From: an uncultured Agathobaculum sp.
GTDB lineage: Bacteria; Bacillota; Clostridia; Oscillospirales; Butyricicoccaceae
Direction: 5' to 3'
Assembly (NCBI GenBank): GCA_944384725.1
Contig: CALWUJ010000008.1
Span: 1 to 64,000 of the forward strand
DNA: 64,000 nt
The notes under the pieces were generated by a model. The model had not been told where the DNA came from. It searched no databases and saw nothing but the letters and a program-made list of their open reading frames with translations. A program made the translations under genes and the position numbers. Below are positions 1-64,000 of the stretch, one piece after another. The number at the start of each line of letters is the position of its first letter. The first letter of the stretch is position 1.

Positions 1-92
1 ATAACGCTCATCGCATAGTCGATGTAGCTCTTTTTCATCTCTTTTTCGAGATCGACCTGCAATATTTTTTGCTGTTCGTATTCTTGACTCAT
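1..92 (-). CDS. gyrA: DNA gyrase subunit A, N-terminal fragment
   Basis: Only the first 30 codons are in the window; the gene runs off the left edge. The reading ends in KKSYIDYAMSVI, the hallmark start of GyrA and ParC. The position directly behind gyrB in the dnaA-dnaN-recF-gyrB order makes GyrA the better call. A GGAGG ribosome site lies about 7 nt before the ATG. GyrA forms the breakage-reunion half of gyrase, which introduces negative supercoils. The gap to gyrB is under 50 nt, so co-transcription is likely. Confidence 0.9.
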   Translation of the reverse strand, partial: MSQEYEQQKILQVDLEKEMKKSYIDYAMSV

Positions 93-139
93 TCTTTGCC
101 TCCGGAATTGTTGGCGTTATTATGCATACCGTCCGCGCA

Positions 140-2390
<2,251 letters not shown>

Positions 2391-2424
2391 GGAATATCCT
2401 CCTGTTTTCGCATAAAATGGACAA

Positions 2425-2548
2425 AAGAACAGACCGCAAAACGACCGCGCGCGGGTTTTTTCAGCCGCCGCGCGGAGGCTCGTCCGCCGGTCTGTCCCTC
2501 GGGCTGTATTCTATTCTGATTATACCACTTTTTTCAGGTTTTGTGTAC
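2425..2548 (-). promoter_or_regulatory. remB-gyrB promoter and structured leader
   Basis: An extended -10 box (TGG then TATAAT, minus strand 2519-2527) points at remB. No good -35 was seen. Between it and remB the transcript can fold: ACAGACCG pairs with CGGTCTGT (outer arms 2429-2436 and 2488-2495), and GC-rich inner stems lie inside. The 3' arm is followed on the minus strand by TCTTTTG. This could be an attenuator for the gyrase operon, but no ligand class is recognised. Confidence 0.45.
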
Positions 2549-2565
2549 CAAACAGACGGAAAAAC

Positions 2566-3666
2566 TTAAATGATTTTACCATTTTGTATTTGGAAAACCG
2601 CGCCTGCGCGCAGCTTATCCGAAATGCCGTCCTCACAGCAGGTGATCATGACTTGACCGGCCGAAATCCGGTTCAAAACAAAGTCCTGCCGCCGGCGATC
2701 GAGCTCGGAAAGCACGTCATCAAGCAGCAAAACCGGATACTCGCCGTCCTCCCCGAAAAACAGTTCGCGTTCGGCAAGTTTGAGCGACAGCGTACAGGTG
2801 CGCACCTGTCCCTGTGAGCCGAAGGACGCTGCACTGCGCCCGTCGAGCAGCAGCACCAAATCATCCTTATGCGGGCCGGACAGGCAGCTGCGCGCTGCGA
2901 TTTCAGCCTGTTTGTGGCGCAAAACATGGTCGATCAGCTCTTGCTCGATCTGCTTTGCTGAAGCAAAGGGATCGGTCACTGACGACACGGTCTGATACTC
3001 GCCCGAAATCACCTCCTGCGGTGCAATATCGGCATACACAGTGGCCGCCGCTTCGAGCAGTTTTTTGCAATAATAGGCACGATAACGGATGATTTGCGCG
3101 CCGATATGCGCCATACGCAGCGAAAAATCCTCCCACATAGACAAAAGAGAGGGCTTTTCCTCGCTGTCACGCAGGATGCGGGTCTTGTGCTCATGCAGGC
3201 GGTTATATTCCTCCAGATAGCGCGCATAGTATGGACGCAGCTGGCACAGCGCGGTATCCAGAAAGCGCCGTCTTGCGCCCGCGCCTTGCCGCACGAGCAT
3301 CAGATCTTCCGGGCAAAACAAAACGGTTTTCAAAAGCCCCTGTGCATCGGCTTGACGCTTCTGCCGCACGCCGTTTTTATAGATTTCCATGGATTTTGTG
3401 CGCGAAAGACGCAGTTCCAGCGCAAAATCGCGCCACTGCGCCTGAAAATCGGCTAAAATCCGCGCATGATTTTCTCCAAAGCGCAGACCCTCTTTTTTCT
3501 GTGCCGTGCGAAATAAACGCATGGTAGAGCAAGCGGCAGCGGCTTCGAGCAGGTTGGTTTTTCCCTGTCCGTTTTCGCCGCAAATCAGGTTGACCGCCGG
3601 GTCAAATTCAAACCGCGCATGCTCATAATTTCGGAACTGTTCCAGCTCCAAAGAACAGATATTCAT
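2566..3666 (-). CDS. recF: DNA replication and repair protein RecF
   Basis: A protein of 366 residues with the SMC-like ABC ATPase fold of RecF. The P-loop GENGQGKT is at residues 30-37, and the C-terminal [11 protein letters not shown] Walker B/signature region is present. RecF loads RecA at gaps together with RecO and RecR. Its start codon overlaps the yaaA stop by 4 nt (ATGA), the usual dnaN-yaaA-recF coupling in Firmicutes. Length and ends match the family. Confidence 0.95.
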
Positions 3667-3869
3667 ACGATTTTGACGGTTTCACCGTCCAGTGTCACGG
3701 TATCGCCCGGGCGCAGCTTTTTGCCGCGCATGGTACAGCTTTCGCCGTTTACCAGCACTTCACCTTCAGCAATGCGAGTTTTCGCTTCACCGCCGGACAT
3801 TACTAAATTAGCAAATTTTAACAGTGCATCCAATTTAATGAATTCTGTTTCAATTTTAATCTCAGTCAT
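3663..3869 (-). CDS. yaaA: S4-domain RNA-binding protein YaaA
   Basis: A 68-residue protein made of a single S4 domain: the [12 protein letters not shown] helix, then [18 protein letters not shown]. It matches the small YaaA/RlbA proteins found between dnaN and recF in Firmicutes. Members are proposed to bind structured RNA and have been linked to ribosome assembly; the exact target is unknown. Its start overlaps the end of dnaN by 8 nt and its stop overlaps the recF start, so translation is probably coupled across all three genes. Confidence 0.88.
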
Positions 3870-4971
3870 TGGCTTTCAACCTCACGGGCAGCACCAGATA
3901 AGTGTATTTATCGCCTTCGAGCGGCGAAATGACGATCGGATTGAGCGCGCCCTTAAGCTGTACTTTAACGGTATCATCACCGGCAGCACGCAGCGCGTCC
4001 AGAATATAGCGGTTATTAAAACCAATCTCCAGATCGTCGATCGTGCCTTCAAATGCACATTCGTCATAGCTCTTGCCGACAGCTGTGATGCACGACATCT
4101 GCACATAAGAGCCGTCAAAATGGAAACGGACAGGGTTTTTAAGCTTTTCGGATACGATCAGCGACACACGTTCGATGCAGGTGATCATCTCATGGCGATC
4201 TGCTTTCACCACATATTCAAATTCCGACGGAATTGCCGCACGGTAATTGAGAAATTCGCCGTCGATCAGGCGGGTAATAAGCGTTGTACCGCCGATGCGG
4301 AACAAAATGTTCTTCCGATCGGGGAAAATCTCCACATCGCTGTCTTCTTCGGTCAAAATGCGTTCGATTTCGCGCAGAGAAGGGCCGGGCACGACAAATT
4401 TCATATCTCCGGAAATGCCTTCCACGGTTTCACGGCGCACAGACAGGCGATAACCGTCGACTGCGACTACATTCAGGCGGTTAGATTCCAGCTCAAACAG
4501 ACAGCCGGTGTGGATGGGTTTGGATTCATTGTCGGATACCGAAAAAATCGTCTGTGCGATCATGCTTTTAAGCATAGACTGCGGCAGAGAAAAACCGGTA
4601 TCGGCAGAAACCTCTGCCAAAGCCGGATATTCGTCGGCTTCGGTAGCGACAAGGTTAAATACAGCGCGGCCGCATTTGATGGTAGTCAGCAGTTTGTCAT
4701 CGGTTTCCAAGTAGACAACATCCTGCGGCAGTTTGCGTACGATATCGTAAAACAGCTTTGCATTGAGCACAATGCTGCCGGGTTCAACAATATCAGCTTC
4801 GGCTGTGGTTCGGATGCCCATGGAAAGATCGTAACCGGTCATGGTTAGAGAATCGGTTTCGGCAGTGATGAGCAAGCCTTCCAGCAATGGCATAGCGCTT
4901 TTGCCGGTAACAGCACGGGAGGCAGTACCGATCAGGCTGAGCAGTGTTTCTTTTTCACAGGAGAATTTCAT
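3862..4971 (-). CDS. dnaN: DNA polymerase III sliding clamp, beta subunit
   Basis: The ring-shaped processivity clamp of the replicase, 369 residues from [11 protein letters not shown]. The three repeated clamp domains are present, and the end [11 protein letters not shown] resembles the usual MPMRL-type C terminus. A 62-residue in-frame extension exists upstream but reads through origin DNA with DnaA motifs. The start with an AAAGAGGAA ribosome site at 4971 is therefore chosen. It is transcribed from the origin region, probably partly together with dnaA. Confidence 0.96.
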
Positions 4972-5201
4972 CGGACGTTCCTCTTTCTTTGGAAATCGTA
5001 AGAAAAAACAGGATAGGATTTTATCGTAGTAGTAGGGGCTGGGGAAATTGGGGAAAAACGGTGAAAAGCTAGACGTGGTGCGGGAAATGTCGTACACAGG
5101 AGGATGTGGATGAATTTTATGCGCTCCACAGCTTCCACAGTTTGTTTTTTTATCCACAGGACAACTCTTGTGGAATCCACAGGGATATGTGGATAGTTTT
5201 T
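4972..5201. other. oriC, dnaA-dnaN part: DnaA boxes, trio-like triplets and AT-rich DNA
   Basis: This 230-nt gap carries one perfect DnaA box, TTATCCACA at 5150-5158 (plus). Two near-matches lie on the minus strand: CTATCCACA at 5188-5196 and TCATCCACA at 5105-5113. Reading toward dnaN on the minus strand come C-rich runs (5036-5057), then the triplets CTACTACTA (5027-5035), then AT-rich DNA up to the dnaN start. Boxes, GC-rich spacer, DnaA trios and unwinding region in that order is the layout of the B. subtilis basal unwinding system. Actual melting there is inferred. Confidence 0.8.
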
Positions 5202-6482
5202 TTATTCCCCACGGATGTTATTATGCAGCTTTTTGATGACCTCTTCGGTCTCTCGGGAGTTCTTGCGTTCCTCCTCGATCTTGTTGCAGGCGTGCATGAC
5301 CGTAGTATGGTCGCGCTTGAAAATCTTTGCTATATCGGGGAAGGAGTATTCGAGCTCCTGACGGATCATATACATGGCCATCTGGCGCGGATAGGCAACG
5401 TCTTTGGAACGGTTTTGCGAGATCATTTGCTCGACAGGAATATAGAAATAGTTGGCGACGGCCTCCATAATGCGTTCGGGCGTGGGATTGAGGCCGGGAT
5501 TTTCGATGCGCAGGGCGTCAATCGCGTTTTCCGCCAGCGAAACCGTGATGCGTTCGCCCATCAGTTCATGCATGGCTTTAATTTTTTTGACTGCGCCTTC
5601 CAGCTGACGGATGTTGGCCTGGATATTCTCCGCGATGTAAGTAGAAACGTCGTCGGGCAGGTCGACCCCCATCTTGACCGCTTTATCACGGATGATGGCG
5701 ATACGGGTTTCAAAATCCGGCGGCTGGATATCTGCCAGCAGACCCCATTCAAAACGGGTTTTCATGCGGTCTTCCAAGGTGTTGATTTCCTTGGGCGGCC
5801 GGTCGGAGGTCAGTACGATCTGCTTTTTTGCTTCGTACAGTGCATTGAAGGTATGGAAAAACTCTTCCTGCGTACGCTCTTTGCCCGCGATGAACTGCAC
5901 GTCGTCAAGCAGCAGCAGGTCGACCATGCGGTATTTGTTACGGAAGGTCTGCACATTGCCTTCCTGGATGGCGGTGATCAGCTCGTTGGTAAAATCCTCG
6001 CCCTTGACGTAGATGATGCGGAATTCCGGATGCGTGCGGCGCAGAACGTTCGCAATTGCATACATCAAGTGGGTTTTGCCCAGTCCGGAGTTACCGTAGA
6101 TAAACAGCGGGTTGTTTTCCGCCGCCGGACGCTGTGCGACCGCAAGCGCTGCCGCATGCGCAAACTTGTTGCTCGAACCGACGATGAACCGCTCAAAGGT
6201 ATAGTCATCATACGGAGAAGAGCTGGTGCTCGGCGCAGTATACTCGCCGGTGACGACCACGACGGTTGTCGGGTCGCCCGTCAGCTCATACAGTGCGTTT
6301 TGCAGTGGCTCGATGAATTTCTGGTCGATAAATTCTTTTTTGAACTGGACCGGAGAATGCAAAATCAAACGGTTGTCCGTAAAAGAAACAACCGTTGCAT
6401 CGTCGAACCAGGCGGAAAGGCTGGACGGCGGGAAATCGCGTTCAAGGCGTTCGAGCGCCATTTCCAATATATTATTAGCCAT
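5202..6482 (-). CDS. dnaA: Chromosomal replication initiator DnaA
   Basis: A 426-residue AAA+ initiator that binds the DnaA boxes around it and opens the origin. Domain I is residues 1-75. The Walker A motif GNSGLGKT is at 130-137, Walker B is LLLLDDVQ, and the C-terminal domain IV carries the DnaA signature RDHTTVMHACNKI. The start MANNILEM has AGGAGG 6 nt upstream; a longer frame beginning 16 codons earlier lies in the promoter and is rejected. DnaA boxes overlap its own upstream region, consistent with autoregulation known for the family. Confidence 0.98.
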   Translation of the reverse strand: MANNILEMALERLERDFPPSSLSAWFDDATVVSFTDNRLILHSPVQFKKEFIDQKFIEPLQNALYELTGDPTTVVVVTGEYTAPSTSSSPYDDYTFERFIVGSSNKFAHAAALAVAQRPAAENNPLFIYGNSGLGKTHLMYAIANVLRRTHPEFRIIYVKGEDFTNELITAIQEGNVQTFRNKYRMVDLLLLDDVQFIAGKERTQEEFFHTFNALYEAKKQIVLTSDRPPKEINTLEDRMKTRFEWGLLADIQPPDFETRIAIIRDKAVKMGVDLPDDVSTYIAENIQANIRQLEGAVKKIKAMHELMGERITVSLAENAIDALRIENPGLNPTPERIMEAVANYFYIPVEQMISQNRSKDVAYPRQMAMYMIRQELEYSFPDIAKIFKRDHTTVMHACNKIEEERKNSRETEEVIKKLHNNIRGE

Positions 6483-6520
6483 GGGGCGCCTCCTGTCGAT
6501 ATAAGTACATAGATAATAAT

Positions 6521-6600
6521 ATAATAGCACAAGTCGCGGACGGATTCAACAGCAAGGGTTTTACACAGCTGTGCGGAAATTTGTGTATAAAATTTTGTGT
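6521..6600 (-). promoter_or_regulatory. dnaA promoter with adjacent DnaA boxes
   Basis: Minus-strand TTGAAT (6544-6549), a 17-nt spacer and TATTAT (6521-6526) form a plausible dnaA promoter. Just upstream are a perfect DnaA box, TTATACACA (minus, 6592-6600), and a one-mismatch box, TTTTACACA (plus, 6559-6567). Together with the cluster behind dnaA this makes the origin bipartite. Autorepression of dnaA is the expected consequence but is not shown here. Confidence 0.7.
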
Positions 6601-6674
6601 TTTCCCGAATACCAGCCCAATGTATTGTATGATTTTGAAACTTTTCCCCAAGATGTTGAAAACACAAAAAATCC

Positions 6675-6703
6675 TTGACATTTTGGGGTTTGTATAGGAT
6701 AAT
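6675..6703 (+). promoter_or_regulatory. rpmH promoter
   Basis: A perfect -35 TTGACA (6675-6680), a 17-nt spacer and GATAAT (6698-6703) form a strong vegetative promoter firing right, away from dnaA. It is divergent from the dnaA promoter about 130 nt away. Confidence 0.85.
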
Positions 6704-6812
6704 ATTTATTGTCTCATATTCTGCGGACAGGCAGCGGCATATGCCCGCGTCTCGCGCCGGACCTATGCCGGTGCCCATCCGTAAATCCATAAACAGGGAG
6801 GTGCACGAAGAA

Positions 6813-6947
6813 ATGAAGAGAACGTATCAGCCCAAGAAGCGTCAGCGCTCCAAGGAGCATGGTTTCCGCAAGCGTATGCGTACGTCGAACGGCCGCAAGG
6901 TACTGGCCCGTCGCCGTGCCAAGGGCCGCGCACGCTTGACGCACTAA
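6813..6947 (+). CDS. rpmH: 50S ribosomal protein L34
   Basis: A 44-residue, very basic protein with the canonical L34 sequence: [18 protein letters not shown], then [18 protein letters not shown]34 binds 23S rRNA in the large subunit. A GGGAGGTG ribosome site is present. As in most bacteria it is the first gene right of dnaA, transcribed divergently. Unusually, it is followed by its own terminator and a 326-nt gap before rnpA rather than being tightly joined to it. Confidence 0.98.
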
Positions 6948-6994
6948 GCGAAACCCGATTTTTCAATACGCGCCGGCGGCGCGAAGGAAAAACG

Positions 6995-7030
6995 AAGCGA
7001 GCCGCTTTATTTTGCGGTTCGCTTTTTCTT
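6995..7030 (+). terminator. rpmH terminator
   Basis: An 11-bp stem (AAGCGAGCCGC at 6995-7005 with GCGGTTCGCTT at 7014-7024, one G-U pair) is followed by a T-rich run. It should end the rpmH transcript or attenuate read-through into rnpA. The T run is also the first bases of the following direct repeat. Confidence 0.8.
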
Positions 7031-7107
7031 TTGTCAGGGAACAGGACAGGCTCAAAGGTCTTTTTCTTTTGTCAGGGAACAGGACAGGCTCAAAGGTCTT
7101 TTTCTTT
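7023..7107 (+). repeat. Tandem 38-bp direct repeat in the rpmH-rnpA gap
   Basis: Two exact 38-nt copies (7023-7060 and 7061-7098) plus a partial third copy of 9 nt. Each begins with the T-rich tail and contains GTCAGGGAACAGGACAGG. The unit starts where the rpmH terminator tail lies, so the duplication copied that tail too. No coding frame uses it. Confidence 0.9.
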
Positions 7108-7118
7108 GATAAGGGAAA

Positions 7119-7167
7119 CCGGCGAAAAGGGTTTGGGTCGTATCCGCCGGAACAAAAGCGATACGAC
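7119..7167 (+). other. Candidate H-type pseudoknot in the rnpA leader
   Basis: Stem 1 pairs CCGGCG (7119-7124) with CGCCGG (7145-7150). Stem 2 pairs GTCGTATC (7137-7144) with GATACGAC (7160-7167). The arms interleave, with no base between stem 2's left arm and stem 1's right arm, which is the arrangement of a coaxially stacked H-type pseudoknot. Further hairpins follow: CTTTGCA/TGCAAAG at 7171-7196 and one at 7234-7262. No known riboswitch class was recognised. Confidence 0.5.
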
Positions 7168-7273
7168 TGGCTTTGCAAACATACTTAGCTGCAAAGAAAT
7201 TGAGATAACGTGTCCGTAAAGGGTGCGTTACCTTCCGTTTTTTCCCGGGCATCGGAAAAACGAGGAGAAAAAG

Positions 7274-7618
7274 ATGAAACACACCATATCCTTGAAGGAA
7301 AATCATGAGTTCCGGCGATTGTATCACCGCGGGACTTCCACGGCGGGGCGGCATTTGGTGCTGTACTGCCGGAAGAACCGTCTGGGGTATAACCGGTTGG
7401 GGCTGACAGTCAGCGCAAAGCTGGCCGGCGCGGTGCAGAGAAACCGCGTCAAACGCCTGTTCCGCGAAGCATATCGTCTGCACGAGGGCGAATTTGCGGT
7501 GGGCGTGGATCTCGTGCTCGTCGCGCGCAGCCGCGCGGTGGGCGCAACCTATTTGGAAATTGAGAAATCGCTGCTGCGGGCTTTGCAGGAAAACAAAGTC
7601 GCGGCAGCTCGGTCATGA
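7274..7618 (+). CDS. rnpA: Ribonuclease P protein component
   Basis: The 114-residue protein cofactor of RNase P, which trims tRNA 5' ends with the catalytic RNA. It shows the RnpA pattern: the N-terminal [14 protein letters not shown], and [29 protein letters not shown], the RNR motif that binds pre-tRNA and P RNA. The start is at MKHTISLKE with GAGGAG 7 nt upstream; 17 extra in-frame upstream codons lack a ribosome site. It overlaps yidD by 4 nt (ATGA), so the two are coupled. Confidence 0.96.
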
Positions 7619-7827
7619 AGCGTTTTTTGCTGGCGGCGATCCGGTTTTACCGCCGGCATATTTCACCGGCTAAGCCACCTTGCTGCCGTTATATCCCGAC
7701 CTGTTCGCAATATGCGATCGAAGCGATCGAGAAATATGGCGCGCTCAAAGGCGGCTGGCTGGCGTTCAAACGCATCTGCCGGTGCCATCCTTTCTCTAAG
7801 CGCGGGCCTTATGACCCCGTACCGTAA
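7615..7827 (+). CDS. yidD: Membrane protein insertion efficiency factor YidD
   Basis: A 70-residue protein of the YidD family. It has an N-terminal amphipathic helix, then the family signature [20 protein letters not shown] and [15 protein letters not shown]. YidD is thought to sit at the inner face of the membrane and help YidC-dependent insertion. It lies between rnpA and yidC in the standard order and starts inside the end of rnpA. Confidence 0.95.
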
Positions 7828-7903
7828 TTGAGGGAGAAAAAGAGTGGGTGGAACCGGTTCTATTTCGTTTTACGAATGAACAAATAACCCTACGGAGGTT
7901 TAT

Positions 7904-8878
7904 ATGGGAGAAATTTTCGGACTTGTCATCGTCAGGCCGCTTGGTCTGATCCTGTTGGCAATCTTTAAGGCGGTTGGCTCGTATGGTCTTGCGGTCATCC
8001 TGTTTGCTTTGATCGTCAAGCTGATTTGTATTCCGCTGGCGATCAAGGGCAAAAAGAGCATGCTCGCCATGAATGCGCTCAACGCGGAAATGCAGCAGCT
8101 GCAAAAGAAGTATGCAAACAACCGCGTCAAGCTCAACGAGGAAATGCAAAAACTGTATGACAAGCACGGCGTCAATCCGATGTCCGGCTGTCTGCCGCAG
8201 TTTATTCCGCTTCCCATCATGATGGGCCTGTACTATGCCGTACAGCAGCCGCTCAAGTTCATGATGGGCTTCAGCGATGATGTGATCTCGCAGCTCGGCT
8301 CGCTGGTGGGTGTTGATATGGCATCCGCCGGTTATTATGGACAGATCACGATCGCGGAAAAGTTGGGCGACCTGTTCACGCAGAATGGCGGCGTTTGGCC
8401 GGATGCGGTGACTAACATCACCAACAATGCAGGTGAGCTGCTCAATATTGATTTTAGCTTCCTTGGTTTGAATCTGGCGCAGACCCCGTCTATTTTCAAT
8501 CCGAGCATTCTGTGGGTCATCCCGATCCTGTCGGGTGCAACCGCATTTTTGGCAAGCTTTGTCATGCAGAAGATGCAGGGCACCCAGAACAGCGCGGCAG
8601 CCAGCCAGCTGAAGATGATGAACCTCATCATGCCGCTCATGTCCTTGTATTTCGGCTTTATTCTGCCGGGTACGATCGGTATTTACTGGATTTTCAACAA
8701 CGTATTCTCCTGTGTGCAGGAAATCGTGCTGACGACCTACCTGCGCGGCAAGAAGGAGAAGAAGGACGCAGAAGAGTCTGCGCGCATCTCGGCGGAAAAG
8801 GAAGCCAAGCGTGCGGCGCAAAGAGCGGCCCAGCAGGAACAGTCCCAGAACGCGAAGAAAAAGAAGGGGGACAAGTAA
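7904..8878 (+). CDS. yidC: Membrane protein insertase YidC/OxaA (SpoIIIJ type)
   Basis: A 324-residue insertase with an N-terminal membrane segment, a cytoplasmic helical hairpin rich in charged residues (about 50-95), several further membrane helices, and a lysine-rich C-terminal tail of about 50 residues. No lipobox cysteine is visible near the N terminus. The groove position usually held by arginine in Gram-positive YidC (context IIVRLLILP in SpoIIIJ) reads LIVKLICIP here, a conservative Arg-to-Lys change. GGAGG precedes the ATG. The jag gene follows after 3 nt. Confidence 0.94.
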   Translation: MGEIFGLVIVRPLGLILLAIFKAVGSYGLAVILFALIVKLICIPLAIKGKKSMLAMNALNAEMQQLQKKYANNRVKLNEEMQKLYDKHGVNPMSGCLPQFIPLPIMMGLYYAVQQPLKFMMGFSDDVISQLGSLVGVDMASAGYYGQITIAEKLGDLFTQNGGVWPDAVTNITNNAGELLNIDFSFLGLNLAQTPSIFNPSILWVIPILSGATAFLASFVMQKMQGTQNSAAASQLKMMNLIMPLMSLYFGFILPGTIGIYWIFNNVFSCVQEIVLTTYLRGKKEKKDAEESARISAEKEAKRAAQRAAQQEQSQNAKKKKGDK

Positions 8879-8881
8879 TTT

Positions 8882-9862
8882 ATGGAGAAATTTATCGAAA
8901 CCACAGGCGATACCCGCGACGCTGCCATTGAAGCAGCGCTCAAGCAGCTCGGTATGGACCGGGATGATGTATCGGTAGAGGTTCTGGATAACGGCAAAAA
9001 GGGATTCCTCGGCATTGGCGCAACGCCTGCGCGCGTGCGCGTCACCTATGAGGTGCCGGACGAGCCGGTCAAAAAGGCGGAACCTGTCCACACCCCTGTG
9101 GAGAAACCCGCAAAGCCGCACCGTGCGGAAAAGCCGGTGAAGGAAGAAAAGCCCGCTGTGAAACCGCAGAAGCTGTCCATTACCGATGAGGATGATACAC
9201 CGCGTCTGGTCAAGGCTGCGCCGGCGGATTTTGTGCCCGAAAAGCTGGAAGTGGAGCGCCCGCCGCGTCGGGAGCGTCCGCGCCGGGAGCGCGGCGGCCG
9301 TCGCGACCGCCGTCCGCGTGAGGAACGTCCGGTAACGCCGTCCGTTCCCAAGGAGCGCGAGTTAATTCCGGTTTCGGAAGAGTGCATGAAGAAGGCAGAG
9401 CAGCTGGCAACCGATTTTGTCACCGGCCTGCTCGAAAAAATGGGTGTCGAGGGCGAAGTCAAGACGCTGCCGCAGGTCGAGTGTGACCAGCTGCGTCTCG
9501 AGATCTCCGGCCCGGATATGGGCCCGATCATCGGCCGCCGCGGCGATACGCTGGATGCGATCCAGTATCTCGGTTCGCTGGTGCTCAATAACGCGTTGGA
9601 CGAGCATGTGCGCCTGTCGGTCAACACCGAGAATTATCGTGAAAAGCGTGCGGAGAGCCTGGAGCGACTTGCCCGTAAGATGGCAATGAAGGTGGTTAAG
9701 TCCCACCGCTCGATGACGCTGGAACCGATGAATCCCTATGAGCGCCGCATCATCCATGCTGCGCTGCAGGATTTCAACGGTGTCACCACATACTCGACCG
9801 GTACGGAGCCCGGCCGTCGTGTTGTGATTGCACCGGATAACAGCTTCCGTTCGCGTTCCTAA
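8882..9862 (+). CDS. khpB: RNA-binding protein KhpB/Jag
   Basis: A 326-residue protein with the Jag order: Jag-N domain (about 1-52, including GKKGFLGIGATPARVRV), a long linker very rich in Arg, Pro, Lys and Glu (about 60-155), a KH domain (GPDMGPIIGRRGDTLDAIQYL) and a C-terminal R3H domain (ERRIIHAALQDF). KhpB with KhpA binds RNA and affects cell division and elongation in Gram-positives. It directly follows yidC, the standard neighbour. The arginine-rich linker is longer than in many homologues. Confidence 0.93.
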   Translation: MEKFIETTGDTRDAAIEAALKQLGMDRDDVSVEVLDNGKKGFLGIGATPARVRVTYEVPDEPVKKAEPVHTPVEKPAKPHRAEKPVKEEKPAVKPQKLSITDEDDTPRLVKAAPADFVPEKLEVERPPRRERPRRERGGRRDRRPREERPVTPSVPKERELIPVSEECMKKAEQLATDFVTGLLEKMGVEGEVKTLPQVECDQLRLEISGPDMGPIIGRRGDTLDAIQYLGSLVLNNALDEHVRLSVNTENYREKRAESLERLARKMAMKVVKSHRSMTLEPMNPYERRIIHAALQDFNGVTTYSTGTEPGRRVVIAPDNSFRSRS

Positions 9863-9877
9863 CGCGGGGTATTGTCT

Positions 9878-11239
9878 ATGAATGATACGATTGCCGCCAT
9901 TTCTTCCGCTGGCGGACCGATCGGTTTGATTCGGGTGTCTGGTGAGCAGGCGATACAGGCGGTGGATACTATTTTCCGTGCAAAAAACGGCAAGCGTATG
10001 CTGGATGCACCGGGGCAAAAGCTGGTTTACGGCACACTGCATGATAAAAACGGCAAGATGATCGACTGCTGCTATGCAGTGGTCTTTCATGCGCCGCATA
10101 CCTACACGGGTGAGTCGATGGCGGAATTGCAATGCCATGGTTCGACCGCTGTTTTGCAGCAGGCATTGGATGCGCTGTTCGCGCAGGGTGTGCGGCAGGC
10201 CGAAGCGGGCGAGTTTACCCGTCGGGCATTCCTAAACGGCAAGCTGGGTTTATCCGAAGCGGAAGCTGTACACGATCTGATCACTGCCCGTACTGCCGAG
10301 GCCGCGCAGAATGCGGCGGCGCAGATGATGGGTGCGGTCGGCTCGCCCGTGCAGCAGATGCGGGAAGAACTGATCGGCATGGTGGCGCATTTTCATGCGG
10401 TCGTGGATTTCCCGGATGAGGATATCGACCCGATTTTGTTTGATGATGCTGCTGCACTGCTGCATCGAACCACCAGCCGTTTGTATGCAATGGCCGAAAG
10501 CTATGAGCGCGGCCGTATCCTGCGGGAGGGTGTCCCGTGTGTGATCTTGGGCCGTCCGAATGCGGGCAAGAGTACGCTGCTCAATACGCTGCTGGGTCGT
10601 GAACGTGCGATCGTGACCGATATCCCGGGCACGACCCGCGATCTGATTGAGGAAAATGTCAAGGTCGGCCAGCTTTTGCTGCGCGTGACTGATACGGCAG
10701 GTCTGCGCGATACGACAGACCCGATTGAACAGGCGGGCATCGACCGCGCGATGGCGGAAGCCTCCGCTTCTGCACTGATCCTTGCGGTGTTTGATGGTTC
10801 GCAGCCGATCGGTGACGAGGATATGCTGGTGCTCGCCCGTGCGGCGGGACACCGCGCCATTGCTGTGGTCAACAAGGTGGATTTGCCGCAGCAGCTGGAC
10901 GAAAAACTGCTGAAAAAGCATTTTCTGCATATCGTGCCGCTGTCTGCTAAGACCGGCGCCGGTATGGATAAGCTTTTGTCGCTGATTCCGCGCACGATTG
11001 GCTTGGGCGATGGTGCATTTGACGGCGCGCTGATTACCAACGCCCGTCAGGCTGCTGCTTTGGCGCGTGCAGCGGAGCGGTGCGAAGCCGCGCTGTATGC
11101 CGCACAGTCGGGCATGACACCGGATGCGGTTGTCATGGATGCAGAAGGTGCGATTGCTGCGCTTGGGGAAATCACGGGTGAGACCGTGACCGAAGCGGTT
11201 GTTTCCCGGATCTTCAGCGATTTTTGCGTGGGAAAGTAA
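9878..11239 (+). CDS. mnmE: tRNA uridine-5-carboxymethylaminomethyl modification GTPase MnmE
   Basis: A 453-residue GTPase that, with MnmG, modifies the wobble uridine (cmnm5U) of certain tRNAs. The N-terminal tetrahydrofolate-binding domain comes first. An inserted G domain follows with GRPNAGKS (from residue 225), DIPGTTRD, DTAGL and NKVD, and the C terminus is the invariant FCVGK, with the catalytic cysteine. The ATG at 9878 is preferred over an in-frame TTG two codons earlier because the GCGGGG site is then about 8 nt away. Confidence 0.97.
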   Translation: MNDTIAAISSAGGPIGLIRVSGEQAIQAVDTIFRAKNGKRMLDAPGQKLVYGTLHDKNGKMIDCCYAVVFHAPHTYTGESMAELQCHGSTAVLQQALDALFAQGVRQAEAGEFTRRAFLNGKLGLSEAEAVHDLITARTAEAAQNAAAQMMGAVGSPVQQMREELIGMVAHFHAVVDFPDEDIDPILFDDAAALLHRTTSRLYAMAESYERGRILREGVPCVILGRPNAGKSTLLNTLLGRERAIVTDIPGTTRDLIEENVKVGQLLLRVTDTAGLRDTTDPIEQAGIDRAMAEASASALILAVFDGSQPIGDEDMLVLARAAGHRAIAVVNKVDLPQQLDEKLLKKHFLHIVPLSAKTGAGMDKLLSLIPRTIGLGDGAFDGALITNARQAAALARAAERCEAALYAAQSGMTPDAVVMDAEGAIAALGEITGETVTEAVVSRIFSDFCVGK

Positions 11240-11258
11240 ATATGTATGCCACAGTGAG

Positions 11259-11290
11259 AAGGGCCGCCTGCCGCGCGCAGCGGCCCTTTT
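11259..11290 (+). terminator. mnmE terminator
   Basis: AAGGGCCGC (11259-11267) pairs with GCGGCCCTT (11280-11288) around a GC-rich loop and is followed by TTCC. It separates the mnmE transcript from mnmG. Confidence 0.75.
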
Positions 11291-11373
11291 CCTTGGGATA
11301 ACTATATTACTATTTGTAATATCATTTTGTTATATTTCGTTTCTGTTATCAATTTTTTTGCCAAAAGTGCAAG

Positions 11374-11431
11374 TTATCCAAAGTTTACACAGAGTTATCA
11401 ACAGGTGTGGATAAAGGTTGGCTTATCCACT
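11374..11431. promoter_or_regulatory. DnaA-box cluster upstream of mnmG
   Basis: Four DnaA-box-like 9-mers lie within 58 nt. They are TTATCCAAA (11374-11382, plus), TTATCAACA (11395-11403, plus), the perfect box TTATCCACA (11406-11414, minus) and TTATCCACT (11423-11431, plus). A TTTACACA string sits between the first two. The cluster ends 45 nt before the mnmG ATG and about 5 kb from the dnaA-linked origin. AT-rich DNA (11296-11360) lies next to it. Confidence 0.75.
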
Positions 11432-11476
11432 TTTTGTCTATGAGTCTCTGTGACGTACGAAGAAGGAGGAGGATTC

Positions 11477-13363
11477 ATGACGGTTTTTCCAGCCGAAGCT
11501 TTTGACGTTGTCGTGGTCGGCGCGGGGCATGCGGGGATTGAAGCGGCGCTTGCCGCTGCACGTCTTGGAATGAAAACCGCGTGTTTTACGATCAATCTGG
11601 ATGCTGTCGGCAATATGCCGTGCAATCCTGCTATTGGCGGTACGGCAAAGGGGCATTTGGTGCGTGAGATCGATGCATTGGGCGGCGAGATGGCGCGGGC
11701 AGCGGATGCAGCTTGTATCCAGTACCGTATGCTCAACCGCGGCAAAGGCCCAGCGGTGCATTCGCTGCGCGCACAGGCTGACCGCGTTAAATACCGGACG
11801 TATATGAAGCATGCGCTCGAACAGCAAGACGGTTTGCAGCTGATGCAGGATGAGGTCGTCTCGGTCGAAACCGAAAACGGAGCGGTGTCCGCGGTTGTGA
11901 CCGCGATCGGCGCACGCCATCCTGCCAAAGCGGTTATCGTTGCATCCGGTACATTTCTCGGCGGGCGTATTATCATTGGCGAATATGCGCGTGAAAGTGG
12001 GCCGGACGGCATGGCGGCTGCAAAGCCGTTGACCGAGTCACTGCGCGCGCTTGGTTTACGGTTGCAGCGTTTCAAGACCGGTACACCGCCGCGTATTCAC
12101 CGCCGTTCGATTGATTTTGCCGGTCTGGAATTACAGGAAGGGGAACAGGAGATCATTCCGTTCTCGTTTGAAACCGACCGACCGCCGGAAAACCGTGCGG
12201 TATGTTATCTAACCTATACCACCGACCGCACGCATGAGCTCATTCGCGCGAACCTTGACCGTTCCCCGCTTTATGGCGGTCAGATCGAAGGCGTTGGCCC
12301 GCGTTATTGTCCGTCCATTGAGGATAAGGTTGTCCGCTTTGCAGATAAGCCGCGCCATCAACTCTTCTTGGAGCCGATGGGGCTGGACACAGAGGAAATC
12401 TATGTCCAGGGTTTTTCCTCCTCGATGCCGTTTGATGTGCAGCGTGATATGCTGCATACCGTCAAGGGGCTGGAGCATGCGGAAATCATGCGCCCGGCTT
12501 ATGCGATCGAATATGATTGCGTTGATCCGCTGGAGCTTCGCCCGACGCTTGAGACGAAAAAGGTCAAGGGGCTGTATGGCGCAGGACAGTTCTGCGGTTC
12601 GTCCGGTTATGAAGAAGCGGCGGCGCAGGGCTTGGTCGCGGGTGTGAATGCAGCGCTTGCCATTAAGGGAGAAGAACCGCTCATCCTCGACCGCGCAGAC
12701 GGTTATATTGGTACGCTGATTGACGATTTGGTAACCCGTGGTACCAATGAACCGTATCGCATGATGACCTCGCGTTCGGAATACCGTCTGCTGCTCCGGC
12801 AGGATAATGCGGATGAACGTCTGGTGCCAATCGGTGTGCGCATCGGATTGAACCCGCCGGAGCGCGGGGAAAAAGTGCGCCGCAAGTACGAACAGGTGCA
12901 GGCAGAGATTGACCGCATCGCTGCGGTTGGTATCGCGCCTTCGGATGTGCTCAATGGTTTTTTGGCAGGAAAAAACAGCGCACCGGTCAAAGCTGGGTGC
13001 AAGCTGATCGACTTGTTGCGCCGTCCGGAACTCAGTTATGCTGATTTGGCTCTGTTCGATCCGGAACGGCCTGCGCTGCCTGCGGTGATTCGTGAGCAGG
13101 TTGAGATCCGCGTCAAATACGCGGGCTATATTGACCGCCAGCAGAAGGATGTGGAGCAGTACCGTAAATTGCAGTCGCGTCCCTTGCCGCCTGATCTGGA
13201 TTACGAGCAGGTAGAATCTTTGCGCTTGGAAGCGCGGCAAAAGCTGAATGCGGTGCGGCCGCTTAACTTTGGACAAGCCGCGCGTATCTCCGGTGTGTCT
13301 CCGGCGGATATCACTGCGTTGATGATTTATATTGAAACGCGATGGAAGGAGGAGAAAGCGTGA
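11477..13363 (+). CDS. mnmG: tRNA uridine-5-carboxymethylaminomethyl modification enzyme MnmG (GidA)
   Basis: A 628-residue FAD/NADH enzyme that partners MnmE in wobble-uridine modification. The dinucleotide-binding motif [10 protein letters not shown] (from residue 15) is at the N terminus. The MnmG signature [16 protein letters not shown] lies near residue 375, and a helical C-terminal domain binds tRNA and MnmE. The start [10 protein letters not shown] has AGGAGGAGG upstream; a GTG nine codons earlier is rejected because the ribosome site would lie inside the frame. It overlaps rsmG by 4 nt (GTGA). Confidence 0.97.
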
Positions 13364-14064
13364 CCGCGTATGAGTTGTTGGTTTCCGGCTTGCGGGAGTT
13401 TATCCCGGAAGTTTCTCCACAAGCTGTGGATAAATTATTGCGTTATTCGGATTTGCTGCTCGAGAAAAATAAGGTGATGAATCTGACCGCCGTGACTGAT
13501 CCCTGCGAGGTTGTGACACGCCATTTTCTCGACTGCGCATCGCTTGCTCCATATATAAAGAAAGAGGAGACCGTACTGGATGTAGGGACGGGTGCGGGTT
13601 TTCCCGGTTTGCCTCTTGCGATTCTTTGTCCGGGGGCGGAGTTTACCTTATTGGATGCGCAGCGCAAGCGCATTGATTTTCTCACTGAGGTTGTCGATGC
13701 ACTTGAACTGACCAATGTCTTTCCGGTGCATGGTCGTGCGGAGGAATTTGCGGCAATGCATCGTGCATCGTTTGATCTCGCGGTTTCCCGTGCGGTTGCG
13801 GATCTTCGCGTGCTTTGTGAACTGGCGCTGCCGATGGTCAAGGTAGGTGGTGTGTTTTACGCAATGAAAGCGGCCGACTGTATGGATGAGGTCGGTTCTG
13901 CGTCGCAGGCATTTGCCGTGTTGGGTGCCCCATCTGCTGAACTGCTGCATTACACGGTGCCGCATGATGGGGTAGAGCGCGTGCTGGTACGTCTGCAAAA
14001 AATCAAAGAAACGCCGGACAAATATCCGCGGCGCTTCAAAAAGATTCAGACGGATCCGCTTTGA
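13360..14064 (+). CDS. rsmG: 16S rRNA (guanine-527-N7)-methyltransferase RsmG
   Basis: A 234-residue SAM-dependent methyltransferase acting on G527 of 16S rRNA. The glycine-rich SAM motif [16 protein letters not shown] and the following [13 protein letters not shown] are present. The start is a GTG that overlaps the mnmG stop (GTGA), with AAGGAGG 7 nt before it; an ATG six codons earlier would put the ribosome site inside the frame. The mnmG-rsmG pair is standard near Firmicutes origins. A perfect DnaA-box sequence lies inside the gene at 13425-13433. Confidence 0.95.
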
Positions 14065-14087
14065 TATTAATACATTACAAGTTGTTG

Positions 14088-14122
14088 ACCCTCTGTATGG
14101 AAATTACAGAGGGTTATTTTTT
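14088..14122 (+). terminator. rsmG terminator
   Basis: ACCCTCTGTA (14088-14097) and TACAGAGGGT (14105-14114) form a perfect 10-bp stem followed by TATTTTTT. The rest of the gap to noc holds a possible TTGCCA-16-TAATCT promoter at 14208-14235. Confidence 0.9.
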
Positions 14123-14298
14123 GTCCGAAAATGCATGGAAATGTGTGATATCTGGGAGGAAATGACAAATGCGTGTCGAATGCGGCAGGTTTTGCGGTCG
14201 ATTTTCCTTGCCAAAATGTAATAATATGGTAATCTATTACCGAAGGACAAACCGGCGGTGGTGTATTGGGCCGGTCAACAGCACAAGGAGGAGATGAC

Positions 14299-15126
14299 AT
14301 GATGTCGGTTTTGACATTGGTGACAGGAAAAGAGGACCGGACATTGCGGCGGGTACGTGTAAGTGATATTGTGCGTAATCCCAATCAACCGCGTAAGTAT
14401 TTTGACCCGGAGGCAATTGCTCAACTTGCGGAAAGCATTCGGCAATATGGTGTGCTCAATCCTTTGACGGTGCGTCGTGCGCCAGGCGGAGGTTATGAAT
14501 TGGTTGCAGGGGAGAGACGGCTGCGTGCGGCGCGTGTGGCGGGGCTCAATGATGTGCCTTGCTTGGTGATTGCTGCGGACAATGAGGATTCTTCCGCGAT
14601 TGCGCTGGTGGAGAATTTGCAACGGCGTGATTTGGATTTTTTTGAGGAAGCGGAAGGATTCAAGCGCTTGATTGACCAGTATGGTTTGACGCAGGAGGAA
14701 GCCGCCCGCAAGGTAGGCAAGACACAGTCCGCGGTGGCAAACAAGCTTCGGTTGCTGCGGTTGTCTACTCAGAATATGGAATTGATCCGCAGTGCAAATT
14801 TGACCGAGCGTCATGCGCGTTGTCTGCTGCGGCTGGAGGATGAAAACGATCGCATTAACGCGACCAAATATATTATCGAGCATGATTTGAATGTCAGCCG
14901 TTCGGAGCAGTACATAGATGCTTTGCTAAAGGAGAAGGATGCGCCATCTACCGTCGTGGGAGAGCGCAAGGTCGTGCGTCTGATTAAGGATGTCCGCTTT
15001 TTTCTCAATACCCTCAACCGTGCAGTTGGCGTGATGGTGGATGCGGGCATTGGCGCAACAGTCGACCAAACTGAGGATGATGATTGTCTGACTTTAACCA
15101 TCAGTATTCCACATGCGCGAGCATAG
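14299..15126 (+). CDS. noc: Nucleoid occlusion protein Noc (ParB family)
   Basis: A 275-residue ParB-family CTPase/DNA-binding protein. The N-terminal ParB domain carries NPNQPRKYFD and GERRLRAARVAG. A helix-turn-helix follows (TQEEAARKVGKTQSAVANKL), then a C-terminal dimer region. There is a second ParB gene behind parA, so this upstream copy next to rsmG is called Noc by synteny with Bacillus. Noc blocks division over the nucleoid. No Noc-specific binding sequence was searched for genome-wide. The start is the first of two ATGs, with AGGAGG upstream. Confidence 0.85.
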   Translation: MMSVLTLVTGKEDRTLRRVRVSDIVRNPNQPRKYFDPEAIAQLAESIRQYGVLNPLTVRRAPGGGYELVAGERRLRAARVAGLNDVPCLVIAADNEDSSAIALVENLQRRDLDFFEEAEGFKRLIDQYGLTQEEAARKVGKTQSAVANKLRLLRLSTQNMELIRSANLTERHARCLLRLEDENDRINATKYIIEHDLNVSRSEQYIDALLKEKDAPSTVVGERKVVRLIKDVRFFLNTLNRAVGVMVDAGIGATVDQTEDDDCLTLTISIPHARA

Positions 15127-15154
15127 CGTGTGTTTAACATAGAGGATTGGTTTT

Positions 15155-15170
15155 TGTTTCACGTGAAACA
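15155..15170. promoter_or_regulatory. parS site 1
   Basis: A perfect 16-bp palindrome TGTTTCACGTGAAACA, the Firmicutes parS consensus bound by ParB/Spo0J, just after noc. Confidence 0.97.
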
Positions 15171-15183
15171 TTGACCGAGGGAG

Positions 15184-15212
15184 AGAGCTGCCGCAGGGCA
15201 GCTCTTTTTTTA
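15184..15212 (+). terminator. noc terminator between the two parS sites
   Basis: AGAGCTGCC (15184-15192) and GGCAGCTCT (15197-15205), with a 4-nt loop and a run of T. It ends noc and separates the two parS copies. Confidence 0.92.
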
Positions 15213-15228
15213 TGTTTCACGTGAAACA
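15213..15228. promoter_or_regulatory. parS site 2
   Basis: A second perfect TGTTTCACGTGAAACA, centred 58 bp from the first and upstream of the parA promoter. Confidence 0.97.
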
Positions 15229-15253
15229 AATCGTAAAATTTAAGGGATTTGCT

Positions 15254-15281
15254 TTGCATTCTAATAAGGGTGTGATATAAT
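15254..15281 (+). promoter_or_regulatory. parA promoter
   Basis: TTGCAT (15254-15259), a 16-nt spacer and a perfect TATAAT (15276-15281), about 40 nt before the parA start. The nearest parS lies 26 bp upstream, so ParB spreading could affect this promoter. Confidence 0.75.
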
Positions 15282-15323
15282 GAAACCCGTAGGAAAATTA
15301 CCAAAGATAAGAGGGAACCAGAT

Positions 15324-16100
15324 ATGGGGAAAATTATCGCGTTCGCTAATCAAAAAGGCGGTGTAGGGAAAACCACCACGGCCATCAATCTGGCGGCTGC
15401 GCTCTATGAGCGCGGCAAGCGCATGCTGCTGTGCGACTTCGATCCACAGGGAAACGCGACCTCTGGTTTCGGCGTGGACCCGCGTTCGCTCGAAACCTCG
15501 GTCTATGATTTGATTGTGGCGGATGAGCCGGATGTGAAAAGCGCGATCGTATCCACAAAATGGGTGGATCTGATCGGTGCAAACGTCAATCTGGCGGGCG
15601 CGGAACTGGACTTGATCGCAATGGAAAACCGGGAAAACCGCCTGAAAAGCGTGTTAAACCGTGTGCGCGATGACTATGATTATATCTTTATAGATTGTCC
15701 GCCGTCGCTCGGCCTGCTGACACTCAACTGTTTGTGCGCAGCAGACAGCTTTCTGGTGCCGCTCCAGTGCGAATATTATGCGCTGGAAGGTCTCAGTCAG
15801 CTGATGACGACCGTACGCATGGTGAAAAAATCAATGAATCCCGCATTGGAACTGGAAGGTGTGTTGCTGACCATGTTTGATGGCCGCACCAATCTTTCCA
15901 TTCAGGTAGTGGAAGAAGTGAAAAAGCACTTCCCGGGTCAGGTGTTTTCATCGGTTGTGCCGCGCAATGTGCGTCTGAGCGAAGCGCCCAGCCATGGTAA
16001 GCCCATTACGGACTATGACCGGCTGTGCCGCGGTGCGGAGGCATATTTGTCTCTTGCAGATGAGATACTGAAGAAAACGGAAAGGAAGGGGAGAGGCTGA
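15324..16100 (+). CDS. parA: Chromosome partitioning ATPase ParA/Soj
   Basis: A 258-residue Walker-type ATPase. The deviant P-loop KGGVGKTT is at residues 11-18. CDFDPQGNATSGFGV and the Walker B-like YDYIFIDCPPSLGLL follow. ParA works with ParB-parS in origin segregation, and in Bacillus it also modulates DnaA. A GGGA ribosome site is present. parB follows after 2 nt, so the pair is one operon. Confidence 0.97.
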   Translation: MGKIIAFANQKGGVGKTTTAINLAAALYERGKRMLLCDFDPQGNATSGFGVDPRSLETSVYDLIVADEPDVKSAIVSTKWVDLIGANVNLAGAELDLIAMENRENRLKSVLNRVRDDYDYIFIDCPPSLGLLTLNCLCAADSFLVPLQCEYYALEGLSQLMTTVRMVKKSMNPALELEGVLLTMFDGRTNLSIQVVEEVKKHFPGQVFSSVVPRNVRLSEAPSHGKPITDYDRLCRGAEAYLSLADEILKKTERKGRG

Positions 16101-16102
16101 GC

Positions 16103-16975
16103 ATGGCGTCAACCAAAAAAGGATTGGGAGGCGGCCTGTCCAACCTGTTCGGCGCGGATGTGGCTGATCTGAGTGCTGACAGCGCAACCGATAGCGTATC
16201 ACAGATCGCACTATCAAAAATCGAGCCAAACCCTAACCAGCCGCGTAAGAAATTCGACCAGCAAGCGCTGGAAGAACTGGCTGAAAGCATCCGTCTGCAT
16301 GGTATCATCACACCGATCACTGTGCGGCCGGGAGACAAAAACGGGTATTATCAGATCATTGCAGGCGAGCGTCGTTGGCGCGCTGCACGTCTGGCGGGAT
16401 TGAAAGAAATCCCTGCTATGGTGCTCGAAGCGCATGAGAGCGAAGTCATGGAACTGGCGCTGATTGAGAATTTACAGCGGCAGGACTTGAATCCTATCGA
16501 AGAAGCCGAGGGTTATGAATTGCTCATGCAGCAGTTCGGCATGACGCAGGAAGAGGTCGCGCATCGCGTGGTCAAATCCCGTCCGGCGGTGGCCAACGCA
16601 CTTCGTTTGCTTGCGCTGCCCGATGAGGTGCGCATCATGGTATCCGAGGGTAAGCTGTCCGGCGGCCATGCGCGTGCTGTTTTAGCGGTTGCAGAAGAGG
16701 ACAAGCGCGTAGAAGCGGCCAAGCAAATGGTCGGCATGAGCGTGCGGCAGGCGGAAGCGCTCGCCAAGCGCATCAACAAGAAGCCGGCGCCCAAGCCGCA
16801 GCCAGAAGGTTTTTCCGTGGACTATGTCTCGGAGGTTGAAAAAGAACTGGAAAGCGTGCTCGGCCGCAAAATCAGCATTGAGCAAGGCAAAACCAGCGGT
16901 AAATTGTCGCTGGAATACTACGGCGCAGACGATCTGGAACGCCTGATCGAAGCGTTGCGCGGTTTGCATGTATAA
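16103..16975 (+). CDS. parB: Chromosome partitioning protein ParB/Spo0J
   Basis: A 290-residue ParB-family protein with an N-terminal GLGGGLSNLFG motif, NPNQPRKKFD, GERRWRAARLAG in the CTP-binding domain, a central HTH (TQEEVAHRVVKSRPAVANAL) and a C-terminal dimerisation segment. It loads on the two parS sites 0.9 kb upstream and recruits condensin. Being behind parA, it is the segregation ParB; the upstream copy is Noc. Confidence 0.96.
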   Translation: MASTKKGLGGGLSNLFGADVADLSADSATDSVSQIALSKIEPNPNQPRKKFDQQALEELAESIRLHGIITPITVRPGDKNGYYQIIAGERRWRAARLAGLKEIPAMVLEAHESEVMELALIENLQRQDLNPIEEAEGYELLMQQFGMTQEEVAHRVVKSRPAVANALRLLALPDEVRIMVSEGKLSGGHARAVLAVAEEDKRVEAAKQMVGMSVRQAEALAKRINKKPAPKPQPEGFSVDYVSEVEKELESVLGRKISIEQGKTSGKLSLEYYGADDLERLIEALRGLHV

Positions 16976-16987
16976 GGAGGAACTGCC

Positions 16988-17530
16988 ATGGACGAAAAGA
17001 AAAAGCCTGAGCAGGGAAAACCCGAGAAAAAGCTCAGCCGCACAACACTGACCTTTTATATCGTCGGCCTGTTTTCGGTTGCGATTGCACTCATTTTAAT
17101 CAGCTATGTCGCGCAGGCACGTGCCGACCGGCAGCTCGACACACTGACCAATCAGCTCAATGAGCAACAGACGGTGGCACAAGGTGCAACCCAAAAAATG
17201 GAAGATTTGCAGACCCAATATGATGCGCAAAGCGCAGCATTGGATAAGGTGCGCAAAGTGTTGGATACCGAACTGGCGGAGACCGATGTCGTAAGCGCAA
17301 CCGAGCAGCGCATGGAAGAACGCGAGGTTTACGCACTTCTGGCCCGCATCAATGCGCAGCTGCTGGCAGAAAATCGGGAGGATGCGCAAAAGGCATACGA
17401 TGAGCTGGTGCAGAAATATAGTGAGGATCGTTTGCTGGGCAAAACGGAGGACGGCTTTGATGCGGATATCAACAAGCTGTTTGAAGCAGTGCAGCAGCAG
17501 ATGGACACCCAAAATAGTGATGCAGAATAA
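16988..17530 (+). CDS. Membrane-anchored coiled-coil protein of unknown function
   Basis: A 180-residue protein with a charged N-terminal tail (1-20), one membrane segment (about 24-44, TFYIVGLFSVAIALILISYV) and a long outward coiled coil rich in Gln and Glu (about 50-110), then an acidic end. AAGGAGG precedes the ATG, 12 nt after parB. I do not recognise a named family. The topology resembles small division or sporulation bitopic proteins, but function is unknown. It may share the parAB transcript and runs on into serS with only 32 nt between. Confidence 0.75.
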   Translation: MDEKKKPEQGKPEKKLSRTTLTFYIVGLFSVAIALILISYVAQARADRQLDTLTNQLNEQQTVAQGATQKMEDLQTQYDAQSAALDKVRKVLDTELAETDVVSATEQRMEEREVYALLARINAQLLAENREDAQKAYDELVQKYSEDRLLGKTEDGFDADINKLFEAVQQQMDTQNSDAE

Positions 17531-17562
17531 AAATTAAAAGGAAATAGAAGGAGAAGAAAACC

Positions 17563-18858
17563 ATGCTGGATATCAAATTTGTTCGTCAGAACCCGGACGC
17601 AGTCAAGGAAAACATCAAGAAGAAGTTCCAGGACGAAAAGCTGCCGATGGTAGACGAGGTCATCGAGTTTGACGCGAAGTTCCGTGCAGCCAAGACCCGC
17701 TGCGATGAGCTGCGTGCTCTGCGCAACAAGAAGTCCAAGGAGATCGGCGGCCTGATGGCAAAGGGTCAGAAGGACGAAGCCGAGAAGGTCAAGGCCGAGG
17801 TCAAGGCAATGGCTGACGAGATGGCGAAGCTCGAAGAGGACGAAAAGACCTATGCGGAGGAAGTTAAAAACCGCATGATGGTCATTCCGAACATCATTGA
17901 TCCGTCCGTTCCGATCGGTAAGGACGATTCCGAGAACGTTGAGCTGGAGAAGTTTGGCGATCCGGTTGTGCCGGATTATGAAATCCCGTATCATGTGGAT
18001 ATCATGGAATCCTTTGACGGTATTGACCTCGACGCTGCGCGCCGCACTTCGGGCAATGGCTTCTATTACCTCAAGGGTGATATTGCGCGCCTGCATTCGT
18101 CCATTCTGTCTTACGCGCGTGACTTCATGATCGACCGCGGCTTCACCTACTATATCCCGCCGTTCATGATCCACGGCGATGTAGTAAAGGGCGTTATGTC
18201 CTTTAAGGAAATGGAGAACATGATGTACAAGATTGAGGGCGAGGATCTGTACCTGATCGGCACTTCCGAGCACTCGATGATCGGCAAGTTCATCGACACC
18301 ATCAACGATGAAGCAACCCTGCCGCAGACCCTGACCAGCTATTCGCCCTGCTTCCGCAAGGAAGTCGGTGCGCACGGCATTGAGGAGCGCGGCGTATATC
18401 GTATTCACCAGTTTGAAAAGCAGGAAATGGTCGTCGTTTGCAAGCCTGAGGAATCCCCGATGTGGTACGACAAACTCTGGCAGAACACGGTTGACTTCTT
18501 CCGCTCGCTCGACATCCCGGTGCGCACGCTGGAGTGCTGCTCGGGTGACCTGGCTGACCTGAAGGTGAAGTCCTGCGACGTAGAAGCATGGTCGCCGCGT
18601 CAGAAGAAGTATTTCGAGGTCGGCTCCTGCTCGAATCTGGGCGACGCACAGGCACGCCGTCTGGGTATCCGCGTACGCGGCAAGGACAGCAAGGAGCTGT
18701 ACTTCGCGCATACGCTCAACAACACGGTGGTTGCGCCCCCGCGCATGCTGATTGCATTCCTCGAAAACAACCTGCGCGCGGATGGTTCGGTTGCAATTCC
18801 GAAGCCGCTGCAGCCGTATATGGGCGGCATGACCGAGATCCGCAAAAAAGGAGAGTAA
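17563..18858 (+). CDS. serS: Serine--tRNA ligase
   Basis: A 431-residue class II aminoacyl-tRNA synthetase. The N-terminal long antiparallel coiled coil that grips tRNA-Ser is at residues 25-100. The catalytic core has the class II motif 2 region (YSPCFRKEVGAHGIEERGVYRIHQFEKQEM) and motif 3 (NNTVVAPPRMLIAFLEN). No T-box leader fits in the short upstream gap, so it may be expressed from the parAB side. AAGGAG ribosome site. Confidence 0.97.
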   Translation: MLDIKFVRQNPDAVKENIKKKFQDEKLPMVDEVIEFDAKFRAAKTRCDELRALRNKKSKEIGGLMAKGQKDEAEKVKAEVKAMADEMAKLEEDEKTYAEEVKNRMMVIPNIIDPSVPIGKDDSENVELEKFGDPVVPDYEIPYHVDIMESFDGIDLDAARRTSGNGFYYLKGDIARLHSSILSYARDFMIDRGFTYYIPPFMIHGDVVKGVMSFKEMENMMYKIEGEDLYLIGTSEHSMIGKFIDTINDEATLPQTLTSYSPCFRKEVGAHGIEERGVYRIHQFEKQEMVVVCKPEESPMWYDKLWQNTVDFFRSLDIPVRTLECCSGDLADLKVKSCDVEAWSPRQKKYFEVGSCSNLGDAQARRLGIRVRGKDSKELYFAHTLNNTVVAPPRMLIAFLENNLRADGSVAIPKPLQPYMGGMTEIRKKGE

Positions 18859-18862
18859 AAAT

Positions 18863-19255
18863 ATGGAAATCGGAATCAAGGGCGAGCAGAAGTTTGTGGT
18901 CACTGCGGATAAGCTGGCATGCAATGTCGGCAGCGGTCTGGTGTCGGTATATGCCACACCGATGATGATCGCAGCAATTGAAAACACCGCGGCAGCGTCG
19001 GTTGCGCCCCATCTGGAAGAGGGCAAGACCACGGTCGGCACGCTGGTCAATGTCAGCCATGTTGCCGCTACGCCGGAGGGCATGGAAGTGCGCGTGGAGA
19101 CCGAGCTCACTGAGATCGCGCCGAACGGCAAAATGCTGACTTTCAAAGTTGCGGCTTACGACGAAGCCGGCTTGATCGGTGAGGGCACGCACCAGCGCGC
19201 CATCGTCGCTAAGGAACGCTTTGAGCAGAAGGCGCAGGCCAAGAAAAACGCATAA
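18863..19255 (+). CDS. FlK-type acyl-CoA thioesterase
   Basis: A 130-residue hotdog-fold protein. The family standard, fluoroacetyl-CoA thioesterase FlK, uses Thr42, Glu50 and His76. Here T32, E40 and H66 fall at exactly the same spacing, in the contexts VYATPMM, IENTA and NVSHVAATP. Members hydrolyse small acyl-CoAs, and many Clostridia carry them without any fluoroacetate link; the true substrate is unknown. The ATG is 4 nt after the serS stop, so it probably shares that operon. Confidence 0.8.
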   Translation: MEIGIKGEQKFVVTADKLACNVGSGLVSVYATPMMIAAIENTAAASVAPHLEEGKTTVGTLVNVSHVAATPEGMEVRVETELTEIAPNGKMLTFKVAAYDEAGLIGEGTHQRAIVAKERFEQKAQAKKNA

Positions 19256-19261
19256 ATGTCA

Positions 19262-19287
19262 AAAGGGCGGGGGAAACCCCGCCCTTT
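19262..19287 (+). terminator. GC-rich hairpin after the thioesterase gene
   Basis: A perfect 11-bp stem, AAAGGGCGGGG with CCCCGCCCTTT and a GAAA loop, but only three T follow. It is a weak terminator, or an RNA 3'-end stabiliser before the next gene 18 nt on. Confidence 0.55.
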
Positions 19288-19304
19288 GTGATAGGGAGTT
19301 TGCA

Positions 19305-19916
19305 ATGGAAAAGAAATTCTTTGCATACGGCAAAACCGAAGTCGATTATTTGACGAAGCGTGATCCCGTGCTCGGCGCAGCGATCGCGCGCATCGGCCAT
19401 ATTGACCGCGAAGTTATCCCCAACCTGTTTACAGCTTTGGTGAATTCGATTGCCGGGCAGCAGATTTCGGGGAAAGCCCTTGCGACCGTATGGGCACGAC
19501 TGTGTGACCAGCTGGGAGAGATCACACCGGAAACCATCCTCGCAGCAGGGGAGGAAAACTTGCGTGCCTGCGGCATGTCCGGACGTAAAGCGGGGTATAT
19601 GCTCGCCGCCGCGCGTGCTGTGCAGGATGGAACAATAAATATCCACAGTCTTGTGGATAAAAATGATGATGAAATCATCAAAACCCTGACTGGGCTTCCC
19701 GGTGTCGGGCGATGGACGGCGGAAATGCTGCTGATTTTTTCTTTGGAGCGGCCTGACGTGCTCGCGTTTGATGATTTTGGTATCCGCAAAGGCATGTGCC
19801 GTCTGTATGGATTAGAGGAACTGACCCGCACGCAGTTTGAAGAATATCGCGCACGGTATTCGCCATATGCAACAGTTGCGGGGCTTTATCTGTGGGAAAT
19901 TGCAGCCCAGGGCTAG
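19305..19916 (+). CDS. DNA-3-methyladenine glycosylase (AlkA-like, HhH-GPD)
   Basis: A 203-residue base-excision glycosylase. The helix-hairpin-helix LPGVGRWTAEM is near residues 132-142, followed by the GPD region with DDFGIRKG; D156 or D157 is the expected catalytic aspartate. It removes alkylated bases such as 3-methyladenine. It lacks the N-terminal AlkA domain of E. coli, being the short form common in Gram-positives. The start is at MEKKFFAYG, with GGGAG upstream; the 42-codon upstream extension reads through the hairpin and is rejected. A perfect DnaA-box sequence lies inside it (19652-19660). Confidence 0.88.
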   Translation: MEKKFFAYGKTEVDYLTKRDPVLGAAIARIGHIDREVIPNLFTALVNSIAGQQISGKALATVWARLCDQLGEITPETILAAGEENLRACGMSGRKAGYMLAAARAVQDGTINIHSLVDKNDDEIIKTLTGLPGVGRWTAEMLLIFSLERPDVLAFDDFGIRKGMCRLYGLEELTRTQFEEYRARYSPYATVAGLYLWEIAAQG

Positions 19917-19948
19917 GGTTTGAAATAGCAGATATACGGGAAAAACAA

Positions 19949-19980
19949 ATGCGGACAGCTTTTTGTAAAGCTGTCCGCAT
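19949..19980. terminator. Bidirectional terminator between glycosylase gene and tRNA-Leu
   Basis: A perfect 12-bp stem, ATGCGGACAGCT (19949-19960) with AGCTGTCCGCAT (19969-19980). It serves the plus-strand glycosylase gene. On the minus strand it is followed by TTGTTTTT, which ends the tRNA. Confidence 0.85.
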
Positions 19981-19990
19981 TTTGCTGTAC

Positions 19991-20075
19991 TGGTACGGGT
20001 AGTGGGGGTCGAACCCACACGCCTTGCGGCACAGGAACCTAAATCCTGCACGTCTGCCAATTCCGCCATACCCGC
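19991..20075 (-). tRNA. tRNA-Leu (anticodon UAG)
   Basis: An 85-nt tRNA including encoded CCA. The acceptor arm GCGGGTA pairs with TACCCGT (one G-U), the D arm has GGCAGAC, and the anticodon stem CAGGA/TCCTG holds loop TTTAGGT with anticodon TAG. The long variable arm (TGCCGCAAGGCG) and the T arm GTGGGTTCGACCCCCAC are present. The long variable arm and A73 discriminator are typical of class II tRNA-Leu; this isoacceptor reads CUA and other CUN codons. Confidence 0.97.
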
Positions 20076-20101
20076 ATGAAACCATAAAAAGACGTATCAT
20101 C

Positions 20102-20130
20102 AGTATACCCATTTCCGCCGATTTTGTCAA
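20102..20130 (-). promoter_or_regulatory. tRNA-Leu promoter
   Basis: Minus strand TTGACA (20125-20130), a 17-nt spacer and TATACT (20102-20107), about 27 nt before the tRNA. Confidence 0.88.
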
Positions 20131-20289
20131 TCAAAATCACGGTGCGGAGCGAACAAAAGGCACAGCATTTTGATGCAGAAAAGCCCTGTGATACGAATAA
20201 AAATTATACAATTTCCAGTACCAAACCGAATGGATTTGTGCTATACTGAATTTGTATATCTGTTGGAGTGTAATGAATGGGAGAAATTC

Positions 20290-21624
20290 ATGAAACCGAT
20301 TCGCATGCTATCCGTACTGCTGTCTTTGCTGGTGCTCAGCGGCTGTGCGTTTCCGTCGGGTGATGAGCTGCTCGCTGCACCCAAACCGTCTACAAACTAT
20401 CAAACATTGCAGGTTGAGCTGGAGAAACTGATTTCTTCCGGCATTTCTTATACTGCGCCGGTGGAGGGGGAAAACCGTTCCTCGATTCAGCTGATCGATC
20501 TGGATAACGACGGGGTGGAGGAAGCCATTTCCTTCTTCCGTGGTTCCTCCTCAGCAACCAGTAATGATTTTAAGGTATATATCTATCGCAAGCAAGACGA
20601 AAGCTATGTCTGCACCGGTTCAATTGAAGGGACAGGCACGGCGATCCAGTCGGTGGATTATCCGGTGATCACGCCGGACGGCCGACGCGGCATGGTCATT
20701 ACATGGCGGCTCGCTGCCGATGGCACAGGCGCACTGACCATGTGCGATTTTGGAAGCGACTGTGCACCGGGCGTGCTGCTCGAGACCGAGTATTCCGCCA
20801 TGGAGCTGACCGATATGGACGGCGACGGCGCAAAGGATCTGCTGCTCATGACCACCGCACCGGATGGCAAGCGCGTGGCGCGGCTGTATCAGTATCGCAA
20901 CGGCAGCCTGTCGATGGTCGGAGAAGCGTCCACCAGCGCGGAAACGGTCTCGGTGGAACGCATGCGGACCGGTCATGTGCTGGATGATTATACAGCGGTG
21001 TTTGCCGAAGAGAAAATGGCAAGCGGCGTGGGTTTAACAACGGATATTTTTGTATTTGCTGACCGCACGCTGGTCAATCTGGCGCTCGACGGCGAGAATA
21101 CAATCACCCGCAGCACCTATCGCCCGGTGTCGGTTTATGCAACCGATATCAACAACGACGGCGTGACCGAGCTGCCGCGTGCCGTACTGATGGCGGGCTA
21201 CACGGATGCCGCGGCATCCGATGCGGTGTTTATGCTCGACTGGTACGCTTACAGTGTAGACGAACCGCCTGCATTGGTGATGACCACTTATCAGAATATT
21301 TCGGATGCGTGGAGCTTGGTGATTGACCCCACCTGGCATGACCGCATCACAGCAACCAAAACGACTGACAGCGGTATCAGCGCTGTCACGTTTTCAGAAT
21401 ATGTCGGCAGAGGCGGACAGATTCCGCTGTTCACCATTTACTGCGCCACCGGTTCCAGCCGGGATTACTATGCCGGCCGCACCGATCTGCTGCAGCTTGG
21501 CGAGACAGCACAGGCAGTGTATTTCGCGCGCATCGCGGACGAGTCGGAACAAAGTTCTCTGGAAATTAGCGCAGAGGCGATACAAAATCGTTTTTCGCTC
21601 GTCAAACAGGATTGGAACAATTGA
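20290..21624 (+). CDS. Secreted lipoprotein with Asp-rich (FG-GAP-like) repeats
   Basis: A 444-residue predicted lipoprotein. The N terminus is MKPIRMLSVLLSLLVLSGC, with a lipobox (LSGC) that puts the acylated cysteine at residue 19. The exported part has repeated DxDxDG loops (LIDLDNDGVEEA, LTDMDGDGAKDL, TDINNDGVTEL), like calcium-binding FG-GAP/VCBS repeats of beta-propellers. No enzyme motif was recognised. It is the first gene of an apparent operon with the response regulator and kinase 27 nt downstream, so a role in signal input is inferred. A TGC-TATACT extended -10 lies at 20239-20247. Confidence 0.75.
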   Translation: MKPIRMLSVLLSLLVLSGCAFPSGDELLAAPKPSTNYQTLQVELEKLISSGISYTAPVEGENRSSIQLIDLDNDGVEEAISFFRGSSSATSNDFKVYIYRKQDESYVCTGSIEGTGTAIQSVDYPVITPDGRRGMVITWRLAADGTGALTMCDFGSDCAPGVLLETEYSAMELTDMDGDGAKDLLLMTTAPDGKRVARLYQYRNGSLSMVGEASTSAETVSVERMRTGHVLDDYTAVFAEEKMASGVGLTTDIFVFADRTLVNLALDGENTITRSTYRPVSVYATDINNDGVTELPRAVLMAGYTDAAASDAVFMLDWYAYSVDEPPALVMTTYQNISDAWSLVIDPTWHDRITATKTTDSGISAVTFSEYVGRGGQIPLFTIYCATGSSRDYYAGRTDLLQLGETAQAVYFARIADESEQSSLEISAEAIQNRFSLVKQDWNN

Positions 21625-21651
21625 TGGTTTGGAATAAAAGGAGGATTTTCC

Positions 21652-22341
21652 ATGAAGCGTAAGATACTGGTATTGGAAGATGAGGAAAATATCCGCTCGT
21701 TTCTGGTGCTCAACCTCAAGCGCAGCGGTTACGAAGTGATAGAAGCGGAAACCGGTGAGCAGGCGCTCGAAAAATACCATGCAAATCAGGATATTGCGGT
21801 TGCGGTGCTGGACGTTATGCTGCCCGGCATTGACGGCTATGAGGTCTGCCGTGCGATGCGCGCCGCGGGCTATGCCGCAGGCGTTATCATGCTGACCGCC
21901 CGCACGCAGGAGGCCGACAAGGTCACCGGCCTGATGAACGGCGCGGACGATTATGTCACCAAGCCGTTTTCGGTCATTGAACTGGCGGCGCGTGTGGATG
22001 CGCTCTACCGCCGCGTGTCCGGTTCGCCGTTTTCGGAGGAGGATGTCATCAAGTCCGGTCCGTTCAAACTCAATCTGCGTGCACGCGAAGTGCTTAAGAA
22101 CGGCATCAAGATCGAACTGACGCAGATCGAGTACGGTCTTTTGAAGGCATTTATGGAGAATATCGGCAAGGCGCTTTCGCGCGACGAACTGCTCGAGATG
22201 GTGTGGGGCCATCACTATGTGGGCGAACTGAAAATCGTGGATGTGAATATCCGCCGTCTGCGCATCAAAATTGAGGACGATCCGGCCGAGCCGACGCACA
22301 TCGTCACCGTGCGCGGCTATGGCTATATGTGGGAAGGCTGA
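21652..22341 (+). CDS. OmpR/PhoB-family response regulator
   Basis: A 229-residue regulator. The N-terminal receiver has acidic residues EDEE at 9-12, phospho-acceptor D54 (VLDVMLPG) and K in VTKPFSV. The C-terminal winged-helix DNA-binding domain ends in VRGYGYMWEG, the OmpR-type signature. It is paired with the kinase gene 63 nt downstream and preceded by the lipoprotein gene. The target genes are unknown; regulators of this class often control cell-envelope or phosphate functions. Confidence 0.93.
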   Translation: MKRKILVLEDEENIRSFLVLNLKRSGYEVIEAETGEQALEKYHANQDIAVAVLDVMLPGIDGYEVCRAMRAAGYAAGVIMLTARTQEADKVTGLMNGADDYVTKPFSVIELAARVDALYRRVSGSPFSEEDVIKSGPFKLNLRAREVLKNGIKIELTQIEYGLLKAFMENIGKALSRDELLEMVWGHHYVGELKIVDVNIRRLRIKIEDDPAEPTHIVTVRGYGYMWEG

Positions 22342-22404
22342 TTTTAGCCTTCCCGCGGCGTTTTGCCGCCTGTAAACCGGCATTTTGCAGAAAGGCCCTC
22401 TGTT

Positions 22405-23958
22405 ATGAATTATCACAAACAAAAGAAAAAGCCCGAAGTGCCGCCGCAGCCGGCCGTGCCCAAGGTGCTGCACTCTCCGGGCGGCATCAAGGGACGCTGG
22501 ATGATGAACTCGCTTTCGTTTGTGCTCGTCATCCTTGCGGTCGTGATGATCCTGATCTCGGTCGGCATATCGGGCTATTATTATGCGACCGTGCGGGACA
22601 ATCTGGTGTCCCGCGCCACGACCGCGGCAGATACGTTCCGCAAATACTTCACCGAGACATATGATCAGTTTTATGCGCAGGCGGAATCGACCGTCACGAC
22701 CTTTCAGGAGCAGGATAAACTGGAGCAGCAGTTCCTTGACTCGACCGGCCGCATATTGCTGTCCACGTCTGGGTTGTCCGGCGGCGGCATGGCTTCAACC
22801 GAGGACGCTACACAAGCGCTTGCTACACAAAAAACCGCGGTATATACCGGACGTGACCCGCTTTCCGGAGAACGGGTGATGAGCGTGACTGCGCCGCTGC
22901 TGTCCGCGCGCGGCGATCTGATCGGCGGTGTGCGGTTTATCACCTCGCTGCGCATCGTGGAGAAGCAGATCTGGATCATCATCGGCATTGCGCTGCTGGC
23001 GTGTCTGGTGTTCCTGATGCTGGTCGTCGCATCCAACAGTTATTTTGTCAAGTCGATCGTCGATCCCGTGCTCAAGATCAATACCATTGCCAAGGAAATT
23101 GCGGCGGGACGTTATGGCGTGCGCCTGCAAAAAACATACGATGACGAAATTGGCGAACTATGCGATACCATCAACTATATGTCGGATGAGATCAGCCGTG
23201 CCGAGCGCATGAAGAACGACTTTATTTCCTCGGTGTCGCATGAACTGCGCACCCCGCTGACCGCCATCGGCGGTTGGAGTGAAACGCTCATGGCGGGTGG
23301 CGGCGAGGACCCCGAGGAGGTCATGCAGGGCCTGACCATCATCCAGAAAGAGGCGAGCCGCCTGACCCGTATGGTCGAGGAACTGCTGGACTTCGCCCGC
23401 ATCGAATCCGGCCGTATGAAGCTTGAGGTCGAGCTGTTCGATCTGTCGATCGAACTATACGAGGCGGTTTACATGTATGAAAACCTGCTGCATAAAAGCG
23501 GCATCCAGCTCAGCTATGACGAGGATGTGGAAGCCAATTACTATATCAACGGCGACCGCCACCGCATGAAGCAGGTATTTCTCAATATTCTGGATAACGC
23601 CGCAAAATACGGCGGCGACGGCAAGAAAATTGATATCACCCTACGGCGGGACGGCGGTAAGGTAGTCGCATCCGTGCGCGACTATGGTCAGGGCATTCCG
23701 GAGGCCGAGCTGCCGTTCGTCAAGGAGAAATTTTATAAGGGTTCGTCCAAGCAGCGCGGCAGCGGCATCGGCCTTGCCGTGACCGACGAGATCGTATCGC
23801 TGCACGGCGGCACGCTGGACATTGCGTCCACGCTGGGCGCAGGCACGACCGTGACCGTTTCGCTGCCTGCCGCGGAAGCGGAGGAAGCGCTCGGTATCAC
23901 AGGCGCGATCCCAAAAGTGCCGGACAATCCCTATACCCCCGAAGGAGATAACCCATGA
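22405..23958 (+). CDS. Membrane sensor histidine kinase (HAMP-HisKA-HATPase)
   Basis: A 517-residue kinase. The proline-rich cytoplasmic N terminus is followed by a first membrane helix (about 32-57), an extracellular sensor domain of about 130 residues, and a second membrane helix (about 190-212). A HAMP linker and HisKA with H279 (SSVSHELRTPLT) come next. The HATPase has N (FLNILDNAAKYGG), G1 (DYGQGIPE) and G2 (GSGIGLAV). The start at MNYHKQKKK has an AAAGG site; 14 upstream in-frame codons are rejected. Its end overlaps the next gene by 4 nt (ATGA). Confidence 0.93.
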   Translation: MNYHKQKKKPEVPPQPAVPKVLHSPGGIKGRWMMNSLSFVLVILAVVMILISVGISGYYYATVRDNLVSRATTAADTFRKYFTETYDQFYAQAESTVTTFQEQDKLEQQFLDSTGRILLSTSGLSGGGMASTEDATQALATQKTAVYTGRDPLSGERVMSVTAPLLSARGDLIGGVRFITSLRIVEKQIWIIIGIALLACLVFLMLVVASNSYFVKSIVDPVLKINTIAKEIAAGRYGVRLQKTYDDEIGELCDTINYMSDEISRAERMKNDFISSVSHELRTPLTAIGGWSETLMAGGGEDPEEVMQGLTIIQKEASRLTRMVEELLDFARIESGRMKLEVELFDLSIELYEAVYMYENLLHKSGIQLSYDEDVEANYYINGDRHRMKQVFLNILDNAAKYGGDGKKIDITLRRDGGKVVASVRDYGQGIPEAELPFVKEKFYKGSSKQRGSGIGLAVTDEIVSLHGGTLDIASTLGAGTTVTVSLPAAEAEEALGITGAIPKVPDNPYTPEGDNP

Positions 23959-24890
23959 CAACGCAAAAGAAAACCACCATCGGCGGGCAGGCCATCATTG
24001 AGGGCATCGTGATGAAAGGCCCGAAAAAGACCTGTACCGTCGTGCGCCGTGCCAACGGCGAACTGGTGACAAAAGAAGAGGACGCGCATCAGCCGTCCGC
24101 CCTGTGGAAAAAGCCGGTCTTTCGCGGCGCTTACGGTCTGTTTATGGCCATGAAGGACGGCATTCAAGCCATCAACTATTCGGCATCCTTTTTTGAGGAT
24201 GAGGAAGCCGATGTACCGCCTTCCAAATTTGAGCAGTGGGTGGAAAACAAGTTCGGCTCGGAAGGGCTGGACAAATTCATTCTCGGCATTTCGACCGTCA
24301 TCGGCATTGCGCTGCCGGTCGCGCTGTTCCTGCTACTGCCGAGTTTTCTCGGCGGCTTGGTGCCGGAAAGCTGGGGCGTGCTTGCCCGCAATGTGCTGGA
24401 GGGTATCGTCCGCGTGATTATCTTTCTGATTTTCATGTGGTCGGTGTCTCACATGAAAGACATTCGCCGCACCTTTGAGTATCACGGCGCGGAGCATAAG
24501 ACCATTTTCTGCTATGAGGCAGGGGAGGAGCTGACGGTGGAAAACGTGCGCCGTCAGAACAAGTATCATCCCCGTTGCGGCACCAGCTTCATGTTTGTGC
24601 TGATTATCATTGCGACCATTGTTTCGTCCATTGTCTTTTCCATCGTCGATATCACCAACCCGTTCCTGCGTATGCTGGCGCATCTGGTTTTGCTGCCGCT
24701 GGTGGTTGGCATCAGCTATGAGTTTAACCGCTATGCGGGACGGTCGGAAAGCATCGTATCGCGCGCGCTGCGCTGGCCGGGTCTGATGATCCAGCACTTG
24801 ACCGTGTTTGAGCCGGACGACTCCATGATTGAGGTTGCGATCACCGGCATGAAAGCGGTCATTCCGGAGGATGGGTCGGATAACTGGTAA
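23955..24890 (+). CDS. DUF1385 family membrane protein (YqhQ-like)
   Basis: A 311-residue protein of the DUF1385 family. The conserved opening IGGQAIIEGIVMKGPKK and the HGAEHKTIFCYEAGEELTVENVRRQNKYHPRCGTSF block are present, with four or more membrane helices (about 110-135, 150-170, 215-240, 245-265). The histidine and cysteine pattern hints at metal binding, but the function is not established. In many Firmicutes it neighbours prmC and prfA; here prmC follows but prfA does not. It starts inside the kinase stop codon. Confidence 0.85.
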   Translation: MTTQKKTTIGGQAIIEGIVMKGPKKTCTVVRRANGELVTKEEDAHQPSALWKKPVFRGAYGLFMAMKDGIQAINYSASFFEDEEADVPPSKFEQWVENKFGSEGLDKFILGISTVIGIALPVALFLLLPSFLGGLVPESWGVLARNVLEGIVRVIIFLIFMWSVSHMKDIRRTFEYHGAEHKTIFCYEAGEELTVENVRRQNKYHPRCGTSFMFVLIIIATIVSSIVFSIVDITNPFLRMLAHLVLLPLVVGISYEFNRYAGRSESIVSRALRWPGLMIQHLTVFEPDDSMIEVAITGMKAVIPEDGSDNW

Positions 24891-24893
24891 GGC

Positions 24894-24990
24894 TATAGGG
24901 GGTACCCTGTACCCCCTATATACGAAAACAGGTTCCGAAGAAACCTGTTTTCGATACCCCCGGACGCGGCCAAGGCCGCGGGGTCGGGGT
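24894..24990 (+). repeat. Array of three perfect hairpins
   Basis: Three stem-loops stand head to tail after the DUF1385 gene. The first is TATAGGGGGTAC/GTACCCCCTATA (24894-24920, 12 bp). The second is CGAAAACAGGTT/AACCTGTTTTCG (24923-24953, 12 bp). The third is CGCGGCC/GGCCGCG (24965-24980) inside an outer ACCCC/GGGGT. They are followed directly by a terminator. No coding frame covers the stretch. It could be a structured RNA 3' end or an intergenic repeat. Confidence 0.7.
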
Positions 24991-24991
24991 G

Positions 24992-25020
24992 AAAAACCGA
25001 GGTACATGCCCTCGGTTTTT
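24992..25020 (+). terminator. Terminator of the two-component/DUF1385 operon
   Basis: AAAAACCGAGG (24992-25002) pairs with CCTCGGTTTTT (25010-25020); the paired arm itself gives the T run. Confidence 0.85.
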
Positions 25021-25082
25021 GTGATTTTATGTCGCTTCGCTCCTGAGGAGCGTGCAGAATACAAAGAGGGGTGGGTCAACCT

Positions 25083-25961
25083 TTGACCAAAACGATCAAC
25101 GACGTGTATATGGAGCTGTTTCATCGTCTCAAAGAGGCGAATGACCCACAGCCGTCGCTGTCTGCGCGCGAATTGACCGCGTATGCCTGCAAGGTGGACA
25201 AGAATAAAACAGGCGAATGGGGCCATCTGTACTTAGATGATGCAACCGTTGATTATGCGAATTTGCTCTGCGATAAGTGTCTGGATGGCGAGCCGCTGGC
25301 CTATATCCTTGGAGAATGGGATTTTTACGGTCTGACCTTTCAAGTGGATAAAAACGTCCTCATCCCGCGTGCGGATACCGAGCCGCTGTGTGAGCTGGTG
25401 ATCGAACAGGCAAAGAAAAAGGTATCGCCCCGCATCCTCGATTTGTGCTGCGGTTCGGGCTGCATCGGTATCGCCGCCGCGCATACGGTAAAGGATGCGC
25501 ATGTGGCGGGTGTGGATAATTCCGAAGGCGCGCTGCGTGTCACACGGGAGAATGCGCGGCGGCTGGGCGTGCAGAGCCGGTTCGTGGCGGTCAATGCGGA
25601 TGTGCGTTTTCGTCCGCCGGGCAATATGGGGCAGTTTGATATCATCGTATCCAACCCGCCTTATATCACCCGCACAGAGATGCACCAGCTGGATAAGAGC
25701 GTTTATAATTATGAGCCACATGAAGCGCTGTACGGTGGCGTGGATGGTCTGGATTTTTACCGGTCGATCTGCTCCAAATGGGGTTCGCTGCTGGTGATCG
25801 GCGGGATCATTCTGTTCGAGTGCGGCTGGCAGCAGGCAAACGATGTTGCCGAGATTCTGGAGGAAAACCGCTTCGGCGGCATTGGCATTACCGAGGATCT
25901 TGCCGGTGTGCCGCGCATCGTCTATGGCTATAATACGGAAATCAACGATCCGCTGGAATGA
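25083..25961 (+). CDS. prmC: Release-factor glutamine methyltransferase PrmC (HemK)
   Basis: A 292-residue SAM methyltransferase that methylates the glutamine of the GGQ motif in RF1 and RF2. An N-terminal helical domain is followed by [15 protein letters not shown] (SAM site) and the catalytic NPPY at 191-194. The start is TTG at 25083, 8 nt after AGAGGGGTGG; an in-frame GTG four codons earlier sits directly on that site and is less likely. prfA is not adjacent here, though prfB is elsewhere in this window. Confidence 0.9.
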
Positions 25962-25970
25962 GCGGATGCG

Positions 25971-25997
25971 ATGCCCATCCGAAAGGTGGGCATTTTT
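25971..25997 (+). terminator. prmC terminator
   Basis: ATGCCCA (25971-25977) pairs with TGGGCAT (25987-25993), followed by TTTTC. Confidence 0.75.
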
Positions 25998-26011
25998 CAT
26001 GCAAAAATAAA

Positions 26012-26061
26012 CGAACAAATTTTCGATTTTTCTTGCTTTTGTTTTTTGACACTGCTATAAT
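26012..26061 (+). promoter_or_regulatory. recA promoter with candidate LexA box
   Basis: TTGCTT (26033-26038), a 17-nt spacer and TATAAT (26056-26061). Just upstream, CGAACAAATTTTCG (26012-26025) matches the Gram-positive SOS box CGAAC-N4-GTTCG with one mismatch. SOS control of recA is expected, but the box lies upstream of the -35 rather than over the promoter. Confidence 0.65.
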
Positions 26062-26098
26062 AAGAGCAGGAATTTTTGAAACGTGCAGGAGGCTTTTC

Positions 26099-27262
26099 AT
26101 GGCTACCAAGAAACAGTTGGAACCGGTCGCGCCTGCGGCCGATAAAAAGAAGGCGCTCGAAGCCGCGCTGGGACAGATCGAAAAGCAGTTCGGCAAAGGT
26201 TCTGTGATGCGTCTAGGCGAAAACGCCGGTATGAGTATTGACCATATTCCGACCGGTTCGATCGGTCTGGATCTCGCACTGGGCATCGGTGGCCTGCCGC
26301 GCGGCCGTATTGTGGAGATTTACGGGCCGGAATCCTCCGGTAAGACAACGGTTGCGCTGCACAGCGTGGCCGAGGCGCAGAAGATGGGCGGCACCGCCGC
26401 GTTTATCGACGCGGAGCATGCGCTCGACCCGGTCTATGCGCAGGCGCTGGGTGTTGATATCGACAGCCTGCTGGTCTCGCAGCCGGACACCGGCGAGCAA
26501 GGTTTGGACATTGCGGAAGCGCTGGTGCGCTCGGGTGCGATTGACATTGTGGTTATCGACTCGGTCGCTGCACTTACCCCGCGTGCCGAGATCGAAGGTG
26601 AAATGGGCGATTCGTTCGTTGGTCTGCACGCCCGCATGATGAGCCAGGCGATGCGCAAGCTGGCTGGCTCTATCTCAAAGTCCAACTGCGTGGCTATTTT
26701 CATCAATCAGCTGCGTGAAAAGGTGGGCGTAATTTATGGCAGCCCGGAAGTGACGACCGGCGGTCGTGCGCTCAAGTTCTATGCGTCCGTCCGTTTGGAT
26801 GTGCGCCGCATGGAGCATCTGAAGAACGGCACGGAAATGATTGGCAGCCATACACGTGTTAAGGTGGTCAAGAACAAGGTCGCGCCCCCGTTCAAGGAAG
26901 CCGAGTTCGACATCATGTACGGTGAGGGCATCTCGCGCACCAGCGAACTGGTCGATCTGGGCGTTAAGTACGGCATCGTCAACAAGTCGGGCGCGTGGTT
27001 CTCGATGGGTGAGACCCGTCTGGGACAGGGCCGCGACGCTGCCAAGCAGTATTTCAAGGATCATCCGGAAATCGCAGACGATGTGCAGAAGCAGATCATG
27101 GAAAAGGTCGAAGAAGAGCGCCGCAGCGCACATCAGGCAATGACGGCAAAGCCGGGAACACCGGTTGCCGCACCTGCTTCTAAGACTGCCGCCCCCAAGG
27201 CGAGTTCGTCCAAGGCAGTGTCGATCGACGCGGATGATTTTGATGACCTCGACGAAGAATGA
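26099..27262 (+). CDS. recA: Recombinase RecA
   Basis: A 387-residue strand-exchange recombinase and SOS co-protease. It has the Walker A motif GPESSGKTT, Walker B-type [12 protein letters not shown], the L2 loop region ([22 protein letters not shown]) and an acidic C-terminal tail ([11 protein letters not shown]). An Ala/Lys/Pro linker precedes the tail. GCAGGAGG is the ribosome site. recX starts within its stop codon (ATGA), so the pair is coupled. Confidence 0.98.
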
Positions 27263-27729
27263 GCGAGGATAAGTACCGCGCGGCGCTGGACGCAGCCGCT
27301 AAGCAATTGTCCTACCGTGCGCTGAGCGCCAAAGGCTTGCGAGATAAGCTGTTGGACAAGGGCCACGACGAAGAGGCCGCGGACTATGCGCTCGCGTGGC
27401 TCACCGAGCGGCATCTGCTGGACGATACAGCGTATGCTGAAAGCGTGGTGCGCAGCTGCGCCCGCAAGGGGTACGGCGAAATGCGCATCCGGCAGGAACT
27501 GACGCGCCGCGGAGTCGACCGTGAGACGGCAGAAGCGGCACTGACTGGCTTTTCGCCCGACCGTTCGCAGCTCGTCGCGCTGCTGGATAAGCGTCTGCGC
27601 GGCGATGTGTCCGACCGGAAAGAGATCGACAAGGCAGTTGCCTTTTTGCAGCGGCGCGGCTTTTCGTGGCAGGACATTCGTGATGCGCTTGCAGAGTACG
27701 GGCAGAGCATCCCGGATACGTTTGAATAA
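27259..27729 (+). CDS. recX: Regulatory protein RecX
   Basis: A 156-residue all-helical protein of the RecX family, which binds RecA filaments and dampens them. Repeats of three-helix units are seen: [39 protein letters not shown], then [19 protein letters not shown]. It overlaps recA by 4 nt. The length is typical for Clostridia. Confidence 0.93.
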
Positions 27730-27757
27730 AAAGAAGCGTGCAAAGCACGCTTCTTTT
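27730..27757 (+). terminator. recA-recX terminator
   Basis: AAGAAGCGTGC and GCACGCTTCTT around AAA, then TTGTA; A-rich before and T-rich after. Confidence 0.85.
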
Positions 27758-27796
27758 GTATTTTTCGGAAAAAACGCCGATTTTACCGCGCTTTGC

Positions 27797-27825
27797 TTGC
27801 ATACGCCATGCAGTTGGGGTATCAT
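27797..27825 (+). promoter_or_regulatory. pepF promoter
   Basis: TTGCAT (27797-27802), a 17-nt spacer, TATCAT (27820-27825), 40 nt before the pepF ATG. Confidence 0.65.
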
Positions 27826-27865
27826 AATAGAGTATTGAAATTCATACCGGAAAGGAAGTATTTCC

Positions 27866-29686
27866 ATGGAAACCATGCAGATTCCCGCCCGCGTGGAGGT
27901 TGCCGCGCAGGACAAATGGGCCATCCATGATCTGTTTGCCACCGATGACGATTGGCGCGCAGCACTGGCTGCAGCCAAAGAGTATGTGCCGCGGGTGCAG
28001 GCGTTCCGCGGCCGTCTGGGCGAGAGCGCCCAGATGCTGCTGGACTATCTGCGGCTGGATGATGAAATCAGCCTGGCGTTTGACGCGCTGGTGCACTATG
28101 CGCAGCGCAAGAGCGACGAGGATACCCGCGTTGCGACCTATCAGGAGATGGTCAGTCAGGTGACGCGGTTGGCAGTAGAATTGCAGGCGGCGGCGGCGTT
28201 CCAGACGCCTGAGCTGCTTGCCATCCCGGAGGATACGCTGGAGGGCTTCTATCAAACTGCGCCCGACCTTGAACTGTACCGCCGGAACATTGACCGCGTG
28301 CGCCGCCGGAAGGAGCATGTGCTGTCGGACAAGGAAGAAGCGCTGCTTGCGGCCGCGGGTGAAATGGCCGCCGCGCCCGACGATGTGTTCTCCATGCTCA
28401 ACGATGCCGATCTCAAGTTCCCGGACGCGGTCGACAAGGACGGGAAAAAGCACCCTGTCACCCACGGCACCTATATTCCGCTTATGCAGTCCTACGACCG
28501 TGTGCTGCGCAAGTCCGCGTTCGATTCGCTCTATTCGGTTTACGGTCAGTTCCGCAACACCGCGGCGTCCATCCTGTCTGCGCAGATGAAGCAGCTTTTG
28601 TTCTTCTCGAATGCCCGCAAATATCCTTCGACGCTTGCCGCCGCGCTCGACGGCACCGAAGTTGATCCTGCGATCTACCACAACCTGATCGACGCAGTGC
28701 ACCGCTCGTTTGCGCCGATGCACCGCTCGTTTGCGCCGATGCACCGCTATGTGTCGCTGCGCCGCCGCGCGCTCGGCGTGGATGAACTGCACATGTATGA
28801 TCTGTACGTCCCGGTGGTCGAGGGCGTAGAGATGAAATTCACCTTTGACGAAGCCAAGGAGATCGCGCTCAAAGCGCTGGCGCCCCTTGGAGAGGATTAT
28901 CTGAACCTGCTGCGCGAAGGTTTTAATAATGGCTGGATTGATGTATATGAAAATCAGGGCAAGCGCTCGGGTGCGTATTCGGCAGGCGCGCGCGTGCACC
29001 CGTATGTGCTGCTGAACTTCAAAGGCACGCTCGACGATGTGTTCACGCTCGTGCATGAGATGGGTCACGCGATCCACTCCTATCTATCCAACAAGCACCA
29101 GCCGACCGCCTATCAGGATTATGTGATCTTCGTGGCCGAGGTTGCCTCGACCTGCAACGAAGCGCTGCTGATGGAATATCTGCTGTCCGTCACTGAGGAT
29201 AAAAAGCAGCGTGCTTATCTCATCAATCATTTCCTTGAGCAGTTCCGCGGCACGCTGTACCGCCAGACCATGTTCGCGGAGTTCGAGCTGCGCGTCAACG
29301 AAATGACCCAGCGCGGCGAGGGCACGACCGCCGAAGCGCTGTGCGCGCTGTACAAGGATTTGAACGTGCAGTACTTTGGGCCGGATATGATCGTCGACGA
29401 CGAGATCGCGCTCGAGTGGGCGCGAATCCCGCACTTCTATTATGATTACTACGTCTATCAGTACGCCACCGGCTACGCCGCGGCGATCGCGTTGTCGCGC
29501 CGCATCCTGCGCGAGGGCGAACCCGCCGTGCGCGACTATATCGGCTTCCTGTCCGGCGGCTGCTCGGCCGACCCGGTGACGCTGCTGCGCGGCGCGGGCG
29601 TCGATATGGCAAGCCCCGCCCCGGTCGAGGACGCGACAAAGCTGTTTGACGAACTGATCGGGGAAATGGAAGCGCTTCTGGCGTGA
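27866..29686 (+). CDS. pepF: Oligoendopeptidase F (M3B metallopeptidase)
   Basis: A 606-residue cytoplasmic zinc peptidase that cleaves short peptides. The N-terminal M3 domain is followed by the zinc motif H397-E-M-G-H401 and downstream EVASTCNEALL, supplying the third ligand. Residues 279-292 are an exact duplication of seven residues (HRSFAPM twice), produced by a perfect 21-bp tandem repeat. Homologues normally show a single copy before MHRYVSLR. The insert keeps the frame and lies outside the active-site motif, so activity may be intact. GGAAAGGAAG ribosome site. Confidence 0.95.
   Translation: METMQIPARVEVAAQDKWAIHDLFATDDDWRAALAAAKEYVPRVQAFRGRLGESAQMLLDYLRLDDEISLAFDALVHYAQRKSDEDTRVATYQEMVSQVTRLAVELQAAAAFQTPELLAIPEDTLEGFYQTAPDLELYRRNIDRVRRRKEHVLSDKEEALLAAAGEMAAAPDDVFSMLNDADLKFPDAVDKDGKKHPVTHGTYIPLMQSYDRVLRKSAFDSLYSVYGQFRNTAASILSAQMKQLLFFSNARKYPSTLAAALDGTEVDPAIYHNLIDAVHRSFAPMHRSFAPMHRYVSLRRRALGVDELHMYDLYVPVVEGVEMKFTFDEAKEIALKALAPLGEDYLNLLREGFNNGWIDVYENQGKRSGAYSAGARVHPYVLLNFKGTLDDVFTLVHEMGHAIHSYLSNKHQPTAYQDYVIFVAEVASTCNEALLMEYLLSVTEDKKQRAYLINHFLEQFRGTLYRQTMFAEFELRVNEMTQRGEGTTAEALCALYKDLNVQYFGPDMIVDDEIALEWARIPHFYYDYYVYQYATGYAAAIALSRRILREGEPAVRDYIGFLSGGCSADPVTLLRGAGVDMASPAPVEDATKLFDELIGEMEALLA
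28700..28741 (+). repeat. 21-bp tandem duplication inside pepF
   Basis: Two exact copies (28700-28720 and 28721-28741), each encoding HRSFAPM. Because copies are identical at the DNA level, the event looks recent. Confidence 0.95.
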
Positions 29687-29711
29687 CAAACACAGGAAAA
29701 TCCTGTATAAT
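29683..29711 (+). promoter_or_regulatory. rimO-pgsA promoter
   Basis: GTGACA (29683-29688) overlaps the pepF stop; a 17-nt spacer and perfect TATAAT (29706-29711) follow. Confidence 0.75.
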
Positions 29712-29740
29712 GAATGGAAATACCGGAGAGGAGAGATCGC

Positions 29741-31072
29741 ATGCCGAAAATCGGGTTGATCTCGCTCGGCTGCGCCAAAAATCTGGTGGACAGCGAGCAC
29801 ATGCTGGCTCTGCTGCGCGCAGCGGGCTGGGAAATTACCGAGGACATGGCCGAGGCTGATGTGGGTGTGGTCAACACCTGCGGCTTTATCGAAGCGGCCA
29901 AGAGCGAGGCCATCGAGACCATTTTGGAGACCGCACAGTATAAGCAGACCGGCAAGATGAAAGGTCTGGTTGTGACCGGCTGTCTTGTGCAGCGCTACGC
30001 GGAGGAAATGCAAAAGGAGCTGCCGGAAATTGACGCGATCTGTGGCACGGGCAGCTATGAAAATATCGTGGACGCGGCAAACGCTGCGCTCGGCGGCCAA
30101 AAGGCCGCGTACATGGCGGACATGGCGGCGGCAGCGCTGGACGGTGACCGCTCTCGCCTGACCCCGTCCTACACTGCATACTTTAAGATTGCGGAGGGCT
30201 GCTCCAACCGCTGTGGCTACTGCATCATCCCCAAGCTGCGTGGGCCATACCGTTCGCGCGAAATGGCGGCTTTGCTCGAAGAAGCGCGGGAATTATCGGA
30301 TGCAGGGGTCAAGGAACTGATCGTTATTGCTCAGGACATCACCAAATACGGCATGGACCTGCCCGAGCATAAGCGTCTGCTGCCCGAACTGCTGCGGCAG
30401 CTGTGCCAGCTTAACTTTACTTGGGTGCGCCTGCATTACCTGTACCCCGACCAGATCACGGAAGAGCTGATCGACGTGATCGCGGAAGAGCCGAAGATCG
30501 TGAAATACTTGGACATTCCGCTCCAGCATGTGTCAAAGCGCATCCTGCGCGCGATGCACCGTCCGGGCGACGGCGAGGAGTTTGCCGCGCTGATCGAAAA
30601 GCTGCGCGCGCGCATTCCGGGTTTGGTGCTGCGCACCAGCCTGATCGTCGGCCTGCCGGGCGAGACCGAGGAGGAATTCGCGGAGCTGTGCAGCTTTCTG
30701 CAGGAGACACAGATCGAGCGCGTCGGCGTGTTCGAGTTTTCGCCCGAGGAGGGCACGGAGGCTGCCGAGCTGCCCGATCAGATTGATGCGGAGACTAAGG
30801 CCAATCGCCGCCTGATTGTGGAAGAACTGCAAAGCGGCGTGCTGGATGATTACAACACCTCGCGTCATGGCGAGACGATGGACGTATTGTGTGAGGGCTT
30901 CGACGAGGAGCAGCAGCTCTGGTTTGGCCGCACCTATGCGGATTCGGTCGAGGTTGACGGGCATGTGTATTTCGAAAGCGACGCTGAGCCGCAGGAGGGC
31001 GAATTTGTCTCCGTGCGCATCACCGAGAGCCTTGGACCTGATCTGCTCGGCGTACAACAAAAGGGGGAATAA
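29741..31072 (+). CDS. rimO: Ribosomal protein S12 methylthiotransferase RimO
   Basis: A 443-residue radical SAM enzyme that methylthiolates the conserved Asp of ribosomal protein S12. It has an N-terminal UPF0004 domain with cysteines near 11, 47 and 80 for the auxiliary cluster. The radical SAM motif is C154-x3-C158-x2-C161 (EGCSNRCGYCIIPK), and a C-terminal TRAM domain is present. The wording GLISLGCAKNLVDSE is RimO-specific versus MiaB. The start MPKIG has GGAGAGGAGAG upstream. It is co-transcribed with pgsA 3 nt downstream. Confidence 0.95.
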   Translation: MPKIGLISLGCAKNLVDSEHMLALLRAAGWEITEDMAEADVGVVNTCGFIEAAKSEAIETILETAQYKQTGKMKGLVVTGCLVQRYAEEMQKELPEIDAICGTGSYENIVDAANAALGGQKAAYMADMAAAALDGDRSRLTPSYTAYFKIAEGCSNRCGYCIIPKLRGPYRSREMAALLEEARELSDAGVKELIVIAQDITKYGMDLPEHKRLLPELLRQLCQLNFTWVRLHYLYPDQITEELIDVIAEEPKIVKYLDIPLQHVSKRILRAMHRPGDGEEFAALIEKLRARIPGLVLRTSLIVGLPGETEEEFAELCSFLQETQIERVGVFEFSPEEGTEAAELPDQIDAETKANRRLIVEELQSGVLDDYNTSRHGETMDVLCEGFDEEQQLWFGRTYADSVEVDGHVYFESDAEPQEGEFVSVRITESLGPDLLGVQQKGE

Positions 31073-31075
31073 GTT

Positions 31076-31753
31076 ATGACAACCGCCAATAAGATCACGC
31101 TGACCCGTATCGCGATGATCCCGTTTTTCCTGTATTTCGCCTCGCAGTCCATGGTTATTTTTGACAAGGAAGCCACGGCGAATACGATGATTCCGACCTT
31201 TGTGTTTCCGACCGCAACGGTCGTGGCGCTTGTTTTGTTCTGCGTGGCAAGCTTCACGGATTTTCTCGACGGCTATGTCGCCCGCAAGTATAATCAGGTG
31301 ACCGACTTCGGCAAGTTCGTCGACCCACTGGCCGACAAACTGCTCGTATCCTCGGCGCTTGTGCTGTTTGCCGAGCAGGGCGCAATGGCAGGCTGGATGG
31401 TATGTGTCATCCTCGCGCGTGAGCTGATCATCACCTCGCTGCGCGTCGTCGCGGCGAACAAGGGCCGCGTGCTCGCCGCAACCTGGACGGGCAAGGTCAA
31501 GACCTGCGTGCAGATCGGCGGCATTATCGTGATTTACTTGTATTACATCCTGTTCTCGAATGTGGACTTTGGCAGCGTCCCGCTGTGGCTCATGCCGCCG
31601 CAGTATGCGCAGCAGGTTGCATTCTCGGTTCCGGCGGTCACGCTGATCGGCATCGTCGGCTGGGTGGTCACGCTGGTGACGATCTATTCCGGCTGGGATT
31701 ATCTGCGCAAGAATTGGGACATCATTAAGGACGGCGCAGTTAAGCAAAAGTAA
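31076..31753 (+). CDS. pgsA: CDP-diacylglycerol--glycerol-3-phosphate 3-phosphatidyltransferase
   Basis: A 225-residue integral membrane enzyme making phosphatidylglycerol phosphate, the committed step to acidic phospholipids. The CDP-alcohol phosphotransferase signature is complete: DFLDGYVARKYNQVTDFGKF followed by VDPLADK. About five membrane helices are visible. AAGGGGG ribosome site. Adjacent rimO-pgsA order is common in Firmicutes. Confidence 0.94.
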   Translation: MTTANKITLTRIAMIPFFLYFASQSMVIFDKEATANTMIPTFVFPTATVVALVLFCVASFTDFLDGYVARKYNQVTDFGKFVDPLADKLLVSSALVLFAEQGAMAGWMVCVILARELIITSLRVVAANKGRVLAATWTGKVKTCVQIGGIIVIYLYYILFSNVDFGSVPLWLMPPQYAQQVAFSVPAVTLIGIVGWVVTLVTIYSGWDYLRKNWDIIKDGAVKQK

Positions 31754-31760
31754 AATAATA

Positions 31761-31787
31761 AAAAGGACAGGTTTGCCTGTCCTTTTT
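31761..31787 (+). terminator. rimO-pgsA terminator
   Basis: AAAAGGACAGG pairs with CCTGTCCTTTT around TTTG; a clean intrinsic terminator. Confidence 0.92.
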
Positions 31788-31790
31788 CTG

Positions 31791-31819
31791 TTTCCTTTTG
31801 CGCGAAATTCCTGTACAAT
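31791..31819 (+). promoter_or_regulatory. pyrK-pyrD promoter
   Basis: A weak -35 TTTCCT (31791-31796), a 17-nt spacer and TACAAT (31814-31819). The leader is too short for a PyrR attenuator like that at 51.6 kb. Confidence 0.55.
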
Positions 31820-31851
31820 AGAAGCAGCAATGACTGAAAGGGGAAAGAGGT

Positions 31852-32619
31852 ATGTCGATTCAGGAAATCTGCCGGGTCGCAGAATGTGCGCGGCTGGGCG
31901 AAGGCTTATATTCGGTTACGATGCACGCACCCGCGATCTGTGCGCAGACACAGGTCGGCCAGTTTGTGCACATTGCGTGCGGCGAGGGCAATCTGCTGCG
32001 CCGCCCGATTTCGATCTGCGACTGGCAGGACGGCAATCTGCGTGTTGTGTTCCAAGTGAAGGGTGAGGGCACCAAGTGGCTTGCCGAACGTAAGGCAGGG
32101 GACGAGCTGGATGCGCTCGGACCGCTTGGCCATGGGTTTGACACCGTGGCGCTCGGCGCAAAGCCCGTTTTCATTGGCGGCGGCATTGGTGTGCCGCCCA
32201 TGCTCGCATGTGTGAAGAAAGCGGCGGGTGAGGGCGCGCAGCCGCGCGCGATTCTTGGCTTCCGGAACAAGGATGCCGTCATTCTTGAGGATGATTTTAA
32301 GGCGGTCTGTGAAGCGTTCGTCACGACCGATGACGGCTCGTATGCGCGGCACGGTTTTGTCACCGACGTGCTGAAAGAACTCGTCGCGGACGCAACCGGC
32401 GTTGCCGCCTGCGGCCCGAAGCCGATGCTCAAAGCGATTGCCGCAATCGCGGAGGAAGCAGGCTTGCCCTGTCAGGTCTCGATGGAGGAGCGGATGGGAT
32501 GCGGCATCGGAGCCTGTCTGGTGTGTGCGTGCGCGCTTAAGAGCGAAAACGGCGAAACCCGATACGGCCACGTCTGCAAGGACGGCCCGGTGTTTGACGC
32601 AAAGGAGGTCGAGTGGTAA
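31852..32619 (+). CDS. pyrK: Dihydroorotate dehydrogenase B, electron-transfer subunit
   Basis: A 255-residue FAD and [2Fe-2S] subunit that passes electrons from PyrD to NAD+. It has an N-terminal FAD-binding barrel (LLRRPISIC), a NAD-binding region (FIGGGIGVPPM) and C-terminal cluster ligands C217, C222, C225 and C242 (MGCGIGACLVC ... GHVCKDG). Its stop overlaps the pyrD ATG by one base. This pair defines the type 1B enzyme of Gram-positive anaerobes. Confidence 0.95.
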   Translation: MSIQEICRVAECARLGEGLYSVTMHAPAICAQTQVGQFVHIACGEGNLLRRPISICDWQDGNLRVVFQVKGEGTKWLAERKAGDELDALGPLGHGFDTVALGAKPVFIGGGIGVPPMLACVKKAAGEGAQPRAILGFRNKDAVILEDDFKAVCEAFVTTDDGSYARHGFVTDVLKELVADATGVAACGPKPMLKAIAAIAEEAGLPCQVSMEERMGCGIGACLVCACALKSENGETRYGHVCKDGPVFDAKEVEW

Positions 32620-33527
32620 TGGCTGATTTGAGAGTGAATTTCTGCGGTGTGGAGCTCAAGAACCCGATTACGACCGCGTCCGGCACGTTCGGCTTCGGCC
32701 ATGAGTATGGTGAGTTTTTCGACCTGTCCCTGCTCGGCGGCATCGGCGTCAAGGGTCTGACCCCGACCGAGCGGCTCGGCAATCCCGCGCCCCGCATCGC
32801 GGAGACCCCGGCGGGCATTCTCAACTGCGTCGGTCTGCAAAATCCGGGTATCGACCGCTTTATTGAGGAGCAGATCCCGTTCCTGCGGCAGCACGACACT
32901 GCGATCATCGCAAATGTATCGGGCAACACGGTCGAAGAATATGAGGGCATGGTAGAGAAGATTTCGGATGCGGATGTTGACCTCATCGAAATGAACATCT
33001 CCTGCCCGAACGTCAAGTGCGGCGGCATGGCCTTCGGCACGCGGCCGGATATGGTCGAGGAAGTCGTGTCGGCGGCAAAGAAAAAGGCCAAAAAGCCGCT
33101 GATCGTAAAGCTGTCGCCCAATGTGACGGATATCACCGAGATCGCACGCGCCGCCGAAGCGGCAGGCGCGGATGCGCTCTCGCTCATCAATACGCTGCTG
33201 GGCATGCGCATCAATATTGAAACCCGCAAGCCCATCCTGTCCAACATTATGGGCGGTTTGTCCGGCCCGGCGGTATTCCCGGTCGCGGTGCGCATGGTGT
33301 ATCAGGTGCGCAAGGCGGTTTCTGTACCGATTCTGGGCATGGGCGGCATCCGTACGGGCAAGGATATCGTCGAAATGCTGCTTGCGGGCGCGGATGCAAT
33401 CGCGATGGGCACGGTCATGTTTGCCGACCCGATGGCACCTGTCAAGGCGCTGCGCGAGCTGGAAGAATGGATGGACGCGCATGGCGTGAAGTCGGTCTCC
33501 GAGCTGTCCGGCGCGGTGGAGGTCTGA
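32619..33527 (+). CDS. pyrD: Dihydroorotate dehydrogenase B, catalytic subunit
   Basis: A 302-residue FMN TIM-barrel enzyme oxidising dihydroorotate to orotate. Catalytic cysteine C129 is in EMNISCPNVKCGG, as in class 1B rather than the serine of class 2. GGIGVKGLTPTERLGNPAPRI and the phosphate-binding GMGGIRTGKD match the family. The start is ATG 32619; a GTG two codons earlier is also possible with the same AAAGGAGG. It needs PyrK encoded just upstream. The rest of the local pyr genes are 20 kb away. Confidence 0.95.
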   Translation: MADLRVNFCGVELKNPITTASGTFGFGHEYGEFFDLSLLGGIGVKGLTPTERLGNPAPRIAETPAGILNCVGLQNPGIDRFIEEQIPFLRQHDTAIIANVSGNTVEEYEGMVEKISDADVDLIEMNISCPNVKCGGMAFGTRPDMVEEVVSAAKKKAKKPLIVKLSPNVTDITEIARAAEAAGADALSLINTLLGMRINIETRKPILSNIMGGLSGPAVFPVAVRMVYQVRKAVSVPILGMGGIRTGKDIVEMLLAGADAIAMGTVMFADPMAPVKALRELEEWMDAHGVKSVSELSGAVEV

Positions 33528-33531
33528 ACAC

Positions 33532-34692
33532 ATGACTACGGTTTATATCATTCGCCACGCCGAGGCCGAGGGCAACGTTTACCGTCGCTGCCACGGACAG
33601 TATAACAGCCTGCTCACGCCCCGCGCGTATCAGCAGCTGCCGTATCTGGCCAAGCGGTTCGAAAACGTACCGCTGGACGCGGTCTATGCATCCGACCTGT
33701 TCCGCGCACGCACGACGGCGAAAGCCGTTGCCGCGCCGCATGGATTAAACGTCGAAATCCGTCCGGTGCTGCGTGAGATCGACATGGGCGACTGGGAAGA
33801 TGTCCCGGTGGCGGAGCTGACACGCGTCTGGCCGGAGGAATACGCTGCTTGGCGCGCGCGCCCGTGGGAAGCGGTGGCGCCGCACGGCGAGAACGCCATA
33901 CAGGCCGGCCGACGCATGCTGGACGGTGTGCGCCGCTTGGTCGCGGAGAACGAGGGCAAGACGATCGCCGTTGTAACGCATGGTACGGCCATCCGCGGTG
34001 CGCTGACCATCGCGCATGGTCTTGCGCCCGAGCAGATTGTTGAGATCGGCTGGGGCGACAACACCTGCGTGGCCAAATTTGAGTTTGACGGCCCGGACAA
34101 GATCGAAGTCGTGTACGAAAACGACGCGTCACATCTGCCGCAGGAGCTGTCTACCTTTGCGTCCATCGGCTGGACGGATAACAAGAGCGTGCCGACTTCG
34201 ACGCAAATCTGGTTCCGCCGCGCCGACCCGATGGACGAGAGTGATGCGGATAAAATCGTTTCGTACATGCGTGAGCTGCACCGGAATGCTTACGGCACGG
34301 ATGCAGGGTTAGATCCCGCCGCGCTGCTGGCGGATGTTGAGCGGGCGCAGCGCGTCAGCCCGCGCTCCTGCTGCTTTGGCTGCTTGGAGGATGGCACGCC
34401 CGTGGCGCTTGTCTATCTCAAAACGTGGTATGACGACGAGCCGGGCGTGGGACTGATCGGCGGCTTCTGTATCGACGAGGCCTACCGCGGCCATGACCTG
34501 AGCGGGCAGATTTTGGGTCAGGCCATCAGCGTGTACCGCATGCTTGGCAAGGATTACTTATGCGCGCATGTCGCATCCGAAAACGCGCGTGCGCAGGGCT
34601 TTTATCATAAATTCGCGTTTGAGCAGCGTGGCGAATATCGGGACGAAAACGGCTTGCATTATCGCATGTTCAAGCGGATTTGCATTGACTAA
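33532..34692 (+). CDS. Histidine phosphatase-GNAT acetyltransferase fusion
   Basis: A 386-residue protein with two domains. Residues 1-200 are a histidine-phosphatase (phosphoglycerate mutase-like) domain with the catalytic RHA at R8-H9-A10 and second histidine H150 in VVTHGTAIRG. Residues about 225-386 are a GNAT N-acetyltransferase domain (IDEAYRGHDLSGQILG, then ENARAQGFYHKFAF). Neither substrate can be named. No stop or frameshift separates the halves. The ATG is 4 nt after pyrD with GGAGG upstream, so it is probably expressed with pyrKD, though a pyrimidine role is only a guess. Confidence 0.85.
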   Translation: MTTVYIIRHAEAEGNVYRRCHGQYNSLLTPRAYQQLPYLAKRFENVPLDAVYASDLFRARTTAKAVAAPHGLNVEIRPVLREIDMGDWEDVPVAELTRVWPEEYAAWRARPWEAVAPHGENAIQAGRRMLDGVRRLVAENEGKTIAVVTHGTAIRGALTIAHGLAPEQIVEIGWGDNTCVAKFEFDGPDKIEVVYENDASHLPQELSTFASIGWTDNKSVPTSTQIWFRRADPMDESDADKIVSYMRELHRNAYGTDAGLDPAALLADVERAQRVSPRSCCFGCLEDGTPVALVYLKTWYDDEPGVGLIGGFCIDEAYRGHDLSGQILGQAISVYRMLGKDYLCAHVASENARAQGFYHKFAFEQRGEYRDENGLHYRMFKRICID

Positions 34693-34702
34693 ACGCACTT
34701 TG

Positions 34703-34735
34703 GAAGGGCATTCTACCGTTGGTAGAGCGCCCTTC
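34703..34735 (+). terminator. Terminator after the phosphatase-acetyltransferase gene
   Basis: GAAGGGC (34703-34709) pairs with GCCCTTC (34729-34735); an inner CTACC/GGTAG stem is present. The T tail is short (TTCC). Confidence 0.65.
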
Positions 34736-34804
34736 TTCCGTCTGTCGGTTGCCCATGAGGGCGTTTTCTGCTATGCTGAAAGCAGGAAAAGGGAGGTGGA
34801 GCAG

Positions 34805-36073
34805 ATGGATGCAAGGAATACAGGGGCACTCATCGCTGCGCGCCGCAAGGCAATGGGGCTGACGCAGAAGCAGCTGGCCGAACGGCTGCTTGTGTCGGAT
34901 AAGGCGGTCAGTAAATGGGAGAACGGCGCAAGCTATCCCGAAGTGACGCTGCTGCCGCCGCTGGCGCAGATCCTCGGCATCACGGTTGACGAACTGCTGG
35001 CGGGTGCGGTGCGGGAACAAGAGCAATCGCAGGAAGCGGAGCAGGGAGATGCCGCCGACACGCCGGAAAAACAGGCTGCCGCGCCGTCGCTTGATGCACA
35101 TTTCGCGCCGCAGGATTATCTGGCGGATCGGCTGGGCAGCACGGACGATAAAATGCTGCTTGCAGCGGTTGTACTCATCCTCGCGTCGGCGTACTGCGGC
35201 AGGCTGATCGGACAGACCGCCGTACTGCGCGATCTGGTGATTGTGTTGATCGCCTATGTCGCGTTCCGCGTGTGGCACAACAAGCAGTGCAGTCGCTTCG
35301 CTGCGCTCGGTGTGGACGCGGCGGTCAGCCGCCGTCGTGCACGCATGACGGATATCCTGTTCGGCGTGGTGTGGCTGGTGGTTGCGCTGGCCGTTTGGCC
35401 GGGACAGCAGATCAAATGGCTGCTGTATGAGTATGAACTTGCAAAAATCGTCCGTTACCGTGTAATGCTCGATGCAATCAACATCCATATCACGAACGAA
35501 ACAGCGTGGATCGGGGTGTATGTCCTCACTTCCGTGCCGCTGTGTCTTGCGCTGATCGGCTTATTCGCGTTGGCCTACCGCCGCATGAAAGCGGAAACGC
35601 GCTTCCGACCGCTGGCGATTATACTGCCTGTGGTGCCGTGCCTCATCGGTGCGGGTGTCATTGGTTGGCAGCGCGTGCAGACCGCATTGGCAGGTATGCC
35701 GGACTATGCCGAGGCATTGTCGACGATCAATGAGCGTGAAATGCTCCGGCAGGAGATCCAAACCGCTGGGCAGAGCGCACAGATCGTCGCAGCGATTGTG
35801 CTGGCCGTGCTGTTTGTGGCGCTGCTGGTGCTGTGGCGCATGACGCATGGCCGCGTGCCGCTCGTGAGCGCGATCCTGCTCGTAGTGTACGCGATGGTCT
35901 GGCTGCCGTCCGGCGCGCTGTGGCTGGATATCGGCTATGAGGAGTTTATCAATGCGGGCGGCACCGAAGATATCACCATCCAGCTGATTGGGCTGGCGCT
36001 TCTTCTGCTGCTGACCGCGCTTTGTGCAGGCATCGCACTATTTGCAGACAGCCTGCGCCGCAAAAAAGAATAA
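34805..36073 (+). CDS. XRE-family regulator fused to membrane helices
   Basis: A 422-residue protein. Residues 1-65 are an XRE helix-turn-helix (IAARRKAMGLTQKQLAERLLVSDKAVSKWENG). A variable Glu/Ala-rich linker follows, then a multi-helix membrane region with about seven hydrophobic stretches. This layout is common in Clostridia, where such proteins are thought to sense the membrane or a small molecule, but targets are unknown. The start MDARNTGAL has GGGAGG upstream; long upstream in-frame sequence reads through the previous terminator and is rejected. Confidence 0.8.
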   Translation: MDARNTGALIAARRKAMGLTQKQLAERLLVSDKAVSKWENGASYPEVTLLPPLAQILGITVDELLAGAVREQEQSQEAEQGDAADTPEKQAAAPSLDAHFAPQDYLADRLGSTDDKMLLAAVVLILASAYCGRLIGQTAVLRDLVIVLIAYVAFRVWHNKQCSRFAALGVDAAVSRRRARMTDILFGVVWLVVALAVWPGQQIKWLLYEYELAKIVRYRVMLDAINIHITNETAWIGVYVLTSVPLCLALIGLFALAYRRMKAETRFRPLAIILPVVPCLIGAGVIGWQRVQTALAGMPDYAEALSTINEREMLRQEIQTAGQSAQIVAAIVLAVLFVALLVLWRMTHGRVPLVSAILLVVYAMVWLPSGALWLDIGYEEFINAGGTEDITIQLIGLALLLLLTALCAGIALFADSLRRKKE

Positions 36074-36082
36074 ACAGACAGA

Positions 36083-36116
36083 AAAAAGGCTTGGAACCGA
36101 AGTTCCAAGCCTTTTT
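36083..36116. terminator. Bidirectional terminator
   Basis: AAAAAGGCTTGGAA and TTCCAAGCCTTTTT form a perfect 14-bp stem with loop CCGAAG. It serves the XRE gene on plus and the L,D-transpeptidase on minus. Confidence 0.93.
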
Positions 36117-36124
36117 ATCATGCA

Positions 36125-38959
36125 TTAGAAAATGGCAACCGTCGTGCCGACCGGGATGTTGTTGTAAATCCACTTGATGTCGTTCTTATACATGCGCACG
36201 CAGCCGTGCGAAACGGGATAGCCCGCGCTGAAGTCATATTCGGTGTCCGTGCCCGGATAGCACAGGCGAGAGTGGAACGCATAGCCCGTGCCGGGGTAGA
36301 AGCCAACGACCGGACGCACGGTGTAGGTGCTGGTCGTCCAGCCGCCCGCGGACTTGTAGGAAACCGTGGTCAGGCCGGTGGGCGTCGGCGTGGAGGCTGC
36401 GCCGGTGCCGACGAGGAAAGATTTGATCAGCTTCCAATTGCCCTTGGAGCCTTGGAACACGTTGACATGCTGGTAAGCACGGTTGATCCAGACAAGGTAC
36501 TGGGTCTTGCTCGAATAGCCCTTGGCATTGACCCAGACTTCCTTTTCATAGGGCTTGTAGTCGTTGTTGACCGCATAAGACGTGGTGTAATTGCCGCGAT
36601 AGGTCGAGGAGACCAGATTCAGCACGCGGTTTACATCGCGCTGATAGTACCACTCGTCCGAGTAATTCTCGATCGGTACAGTCTTTTCGACATACCGCTC
36701 TTCGATTTCACCGGTCGAGGGGTTTTCATAGGTCAGCTTAAAGCCCATGGTCACGCTGGTGTCCATGTCCTTGGTGAAGGTGAAAGTGGTGGTGATGCGG
36801 GAAACAGCATCCGCAGTCAGCTCGAAGCTGTCATTGCGATAATTCGCCATCGGCTTGCCGTTTTTGTACCACTGTGCGGAGCAGATCTTGGGTTCGGTCA
36901 CACCCTGGAACGTGACCTGCGTCACCAGCGAACCGCCCGCCTTGACCTTGTCCGGTACGCCCATCGAAAGCGTCACGCCGGTAAGACCGGGGTCAATGTT
37001 TTCGATCATGGAATCCGCTTGGATAGATACTGTGCAATTGACCGCACGGATATCGACCGTGGCAGCTTTGCCATTGCCGTCCACCGTCGTGCCGACGCCT
37101 GCCACCAGTAGGTTATCCACCGTACCATTCAGCGTCAGCTTGTTGTTTTTCGCACCGCCATTGATGGCAACCGAACCGATCGAGCCGTCCGCCATGATGG
37201 TGTTGTTGCTGCCGATGATGGTGACCGTATCCGCCTGCAACTCATACAGGTTGATCGTGCGGCCGGAAGCGGTGATTTCGATATTGCTGGCATGACCGGA
37301 ATAGTTGACTGTGCTGCCCTTGCCGGCGATGACCAGCGTGCTGGTCGAGGAATCTTCCGACAGGCCCACGTCTGCCGTGCCTGCAGGGTCGATCGCGAGA
37401 GTAGAGAGGTAAGAGCCGTTCTGCACGTTCAGCTTGGCGTTTTCCGCGCCCTTGAGTACCACACGGTCGTGTGCAGTGACCGCGTCCAGCGTGGTGTTCT
37501 GCGCGGCAGTGGCGAAAATCAGGTCACCGTTCAGCTCCGTATTGGATACCGTGTATTCCGGATAAGCGAGAATGCTGTGACCGGTGAGCGGCGCAGTCGT
37601 TTCAGTGTCCGTCCCAGCGTCCGCTTCAGTATTTTCAGCAGTAGATTCTTCTGTGTCGGTTTCCGCGCTTTCCTCAGTCTCCGCGGCGGTTTCCGCGTCT
37701 GCGGTTTCTTCCTGCGGAGCAAGGATCTGATTCGCAACGCGGGTAATCATGGTGACAAATTGCGCGCGTGTCAGCGTAGCCTGCGGTGCAAGAGTGGTAT
37801 CGGTCACGCCGTTGATCACGCCCGCCGATACCAGCGCTGCCGCCGCCTGCTGCTGTGCTGCGGTCATCGAGCTGATGTCGGTGAAAGCACTGAGTTCATC
37901 CGCACCGGATTCCGCACGGTCAAAGACGAATGCGCGGGCGAGCAGCTCGAATGCCTCCGCACGGGTGGCAGCGGCATCAAAGTTACGGCTGTCGTTTGCA
38001 TCGATCAGACCGAGGTGAATGGCTTTGCCCAGGTCGGCAGCGTACCATGCATTGGAGGGCGTGTTGCTCAGGCCGCTTGTGTCGTCCACAACGTTGGCGC
38101 CGAGCGCGCGGTTAAGCATAATGATGGCTTCCGAGCGCTTGACCGGGTTATCCGGCAGCATTTTGCCATCCGTACCCTTGAGCAGACCCATATTAGCCGC
38201 GGTGTTCAGTGCGTTTTCCGCCCAGTGGCCCACAATGTCCGGGAAAGCGGGCTCGACAGGCTGCTCCGGTTCTTCGGGCTGTTCGGGCTGGGTCTCGCCG
38301 GTCAGCGTCAGCGTAACGGGCAGCGTGCCCGCCATGATGCGTGCAACGTACAGCTTGGCAGCATTGAGGTCAAAACCGCCGGTAAGGTTCAGCACCGTAT
38401 TGTCTGCGTCATAGGACACCGTTTCGCCAACGGCTTCACCATCCAGTGTGACGGACAGTGCATCGTCCTCACCGAGCGCAGCAAGCGCCGTCTGCGCGTC
38501 GCTTGTCGGGGTGAGGGATATGTAGACCGGAGCGCCGTCCGCTTCAGCCGGCTGCTCCACCTCTGCAGACAGCACATCGGCGCTCGTCAGCGCGATCTGT
38601 CCATTCGCGTCCACGATGGAGAGTGCATTGGTCTGCGACAGAAAAGCCGCAACGTCGGCCGGGGCGGTGTCTGTGCCATCCGGCAGGGTGACGATGACGG
38701 TTTTGCGGTCATCCGGGAAGGTAATCTGCGCGTCCGACAACGCCAGCTGTTCCAGACGGCCCTCGAGCACGGTGCGGACCTGCTCAACCATGCCGTCCTC
38801 CATCTGGTCGGTGTCCATCTGATCCGGCAGGGTGACCGCAAAGGTCAGCGTGGTGCCGGAGGTGTTTTGTTGTTCGGCAGCTGCGTCGCTACCCGCGGCA
38901 AATGCGGTGGTCAGCAGCATGACAGCAGCCAAAAGGCCGCTGAAAAGACGTTTTTTCAA
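36125..38959 (-). CDS. Secreted L,D-transpeptidase with SecD-P1-like domain and SLH repeats
   Basis: A 944-residue exported protein. A signal peptide (1-21, cleavage after AFA) is followed by residues 36-222 resembling the extracellular P1 domain of SecD: QVRTVLEGRLEQLALSDAQI, then LSVTLDGEAVGETV, GGFDLNAAKLYVARIMAG and LPVTLTL. Three SLH repeats follow (238-288, 302-345, 358-410), then a Glu/Thr-rich linker (415-456), a beta-helix-like region (462-650), an Ig-like domain (662-760) and a C-terminal YkuD domain with catalytic C920 in SHGCVRM. It probably cross-links peptidoglycan while bound to the wall through SLH. The start is a TTG with a GGGGGA site 8 nt upstream. Confidence 0.85.
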   Translation of the reverse strand: MKKRLFSGLLAAVMLLTTAFAAGSDAAAEQQNTSGTTLTFAVTLPDQMDTDQMEDGMVEQVRTVLEGRLEQLALSDAQITFPDDRKTVIVTLPDGTDTAPADVAAFLSQTNALSIVDANGQIALTSADVLSAEVEQPAEADGAPVYISLTPTSDAQTALAALGEDDALSVTLDGEAVGETVSYDADNTVLNLTGGFDLNAAKLYVARIMAGTLPVTLTLTGETQPEQPEEPEQPVEPAFPDIVGHWAENALNTAANMGLLKGTDGKMLPDNPVKRSEAIIMLNRALGANVVDDTSGLSNTPSNAWYAADLGKAIHLGLIDANDSRNFDAAATRAEAFELLARAFVFDRAESGADELSAFTDISSMTAAQQQAAAALVSAGVINGVTDTTLAPQATLTRAQFVTMITRVANQILAPQEETADAETAAETEESAETDTEESTAENTEADAGTDTETTAPLTGHSILAYPEYTVSNTELNGDLIFATAAQNTTLDAVTAHDRVVLKGAENAKLNVQNGSYLSTLAIDPAGTADVGLSEDSSTSTLVIAGKGSTVNYSGHASNIEITASGRTINLYELQADTVTIIGSNNTIMADGSIGSVAINGGAKNNKLTLNGTVDNLLVAGVGTTVDGNGKAATVDIRAVNCTVSIQADSMIENIDPGLTGVTLSMGVPDKVKAGGSLVTQVTFQGVTEPKICSAQWYKNGKPMANYRNDSFELTADAVSRITTTFTFTKDMDTSVTMGFKLTYENPSTGEIEERYVEKTVPIENYSDEWYYQRDVNRVLNLVSSTYRGNYTTSYAVNNDYKPYEKEVWVNAKGYSSKTQYLVWINRAYQHVNVFQGSKGNWKLIKSFLVGTGAASTPTPTGLTTVSYKSAGGWTTSTYTVRPVVGFYPGTGYAFHSRLCYPGTDTEYDFSAGYPVSHGCVRMYKNDIKWIYNNIPVGTTVAIF

Positions 38960-38990
38960 GGCATAATCCCCCTTGTTCCAGAATAAGTAT

Positions 38991-39020
38991 ATTGTACGTT
39001 CGCGGGCTATGGCTTGTCAA
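38991..39020 (-). promoter_or_regulatory. Promoter of the L,D-transpeptidase gene
   Basis: Minus strand perfect TTGACA (39015-39020), an 18-nt spacer and TACAAT (38991-38996). Confidence 0.8.
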
Positions 39021-39121
39021 GCCAAAGCGCGGTTTCAGTTTCGATACAAAGCCCGCTTTCCCATGATTTCCCGCTGAGATACCAGACGCAAAAATGGGTT
39101 GTTCGGTTCCCGTTACAAAGG

Positions 39122-39150
39122 TTTACAAGCGCTTTTCTGCATGCTATACT
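39122..39150 (+). promoter_or_regulatory. Promoter of the zinc-ribbon membrane protein gene
   Basis: TTTACA (39122-39127), a 17-nt spacer and TATACT (39145-39150). Confidence 0.8.
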
Positions 39151-39195
39151 AATATAGGATTGTTATATTTGTATATGATAGAGGAGGAACCATCC

Positions 39196-40521
39196 ATGCT
39201 TTGCAAGAACTGCGGCAGGGAGCTGCCCATCGCGGGCAAATTCTGCCCATTCTGCGGCGCGGTCGTTGAGCAGGAGGGCGTCAACGATGAAACCGCTGTC
39301 TTTACCTCACTGCCCGATGAGCTGAAAGGGCCGATCGACCTTTCGGCATTTGACGCGGCGATGAAGGAAGATCATCACGGCGGCATATCCGGGGACGGCG
39401 TTACCACAGGTGATCCGTTTGCCGCGACCGACCCGCACATCCCGACGGCGGAGGAGCTGTCGTCGGTGCGCCGCACTTCGAATATGCCGCGCGCAACGCG
39501 CGTATCGGGTACATCGCGCTCGTCCGGTGCGCCGCGCACGACCTATTTTTCCGAGCCTGACCCGGATGACCAGCCGTACCGCAAGCCGTCTAAGGGGAAA
39601 AAGGGCGCGGTGATCGCGGTGGTCGTCGTGCTGATTGTTGCGCTGATTGGCGGCGGCATTTGGTTTATCATGAGCCGTCAGCCGGACGAAAACCTGACGT
39701 TGGCGGAAAAGTATCTGAACCGTGGCGACTTTGACAAGGCGCTTCAGTATTATACCGCTGCGCAGACGGAAGCCAAGGACCCGTCCTCGCTGGATACGAC
39801 CATTCAGCTGCTGGAGGACTTCCAGACCGCGCAGGCCTATGTGGATAACGGTCAGTACACCGAGGCGATCGCGCTGCTCAAGCAGCTGCAGAACCGGGTG
39901 ACCGATCCGGATTCCCCGCTGTACGGCGCCATCGAGGATTTGATCGACCAGTCGGAAACCGCACAGTCGGACAGTGAGTTCGCTTCGGATATTGAGGAAG
40001 TCAAGAGCTATCTGGCGGATAAGAAGTATGACGCAGCTGCCGGCAAGCTGGATTCGCTCGATGCGGACGATACGCTGACCGGCGATCAGAAAAAGCAGGT
40101 TTCCGAGCTGCGCGACCAGCTGACCAAAGCGCAGGAGGCTGAGCAGAAGCAGCAGGAGACCGAGCAGAAGCAGAACGAGCAGAAGCAGGATTTCAGCAGC
40201 CAGATGGATGCGCTCGAGCAGAACGATCTGCAAATTGCTTCCGCCGCCACGCAGGAAGATGAGCTGGCGCTGACGGCAAGCTCGTTTGAGGCGTGGGATA
40301 ATCTGCTGGTGCAGATGTATGATCATCTGGCAACCATCCTGAATGCAGATCAGTATGCTGCTGAGGAAGAAAGCTATAAGAAGTGGGTCGAGGAGCGTGA
40401 CTCCGGCGCGGCGAACGCGGCGAAGGAAAGTTCAGACGAGACGGCAGGTCAGCTTGCGTCTTACAGCTTTAAGCAGAGCTATACCAAGGCACGCTGCTAC
40501 AAGCTGCTCGAGCTGATGTAA
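39196..40521 (+). CDS. Zinc-ribbon membrane protein with extracellular repeat/coiled-coil region
   Basis: A 441-residue protein. The N-terminal zinc ribbon has C3-x2-C6 and C17-x2-C20 (LCKNCG ... FCPFCG). A low-complexity Ser/Arg/Pro region follows, then one membrane helix (AVIAVVVVLIVALIGGGIWFI, about 137-157). The C-terminal domain has TPR-like repeats (about 165-260) and a Gln/Glu/Lys-rich coiled coil (about 315-345). No enzyme motif is seen. Such proteins are frequent in gut Clostridia and lack an assigned role. GAGGAGG is the ribosome site; 34 upstream codons overlap the promoter and are rejected. Confidence 0.8.
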   Translation: MLCKNCGRELPIAGKFCPFCGAVVEQEGVNDETAVFTSLPDELKGPIDLSAFDAAMKEDHHGGISGDGVTTGDPFAATDPHIPTAEELSSVRRTSNMPRATRVSGTSRSSGAPRTTYFSEPDPDDQPYRKPSKGKKGAVIAVVVVLIVALIGGGIWFIMSRQPDENLTLAEKYLNRGDFDKALQYYTAAQTEAKDPSSLDTTIQLLEDFQTAQAYVDNGQYTEAIALLKQLQNRVTDPDSPLYGAIEDLIDQSETAQSDSEFASDIEEVKSYLADKKYDAAAGKLDSLDADDTLTGDQKKQVSELRDQLTKAQEAEQKQQETEQKQNEQKQDFSSQMDALEQNDLQIASAATQEDELALTASSFEAWDNLLVQMYDHLATILNADQYAAEEESYKKWVEERDSGAANAAKESSDETAGQLASYSFKQSYTKARCYKLLELM

Positions 40522-40549
40522 TAAAAACAGCTCAAATAAAGAAAGAGAA

Positions 40550-40579
40550 AAAATCACGGCGAAAAGCCGTGATTTTTTT
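40550..40579 (+). terminator. Terminator of the zinc-ribbon gene
   Basis: AATCACGGC and GCCGTGATT around GAAAA, followed by a run of T. Confidence 0.93.
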
Positions 40580-40722
40580 ATTGCTGCATACTCTGTTGCT
40601 TTTGCAAGGCAAATCGAAAAAATATTTGCACAATAAGAGGAAATAACTTGCGTACAGGCAGAGTGAACAATGCAGAAAAGTGTGGAAAAATAGTTTTTGT
40701 AGGCTTACACAAGCAACAGAAT

Positions 40723-40751
40723 TTGACATGAATGCAGGATAGGAGTAAAAT
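40723..40751 (+). promoter_or_regulatory. Citrate synthase promoter
   Basis: Perfect TTGACA (40723-40728), a 17-nt spacer, TAAAAT (40746-40751). Confidence 0.82.
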
Positions 40752-40793
40752 ATATTCATAAAGATAAGGTAAGCACGGAAAGGGGAAAGCCGG

Positions 40794-42161
40794 ATGATGA
40801 TTCAGCCGAATTATGTAAGTGAGGAACTCCTGCACGAATTGAGCGAGAGTTTTCGCTTAAACAGTCAGATCCCGTCGGAGTTGTATTCTCGTTACCGTAT
40901 TAAGCGCGGCCTGCGCAATGCGGACGGAACGGGCGTGCTGGTCGGCGCAAGCCGGTTGGGCAACGTACACGGTTACATCATCAATGAAGGCGAGCGGGAG
41001 CCGATCGAAGGCCGGCTGACCTATCGCGGTTATAATGTATACGATCTGATTCACGGTCTGGAAAGCGAGAACCGCTTTGGATTTGAAGAGGTCGGCTATC
41101 TTCTGATGTGCGGCAAGCTGCCCACCCGCAGCCAGCTTGCGGAGTTCCAGCACACGATCGGGTTGGAGCGTGCGCTGCCGGACAATTTCACCGAGGATAT
41201 GATTATGCGTGCACCCAGCCGCGATATTATGAACAAGCTGGCAGGCGCGACGCTGGCGCTGTATTCCTATGACGAAAATCCGGATGAGACAACGGTGGAG
41301 AACATCATGCGGCAGGGCATCAGCCTGATGGCAAAGTTCCCGGTTATCATCTCGCATGCATATCAGGCCAAGCGCCGTTACTTTGACGGCGATTCCATGT
41401 TCCTGCATGTGCCTGACCCCGAACGTTCGACCGCGGAGAACATTCTGCATCTGGTGCGCCCGAACGGCAAGTATACGGACGATGAAGCAAAGCTGCTCGA
41501 TCGCTGCCTGATCCTGCACGCTGAGCACGGCGGCGGTAACAACTCCTCGTTTACCGTGCGCGTTACCTCCTCTTCCGGCACGGATACTTATTCCGCGATC
41601 GCCGCAGCGGTTTCGGCACTCAAGGGGCCGCGCCACGGCGGCGCCAACCTGCGCGTTGTCAAGCAGTTTGAGGAGATGAAAGCCAACCTCCACGACTGGA
41701 CAGATGAAGGCGAGGTCGCGGATTATCTGCGCCGCATTCTGGATGGCGAGGCGGGCGATGGTTCGGGCCTGATTTACGGCATGGGTCACGCCATCTACAC
41801 CAAGAGCGATCCGCGTGCCGTGGCGCTCAAGCGGGCGGCGCGTCCGCTGGCTGAAAAGACCGGCTTTTCCAAGGAAATGGATCTCATCGAGCTGGTCGAA
41901 AAGCTCACACCTGCAATTTTTGCCGAGAAAAAGGGCAGCGACAAACCGATGTGCGCCAATGTGGATATGTATTCCGGGCTGGTATACAAGATGCTCGGCC
42001 TGCCCAAGTCGCTGTATACCCCGCTGTTTGCGACCGCGCGTATTGTCGGCTGGATGGCACACCGGCTGGAAGAGGTCACGACCGGCGGCAAGATCATCCG
42101 TCCGGCTTACAAGCCGCTGGCTAAAACGGTTGAATATGTCAATCTGGACGAACGGAACTGA
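40794..42161 (+). CDS. gltA: Citrate synthase (Si-type citrate/2-methylcitrate synthase family)
   Basis: A 455-residue enzyme that condenses oxaloacetate with acetyl-CoA. The catalytic residues line up as H245 (HAEHGGGNNSSF), H332 (GMGHAIYT) and D391 (VDMYSGLVYKML). CoA and citrate binding regions are intact. The protein is of the Si type, in contrast to the Re-citrate synthase of some Clostridia. Two adjacent ATGs exist; the first has the better spacing to AAGGGG. The gene stands alone, with its own promoter and terminator. A 2-methylcitrate synthase function cannot be excluded. Confidence 0.92.
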   Translation: MMIQPNYVSEELLHELSESFRLNSQIPSELYSRYRIKRGLRNADGTGVLVGASRLGNVHGYIINEGEREPIEGRLTYRGYNVYDLIHGLESENRFGFEEVGYLLMCGKLPTRSQLAEFQHTIGLERALPDNFTEDMIMRAPSRDIMNKLAGATLALYSYDENPDETTVENIMRQGISLMAKFPVIISHAYQAKRRYFDGDSMFLHVPDPERSTAENILHLVRPNGKYTDDEAKLLDRCLILHAEHGGGNNSSFTVRVTSSSGTDTYSAIAAAVSALKGPRHGGANLRVVKQFEEMKANLHDWTDEGEVADYLRRILDGEAGDGSGLIYGMGHAIYTKSDPRAVALKRAARPLAEKTGFSKEMDLIELVEKLTPAIFAEKKGSDKPMCANVDMYSGLVYKMLGLPKSLYTPLFATARIVGWMAHRLEEVTTGGKIIRPAYKPLAKTVEYVNLDERN

Positions 42162-42170
42162 GAGAAACGA

Positions 42171-42205
42171 AAAAAGCGTGTTTCCATTTTGGAAACACGC
42201 TTTTT
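42171..42205. terminator. Bidirectional terminator after citrate synthase
   Basis: AAAAAGCGTGTTTCC and GGAAACACGCTTTTT form a 15-bp stem with a 5-nt loop. Confidence 0.93.
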
Positions 42206-42207
42206 GT

Positions 42208-43011
42208 TTAAGAACGATGCCAAAGACGGCTTTTATGCAGTTGGTGCAGCGAGGGCAGGGACACCGGGGCGTCCTCTGCATCCGCATTTGCTGCTGCACG
42301 GAAGGGGAGATGGATCAGCAGGCTGGCACCTGCCAGCAGGACAAAGGTGCAGCCCAGATAAATACCGCGGCCAAAGGTGTTGAAAACCCATACCAGCGGC
42401 GTGCCGGCCGGCGGAGCGTACAGGAACATATAATTTTCTCCGAACAGCTGGTCCACCATGCCGACGGCCAGCGCGGCAAGCAGGAAAATGCACAGCACCC
42501 GGGGAAAGCGCTGGATGGATGGACGGTGCATGCCGCACAGGATCATCGCAAGCGGGACAAAAACCAGCAGGCCGTGCAGCGCAAAGGTTTGCAGCGTCTG
42601 GAAAGACAGCAGCGGGTAATAATCCGCCACACCGGCGGGCATGACCGTGCCGAAAATACCGCCGAGCAGTGACGTGGCATATACGAAATCGCGGAAACCG
42701 GTGAACTTCGTGAATACGGCCAGTGGAATGAACAGGCTTTGCAGGCCGCACAGGTGAAGAGGAAGCAGCTTGACCAGCGAGGTTGTGCCCGTCAAATACA
42801 GCCAGATCGAGTGGCTCAGTTCGAGCGTGGGAACGAGGATTGCCGCGCCATACAGCACATGCCGCGCTTGCTGCGGCTGTAATTGCCGAATCCAGAGCAG
42901 CCCTGCGATGATGCAGCCCGCGAGTGCCAGCAGAAGCAGGATGTGCCGCAGGCCGAGCAGCGGGAACGCGTCCGGATGCGGTGTGTCGCAGCGCGCAAAA
43001 AAAGTCGTCAT
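42208..43011 (-). CDS. YwaF-like integral membrane protein (TIGR02206 family)
   Basis: A 267-residue protein with about seven hydrophobic segments. The pattern HPDAFPLLGLRHILLLLALAG, then LLPLHLCGLQSLFIPLAVFT, and further YMFLYAPPAGTPL resembles the YwaF/TIGR02206 family of unknown role. The start is MTTFFARCDT at 43011 with AAAGGA upstream; an in-frame extension upstream runs through a neighbouring terminator. It faces citrate synthase tail to tail and shares its terminator. Confidence 0.75.
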   Translation of the reverse strand: MTTFFARCDTPHPDAFPLLGLRHILLLLALAGCIIAGLLWIRQLQPQQARHVLYGAAILVPTLELSHSIWLYLTGTTSLVKLLPLHLCGLQSLFIPLAVFTKFTGFRDFVYATSLLGGIFGTVMPAGVADYYPLLSFQTLQTFALHGLLVFVPLAMILCGMHRPSIQRFPRVLCIFLLAALAVGMVDQLFGENYMFLYAPPAGTPLVWVFNTFGRGIYLGCTFVLLAGASLLIHLPFRAAANADAEDAPVSLPSLHQLHKSRLWHRS

Positions 43012-43144
43012 GTTTGGATGTCCTTTCTTCCATCTCATGGAATGGTTCAAAAGATATAAAAGGCAGGATACGACTCTTTTGTGTAGAATCTGTGAACAAA
43101 TGATAAAAACCTTGAAAAAAGAGAGGACAAACAGCATAAGACAC

Positions 43145-43177
43145 AAAAACAGGCTGCACAAGCAGCCTGTTTTTTTC
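43145..43177. terminator. Terminator downstream of superoxide reductase
   Basis: ACAGGCTGC and GCAGCCTGT around ACAA, with A run before and T run after; works for the minus-strand gene. Confidence 0.88.
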
Positions 43178-43193
43178 CATATCGCACAATGGT

Positions 43194-43574
43194 TTAGAGC
43201 GCAGCCTTCCAAAGACCGTGCAGGTTGCAGAACTCGTAAACTGCTTCGGCCTTTTCGCCTTCTGCCAGATGGAATACCGCCTCGGGTGCGCCCGTGTGGT
43301 CGAGCACTGCACGGTGTACACCCTTATCGGTCACCAGCCAGATGAACGCGATGTGGTGTTCTTCGGTCATCGGATGCGCAACCTCGCCGACCTTGGCGCG
43401 GATGACGTCGCCCTCGACCGTCACAACCGGTACGTGCTTTTCGGATGCGCCGTCGGTCTCGCCCGCCTTGAATTCTTTCATCTTTTCGCCGCAGCACATC
43501 ACCGGTACATGATGATCGTCGATCATTTCAATGATGTTGCCGCAATGCATGCACTTGAAAATCTTCAGTTCCAT
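43194..43574 (-). CDS. dfx: Desulfoferrodoxin (superoxide reductase)
   Basis: A 126-residue two-iron protein reducing superoxide to peroxide in anaerobes. The N-terminal desulforedoxin centre has C8-x2-C11 and C27-C28. The catalytic domain shows EKHVPVV, HPMTEEHHIAFI and CNLHGLW, supplying the His4-Cys iron site. It is the last gene of the apparent ABC ATPase/dCMP deaminase/dfx operon, 36 nt after the deaminase, with a GGAGGAG site. Rubrerythrin at 58.8 kb would remove the peroxide formed. Confidence 0.95.
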   Translation of the reverse strand: MELKIFKCMHCGNIIEMIDDHHVPVMCCGEKMKEFKAGETDGASEKHVPVVTVEGDVIRAKVGEVAHPMTEEHHIAFIWLVTDKGVHRAVLDHTGAPEAVFHLAEGEKAEAVYEFCNLHGLWKAAL

Positions 43575-43610
43575 TGGTAATCTCCTCCTTGTGTTATGTA
43601 GAAAAGCGGG

Positions 43611-44099
43611 TCAGTAACCCATCTTTCCCTCCAGAATATCGTCGTGGTCCACCCATTCGGATACGTTAATCGTGTCGTATGTATCCGCATCCCGGCGGAT
43701 GACCACCTTTTCAATGCCCGCGTTGATAATCAGCCGCTTGCACATCGGGCAGGAGTTGGCGTCCGGCATGATTTCGCCCGTGGACATATCCCGTCCCACC
43801 AGATAGAGGGTCGCGCCAAGCATCTGCTCGCGGGGCGCAGCGATGATAGCGTTGGCTTCTGCGTGTACCGAGCGGCAGAACTCATACCGTTCGCCGCGCG
43901 GAATGCCCATCTTTGCCCGGATGCAGGTGCCGATATCAATGCAGTTGGCGCGGCCGCGGGGCGCGCCGTTGTAGCCGGTGGATACGATCACGTCATTTTT
44001 GACGATCACCGCGCCAAAGCCGCGCCGCAGGCAGGTGCTGCGCTCGAGCGCAACCTGCGCCATATCCAGATAATAGTTAACCTTGTCCCGTCGGTTCAT
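43611..44099 (-). CDS. Deoxycytidylate (dCMP) deaminase
   Basis: A 162-residue zinc deaminase converting dCMP to dUMP for thymidylate synthesis. The zinc ligands are H79 (VHAEANAI, with E81 as proton shuttle) and C117/C120 (CPMC). GYNGAPRG is typical of ComEB-type dCMP deaminases. GGGAGG ribosome site; it starts 21 nt after the ABC ATPase gene and so should share its transcript. Confidence 0.92.
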   Translation of the reverse strand: MNRRDKVNYYLDMAQVALERSTCLRRGFGAVIVKNDVIVSTGYNGAPRGRANCIDIGTCIRAKMGIPRGERYEFCRSVHAEANAIIAAPREQMLGATLYLVGRDMSTGEIMPDANSCPMCKRLIINAGIEKVVIRRDADTYDTINVSEWVDHDDILEGKMGY

Positions 44100-44120
44100 A
44101 AACAGCCTCCCACAAAGAAT

Positions 44121-44780
<660 letters not shown>

Positions 44781-44836
44781 GGCTTTTCCCCTTCCTTTCC
44801 GCCCTTATTTTGCATGGAGAAAAGCCGTATTATACC

Positions 44837-44872
44837 AAAAAAAACAGGGCTTCCTTTGAGGAAGCCCTGTTT
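44837..44872 (-). terminator. MATE gene terminator
   Basis: AACAGGGCTTCC/GGAAGCCCTGTT (44843-44871), loop TTTGA, followed on the minus strand by a run of T. A TATAAT just after it is the likely -10 of the ABC ATPase operon. Confidence 0.88.
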
Positions 44873-44874
44873 GG

Positions 44875-46230
44875 TCAAAGCGCGGGAAGATTTTTACGCC
44901 ATGCGCCGGTTTTGTAAAACAGAACGGAAAGTCCAGAACCGAGGAACCAGCCGATCGGCCAGGAAAGCCAGATGCCCAGCTCACGCCAGACGTGGAACAG
45001 CACAATCGAGAGCACCACGCGGATGATGAGGTCGGAAAAGGTCGTAATCATGAACGGCCGCATCGCGCCCGCACCGCGCAGCACGCTGTCGCAGACAAAT
45101 TTGATGCACACGACGATATAGAACGGCGTGACGACGAATAGATACTGCCGTCCGACGTCGATGACCCCTGAGCCACTGCCCGCCGGAACAAACAGACCGA
45201 CCAGTGTGTTGGCAAACAGCAGATAGATCGCAGTGAACACGACCGAAAGCGACAGCGAGAAGGCGGCGCCCGCCTTCAGACCCATGCTGACGCGGTCGAG
45301 CTTACGCGCGCCGATGTTCTGCGCCACATAGCTGGACAGACCGGATGCAAACGACATGCAGCAGGTCAGCGCAAAGGTATTGATTTTGGTGGCGGCTGAG
45401 AAGCCTGCGATGACGGTGGGGCCGCACAGGTTGATATAATACTGGATGATAACGTTGCCAACCGAGACAAAGCTCTGCTGTGCGATGGACGGAATGGCGT
45501 AGTTGGTCAAGCGACGCAGCATTTCGGGCGCAAACGGCAGGAAATGTCCGCCCGTGTCGAACGAGCGCACCCGGCGCAGCAGCAGCAGGAAGGCCAGCGC
45601 GCCCGCGCAGCCCTGCGCAATAAAGGTTGCCCACGCAACGCCTGCGACGCCCCACTGGAACACAGCAACGAACACCAGGTCGAGAATGACGTTGCTCACC
45701 GAGGACAGGATCAGCAGGATGAGCGGAGTACGGCTGTCGCCCATCGCGTTGAAGATACCGGTGCAGACGTTATAGATGAACAGGAACAGCAGACCGAATA
45801 CATACACCCGCAGATAGAGCGAGCCGTCGGCAAAGATATTTTCCGGCGTTTGCAGCGCGTGCATGATGCCGCCGGTGGCGAGCGTGCCGATGAGGGTCAG
45901 CACAAGTGCGATCACGGTGGTGGTCAGCAGTGCGGTGGAAATCGCAGTTTTCATGCGCAGATAGCGCTTCGCGCCGAACAGCTGGGAGACCAGCACGCTG
46001 GTGCCGATGTTCACGCCGGTCGCTACCGCGACAAACAGCTGGGTGATCGGATAGCTTGCGCCGACGGCGGCGAGCGCCAGCTCGCCCGCGGCGGGTGTTG
46101 CCGCAAAGCGGCCGACGATCATGGAGTCAGCCATCTGGTAAAGCTGCTGGAATGCGACGCTCAGCAATAGCGGCAGCGAAAACCAGAACAGCTTGGATGA
46201 GGGTTTTCCTTCGGTCAGATCGGTGGTCAA
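44875..46230 (-). CDS. MATE family efflux transporter
   Basis: A 451-residue protein with about twelve membrane helices in two homologous halves. It opens with KLFWFSLPLLLSVAFQQLYQMADSMIVGRF, the usual MATE motif. It uses an ion gradient to export drugs or metabolites; the substrate is unknown. The start is taken as TTG at 46230, with AAAGGAAGG about 7 nt before it; an in-frame TTG eight codons earlier would sit upstream of the ribosome site. Confidence 0.9.
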   Translation of the reverse strand: MTTDLTEGKPSSKLFWFSLPLLLSVAFQQLYQMADSMIVGRFAATPAAGELALAAVGASYPITQLFVAVATGVNIGTSVLVSQLFGAKRYLRMKTAISTALLTTTVIALVLTLIGTLATGGIMHALQTPENIFADGSLYLRVYVFGLLFLFIYNVCTGIFNAMGDSRTPLILLILSSVSNVILDLVFVAVFQWGVAGVAWATFIAQGCAGALAFLLLLRRVRSFDTGGHFLPFAPEMLRRLTNYAIPSIAQQSFVSVGNVIIQYYINLCGPTVIAGFSAATKINTFALTCCMSFASGLSSYVAQNIGARKLDRVSMGLKAGAAFSLSLSVVFTAIYLLFANTLVGLFVPAGSGSGVIDVGRQYLFVVTPFYIVVCIKFVCDSVLRGAGAMRPFMITTFSDLIIRVVLSIVLFHVWRELGIWLSWPIGWFLGSGLSVLFYKTGAWRKNLPAL

Positions 46231-46280
46231 CGGGATTCCTTCCTTTCGGGTCAATCGGGGTGGGTCAAATGCAGAGAACA

Positions 46281-46302
46281 GGCTCCCCCAAATGGGGGAG
46301 CC
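46281..46302. terminator. Hairpin between NhaC and MATE genes
   Basis: GGCTCCCCC pairs with GGGGGAGCC around AAAT. No T run on either strand, so termination is doubtful; it may be an RNA end stabiliser. Confidence 0.4.
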
Positions 46303-46335
46303 GTAAAGAGATACAGTTGTTAAAGGATGCTGCGT

Positions 46336-47829
46336 TTATGCCTGATTTTTCTTCTGCCGTGCGGTAATCAGCAGGGTGAGGATCACCAGCAGCACAATGC
46401 CGAGCGCCAGCGCGACAATGCCGCTGCCGACAACGCCGCCCACGAGGAAGCCGATAAAGCTGATCGCGGCGATCATCAAGGCATAGGGCATCTGGGTAGA
46501 GACATGGTCAATGTGGTTGCACTGTGCGCCTGCGGATGCCAGAATGGTCGTATCCGAAATAGGCGAGATATGGTCGCCGCAGACAGCGCCGGACAGGCAG
46601 GCAGCCACGGTCATAACCAGCATGGTGCTCGGCGCATCGCCAAACACTGCAACCGCGATCGGGATGAGGATGCCGAACGTACCCCACGAGGTGCCGGTCG
46701 CAAAGGCAAGGCCAAGCGCAATCAGGAAGAAGATCGCGGGCATCAGCATGGACACCATGGAGTTGCCGTTTACCACAGAAGAAACAAAGCCGCCGATGTT
46801 GAGGTAATCCTCCGAGCACACGCCGGACAGCGTCCAAGCGAGGGTCAGGATCAGGATGGCGGGCACCATGGACTTAAAGCCCTCGGTGAACGCTTCGCAG
46901 AACTGCCCGAAAGTGAGCACCTTGCGCGGGATATACAGAATAAAGGTGAAAATCAGTGTGAAGAACGAGCCCAGAACCAGCGAGGTCGAGGAATCGCAGT
47001 TGGCGAAAGCGTCCACTACGCCAACGCCATCCAGAATGCCGCCGGTATACAGCATGCCGGAGATGCACAGCACGATCAGCACGCAGATCGGCAGGATGAG
47101 GTCGTACACCTTGCCTGCGCCGCCGACAACGTAGTTTTCCTCCTGATGGGAGAGATCCTCGCCGCAGTGTGCGCGCTCATATTTCTTCATCGGGCCAAAG
47201 TCAAAGTCTACCGCCATCAGCCAGATCAGGAACAGGATGGTCAAGAGCGCATACAGGTTCATCGGGATGGTCTGCAAAAAGAGCGAGAAACCATCCATCG
47301 AGCTGGACTCAGGCAGAGACGAGCCGACAGCCGCCGCCCAGCTCGAAATCGGTGCAATGATGCAGATCGGTGCCGCGGTTGCGTCGATGATATAAGCAAG
47401 CTTGGCACGCGTGATGTTGTATTTATCCGTTACCGGACGCATGACCGTGCCGACGGTCAGGCAGTTGAAATAGTCATCGACAAAGATGAACATGCCGAGG
47501 AACGAGGTGGCAAACGAAGCGCCGCGGCGTGTTCGGATGGTTTTGACCGCCCAGTCACCATAGGCGCGCGATGCGCCCGATTTGGTGACGAGCGACACCA
47601 GAATGCCGAGCAGCACCAGAAAGATACAAATGTTAATGTTGTCACCCAGCTTGCCGCCCATGACCGTAAAGGTCGTTTCGACCGCATGCAGTGGGTTGAA
47701 GCCCGTGTACAGCAGCGCGCCCGCCAGAATGCCGATGAGCAGGGAGGAATAAACCTCCTTAGTGATCAGCGCCAATGCAATTGCAATGATTGGCGGCAGC
47801 AGCGTCCACACGGTTGCCGTTAAATCCAT
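46336..47829 (-). CDS. Na+/H+ antiporter, NhaC family
   Basis: A 497-residue transporter with about eleven to twelve membrane helices. The NhaC-type conserved blocks FVDDYFNCLTVGTVMRPV, IIAPISSWAAAVG and TGTSWGTFGILIPIAV, then GDHISPISDTTILAS, are present. Members swap Na+ for H+ or carry organic acids or amino acids with Na+. The start MDLTATVW has an AAAGGGGG site; 13 upstream codons are rejected. It probably contributes to Na+ homeostasis alongside the AGCS symporter next to it. Confidence 0.9.
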   Translation of the reverse strand: MDLTATVWTLLPPIIAIALALITKEVYSSLLIGILAGALLYTGFNPLHAVETTFTVMGGKLGDNINICIFLVLLGILVSLVTKSGASRAYGDWAVKTIRTRRGASFATSFLGMFIFVDDYFNCLTVGTVMRPVTDKYNITRAKLAYIIDATAAPICIIAPISSWAAAVGSSLPESSSMDGFSLFLQTIPMNLYALLTILFLIWLMAVDFDFGPMKKYERAHCGEDLSHQEENYVVGGAGKVYDLILPICVLIVLCISGMLYTGGILDGVGVVDAFANCDSSTSLVLGSFFTLIFTFILYIPRKVLTFGQFCEAFTEGFKSMVPAILILTLAWTLSGVCSEDYLNIGGFVSSVVNGNSMVSMLMPAIFFLIALGLAFATGTSWGTFGILIPIAVAVFGDAPSTMLVMTVAACLSGAVCGDHISPISDTTILASAGAQCNHIDHVSTQMPYALMIAAISFIGFLVGGVVGSGIVALALGIVLLVILTLLITARQKKNQA

Positions 47830-47885
47830 TCCATTTTCCCCCTTTATTTTGCAGGATATTTGTTTCATTCCTGCAATGCTCTTTT

Positions 47886-47914
47886 ATTTTATATGGATTG
47901 GAGCGGCTTGACAA
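47886..47914 (-). promoter_or_regulatory. NhaC gene promoter
   Basis: Minus strand TTGTCA (47909-47914), a 17-nt spacer, TAAAAT (47886-47891). Confidence 0.75.
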
Positions 47915-47995
47915 GGTTAAAAACAGTTTTTCGGTGCAAAAAATATAAATTTGTGCAATTTGTGGGGGAAGTGGATGAGGAAATGACTGGAATTG

Positions 47996-49393
47996 TCAAA
48001 TAATATGGTGCGTGCGGCGGTAGCGGTGCCACTCGCCCAGCACATCGCGCCGCAGCGCGAGCACGCCGGCAAGGTTGGGCAGTGCCATCAGGCCGTTGAA
48101 CGTGTCGGACAGCGCCCATGCCAGATCCAGACGCATGACGCAGCCTGCAGCCGCCGCTGCGACGAACAATGCTTTATAGAAAGGAACGACGCGTGGTCCA
48201 AACAGGTATTCCGCGGCACGCTGACCGTAGTACGACCAGCCGAGCAGGGTGGAAAAGGCGAACAGCGCGAGCGATACCGCGACAAATGCGCCGCCCGGCG
48301 CACCGAATACTGCGGAAAAGGCGCGCGCGGTCAGCGCTGCGCCTGTGGGCAGCGCGTCAAGCAGGGGAGTGCCCGCCGCCAGCGCGTATTGGCTGGGGTC
48401 GTACACCCCAGCGGTTAGGATAACGAGAGCGGTCACGGTGCACATCACGATTGTGTCAAAAAACACCTCGAAAACCGCCCACATTCCCTGCTCGCACGGC
48501 TCTTTCGCGTCTGCTGCCGTATGTACCATGACCGATGACCCCAGTCCGGCTTCGTTGGAGAACACGCCGCGCGAAATGCCGATGCGGATGGCCTGCTGGA
48601 TGCCAAAGCCGACCGCGCCACCGCCTGCCGCCCGCAGATCAAAAGCGCAGGACAGAATTTGTCCACAAGCCTGTGGAATAAACTCGCGGCGGCACCACAG
48701 CACAACCGCCGCGCCGCCCATATAAAACAGTGCCATGGCGGGCACAAGCGCGGTGGTCACGCGGGTGATGCGCCCCAGCCCGCCCAGCATAACCGCGCCC
48801 AGCAGGGCAGCGGTGGCAAGGCCGGTCGCAAGCGGCGGCACGCCGAACACACCGTGCAGCCCGCCTGCAATCGAGTTGCACTGGCTCATGTTGCCGATGC
48901 CGAACGAAGCAAGCGCACAAAACAGCGCAAACGCCGCGGCAAGCACGGGGGCGTGCAGCCCTTTTTTCAGATAATACATCGGCCCGCCGCGCCACGCGCC
49001 GTCAAGTCCCTTTTCACGGTACAGCATGCCGAGCGTGTTTTCCGCAAACGCGGTCATCATGCCGAAAAAGGCTGCGACCCACATCCAGAACACCGCCCCC
49101 GGACCGCCGATGGTCAGCGCGGTGGCGACGCCTGCGATGTTGCCCGTGCCGACTGTCGCGGCGAGCGCGGTACACATGGTCGCAAAGGGGGAGATGCCGC
49201 CCGCCCGCCGCATCTGACCGGAAAAGCAGGACAGCACGGTGCGTCCCAGCCACAGCCGGATGTACCGCAGCTGAAACAGGCCGGTGTGCAGGGTGAAGTA
49301 AACGCCCGTACCCACCAGCAAAAGCAGCATGGGCACGCCCCAGATGACGCCGCGCAGGGCGTCGTTTACACGCGCGATGGTGTCCAGTGGCAT
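47996..49393 (-). CDS. Sodium:alanine/glycine symporter (AGCS family)
   Basis: A 465-residue symporter that imports alanine or glycine with Na+. The N-terminal region has ISPFATMCTALAATVGTGNIAGVATAL, the AGCS signature. Later blocks include GISRGVFSNEAGLGSS. About eleven membrane helices. Two ATGs are possible; the second (49393) is chosen because GGAGG is 7 nt before it but only 1 nt before the first. Confidence 0.9.
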   Translation of the reverse strand: MPLDTIARVNDALRGVIWGVPMLLLLVGTGVYFTLHTGLFQLRYIRLWLGRTVLSCFSGQMRRAGGISPFATMCTALAATVGTGNIAGVATALTIGGPGAVFWMWVAAFFGMMTAFAENTLGMLYREKGLDGAWRGGPMYYLKKGLHAPVLAAAFALFCALASFGIGNMSQCNSIAGGLHGVFGVPPLATGLATAALLGAVMLGGLGRITRVTTALVPAMALFYMGGAAVVLWCRREFIPQACGQILSCAFDLRAAGGGAVGFGIQQAIRIGISRGVFSNEAGLGSSVMVHTAADAKEPCEQGMWAVFEVFFDTIVMCTVTALVILTAGVYDPSQYALAAGTPLLDALPTGAALTARAFSAVFGAPGGAFVAVSLALFAFSTLLGWSYYGQRAAEYLFGPRVVPFYKALFVAAAAAGCVMRLDLAWALSDTFNGLMALPNLAGVLALRRDVLGEWHRYRRTHHII

Positions 49394-49423
49394 GTTCATT
49401 CCTCCATTCGGAAAAGTATATGC

Positions 49424-49451
49424 TTGACTTTCGCGCGCAATCCGCTATAAT
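49424..49451 (+). promoter_or_regulatory. Promoter of the radical SAM/YhhQ operon
   Basis: TTGACT (49424-49429), a 16-nt spacer and perfect TATAAT (49446-49451). Transcription starting near 49458 gives a leader of about 310 nt before the first gene. Confidence 0.8.
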
Positions 49452-49471
49452 GGAAAAGCAATTCCATAACA

Positions 49472-49507
49472 GACAGTTCGGAACCATCCTGTCTCTAAAC
49501 AAAACTA
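49472..49507 (+). ncRNA. Candidate preQ1-I-like riboswitch
   Basis: Stem GACAG (49472-49476)/CTGTC (49489-49493) encloses a 12-nt loop opening with TTC, followed by an A-rich tail ending AAAACTA (49501-49507). Element sizes match the class I preQ1 aptamer of B. subtilis (5-nt stem, UUC, 9-nt loop, 5-nt stem, A-rich tail with ACUA). The stem lacks the usual GG/CC pair, and the pseudoknot pairing is not obvious. Position before a queuosine-precursor transporter operon is the main extra support. Confidence 0.35.
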
Positions 49508-49516
49508 CGAAACCTT

Positions 49517-49661
49517 CCATCAAAACTACAGTTTTGATGGAGGAGGATTGATCGCGCCGGAAGCGCGAGTCAATCCCGGGCGCGATCTTTGCGCGCCGCA
49601 GGAGCGGCACACAAAATCGCTTTCTTGTATCAAAAATCAGGCGCATGTCCTGATTTTTGAT
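49517..49661 (+). repeat. Four-hairpin intergenic element, copy 1
   Basis: Ordered stem-loops. A: CCATCAAAAC/GTTTTGATGG (49517-49540). B: GATTGA-TCGCGC/GCGCGA-TCAATC (49546-49575). C: GCGAT/ATCGC enclosing GCCGC/GCGGC (49582-49620). D: ATCAAAAATCAGG/CCTGATTTTTGAT (49629-49661). The linker 49607-49635 is nearly identical to that in copy 2. Two extra hairpins follow (GACCATTGC/GCAATGGTC at 49662-49682; CACGCC/GGCGTG at 49692-49707). Confidence 0.75.
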
Positions 49662-49713
49662 GACCATTGCAAGGCAATGGTCTGTTTGATGCACGCCTTG
49701 CGGCGTGTTGGAT

Positions 49714-49746
49714 GGTGTACCGTTTTCGGGTACGCCTTATTTTTTT
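49714..49746 (+). terminator. Leader terminator before the radical SAM gene
   Basis: GGTGTACC (49714-49721) pairs with GGTACGCC (49729-49736), followed by TTATTTTTTT. It lies 22 nt before the GTG start, so it can act as an attenuator for the operon. Confidence 0.75.
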
Positions 49747-49767
49747 GCAAAAGAAAGGGGAAAACCG

Positions 49768-50481
49768 GTGGAGCTGACCCGTTATTCCGTGATCGAGGAC
49801 AAAAACCCGCGCGAGATCGTGCTGCTGCGCGGGCGGGGCTGCGCGTGGAAGCGCTGCCGTTTCTGTGACTACCATCTGGACGCGTCGCGGGACGAGCAGG
49901 CAAATCTGGCTCTCAACCGTGCGGCGCTCGCGCAGGTGACCGGACGGTACGGCCGCCTTGAGGCGATCAACTCCGGCTCATTTGCCGAGCTGGAGGAGTC
50001 CACTATCCGCGAGGTTGAGCGCGTCTGCCGCGAAAAGGGCATCCGCGACCTGCACATCGAAAGCCACTGGCTGTTTCGCAAAACGCTGCCCGCGCTGCGC
50101 ACGCGGTTTGCCGAACAGGGGATCACGCTGCATGTCAAAATCGGCGTGGAGACCTTCGATGCGGACTATCGCGAGCGGGTGTTGGACAAGGGCATTGACG
50201 AAGCCGATCCCGCGAAGATCGCTGCGGACTTTGACGACTGCTGTCTGCTGTTCGGCCTTGCCGGACAGACGGCGGACAGCATGCGGCACGATATCGAGAC
50301 CGGTCTTGCGCATTTTGACCGCGTCTGCGTCAACATCATGGTTCCGAACACCACACCCGTCCGGCCGGACAACGCTGCGCGCGCAGCCTTTGTGCGCGAG
50401 GTGTATCCGCTCTACCGCGACAACCCGCGTGTGGATATTCTGTTGGAAAATACAGATTTTGGCGTAGGAGAAGTAAAATGA
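49768..50481 (+). CDS. Radical SAM protein, probable queuosine-salvage enzyme (QueL-like)
   Basis: A 237-residue protein with a cysteine motif GCAWKRCRFCDYH near residues 24-36. The spacing is C-x4-C-x2-C, not the common C-x3-C-x2-C. LHVKIGVETFD and GLAGQTADSM are typical of a radical SAM barrel. The stop overlaps the YhhQ start (ATGA), tying it to queuosine-precursor uptake. A radical SAM queuine-releasing lyase (QueL) is known from Clostridioides difficile; homology is inferred from context, not from alignment. The start is GTG with AAAGGGG upstream. Confidence 0.6.
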   Translation: MELTRYSVIEDKNPREIVLLRGRGCAWKRCRFCDYHLDASRDEQANLALNRAALAQVTGRYGRLEAINSGSFAELEESTIREVERVCREKGIRDLHIESHWLFRKTLPALRTRFAEQGITLHVKIGVETFDADYRERVLDKGIDEADPAKIAADFDDCCLLFGLAGQTADSMRHDIETGLAHFDRVCVNIMVPNTTPVRPDNAARAAFVREVYPLYRDNPRVDILLENTDFGVGEVK

Positions 50482-51194
50482 CAAACGAATTATTGTTGAT
50501 CGGAACGCTTGTGGTGTTATATGGCGCGGTGCTGCTGTGGTTTTATCTGTTCGGCACCGGCGGTCTGATGGCGTTTACCGTGTTTGCGACCATTGCGGCG
50601 AACATCGAAGTGATGATTTTGGTCGATGCGTTCGGCATGGAGATGACGCTCGGCAACATCCTGTTTGCAACCACCTTCCTTGTGACCGACATTTTGAGCG
50701 AGGTTGCGGGCAAAAAAGCCGCGCAGCAGGCGGTCTGGGCGGGCATCGCAGCAAATGTGCTGTTCATTCTGGTGTCGCAGTCATGGCTGCATTACATCCC
50801 GTCGATAAACGACTGGGTGATGCCGTCCATGCAGGCGGTGTTTTCCAACACACCGCGCATGATGTTGTCCTCGCTTGCCGTATACGCGGTCGCGCAGATT
50901 TTTGACGTTTGGCTGTATCATAAATGGTGGGCGCTGACCGAAAAGCGCACCGGCGACCACCGCGCGTTCCTCTGGCTGCGCAACAACGGTTCGACACTGA
51001 TTTCCCAGCTGGTCAACACGGTGCTGTTCACCACGCTCGCGTTCTGGGGGACATACGATATGCCGACGCTGATTTCAGTCGCGCTGTCGAGCTATGTGAT
51101 CTTTATTTTCACGTCCTTACTCGACACACCGGTTGTGTACGCCGCGCGGCGTTTGCATGACAAAAAGGCAGGGCACACCGCAGATACTGTATAA
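50478..51194 (+). CDS. Queuosine-precursor transporter, YhhQ family
   Basis: A 238-residue membrane protein with about six helices. The YhhQ/DUF165 core is present: NIEVMILVDAFGMEMTLGNILFATTFLVTDILSEVAGKKAA, and NNGSTLISQLVNTVLFT near the end. Family members import preQ0, preQ1 or queuine for tRNA queuosine. It is translationally coupled to the radical SAM gene, so the pair probably takes up and processes a queuosine derivative. Confidence 0.88.
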   Translation: MTNELLLIGTLVVLYGAVLLWFYLFGTGGLMAFTVFATIAANIEVMILVDAFGMEMTLGNILFATTFLVTDILSEVAGKKAAQQAVWAGIAANVLFILVSQSWLHYIPSINDWVMPSMQAVFSNTPRMMLSSLAVYAVAQIFDVWLYHKWWALTEKRTGDHRAFLWLRNNGSTLISQLVNTVLFTTLAFWGTYDMPTLISVALSSYVIFIFTSLLDTPVVYAARRLHDKKAGHTADTV

Positions 51195-51200
51195 AACACA

Positions 51201-51239
51201 AAAAAACAGGGAGAAGCTGCTGCTTCTCCCTGTTTTTTT
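51201..51239. terminator. Bidirectional terminator after YhhQ
   Basis: AAAAAACAGGGAGAAGC with GCTTCTCCCTGTTTTTTT, loop TGCT. Also ends the small minus-strand gene beside it. Confidence 0.93.
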
Positions 51240-51249
51240 GCCGGCTTAC

Positions 51250-51432
51250 TTAGCCCAGCATGTGGCCGACATTGTTCGCCGCCTTGTGCATGGCGTGCTC
51301 TGCCTTGTTCGCCGCATGCTGCGCGCTGCGCCGTACCGAAGGATTCATCATCGCGCCTGCCGCCATCATGGAAACGACCGCGCCCGCGACCGCACCGGTC
51401 GCAATGCCTGAAATGAAGGGAGATACCCGCAT
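51250..51432 (-). CDS. Small glycine/alanine-rich membrane-associated protein
   Basis: A 60-residue protein with one hydrophobic stretch (FISGIATGAVAGAVVSMMAAGAMM) followed by a basic, Ala/His-rich helix. It resembles the YtxH-type small proteins often seen in Clostridia; function unknown. A longer version of 76 residues could begin at 51480. The shorter start is preferred because the extra 16 residues are poorly hydrophobic, but neither has a strong ribosome site. Confidence 0.55.
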   Translation of the reverse strand: MRVSPFISGIATGAVAGAVVSMMAAGAMMNPSVRRSAQHAANKAEHAMHKAANNVGHMLG

Positions 51433-51567
51433 GGTTTGTCCGCCGCCTTTCAATAAAGTGTGTTTGGTGCCGCCGAACATAGTATGTCCGCTTTGTGCAA
51501 ATCCTTACGTTATGCGGCGGCAACAAAATTTGTATAAAAAAACAAAATTGTTTTGTGGTATCGTCTG

Positions 51568-51596
51568 TTTACAAAAGCCGTTTCATACGATATAAT
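51568..51596 (+). promoter_or_regulatory. pyr operon promoter
   Basis: TTTACA (51568-51573), a 17-nt spacer and perfect TATAAT (51591-51596). The transcript should begin near 51603, just before the PyrR loop. Confidence 0.87.
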
Positions 51597-51610
51597 AAAT
51601 GAAACAATCC

Positions 51611-51643
51611 GCCTTTAAGGCGCGGCCCGTGAGCCGCCAAGGC
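51611..51643 (+). promoter_or_regulatory. PyrR-binding loop of the pyr attenuator
   Basis: Outer stem CCTT/AAGG with the conserved TTTAA bulge side, inner stem CGGC/GCCG and apical CCCGTGAGC, matching the anti-antiterminator recognised by PyrR with bound UMP. It lies upstream of the antiterminator and terminator of the pyrR leader. Confidence 0.8.
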
Positions 51644-51701
51644 AGAAAACAGTGCATACGCCGTCAGCCGGAGAATGGGGGACAGGTGTAATTTTAGGGT
51701 A

Positions 51702-51737
51702 CGGCTTTCTGCTTTCGGCGCAGGAGGCTGTTTTTTT
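51702..51737 (+). terminator. pyr operon attenuator terminator
   Basis: CGGCTTTCTGC (51702-51712) pairs with GCAGGAGGCTG (51720-51730, some G-U), followed by seven T. The pyrR ATG is 29 nt beyond. Part of the stem is free to form an antiterminator with upstream leader (51657-51700). Confidence 0.85.
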
Positions 51738-51765
51738 GTAAATTTTTCCGATGGGAGGTGGCAGG

Positions 51766-52299
51766 ATGGCCGAACAAAAGGCCGTGATTATGGATGCGGA
51801 CGGTGTGCGCCGCGCGCTGACCCGCATTGCGTTTGAAATCATTGAAAAAAACAAGGGTGCGGAAAACCTGCTGCTGGCTGGGGTGAAAACGCGTGGGGTG
51901 TTTCTGGCCCAACGCATTGCAAAAAAGCTCGGTGAGGTCGAAGGCCGCACGCCGCCGGTGGTCGAACTGGATGTGACCCCGTGGCGGGATGATAAGCCGC
52001 GCGAGGCAGCACCCAAAGCACCGCCCGACCCGCGCATCGAGGGCGCAACGGTCGTGCTGGTGGACGACGTACTGTATACCGGACGTACGGTGCGCGCCGC
52101 GATCGAAGCGGTGTCCCATCAGGGACGCGCGGGACGCATCCAGCTTGCGGTGCTGATCGACCGCGGTCACCGCGAAGTGCCCATCCGACCGGACTATATC
52201 GGAAAAAACCTGCCGACCGCGCGCGATGAGCGTGTGTGCGTGCGCCTGACCGAGGTCGACGGCGCGGACAATGTTGTTATTTTGAGCAGTGAAGCATAG
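51766..52299 (+). CDS. pyrR: Pyrimidine operon attenuation protein / uracil phosphoribosyltransferase PyrR
   Basis: A 177-residue bifunctional protein: UMP-dependent RNA-binding attenuator, with weak uracil phosphoribosyltransferase activity. The PRPP-binding motif [17 protein letters not shown] is complete. The [18 protein letters not shown] and [17 protein letters not shown] regions match PyrR. A GGGAGGTGG site precedes the ATG at 51766. It is the first gene behind its own PyrR attenuator and regulates pyrF-carA-carB downstream. Confidence 0.96.
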
Positions 52300-52334
52300 G
52301 ATAACCGCTTGCAGCTGAGAAAGGAAGAATATCT

Positions 52335-53252
52335 ATGTCGATCCAAACACTGGTAGAAAAGATCAAGGAAAAAGGCAACCCCACCGTTGCGGGTCTGGAT
52401 GCGCGTCTGGAGTACATCCCGCAGCACATCGCGGGCCGCAATATGATGCTGCACGGCGAAACGCTGCGCGCGGCGGCGGAGAGCGTGGTCGCGTTTAACT
52501 GCGGCCTGATCGACGCGCTGTGCGACATCGTGCCCGCAGTCAAGCCGCAGGCGGCGTATTATGAGCTGCTCGGCTCGTACGGCGCAATGGCGCTCAAGGA
52601 GACCATCGACTATGCGCACGCCAAGGGCATGTATGTCATCGGTGATATCAAGCGCAACGACATCGGCGCAACGGCTACGGCATACGCCGAGGCATATCTG
52701 GGCAAGACCCGCGTGGGCGATACCGAGATCGCGCCCTATGGCTGCGACAGTGTGACCGTCAACGGTTATCTGGGCACGGACGGCGTTGAGCCGTTTTTGA
52801 AGGAGTGTCGCGAGCGGGACAAGAGCCTGTTCATGCTGGTCAAGACCTCCAATCCGTCCTCCGGCGAGCTGCAGAACCGCGATATGGAGGGCAAGCCGCT
52901 GTATGCGCGCATGGCGGAAATGGTCGCCAAGTGGGGCGAGGGTCTGGACACCTCGTGCGGATATAACCAGATCGGCGCAGTCGTCGGCGCGACCTATCCG
53001 GAGGAGCAGAAGATCGTGCGCGAGCTGCTGCCGAAATCTTATTTCCTCGTTCCGGGCTACGGTGCACAGGGCGCGACCGCAAAGGACATTGCCAACGCCT
53101 TTAACGACGACGGCCTCGGCGCGATCGTCAACTCCTCGCGCGGCATCATGTGCGCATGGAAGAAAACCGGCAACAACGGCGAGGACTATAAGGAAGCTGC
53201 GCGCGCGGAAGCGATCCGCATGCGGGATGAGATCGTCGCAGCGATTCGATAA
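52335..53252 (+). CDS. pyrF: Orotidine 5'-phosphate decarboxylase (type 2)
   Basis: A 305-residue enzyme making UMP from OMP. Its length and blocks (TVAGLDARLEYIP, AVKPQAAYYELLG, VIGDIKRNDIGATATAYAEAYLG, FLVPGYGAQGATA) fit the longer type 2 OMP decarboxylases. The DIKRND segment carries the catalytic Asp-Lys pair. AGGAAG ribosome site, 35 nt after pyrR. Confidence 0.95.
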   Translation: MSIQTLVEKIKEKGNPTVAGLDARLEYIPQHIAGRNMMLHGETLRAAAESVVAFNCGLIDALCDIVPAVKPQAAYYELLGSYGAMALKETIDYAHAKGMYVIGDIKRNDIGATATAYAEAYLGKTRVGDTEIAPYGCDSVTVNGYLGTDGVEPFLKECRERDKSLFMLVKTSNPSSGELQNRDMEGKPLYARMAEMVAKWGEGLDTSCGYNQIGAVVGATYPEEQKIVRELLPKSYFLVPGYGAQGATAKDIANAFNDDGLGAIVNSSRGIMCAWKKTGNNGEDYKEAARAEAIRMRDEIVAAIR

Positions 53253-53316
53253 AACGCAATCGGTGCAGAACTACCGAAAGATAGAACATCAGGATTGAAT
53301 TGGGAGTGATTTTCAC

Positions 53317-54410
<1,094 letters not shown>

Positions 54411-54411
<1 letters not shown>

Positions 54412-57400
54412 TGCCGCTGCGCAAGGATATTCATAAGGTAATGGTACTGGGCTCCGGCCCGATCGTCATCGGCCAGGCGGCCGAGTTCGACTACGCAGGC
54501 ACGCAGGCCTGCCGCGCGCTGCGCGAGGAAGGTCTGGAGGTTGTGCTCGTCAACTCCAACCCCGCAACCATCATGACCGATAAAGCCATGGCCGACAAGG
54601 TTTATATCGAGCCGCTGACCGTAGAAGCGGTGCAGGAGATCATCAAGAAAGAGCGCCCGGACAGCCTGCTGCCCAACCTTGGTGGCCAGACCGGTCTGAA
54701 CCTTGCCATGGAGCTGTGCGAGAGCGGTTTCCTCGATAAGATGGGCGTCAAGCTTCTCGGCGCGAACCCGGAGACCATCGCCAAGGCGGAGGACCGCCAG
54801 CTGTTCAAGGACACGATGGAAAAGATCGGTGAGCCTTGTATCGCATCCAAGGTGGTGCATTCGGTCGAGGACGCGGTTGAGTTTACCCGGGAAATCGGTC
54901 TGCCGGTCATCATCCGTCCGGCATATACGCTCGGCGGCACGGGCGGCGGTATCGCCTATACATGGGACCAGCTGCGCGAGATCGCCGCGACCGGCATCAT
55001 GTATTCCCGCGTGGATGAAATTCTGGTCGAGAAATGTATCGCCGGCTGGAAGGAAATCGAATACGAGGTCATGCGCGACGCCAAGGGCAACGCGATCACG
55101 ATCTGTAACATGGAAAATGTCGACCCGGTTGGCGTGCACACCGGCGACTCGGTCGTTGTCGCGCCCAGCCAGACGCTGTGCGACAAGGAATACCAGATGC
55201 TGCGCACCTCCGCGCTCAACATCATCACCGAGCTGGGCATCGAGGGCGGCTGCAACGTGCAGTACGCGCTCAATCCGGAGTCGTTCGAGTATGCGGTTAT
55301 CGAGGTAAACCCCCGCGTATCGCGTTCGTCTGCTCTGGCTTCCAAGGCGACTGGTTACCCGATCGCGAAGGTGACCGCTAAGATCGCAGTGGGCTATGGT
55401 CTGGACGAGATCGAAAACGCCGTTACCAAAAAGACCAAGGCATGCTTCGAGCCGACGATCGACTACTGCGTGGTCAAGTTCCCGCGCTGGCCGTTTGATA
55501 AGTTCGTTTACGCGGACAACACGCTCGGCACGCAGATGAAGGCGACGGGCGAGGTCATGGCGATCGACAACAGCTTTGAGGGCGCGCTGATGAAGGCTGT
55601 CCGCGGCTGTGAAATCAAGCTGGACAGTATGATCGCCCCGCGCATCCAGCAGCAGTCGGATGCAGAGATCCGCAAGGGCGTTGCCCGTACGGATGACCAG
55701 CGTCTGTTCCACATCTGCGAGGCGCTGCGCCGCGGCATCATGACCATCGAGGAAATCCATGAGATCACCACGATGGACACCTTCTTCCTGCACAAGTTCC
55801 AGAACATTATTGATATGGAGAAGGAACTGGCCTCTGCCGAGACCATCGACAAGGATCTGTATATCCGCGCCAAGAAGATGGGCTTCCTCGACAAGACGAT
55901 TGTCGAACTGTCCGGCGGCAAGGATATTTCCGGGGTAAAGCGTCTGCCGGTTTACAAGATGGTAGATACCTGCGCCGCTGAGTTCGAGGCGGAAACCCCG
56001 TATTACTACTCGACCTATGACGAAGAGACCGAAGTCAAGCCTGCATCCGGCAAAAAGAAGGTGCTGGTGCTCGGTTCCGGCCCGATCCGTATCGGTCAGG
56101 GCATCGAGTTTGACTACTGCTCGGTACACGCGGTCTGGGCGCTGCAAAAGCTCGGCTGCGAGACCGTTATCATCAACAACAACCCGGAGACCGTTTCGAC
56201 CGACTTCGATACGGCCGACCGCCTGTATTTCGAACCGCTGACGCCTGAGGACGTGACCGGTGTCGTGAACGCAGAAAAGCCGGATTTCGCCATTGTGCAG
56301 TTCGGCGGTCAGACCGCGATCAACCTTGCCGCGCACATCGAAAAGCTGGGCATCCCGATTTTGGGCACTCCGGCGTGGTCGATCGACGCCGCCGAGGACC
56401 GCGAGAAGTTCGACGTTATCCTCGAAAAGTGCGGCATCCCGCGTCCGGCGGGCCACACCGTTATGACCGAGGAAGAGGCTGTCAAGGCGGCTGACGAGCT
56501 GGGCTATCCGGTGCTTGTCCGTCCGTCCTATGTTCTGGGCGGTCAGGGCATGGAAATCGCGCACAAGGAAGAGGACGTGCGCGAGTTCATGAAGGTCATC
56601 ACTCGCAACAAGGTGGAAAACCCGGTGCTGGTGGATAAGTATATGATGGGCCGCGAGATCGAGGTCGACGCCATCTGCGACGGCGACGACATCCTCATCC
56701 CGGGCATCATGGAGCATTTCGAGCGCGCAGGCGTCCACTCGGGCGACTCGATCTCGATTTATCCGTCCATCAACATCGAGCAGAAGCACAAGGATACCAT
56801 CATCCGCTATACCGAAGCGCTGGCGAAGAATCTGGCGGTTCTGGGTCTGGTCAACATCCAGTTTGTACTGTATAACGATCAGGTTTACGTCATTGAGGTC
56901 AACCCGCGTTCGTCGCGTACCGTGCCGTATATTTCCAAGGTAACGGGCGTGCCGATGGTCGATCTCGCGACCCGCTGCATGTTCGGTGAAAAGCTGCGCG
57001 ATATGGGCTGCGGCACCGGTCTGCATCCGGAAAGCGACCACTACGCAGTCAAGGTACCGGTGTTCTCGTTCCAGAAGCTGCGTGACCTCGATACCCAGCT
57101 TGGGCCGGAGATGAAGTCGACCGGTGAGGTGCTCGGCGTGTCGACCTCGTTCCGTGAGGCGCTGCTCAAGGGTCTGATCGGCGCGGGCTTCCAGATGAAG
57201 AAGAAGGGCGCGGTGCTCATTTCCGTGCGCGATTCGGACAAGCAGGAGGCCATCCGCATTGGTGAGCGGTTTGAAGCGCTCGGCTTTGATATCTATGCAA
57301 CCAGCGGCACGGCGAACGTCTTGAACCGTCATATGGTAGCGACCAACGCCATCCGCAACGTGGACGAGCCGTCCCCGAATATCATTGACCTCATCGAGTC

Positions 57401-57599
57401 CGACAAGATCGACTATGTCGTAGCGACTTCGGTCAAGGGCCGTCATCCGGAACTGGGTTCGGTGCACATCCGCCGTACGGCGGTCGAGCATGCGATTCCG
57501 TGCCTGACCTCAATCGACACGGCTTCCGCGCTGCTGCGCTGCCTGGAAGGCGATATCAAGATTGAAAACTGTGAAATGGTGGACATCAACACAATCTAA
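54411..57599 (+). CDS. carB: Carbamoyl-phosphate synthase large chain
   Basis: A 1062-residue subunit that makes carbamoyl phosphate from bicarbonate, ammonia and two ATP. Two homologous ATP-grasp halves are seen (starts VMVLGSGPIVIGQAAEFDYAG and VLVLGSGPIRIGQGIEFDYCS). A C-terminal MGS-like allosteric domain (about 930-1062) follows, normally the UMP/ornithine site. AAAGGGAGG ribosome site. With pyrR and pyrF it forms a partial pyrimidine operon; pyrB, pyrC and pyrE are not in this window. Confidence 0.97.
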
Positions 57600-57603
57600 A
57601 ATT

Positions 57604-57746
57604 TCGATGAAAGCGTACAGCTTTCATCGAGGGGGCTGTGCCGCGCGATGCGCGGACACAGCCCTTTCGCAATTTTGCGCGTAAGGCTGCACACAAAATT
57701 GCTCTCTTGTATCAAAAGCCCGGCTTAGCCGGGCTTTTGATACAAG
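57604..57746 (+). repeat. Four-hairpin intergenic element, copy 2
   Basis: The same order as copy 1. A: TCGATGAAAGC/GCTTTCATCGA (57604-57630). B: GGGCTGTG-CCGCG/CGCGG-CACAGCCC (57633-57664). C: GCAATTTT/AAAATTGC (57669-57702). D: a perfect 19-bp stem from CTTGTATCAAAAGC (57706-57746). Segment 57689-57717 matches copy 1 at 27 of 29 positions. It lies between carB and the converging DUF4349 gene. Confidence 0.75.
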
Positions 57747-57771
57747 AACCGCCCGATTGGGCGGTTCTTTT
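57746..57771 (+). terminator. carB operon terminator
   Basis: GAACCGCCC pairs with GGGCGGTTC around GATT, followed by TTTT. It starts on the last base of element hairpin D. Confidence 0.85.
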
Positions 57772-57802
57772 CTGTTTCACGCGCGTTTGACGGCGCGGGG
57801 CA

Positions 57803-58681
57803 TTATTCCTTTTTGTTTTGCTCGGACTGCTGCGCTTTCTTTTTGCGGTACAGCTGCACGCGCCAGAATACGCCGCCGACAATACCCAGCAGCACCAGCA
57901 CCGGCCAGAGCGTCACGAGCATGAGAATCAGCCCGCGCACCGTGACCGTCAGACCACCGAGACCGTTCTTCGCGGCCTGCGCCAGCTGCGCGCCAAAGCT
58001 TGTGCCTTCGGAAACTGCGGTCAGCGTCTGCACCTCACGAAGCGAGACCGTAAAGGTGGAAAAGCCCACCAGATCGTCGTAATGACGCTTTTCTCCCGTC
58101 AGGCTGTCAATCTCGTATTCGCAGTCTGCCAGCGCGTTTTCCAGCGAGATGATATCCTCCATCTTTGCCGCCTGATCGAGCAGCATGAGCAGCCGTTCGT
58201 GCTTGGTCTGCAAGGTCGCCAGCCGCGTTTCAATGTCGGTGTACTGCTCGGTCACGTCCTCACTCCAACGATTGGCGGACACCACATGACAGGTGTCGCC
58301 AATCTGCGCGAAAAAGGTTTCAAACTTTTCCTGCGGTACACGCAGGGTGTAATTTGCCGTGCGGCTGCCTTTTTCGCCCGCGTTTCCGCTCGACTCGATA
58401 TAGCCGCCTGCCTCGGCGGTGAGCTGTTCAAGCGCGGCGCAGGTTCCGTCATAGTCCTGCGTCTCCAGTGCCAGGTCTGCTGATAAAATCAGCTTGGCAT
58501 TTTCCCGCACCGCGGAAAAGTCCGCCGTGCTTTCTGATGCGGCTGTATCCATGGCGGCGCCGTTTTCGGCCGACGCTGCCGCATCCCCAGTGGTGGCGGC
58601 GTTTCCTCCCGAAGCGCCGCACGCAGCAAGCGAAAGCAGCAACAGCAGGGCAAGTACCACACAAAGCCATCGTCGTTTCAT
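57803..58681 (-). CDS. DUF4349 domain lipoprotein
   Basis: A 292-residue lipoprotein. The signal sequence ends in the lipobox LAAC (C near residue 21), followed by a low-complexity Ala/Ser/Gly/Asp stretch. A DUF4349 domain then carries a long coiled coil (about 145-190, QYTDIETRLATLQTKHERLLMLLDQA), a C-terminal membrane helix (about 243-270) and a basic tail. Function unknown; it may span from lipid anchor to membrane helix. ATG 58681 is preferred over a GTG one codon earlier by spacing to GGGGT. Confidence 0.82.
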   Translation of the reverse strand: MKRRWLCVVLALLLLLSLAACGASGGNAATTGDAAASAENGAAMDTAASESTADFSAVRENAKLILSADLALETQDYDGTCAALEQLTAEAGGYIESSGNAGEKGSRTANYTLRVPQEKFETFFAQIGDTCHVVSANRWSEDVTEQYTDIETRLATLQTKHERLLMLLDQAAKMEDIISLENALADCEYEIDSLTGEKRHYDDLVGFSTFTVSLREVQTLTAVSEGTSFGAQLAQAAKNGLGGLTVTVRGLILMLVTLWPVLVLLGIVGGVFWRVQLYRKKKAQQSEQNKKE

Positions 58682-58785
58682 CACAGGACACCCCTTTCCG
58701 TTTCGGTTATCCTGTTAGACGGGCATGCGTACCAGTTGTTCCCAGCTGTTGCTGCTTTGTAAACTTTATTTATGTATGGAGGGGG

Positions 58786-59349
58786 TTATACTTCCTTCTG
58801 GTAAGTAGTCTCCTCAAACGAGCCGATTGCACCGCATACGCCGCATACGTCCGGGCGCTCGTCGTAAATCGCGCCGCAGAACGTGCAGCGGTAACCCTGC
58901 ACCTCAACTGTTTTCTTTTTCGGCGGCAGGGAAGCGGCAACTTCCTCCTTCTTTGCGCCCTGGTTGAGCGACATCAGCGCGGTCATGAAGCGCATCTCAT
59001 GATCCTGCTCGATCTTGGCGATGTTCTCAAACAGCTGAGCGATGTCGTCAAAGCCTTCTTCGCGGGCGATCTTTGCAAAATCCGGGTACATGCTGCTCCA
59101 TTCGCCGTATTCACCCTTGATGGCGGTTTGCAGATTCTCCGCGCTGGTGCCGATACCGGTCAGCTTTTCGTACAGCAGTCGGCCGTGCGCGCCTTCATTC
59201 TGCGCCAGTCCAGTGAACAGCTCGGCAATGTCCTCATGTCCCTCTTTGTGGGCTTTGTCTGCAAAAAACAGATATTTGTTACGCGCCATCGATTCGCCGC
59301 TGAAAGCAGCCTGCAAATTTTGTTCGGTACGAGATCCTTTCAGGTTCAT
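58786..59349 (-). CDS. rbr: Rubrerythrin
   Basis: A 187-residue peroxide-scavenging protein of anaerobes. The N-terminal four-helix ferritin-like di-iron domain has the ExxH-type ligands (FSGESMARNKY, NEGAHGRLLYE, EQDHEMRF). The C-terminal rubredoxin domain has CxxC pairs (YRCTFCGAIYD, VCGVCGA). It reduces peroxide with electrons from rubredoxin-type donors, and complements the superoxide reductase at 43.2 kb. GGAGG site 8 nt before the ATG. Upstream DNA is AT-rich with a palindrome. Confidence 0.95.
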   Translation of the reverse strand: MNLKGSRTEQNLQAAFSGESMARNKYLFFADKAHKEGHEDIAELFTGLAQNEGAHGRLLYEKLTGIGTSAENLQTAIKGEYGEWSSMYPDFAKIAREEGFDDIAQLFENIAKIEQDHEMRFMTALMSLNQGAKKEEVAASLPPKKKTVEVQGYRCTFCGAIYDERPDVCGVCGAIGSFEETTYQKEV

Positions 59350-59369
59350 TCCAGATTCCTCCTATTATT

Positions 59370-59399
59370 GATATTTATTTACAAATAGGAATAAATATC
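59370..59399. promoter_or_regulatory. 10-bp inverted repeat upstream of rubrerythrin
   Basis: GATATTTATT (59370-59379) and AATAAATATC (59390-59399) separated by 10 nt, 21 nt before the rubrerythrin ATG on the minus strand. It is AT-rich like peroxide-regulator operators but does not match the PerR box exactly. It could be an operator or a leader hairpin. Confidence 0.5.
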
Positions 59400-59457
59400 A
59401 TTCTTAATATTTATACTATACTCCTATTTTCTTAAAATGTACGCATCATAACAAGAT

Positions 59458-59490
59458 TGTAACCGCAATGTAACCGATCTGTAATCTTCT
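59458..59490. repeat. Three direct repeats of 11-bp period (PHO-box-like)
   Basis: TGTAACCGCAA, TGTAACCGATC and TGTAATCTTCT in immediate succession. A period of one helical turn is typical of OmpR/PhoB-family binding sites. It lies about 110 nt upstream of rubrerythrin and just past the TauE/SafE terminator. Confidence 0.55.
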
Positions 59491-59501
59491 GTGTGACAAG
59501 C

Positions 59502-59531
59502 AAAATCCCGGAAGCAGTTTGCTTTCGGGAT
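59502..59531 (-). terminator. TauE/SafE operon terminator
   Basis: ATCCCG-AAAGC/GCTTC-CGGGAT stem on the minus strand followed by TTTTGC. Confidence 0.7.
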
Positions 59532-59558
59532 AGGAGCATGCGGAGAATCGGCATGAAG

Positions 59559-59918
59559 TTATTTTCGTTTGGCAAAGCACTCTTTGATGCCCACGCATAG
59601 CAGGAATACGCCGAAGGCCCGGCGCAGCCAGCTGGTATCCATGCGCGCAGCCAGCAGGGAAGCGGCAAAGGCTGCCGGTATGCCCGCCGCAATGCACCAA
59701 AGGGCTGTCCGGCGTTCGATCAGACCGTTTTTGCTGTGGGACCAAAGCGCGGCGGGCGCGCAGGCGAGAAAGTACAACAGGTTGATGCCTGCCGCCTGAT
59801 ATTGTCCGATACCGGCCAGCATAGTGAGATACAGCATGAGTAGCGAGCCGCCGCCCACGCCGCAGCCGGATAAAATGCCGGTCATCAGCCCGACTGCGGC
59901 CGCTATCAGCGCGCTCAC
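59559..59918 (-). CDS. TauE/SafE half-permease, second half
   Basis: A 119-residue protein with about four membrane helices, starting at a GTG that overlaps the preceding stop (GTGA). It begins with a glycine motif (GILSGCGVGGGSLLM) like the first half and ends SWLRRAFGVFLLCVGIKECFAKRK, closely matching the end of the upstream partner. TauE/SafE (DUF81) permeases are usually about 250 residues with two such halves in one chain, so this is probably one half of a heterodimeric anion exporter. A longer frame reading back into the upstream gene is out of phase and rejected. Confidence 0.75.
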   Translation of the reverse strand: MSALIAAAVGLMTGILSGCGVGGGSLLMLYLTMLAGIGQYQAAGINLLYFLACAPAALWSHSKNGLIERRTALWCIAAGIPAAFAASLLAARMDTSWLRRAFGVFLLCVGIKECFAKRK

Positions 59919-60274
59919 AGCAGCAGGACGGCGCGCACGCCGCCATACAGCAGCAAAACACCGAATGCACGCCGTAGCCATGTCATATTGAGCCGGTGAA
60001 AGACACGGCCTGCGATCCAGCCACCTAATATGCCGCCTAACAGGTAAGGCCATGCTGCGGCAAGCGGCAGCCCGCCCTGCATCCAATATAGTGCGGCGGA
60101 CAGTGCGCTGAGCGGGAAAATCACTGCGACTGAGGTCGCAAACGCGCGGCGTTCCTCCAAGCCGCACCAGTATACCAGCAGCGGCACCAGAAACAGGCCG
60201 CCGCCTGCACCGAAAAATCCGTTGGCCGCGCCCGCCAGCGCTCCGGTCACGCAGTATTTTGCGTTTTCTCTCAT
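59915..60274 (-). CDS. TauE/SafE half-permease, first half
   Basis: A 119-residue membrane protein with about four helices. The family glycine motif GALAGAANGFFGAGGGLFLVPLL is near the start, and it ends TWLRRAFGVLLLYGGVRAVLLL. It is exactly as long as its downstream partner, and the two C termini are alike. The ATG at 60274 directly follows the T run of the prfB terminator, whose 3' arm contains GGAGGG, the only ribosome site. The substrate is unknown; family members export sulfite, sulfoacetate or related anions. Confidence 0.78.
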   Translation of the reverse strand: MRENAKYCVTGALAGAANGFFGAGGGLFLVPLLVYWCGLEERRAFATSVAVIFPLSALSAALYWMQGGLPLAAAWPYLLGGILGGWIAGRVFHRLNMTWLRRAFGVLLLYGGVRAVLLL

Positions 60275-60312
60275 AAAAACAGCCCTCCGGCAACAGTTTG
60301 CGCCGAAGGGCT
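60275..60312 (-). terminator. prfB terminator with embedded ribosome-binding site
   Basis: On the minus strand AGCCCTTCGGC (60302-60312) pairs with GCCGGAGGGCT (60281-60291), then GTTTTT. The GGAGGG of the 3' arm is 8 nt before the ATG of the first TauE/SafE gene, so the fold hides the ribosome site. Confidence 0.75.
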
Positions 60313-60335
60313 TTGTTTTATGTGTGTTTACAGGT

Positions 60336-61460
60336 TCATTTCTTGCCCAGCGTGCCGGTTGCAAGGCCGGAAAGGTACGCATTGATGAAGCCGTCAATAT
60401 CGCCGTCCATGACCGCGCCAATGTTGGCGTTTTCAAAGCCGGTGCGCGTGTCCTTGGCGAGCGTATAGGGCATAAAGACGTAGGAGCGGATCTGGCTGCC
60501 CCATTCGATCTTCTTCTGGTCGCCCTTGATGTCGGAGATTTTCTCCAGATGCTCGCGCTCCTTGATCTCGACCAGCTTGGAACGCAGCATGCGCAAGCAG
60601 TTATCCTTGTTCTGGAACTGGCTGCGCTCGGTCTGGCAGGAAACCACGATACCGGTCGCCTTATGGATCAGGCGCACCGCAGACGAAGTCTTGTTGATGT
60701 GCTGACCGCCCGCACCGGAGGAACGGAATACCTGCATTTCGTAATCGTCGGGCTTGATCTCGAAATCCGCCGAGTCGTCCGGGATATCCGGGATGACCTC
60801 AACTGCGGAGAACGAGGTATGGCGGCGGCCGGACGCATCAAACGGCGAGATACGCACCAGACGGTGTACACCCGACTCGCCCTTGAGGAAGCCGTACGCG
60901 TTTTCGCCCTCGATGATGATATCCGCGCTCTTCAGGCCCGCTTCTTCACCGTCCTGATAGTCCATGATCTTATAGGTGAAGCCGTGGCGCTCTGCCCAGC
61001 GGGTGTACATGCGGTACAGCATTTCGCACCAGTCCTGCGCTTCGGTGCCGCCTGCGCCCGCGTGGAAGGACACCAGCGCGTTGTTTTTGTCGTACTCGCC
61101 GGTCAGCAGCGTGGACAGCTTTTGCTCGGCCACGCCCTCTTCCAGCTCTTTGTAGCCGTTTTCCAGCTCTTCAAGCATGGATTCGTCGTTTTCTTCGATC
61201 GCCATTTCGCAGATTGTCAGCAGATCGTCGCACAGGCTGTTCAGACGGTTATACGCCTCGATCTTGCCCTTGAGCGCGCCCATGCGGGAGACGATCTTCT
61301 GGCTTTCCTCCGGATTGTCCCAGAAACCGGGCTGGGAGGACTTGATTTCCAGCTCCTCGACCTTGCGCTTTGCGCGCTCCAGACCGAGCGCGCCGTACAG
61401 CTCCTCCAGCTGGGGCTTCAAATTGTTCAGTTTGACCTTGTATTCCTCGAACTCAAGCAT
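60336..61460 (-). CDS. prfB: Peptide chain release factor 2
   Basis: A 374-residue release factor reading UGA and UAA. Codon-recognition tripeptide S205-P206-F207 (RISPFDASG) identifies RF2. The catalytic G251-G252-Q253 is in SSGAGGQHINKTSSAVR. The whole protein is in one frame: the in-frame UGA programmed frameshift usual near codon 26 of prfB is absent here (GALGLERAKRK). The start at MLEFEEYKVK has GGAGCA upstream. PrmC at 25.1 kb would methylate Q253. Confidence 0.96.
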   Translation of the reverse strand: MLEFEEYKVKLNNLKPQLEELYGALGLERAKRKVEELEIKSSQPGFWDNPEESQKIVSRMGALKGKIEAYNRLNSLCDDLLTICEMAIEENDESMLEELENGYKELEEGVAEQKLSTLLTGEYDKNNALVSFHAGAGGTEAQDWCEMLYRMYTRWAERHGFTYKIMDYQDGEEAGLKSADIIIEGENAYGFLKGESGVHRLVRISPFDASGRRHTSFSAVEVIPDIPDDSADFEIKPDDYEMQVFRSSGAGGQHINKTSSAVRLIHKATGIVVSCQTERSQFQNKDNCLRMLRSKLVEIKEREHLEKISDIKGDQKKIEWGSQIRSYVFMPYTLAKDTRTGFENANIGAVMDGDIDGFINAYLSGLATGTLGKK

Positions 61461-61542
61461 GAAAATGCTCCTTCACGTATTTTTTCGTACTATATAGTAT
61501 ACCGTTTCGCGGGGAACTTGTAAAGTTTTTTCTAAGTTTGAC

Positions 61543-61571
61543 TTGACTAACCCTTGTCCTTCCGCTATATT
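61543..61571 (+). promoter_or_regulatory. Promoter of the cation-exchanger gene
   Basis: TTGACT (61543-61548), a 17-nt spacer, TATATT (61566-61571), just before the riboswitch. Confidence 0.82.
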
Positions 61572-61579
61572 TTTATGTA

Positions 61580-61670
61580 CAACGAAAGGGAGTAGCTCAC
61601 GCCTGCGGGTGTGGTCGGCATCGTCAATCACGGTCGAATATCGACCCGTGCCTACCGGAAGCAGCGAGAC
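61580..61670 (+). ncRNA. yybP-ykoY (Mn2+) riboswitch aptamer
   Basis: The class signatures occur in order: GGGAGTAGC (61588-61596), then TCGGCATCGTCAATCACG, an arm CGGTCGAATATCGACCCG, and GTGCCTACCGGAAGCAGCGAGAC. These correspond to the two conserved loops that dock and bind Mn2+. The last bases overlap the following terminator stem, so ligand binding can favour read-through, as known for this class. Confidence 0.85.
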
Positions 61671-61706
61671 TTTTATTGCCTATGCGCAATAAAAGTCTCT
61701 TTTTTT
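61666..61706 (+). terminator. Riboswitch expression-platform terminator
   Basis: A perfect 14-bp stem GAGACTTTTATTGC (61666-61679)/GCAATAAAAGTCTC (61686-61699), then seven T. The left arm is shared with the aptamer's closing GAGAC. Confidence 0.9.
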
Positions 61707-61748
61707 GCGCATGGATATGCTATTGTATCTAATATAGGGGGTTTTCTC

Positions 61749-62678
61749 ATGTTATCATTTGTTATGCTTGTATTCGGCTTTGTCCTGCTGGTCTGGGGCG
61801 CGGACAAATTTGTTGCAGGCGCATCCGCTCTGGCGCGGCGGCTGGGCGTGTCGCCCTTGCTCGTCGGCCTGACGATCGTGGCCTTCGGCACATCGGCACC
61901 GGAGCTGGCTGTCAGCCTGACCGCTGCCTTACAGGGTGCCAATGAAATTGCGGTCGGCAATGTTGTTGGCTCAAACATCTTTAATATGCTGATGGTTGCG
62001 GGTCTGTCCGCGGTGGTCTGTCCGCTTATCATGGACCGCACGCTGCTGAGGCGCGACTGGCCGATCTCGCTGGCGGCGGCGGTGCTGCTGTTGGTGTTCA
62101 TCGCGCCTGACCTGACCATTTCGCGCGTTGAGGGCATCATCCTGCTGGCGGCGTTCGCAGTGGTGCTGGGTACACAGATCCGCGCGGCGCTGAAAAACCG
62201 CGATACGCTCGAAACCGAAGAGGATGAGGTCGCGATGCCGCCGCTGATGATCGGCATCAATATCGTGCTTGGCCTTGCGTGCATCATCATCGGCGGTCAG
62301 CTGGCTGTTAACGGTGCGACCGGCATCGCGCGTATGTTCGGCCTGTCTGAGACGCTCATCGGCCTGACCATCGTTGCGATCGGCACCAGCCTGCCCGAGC
62401 TGGTCACTTCGCTGGTAGCTGCCCGCAAGGGACAGAACGAGATCGCAATGGGCAATGTCATCGGCTCGAATATCTTTAATCTGCTGCTGATCCTCGGCGT
62501 TTCGGCTACGATCACGCCGATTCCGGTGCAGGCGACCTCGATCATCGACGCACTGGTGCTCATCGGTATCAGCATCGTGTTTTATCTTCCTGCGCGCCGC
62601 GGCAAGCTTGGCCGTGCGCCCGGTGCGATCATGGCACTTACCTATGTTGTCTACACCGCCTATCTGATTATTCGATAA
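61749..62678 (+). CDS. Calcium/sodium (cation) exchanger, CaCA family (YrbG-like)
   Basis: A 309-residue exchanger with about ten helices in two inverted halves. The alpha-repeats GTSAPELAVS and GTSLPELVTS carry the conserved acidic residues, each followed by NxVGSNIFN. Family members swap Ca2+ or other cations for Na+ or H+. The Mn2+ riboswitch directly upstream suggests that this copy may help with Mn2+ export or balance. The start MLSFVMLVF has a GGGGG site; a long frame through the riboswitch is rejected. Confidence 0.9.
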   Translation: MLSFVMLVFGFVLLVWGADKFVAGASALARRLGVSPLLVGLTIVAFGTSAPELAVSLTAALQGANEIAVGNVVGSNIFNMLMVAGLSAVVCPLIMDRTLLRRDWPISLAAAVLLLVFIAPDLTISRVEGIILLAAFAVVLGTQIRAALKNRDTLETEEDEVAMPPLMIGINIVLGLACIIIGGQLAVNGATGIARMFGLSETLIGLTIVAIGTSLPELVTSLVAARKGQNEIAMGNVIGSNIFNLLLILGVSATITPIPVQATSIIDALVLIGISIVFYLPARRGKLGRAPGAIMALTYVVYTAYLIIR

Positions 62679-62679
62679 A

Positions 62680-62714
62680 ATGTAAAAAGGTGCCTGCGGG
62701 TGCCTTTTTTACAT
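62680..62714 (+). terminator. Cation-exchanger terminator
   Basis: ATGTAAAAAGG and CCTTTTTTACAT with inner TGCC/GGTGCC pairs; T-rich 3' arm. Confidence 0.8.
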
Positions 62715-62741
62715 ACCGACATTCGTTCACAAAAAATTTGT

Positions 62742-62769
62742 TTGTTTCCCGTCCATTGTGTGTTATAAT
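62742..62769 (+). promoter_or_regulatory. secA promoter
   Basis: TTGTTT (62742-62747), a 16-nt spacer, perfect TATAAT (62764-62769). The inverted pair TTCGTTC (from 62733) and GAACGAA (from 62781) flanks it; significance unknown. Confidence 0.7.
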
Positions 62770-62824
62770 AAATTCCGTATGAACGAACGGGGACTTATGT
62801 CCCTTTTGAAAGGCTGAAGTAAGA

Positions 62825-64000
62825 ATGGCTAACCTTTTCACGAAAATTTTCGGTACCCATTCCTCGCATGAGTTAAAGAAAATCTATCCCATTGCCGACA
62901 AGGTCGACGCGCTCGAGGAGGAGTACAAAAAATTGACCGACGCCGAGCTGCGCGCCAAAACGGACGAGTTCAAGGCACGCTATCAGAACGGCGAAACGCT
63001 TGACCAGCTGCTGCCTGAGGCGTTTGCCACCTGCCGCGAGGCGGCATGGCGCGTGCTGGGCATGCGGCATTACCGTGTGCAGGTCATCGGCGGCATCGTG
63101 CTGCATCAGGGCCGCATCGCGGAGATGAAGACCGGTGAAGGTAAAACGCTGGTTGCAACCCTGCCCGCTTACCTGAACGCACTGACCGGCAAGGGCGTGC
63201 ACATTGTCACGGTCAACGATTATCTTGCCAAGCGCGACAGCGAATGGATGGGCAAGGTGTATCGTTTCCTTGGTCTGACCGTTGGTCTGGTCATCCACGC
63301 CGTCGAGCCGTCGCAGCGCAAGGCGATGTACGAGGCGGATATCACCTACGGCACCAATAACGAGTTTGGTTTTGACTATCTGCGCGATAACATGGCGATT
63401 TACAAAAATGCCATGGTGCAGCGCGGTCATGCATTTGCCATCGTCGACGAGGTGGACTCTATCCTGATCGACGAGGCGCGAACCCCGCTGATTATCTCCG
63501 GTCAGGGCGAGAAGTCCTCCCAGCTTTATGAAATGACAGACAGCTTTGCCGCAGGCCTTAAGCAGCTGCGTGTCAAGGAGGTTGACGCCAAGGAGGAGCA
63601 GGACGATATCGACGCTGACTATATCGTCGATGAAAAGGCCCGCACCGCGACCCTTACCCCCAAGGGTACCGCACGCGCGGAGCAGTATTTCCGTGTGGAA
63701 AACCTGTCCGACCCGGCAAATACCACGCTCCAGCACCACATCAATCAGGCGATCAAGGCGCGCGGCGTCATGCAGCGCGATGTTGACTATGTGGTACGCG
63801 ACGGTCAGGTTATCATCGTCGATGAGTTCACCGGCCGTTTGATGTTCGGCCGCCGCTATAACGAAGGTCTGCATCAGGCAATCGAAGCGAAGGAAGGCGT
63901 CAAGGTCGCGCACGAGAGCAAGACCCTGGCTACCATCACGTTCCAGAACTACTTCCGTCTGTACGGCAAGCTGTCCGGCATGACTGGTACCGCGCTGACC
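62825..64000 (+). CDS. secA: Preprotein translocase ATPase SecA (3' end outside window)
   Basis: The first 392 residues of SecA; the gene continues past the right edge. The Walker A motif MKTGEGKT is at residues 101-108. [15 protein letters not shown] and [17 protein letters not shown] follow, then Walker B region [21 protein letters not shown] and the start of the preprotein cross-linking domain. The last residues [12 protein letters not shown] are the usual end of that stretch. SecA drives Sec-dependent export. The ATG follows AAAGGCTGAAGTAAGA. Confidence 0.97.

Follow-up and report, generated by a model that had tools for sequence, protein, structure and literature searches.

A complete SecD P1 domain on an SLH-bearing L,D-transpeptidase of Agathobaculum: candidate reuse as a polypeptide-binding module

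The window analysed here (the whole stretch of 64,000 nucleotides of Agathobaculum DNA) encodes a 944-amino-acid protein in which a genuine and complete (base and head) P1 domain of the protein-export factor SecD is joined to an SLH region and a YkuD L,D-transpeptidase, a new architecture made of known domains. We propose, with a probability of about 0.58, that P1 has been reused as an extracytoplasmic polypeptide-binding module on a wall-anchored enzyme, the binding being deduced from the role of the head in SecD. The open reading frame at 36125-38959 reported in the original prediction is real, and its strand is corrected here to minus. The features are as follows:

36125 to 38959, minus strand: whole gene (SecD P1, SLH, beta-helix, Ig-like and L,D-transpeptidase parts), 944 amino acids, TTG start (sequence, Pfam)
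38991 to 39020, minus strand: sigma-70-like promoter match TTGACA-18-TACAAT (consensus scan, 11/12; pattern match only)
38968 to 38974, minus strand: ribosome-binding-like AAGGGGG ahead of the TTG start (TTG and purine-rich stretch in relatives)
38894 to 38959, minus strand: signal peptide, residues 1-22 (sequence; cleavage site by eye; low-confidence model helix 2-16)
38300 to 38854, minus strand: SecD P1 domain, residues about 36-220 (SecD-only profile, hhalign, fold match to 3aqo_C)
38609 to 38854, minus strand: N-terminal (base) half of P1, residues about 36-117 (Pfam SecD_1st; omega 0.21 versus the nearest relative)
38300 to 38608, minus strand: P1 head, residues about 118-220, apparently exchanged between lineages with a break near residue 113 (orthologs match PF22599; mosaic)
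37757 to 38245, minus strand: SLH region, with repeats at 38123-38245 and 37757-37885 and a middle repeat seen by eye only (Pfam SLH)
36995 to 37585, minus strand: beta-helix (beta-solenoid-like) stretch, residues about 459-655 (full-length model)
36665 to 36994, minus strand: Ig-like region, residues about 656-765 (all-beta in the model; I-set E 0.061, under the cut-off)
36131 to 36499, minus strand: YkuD L,D-transpeptidase domain, residues 821-943, with C920 at 36200-36202 (Pfam YkuD)

Residues 36-222 had been read as SecD-P1-like, and this reading was borne out. Taken alone, the single-sequence searches with P1 were only suggestive of a link with SecD: P1 of the window protein falls under the Pfam cut-offs (SecD_1st, E 0.011, residues 58-117), and the best match in a single-sequence PDB search was the SecDF of T. 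thermophilus (E 0.46). The identification comes from the following lines of evidence. First, the P1 stretch used as a query retrieved the SecDF of its own genome at E 3.6e-7 (query 11-196 of 213), and a profile built from eight rows of transpeptidase P1 domains (profile A1) matched the SecD proteins of the family genomes with E values down to 5.6e-24 (columns 12-197 of 209), and gave a match, to SecD or to the transpeptidase, in 51/87 of these genomes. Second, a SecD-only profile recognised the window protein at E 8.6e-20 over profile positions 3-194 of 199. Third, the comparison of the P1 and SecD profiles with hhalign gave a probability of 99.9% (E 6.8e-34, 182 columns, 25% identity). Fourth, the ortholog from genome G019 exceeded the cut-off of Pfam SecDF_P1_head (PF22599; 42 vs 27 bits), the orthologs of G001 and G012 scoring 26.9 and 17.4 bits, respectively. 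Fifth, the structural check proposed for residues 30-225 was made with a model of residues 23-234 (pLDDT 82.8), for which the ten best PDB matches were all SecDF chains, nine of them at E ≤3e-5; the best was 3aqo_C (E 4.2e-9, TM-score 0.68 by query length), and the eleventh was AcrB, itself an RND protein (E 0.026, probability 0.21). SecD was thus matched both by fold and by profile. A chance likeness between two alpha/beta proteins devoid of homology, which the weak single-sequence scores might suggest, is refuted to the point of being practically negligible, since the SecD-only profile, the profile-profile comparison, the fold search and the over-threshold ortholog concur across the whole domain.

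The SecD-only profile gave 109 matches at E<1e-5 among 1294 open reading frames (overlapping loci being counted apart), of which 50 carry the SecD motif, 38 fit the transpeptidase pattern and 21 are others. The latter, classed by their name and first 60 residues, comprise 12 SecD proteins (L083 being divergent), four transpeptidases or pieces thereof and five stand-alone P1 proteins. By motif, pattern or reading, we class all 109 matches as SecD, SLH/YkuD transpeptidase or stand-alone P1.

The absence of a SecD membrane part, also predicted, is confirmed in that the SecD/SecF membrane domain (PF02355) does not appear among the Pfam matches of the window protein up to E 1; the SecDF of the genome itself sits elsewhere, on C2. 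In SecD, P1 is preceded by a GLDL.GG segment, which reads RLGLDLVGGSRIVYEA in this SecDF; no such segment (D..GG) was seen ahead of P1 in the transpeptidase rows of the alignment, inspected by eye. Compared with the P1 of SecD (PF21760 SecD_1st followed by PF22599 SecDF_P1_head; structures 3aqo, 3aqp, 5xam, 5xan, 5xap and 5yhf), the transpeptidase P1 has the same whole fold, base then head, but it stands on a wall enzyme that lacks the D..GG segment as well as the membrane part of SecD.

The remaining domains largely correspond to those originally predicted. The YkuD L,D-transpeptidase with its catalytic cysteine C920 was recovered by Pfam (PF03734, E 3.8e-18), and the SHGCVR motif (S917 to R922) is invariant across eight sequences and fits the S/T-HGC pattern of the catalytic cysteine. 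Among the three SLH repeats claimed, two are recognised by Pfam (SLH, E 3.2e-20), but the middle one is not, even at E 10. The beta-helix-like stretch is supported by strand-rich residues 462-655, with pLDDT blocks of 78-94 for residues 491-650, and it gave a match to DUF3060 under the Pfam cut-off (E 0.017); these values come from a full-length model that is poor overall (pLDDT 53.5, pTM 0.36) and was used for this stretch and for rough secondary structure only. The Ig-like domain stands as an all-beta region of the model, its resemblance to I-set being weak. Judging from its domains, the protein is probably exported and bound to the cell wall. As to the pyruvylated wall polymer pathway (CsaB) associated with SLH anchoring, PF04230, the polysaccharide pyruvyl transferase family, which includes CsaB but is not specific for it, occurs in 25/25 genomes of the genus and also in 8/14 control genomes.

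Within the genus, the transpeptidase (its last 300 amino acids) is present in 24/25 genomes, the exception being G010, which is 82% complete. P1 occurs on 21 of these 24 orthologs: 19 were recognised directly by profile A1, G012 through the same frame, and G002 by the SecD-only profile. The P1 of G002 (L120) is the most divergent: the SecD-only profile recognises it over positions 7-138 of 199 (E 3.3e-10), while profile A1 and Pfam gave no match. In the three orthologs devoid of P1 (G004, G005 and G023), a linker connects the signal peptide to the SLH region. The sister genera provided ten further orthologs, seven in g4 and three in g3; P1 was found neither in the six read by sequence nor, with profile A1, in G044, G047 and G049. 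The g4 enzymes (G043-G049) are 52-53% identical to the window protein over the last 300 amino acids (7/7); the four that were read share the signal, SLH, low-complexity linker, beta-rich part and YkuD, and differ by the lack of P1 and by SAGC in place of SHGC.

On a tree of the C-terminal parts (33 of the 34 matched genomes, G041 being left out, and G031 and G033 being entered with 180 amino acids only), the 21 carriers and the 12 P1-less proteins lie on the two sides of one branch, which is weakly supported (64/95; 62% of 200 bootstrap trees); the absence of P1 was read in the sequence for nine of the 12, and for G044, G047 and G049 it is the lack of a match with profile A1 at that place. This tree implies a single change of the P1 state, a count that cannot by itself separate gain from loss. 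In the P1 tree, which comprises 78 domains, 20/21 of the transpeptidase P1 form one clade (98 SH-aLRT), which lies outside the SecD clade of the genus itself and joins, through a long stem (1.15), an unresolved fork among the SecD proteins. This tree came from a quick search with long-branch warnings and omits the SecD loci L145 (G022) and L147 (G024), as well as several redundant ones; L120 of G002, added by hand, had a branch of 4.05 and strayed from the transpeptidase clade.

P1 domains were also found outside SecD in more distant genomes, through surveys that may overlook fusions with a single match and a length similar to that of SecD. In the order, PF22599 matched 134/245 genomes, and 11 genomes outside the family, chosen for an odd frame length or for two matches, were opened. 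Five of them have a P1 protein distinct from SecD. Four of these proteins (L074, L075, L076 and L080) stand alone and have a lipobox, seen by eye, which we take as the mark of lipoprotein-like proteins; the fifth (L081) is membrane-anchored. The PF22599 cut-off is exceeded by 4/5 of these stand-alone proteins, and by 3/4 of the lipoprotein-like ones. The latter resemble the window protein in that P1 is freed from SecD, but they have neither enzyme nor SLH, and three of the four (L074, L075 and L076) are encoded beside secD. Since L074 and L076 pair with the SecD of their own genome on the P1 tree (95 and 94 SH-aLRT, respectively), their origin is separate from that of the transpeptidase P1.

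At the level of the phylum, PF22599 occurs in at least 268/299 genomes, and among the matches listed, G332, G353, G385, G467 and G591 have more than one. G332, G385, G467 and G591 were judged for an extra P1; in G332 and G591, the additional matches turned out, by eye, to be second SecD proteins. G467 encodes a Ser/Thr kinase (L180; Pkinase, E 5.3e-42) that carries at its C-terminus a P1 (SecD_1st, 1.3e-20; head, 5e-26), which would face outward, judging from the hydrophobic stretch ahead of it, and G385 encodes two SurA-like, lipoprotein-like proteins (L183 and L185) with a C-terminal P1 head. As in the window protein, P1 is here one part of a multi-domain protein other than SecD, with a kinase or a SurA-like partner in place of the transpeptidase. 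From frame length alone, the kinase-P1 fusion occurs in 1/20 genomes of its family and the SurA-P1 fusion in 1/3. In the literature, as represented by titles and the beginnings of abstracts, with few subscription journals, nothing was found that describes an SLH-YkuD-P1 protein or any P1 not belonging to SecD.

In excerpts of the papers cited here, P1 is presented only as the moving hand of SecD (PMC7793623, PMC11470409, PMC3643904), its head as a substrate-binding site or cavity that moves with the ion flow (PMC7793623, PMC11470409) and that binds unfolded preprotein (PMC3643904). By analogy with this role, we propose the following scenario. In the Agathobaculum lineage, a complete SecD P1 would have been inserted, most simply once, into an L,D-transpeptidase that already had its SLH region, between the latter and the signal peptide. 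This P1 keeps its fold but lacks the motor parts of SecD, namely the membrane domain and, ahead of P1, the D..GG segment. The exported protein would be held on the wall through its SLH region, and the beta-helix/Ig stretch would space the YkuD enzyme. At the mature N-terminus, P1 would then be a passive polypeptide-binding arm: cut from the membrane, it could not be driven but may still bind, and it might recruit or orient a protein partner near the cross-linker.

The pattern of selection bears on this proposal in both directions. P1 is the fastest-changing folded part of the protein, with a mean pairwise identity of 57%, as compared to 64% for the beta-helix, 77% for SLH, 79% for the Ig-like region and 96% for YkuD. 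Its omega values in the five pairs tried (0.21, 0.41, 0.47, 0.24 and 0.35; five of the 28 pairs, by a simple count method and with some dS >1) indicate purifying selection in these pairs, and exceed those of SLH (0.08-0.15) and YkuD (0.02-0.07). From its fast change, its higher omega and the three orthologs lacking it, P1 is not needed for the enzyme.

P1 heads also appear to have been exchanged between lineages at the junction of base and head, at least once clearly. The locus L005 shows 97% identity with the window protein over residues 54-94 and 57-60% over residues 114-209, while the corresponding values against L007 are 57% and 85-89%. The informative sites of L005 (window vs L007) divide 87:3 before residue 112 and 20:98 after it (p 1.7e-34), and none of 1000 permutations equalled the best break, located at residue 113; this break lies near the base/head junction, where Pfam SecD_1st ends (residue 117). 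In a recombination scan of 19 sequences (G002 and G012 being left out), 86/2907 triples passed Bonferroni 0.01. They are concentrated in G018 (27), G009 (26), G000 (19), G007 (6), G020 (5) and G006 (3), and because the same few sequences recur, the 86 triples may be two or three events. Alternatively, the head mosaic of G009 (L005/L018) may reflect a chimeric metagenome assembly.

These observations could also be explained by P1 being a stable N-terminal lump, a spacer or variable surface domain binding no peptide, the head of which varies under phage or immune pressure: it is the fastest folded domain, its head is swapped as a cassette, and three orthologs dispense with it. We nevertheless consider this unlikely, though worth keeping in mind, since all five pairs tried give omega values well under 1, the whole P1 fold is predicted to be kept, and P1 recurs on kinase and SurA-like proteins, for which a simple spacer role seems less plausible.

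The original prediction had offered two interpretations, a link between secretion or folding and wall assembly, or the reuse of the fold as a binding module. For the former, a wall-held P1 beside SecYEG/SecDF would take over emerging proteins and tie their export to wall assembly. It agrees with excerpts of two papers (PMC7793623, PMC11470409), in which SecD P1 contacts the chaperone PpiD and is considered to be a binder of substrates at the translocon, and with the presence of SecDF in 17/21 carriers. Three points speak against it. First, PF02355, which is found at E 7.3e-53 or better in 20/25 genomes of the genus, gave in each of G011, G012, G019 and G021 a single match, which is weak (E 3.7e-10 to 9.2e-9) and lies in a frame of 1040-1048 amino acids, the length of RND transporters; in G023 it gave no match. 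Four of the 21 carriers (G011, G012, G019 and G021, which are 77%, 95%, 97% and 83% complete, respectively) consequently have no detectable SecD/SecF, so that P1 on the transpeptidase seems, as far as these genomes indicate, to be independent of the motor. Second, the SecD membrane domain, which would retain P1 at the translocon, is missing from the Pfam matches. Third, G004 and G005 possess SecDF without P1 on the enzyme. A direct secretion link, weakened by the four SecDF-less carriers and further by the three P1-less orthologs (two of them in genomes with SecDF) and by the P1 on other non-SecD proteins, therefore appears rather improbable, and the binding-module interpretation fits better, although the fast change of P1, its dispensability in three orthologs, the unrecognised middle SLH repeat and the 17/21 carriers with SecDF count against it as well.

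L,D-transpeptidases of other bacteria can also attach proteins to peptidoglycan. Building on this, one may speculate, at long odds, that SecD P1 is a portable polypeptide-capture module that left the Sec motor several times (for the wall transpeptidase, the Ser/Thr kinase, the SurA-like protein and the lone lipoproteins), and that the transpeptidase joins captured secreted proteins to peptidoglycan, the exchangeable heads choosing these proteins, in a sortase-independent anchoring. Should the head indeed recruit proteins to the L,D-transpeptidase, as the preferred binding-module interpretation holds, it would point to a new control of wall assembly or of the fixing of proteins to the wall. The transpeptidase fusion gains in interest from the occurrence of P1 on several other proteins that are not SecD, and the motor-free, selected P1 domains (on the wall enzyme, the kinase and the SurA-like proteins) are natural versions with which the binding of the head could be measured without the membrane motor.

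As for the gene itself, a scan of genomes returned 12 loci, comprising seven full-length relatives, all from Agathobaculum metagenome assemblies, and five matches to the SLH region only. The TTG start lies behind a purine-rich, AAGGGGG-like stretch in the window gene and in 7/7 of the full-length relatives, and the promoter consensus scan of 401 bases found three sites as compared to 0.2 expected. Its neighbours are a divergent zinc-ribbon/TPR gene on the upstream side (39094-40521) and a convergent helix-turn-helix gene on the downstream side (34544-36073), so that the transpeptidase gene looks monocistronic.

Using a search with PF02355, the family of the SecD/SecF membrane domain, we detected neither SecD nor SecF in five genomes of the window's genus (G011, G012, G019, G021 and G023), which yielded either no match or a single weak match in a frame of RND length. 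Since 111 of the 245 genomes of the order lack a SecDF_P1_head match, SecDF may often have been lost or have diverged in this order.

P1 also occurs in the following proteins (coordinates within each locus):

L180:1462-3294 (-), Ser/Thr protein kinase with a C-terminal SecD P1 domain, genome G467
L074:2522-3241 (-), stand-alone P1 protein, lipoprotein-like, adjoining secD
L075:984-1787 (+), stand-alone P1 protein, lipoprotein-like, adjoining secD
L076:2430-3233 (-), stand-alone P1 protein, lipoprotein-like, adjoining secD
L080:1556-2335 (-), stand-alone P1 protein, lipoprotein-like
L081:1878-2669 (-), stand-alone P1 protein, membrane-anchored
L183:104-1525 (-), SurA-like N-terminal domains and C-terminal SecD P1 head, lipoprotein-like, genome G385
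L185:406-1803 (+), same architecture, lipoprotein-like, genome G385

The kinase fusion matches Pkinase (E = 5.3e-42), SecD_1st (1.3e-20) and the P1 head (5e-26), and was found, as judged by frame length, in one of 20 genomes of the G467 family. The five stand-alone proteins are lipoprotein-like (four) or membrane-anchored (one), and three adjoin secD. Genome G385 has two SurA-like/P1-head proteins.

Upstream of the transpeptidase gene in the window lies a divergent gene:

39094-40521 (+), zinc-ribbon/TPR protein

Of the 16 loci checked, 15 have the motif of this protein upstream of the transpeptidase gene; the exception is L006, where just 282 bases precede the transpeptidase start. With 62 SLH repeat matches genome-wide, genome G000 is predicted to encode a large set of SLH proteins. 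In the P1-less YkuD orthologs of sister genera, SAGC replaces the SHGC of the window protein (six of six read: L124, L125, L126, L127, L131 and L132).
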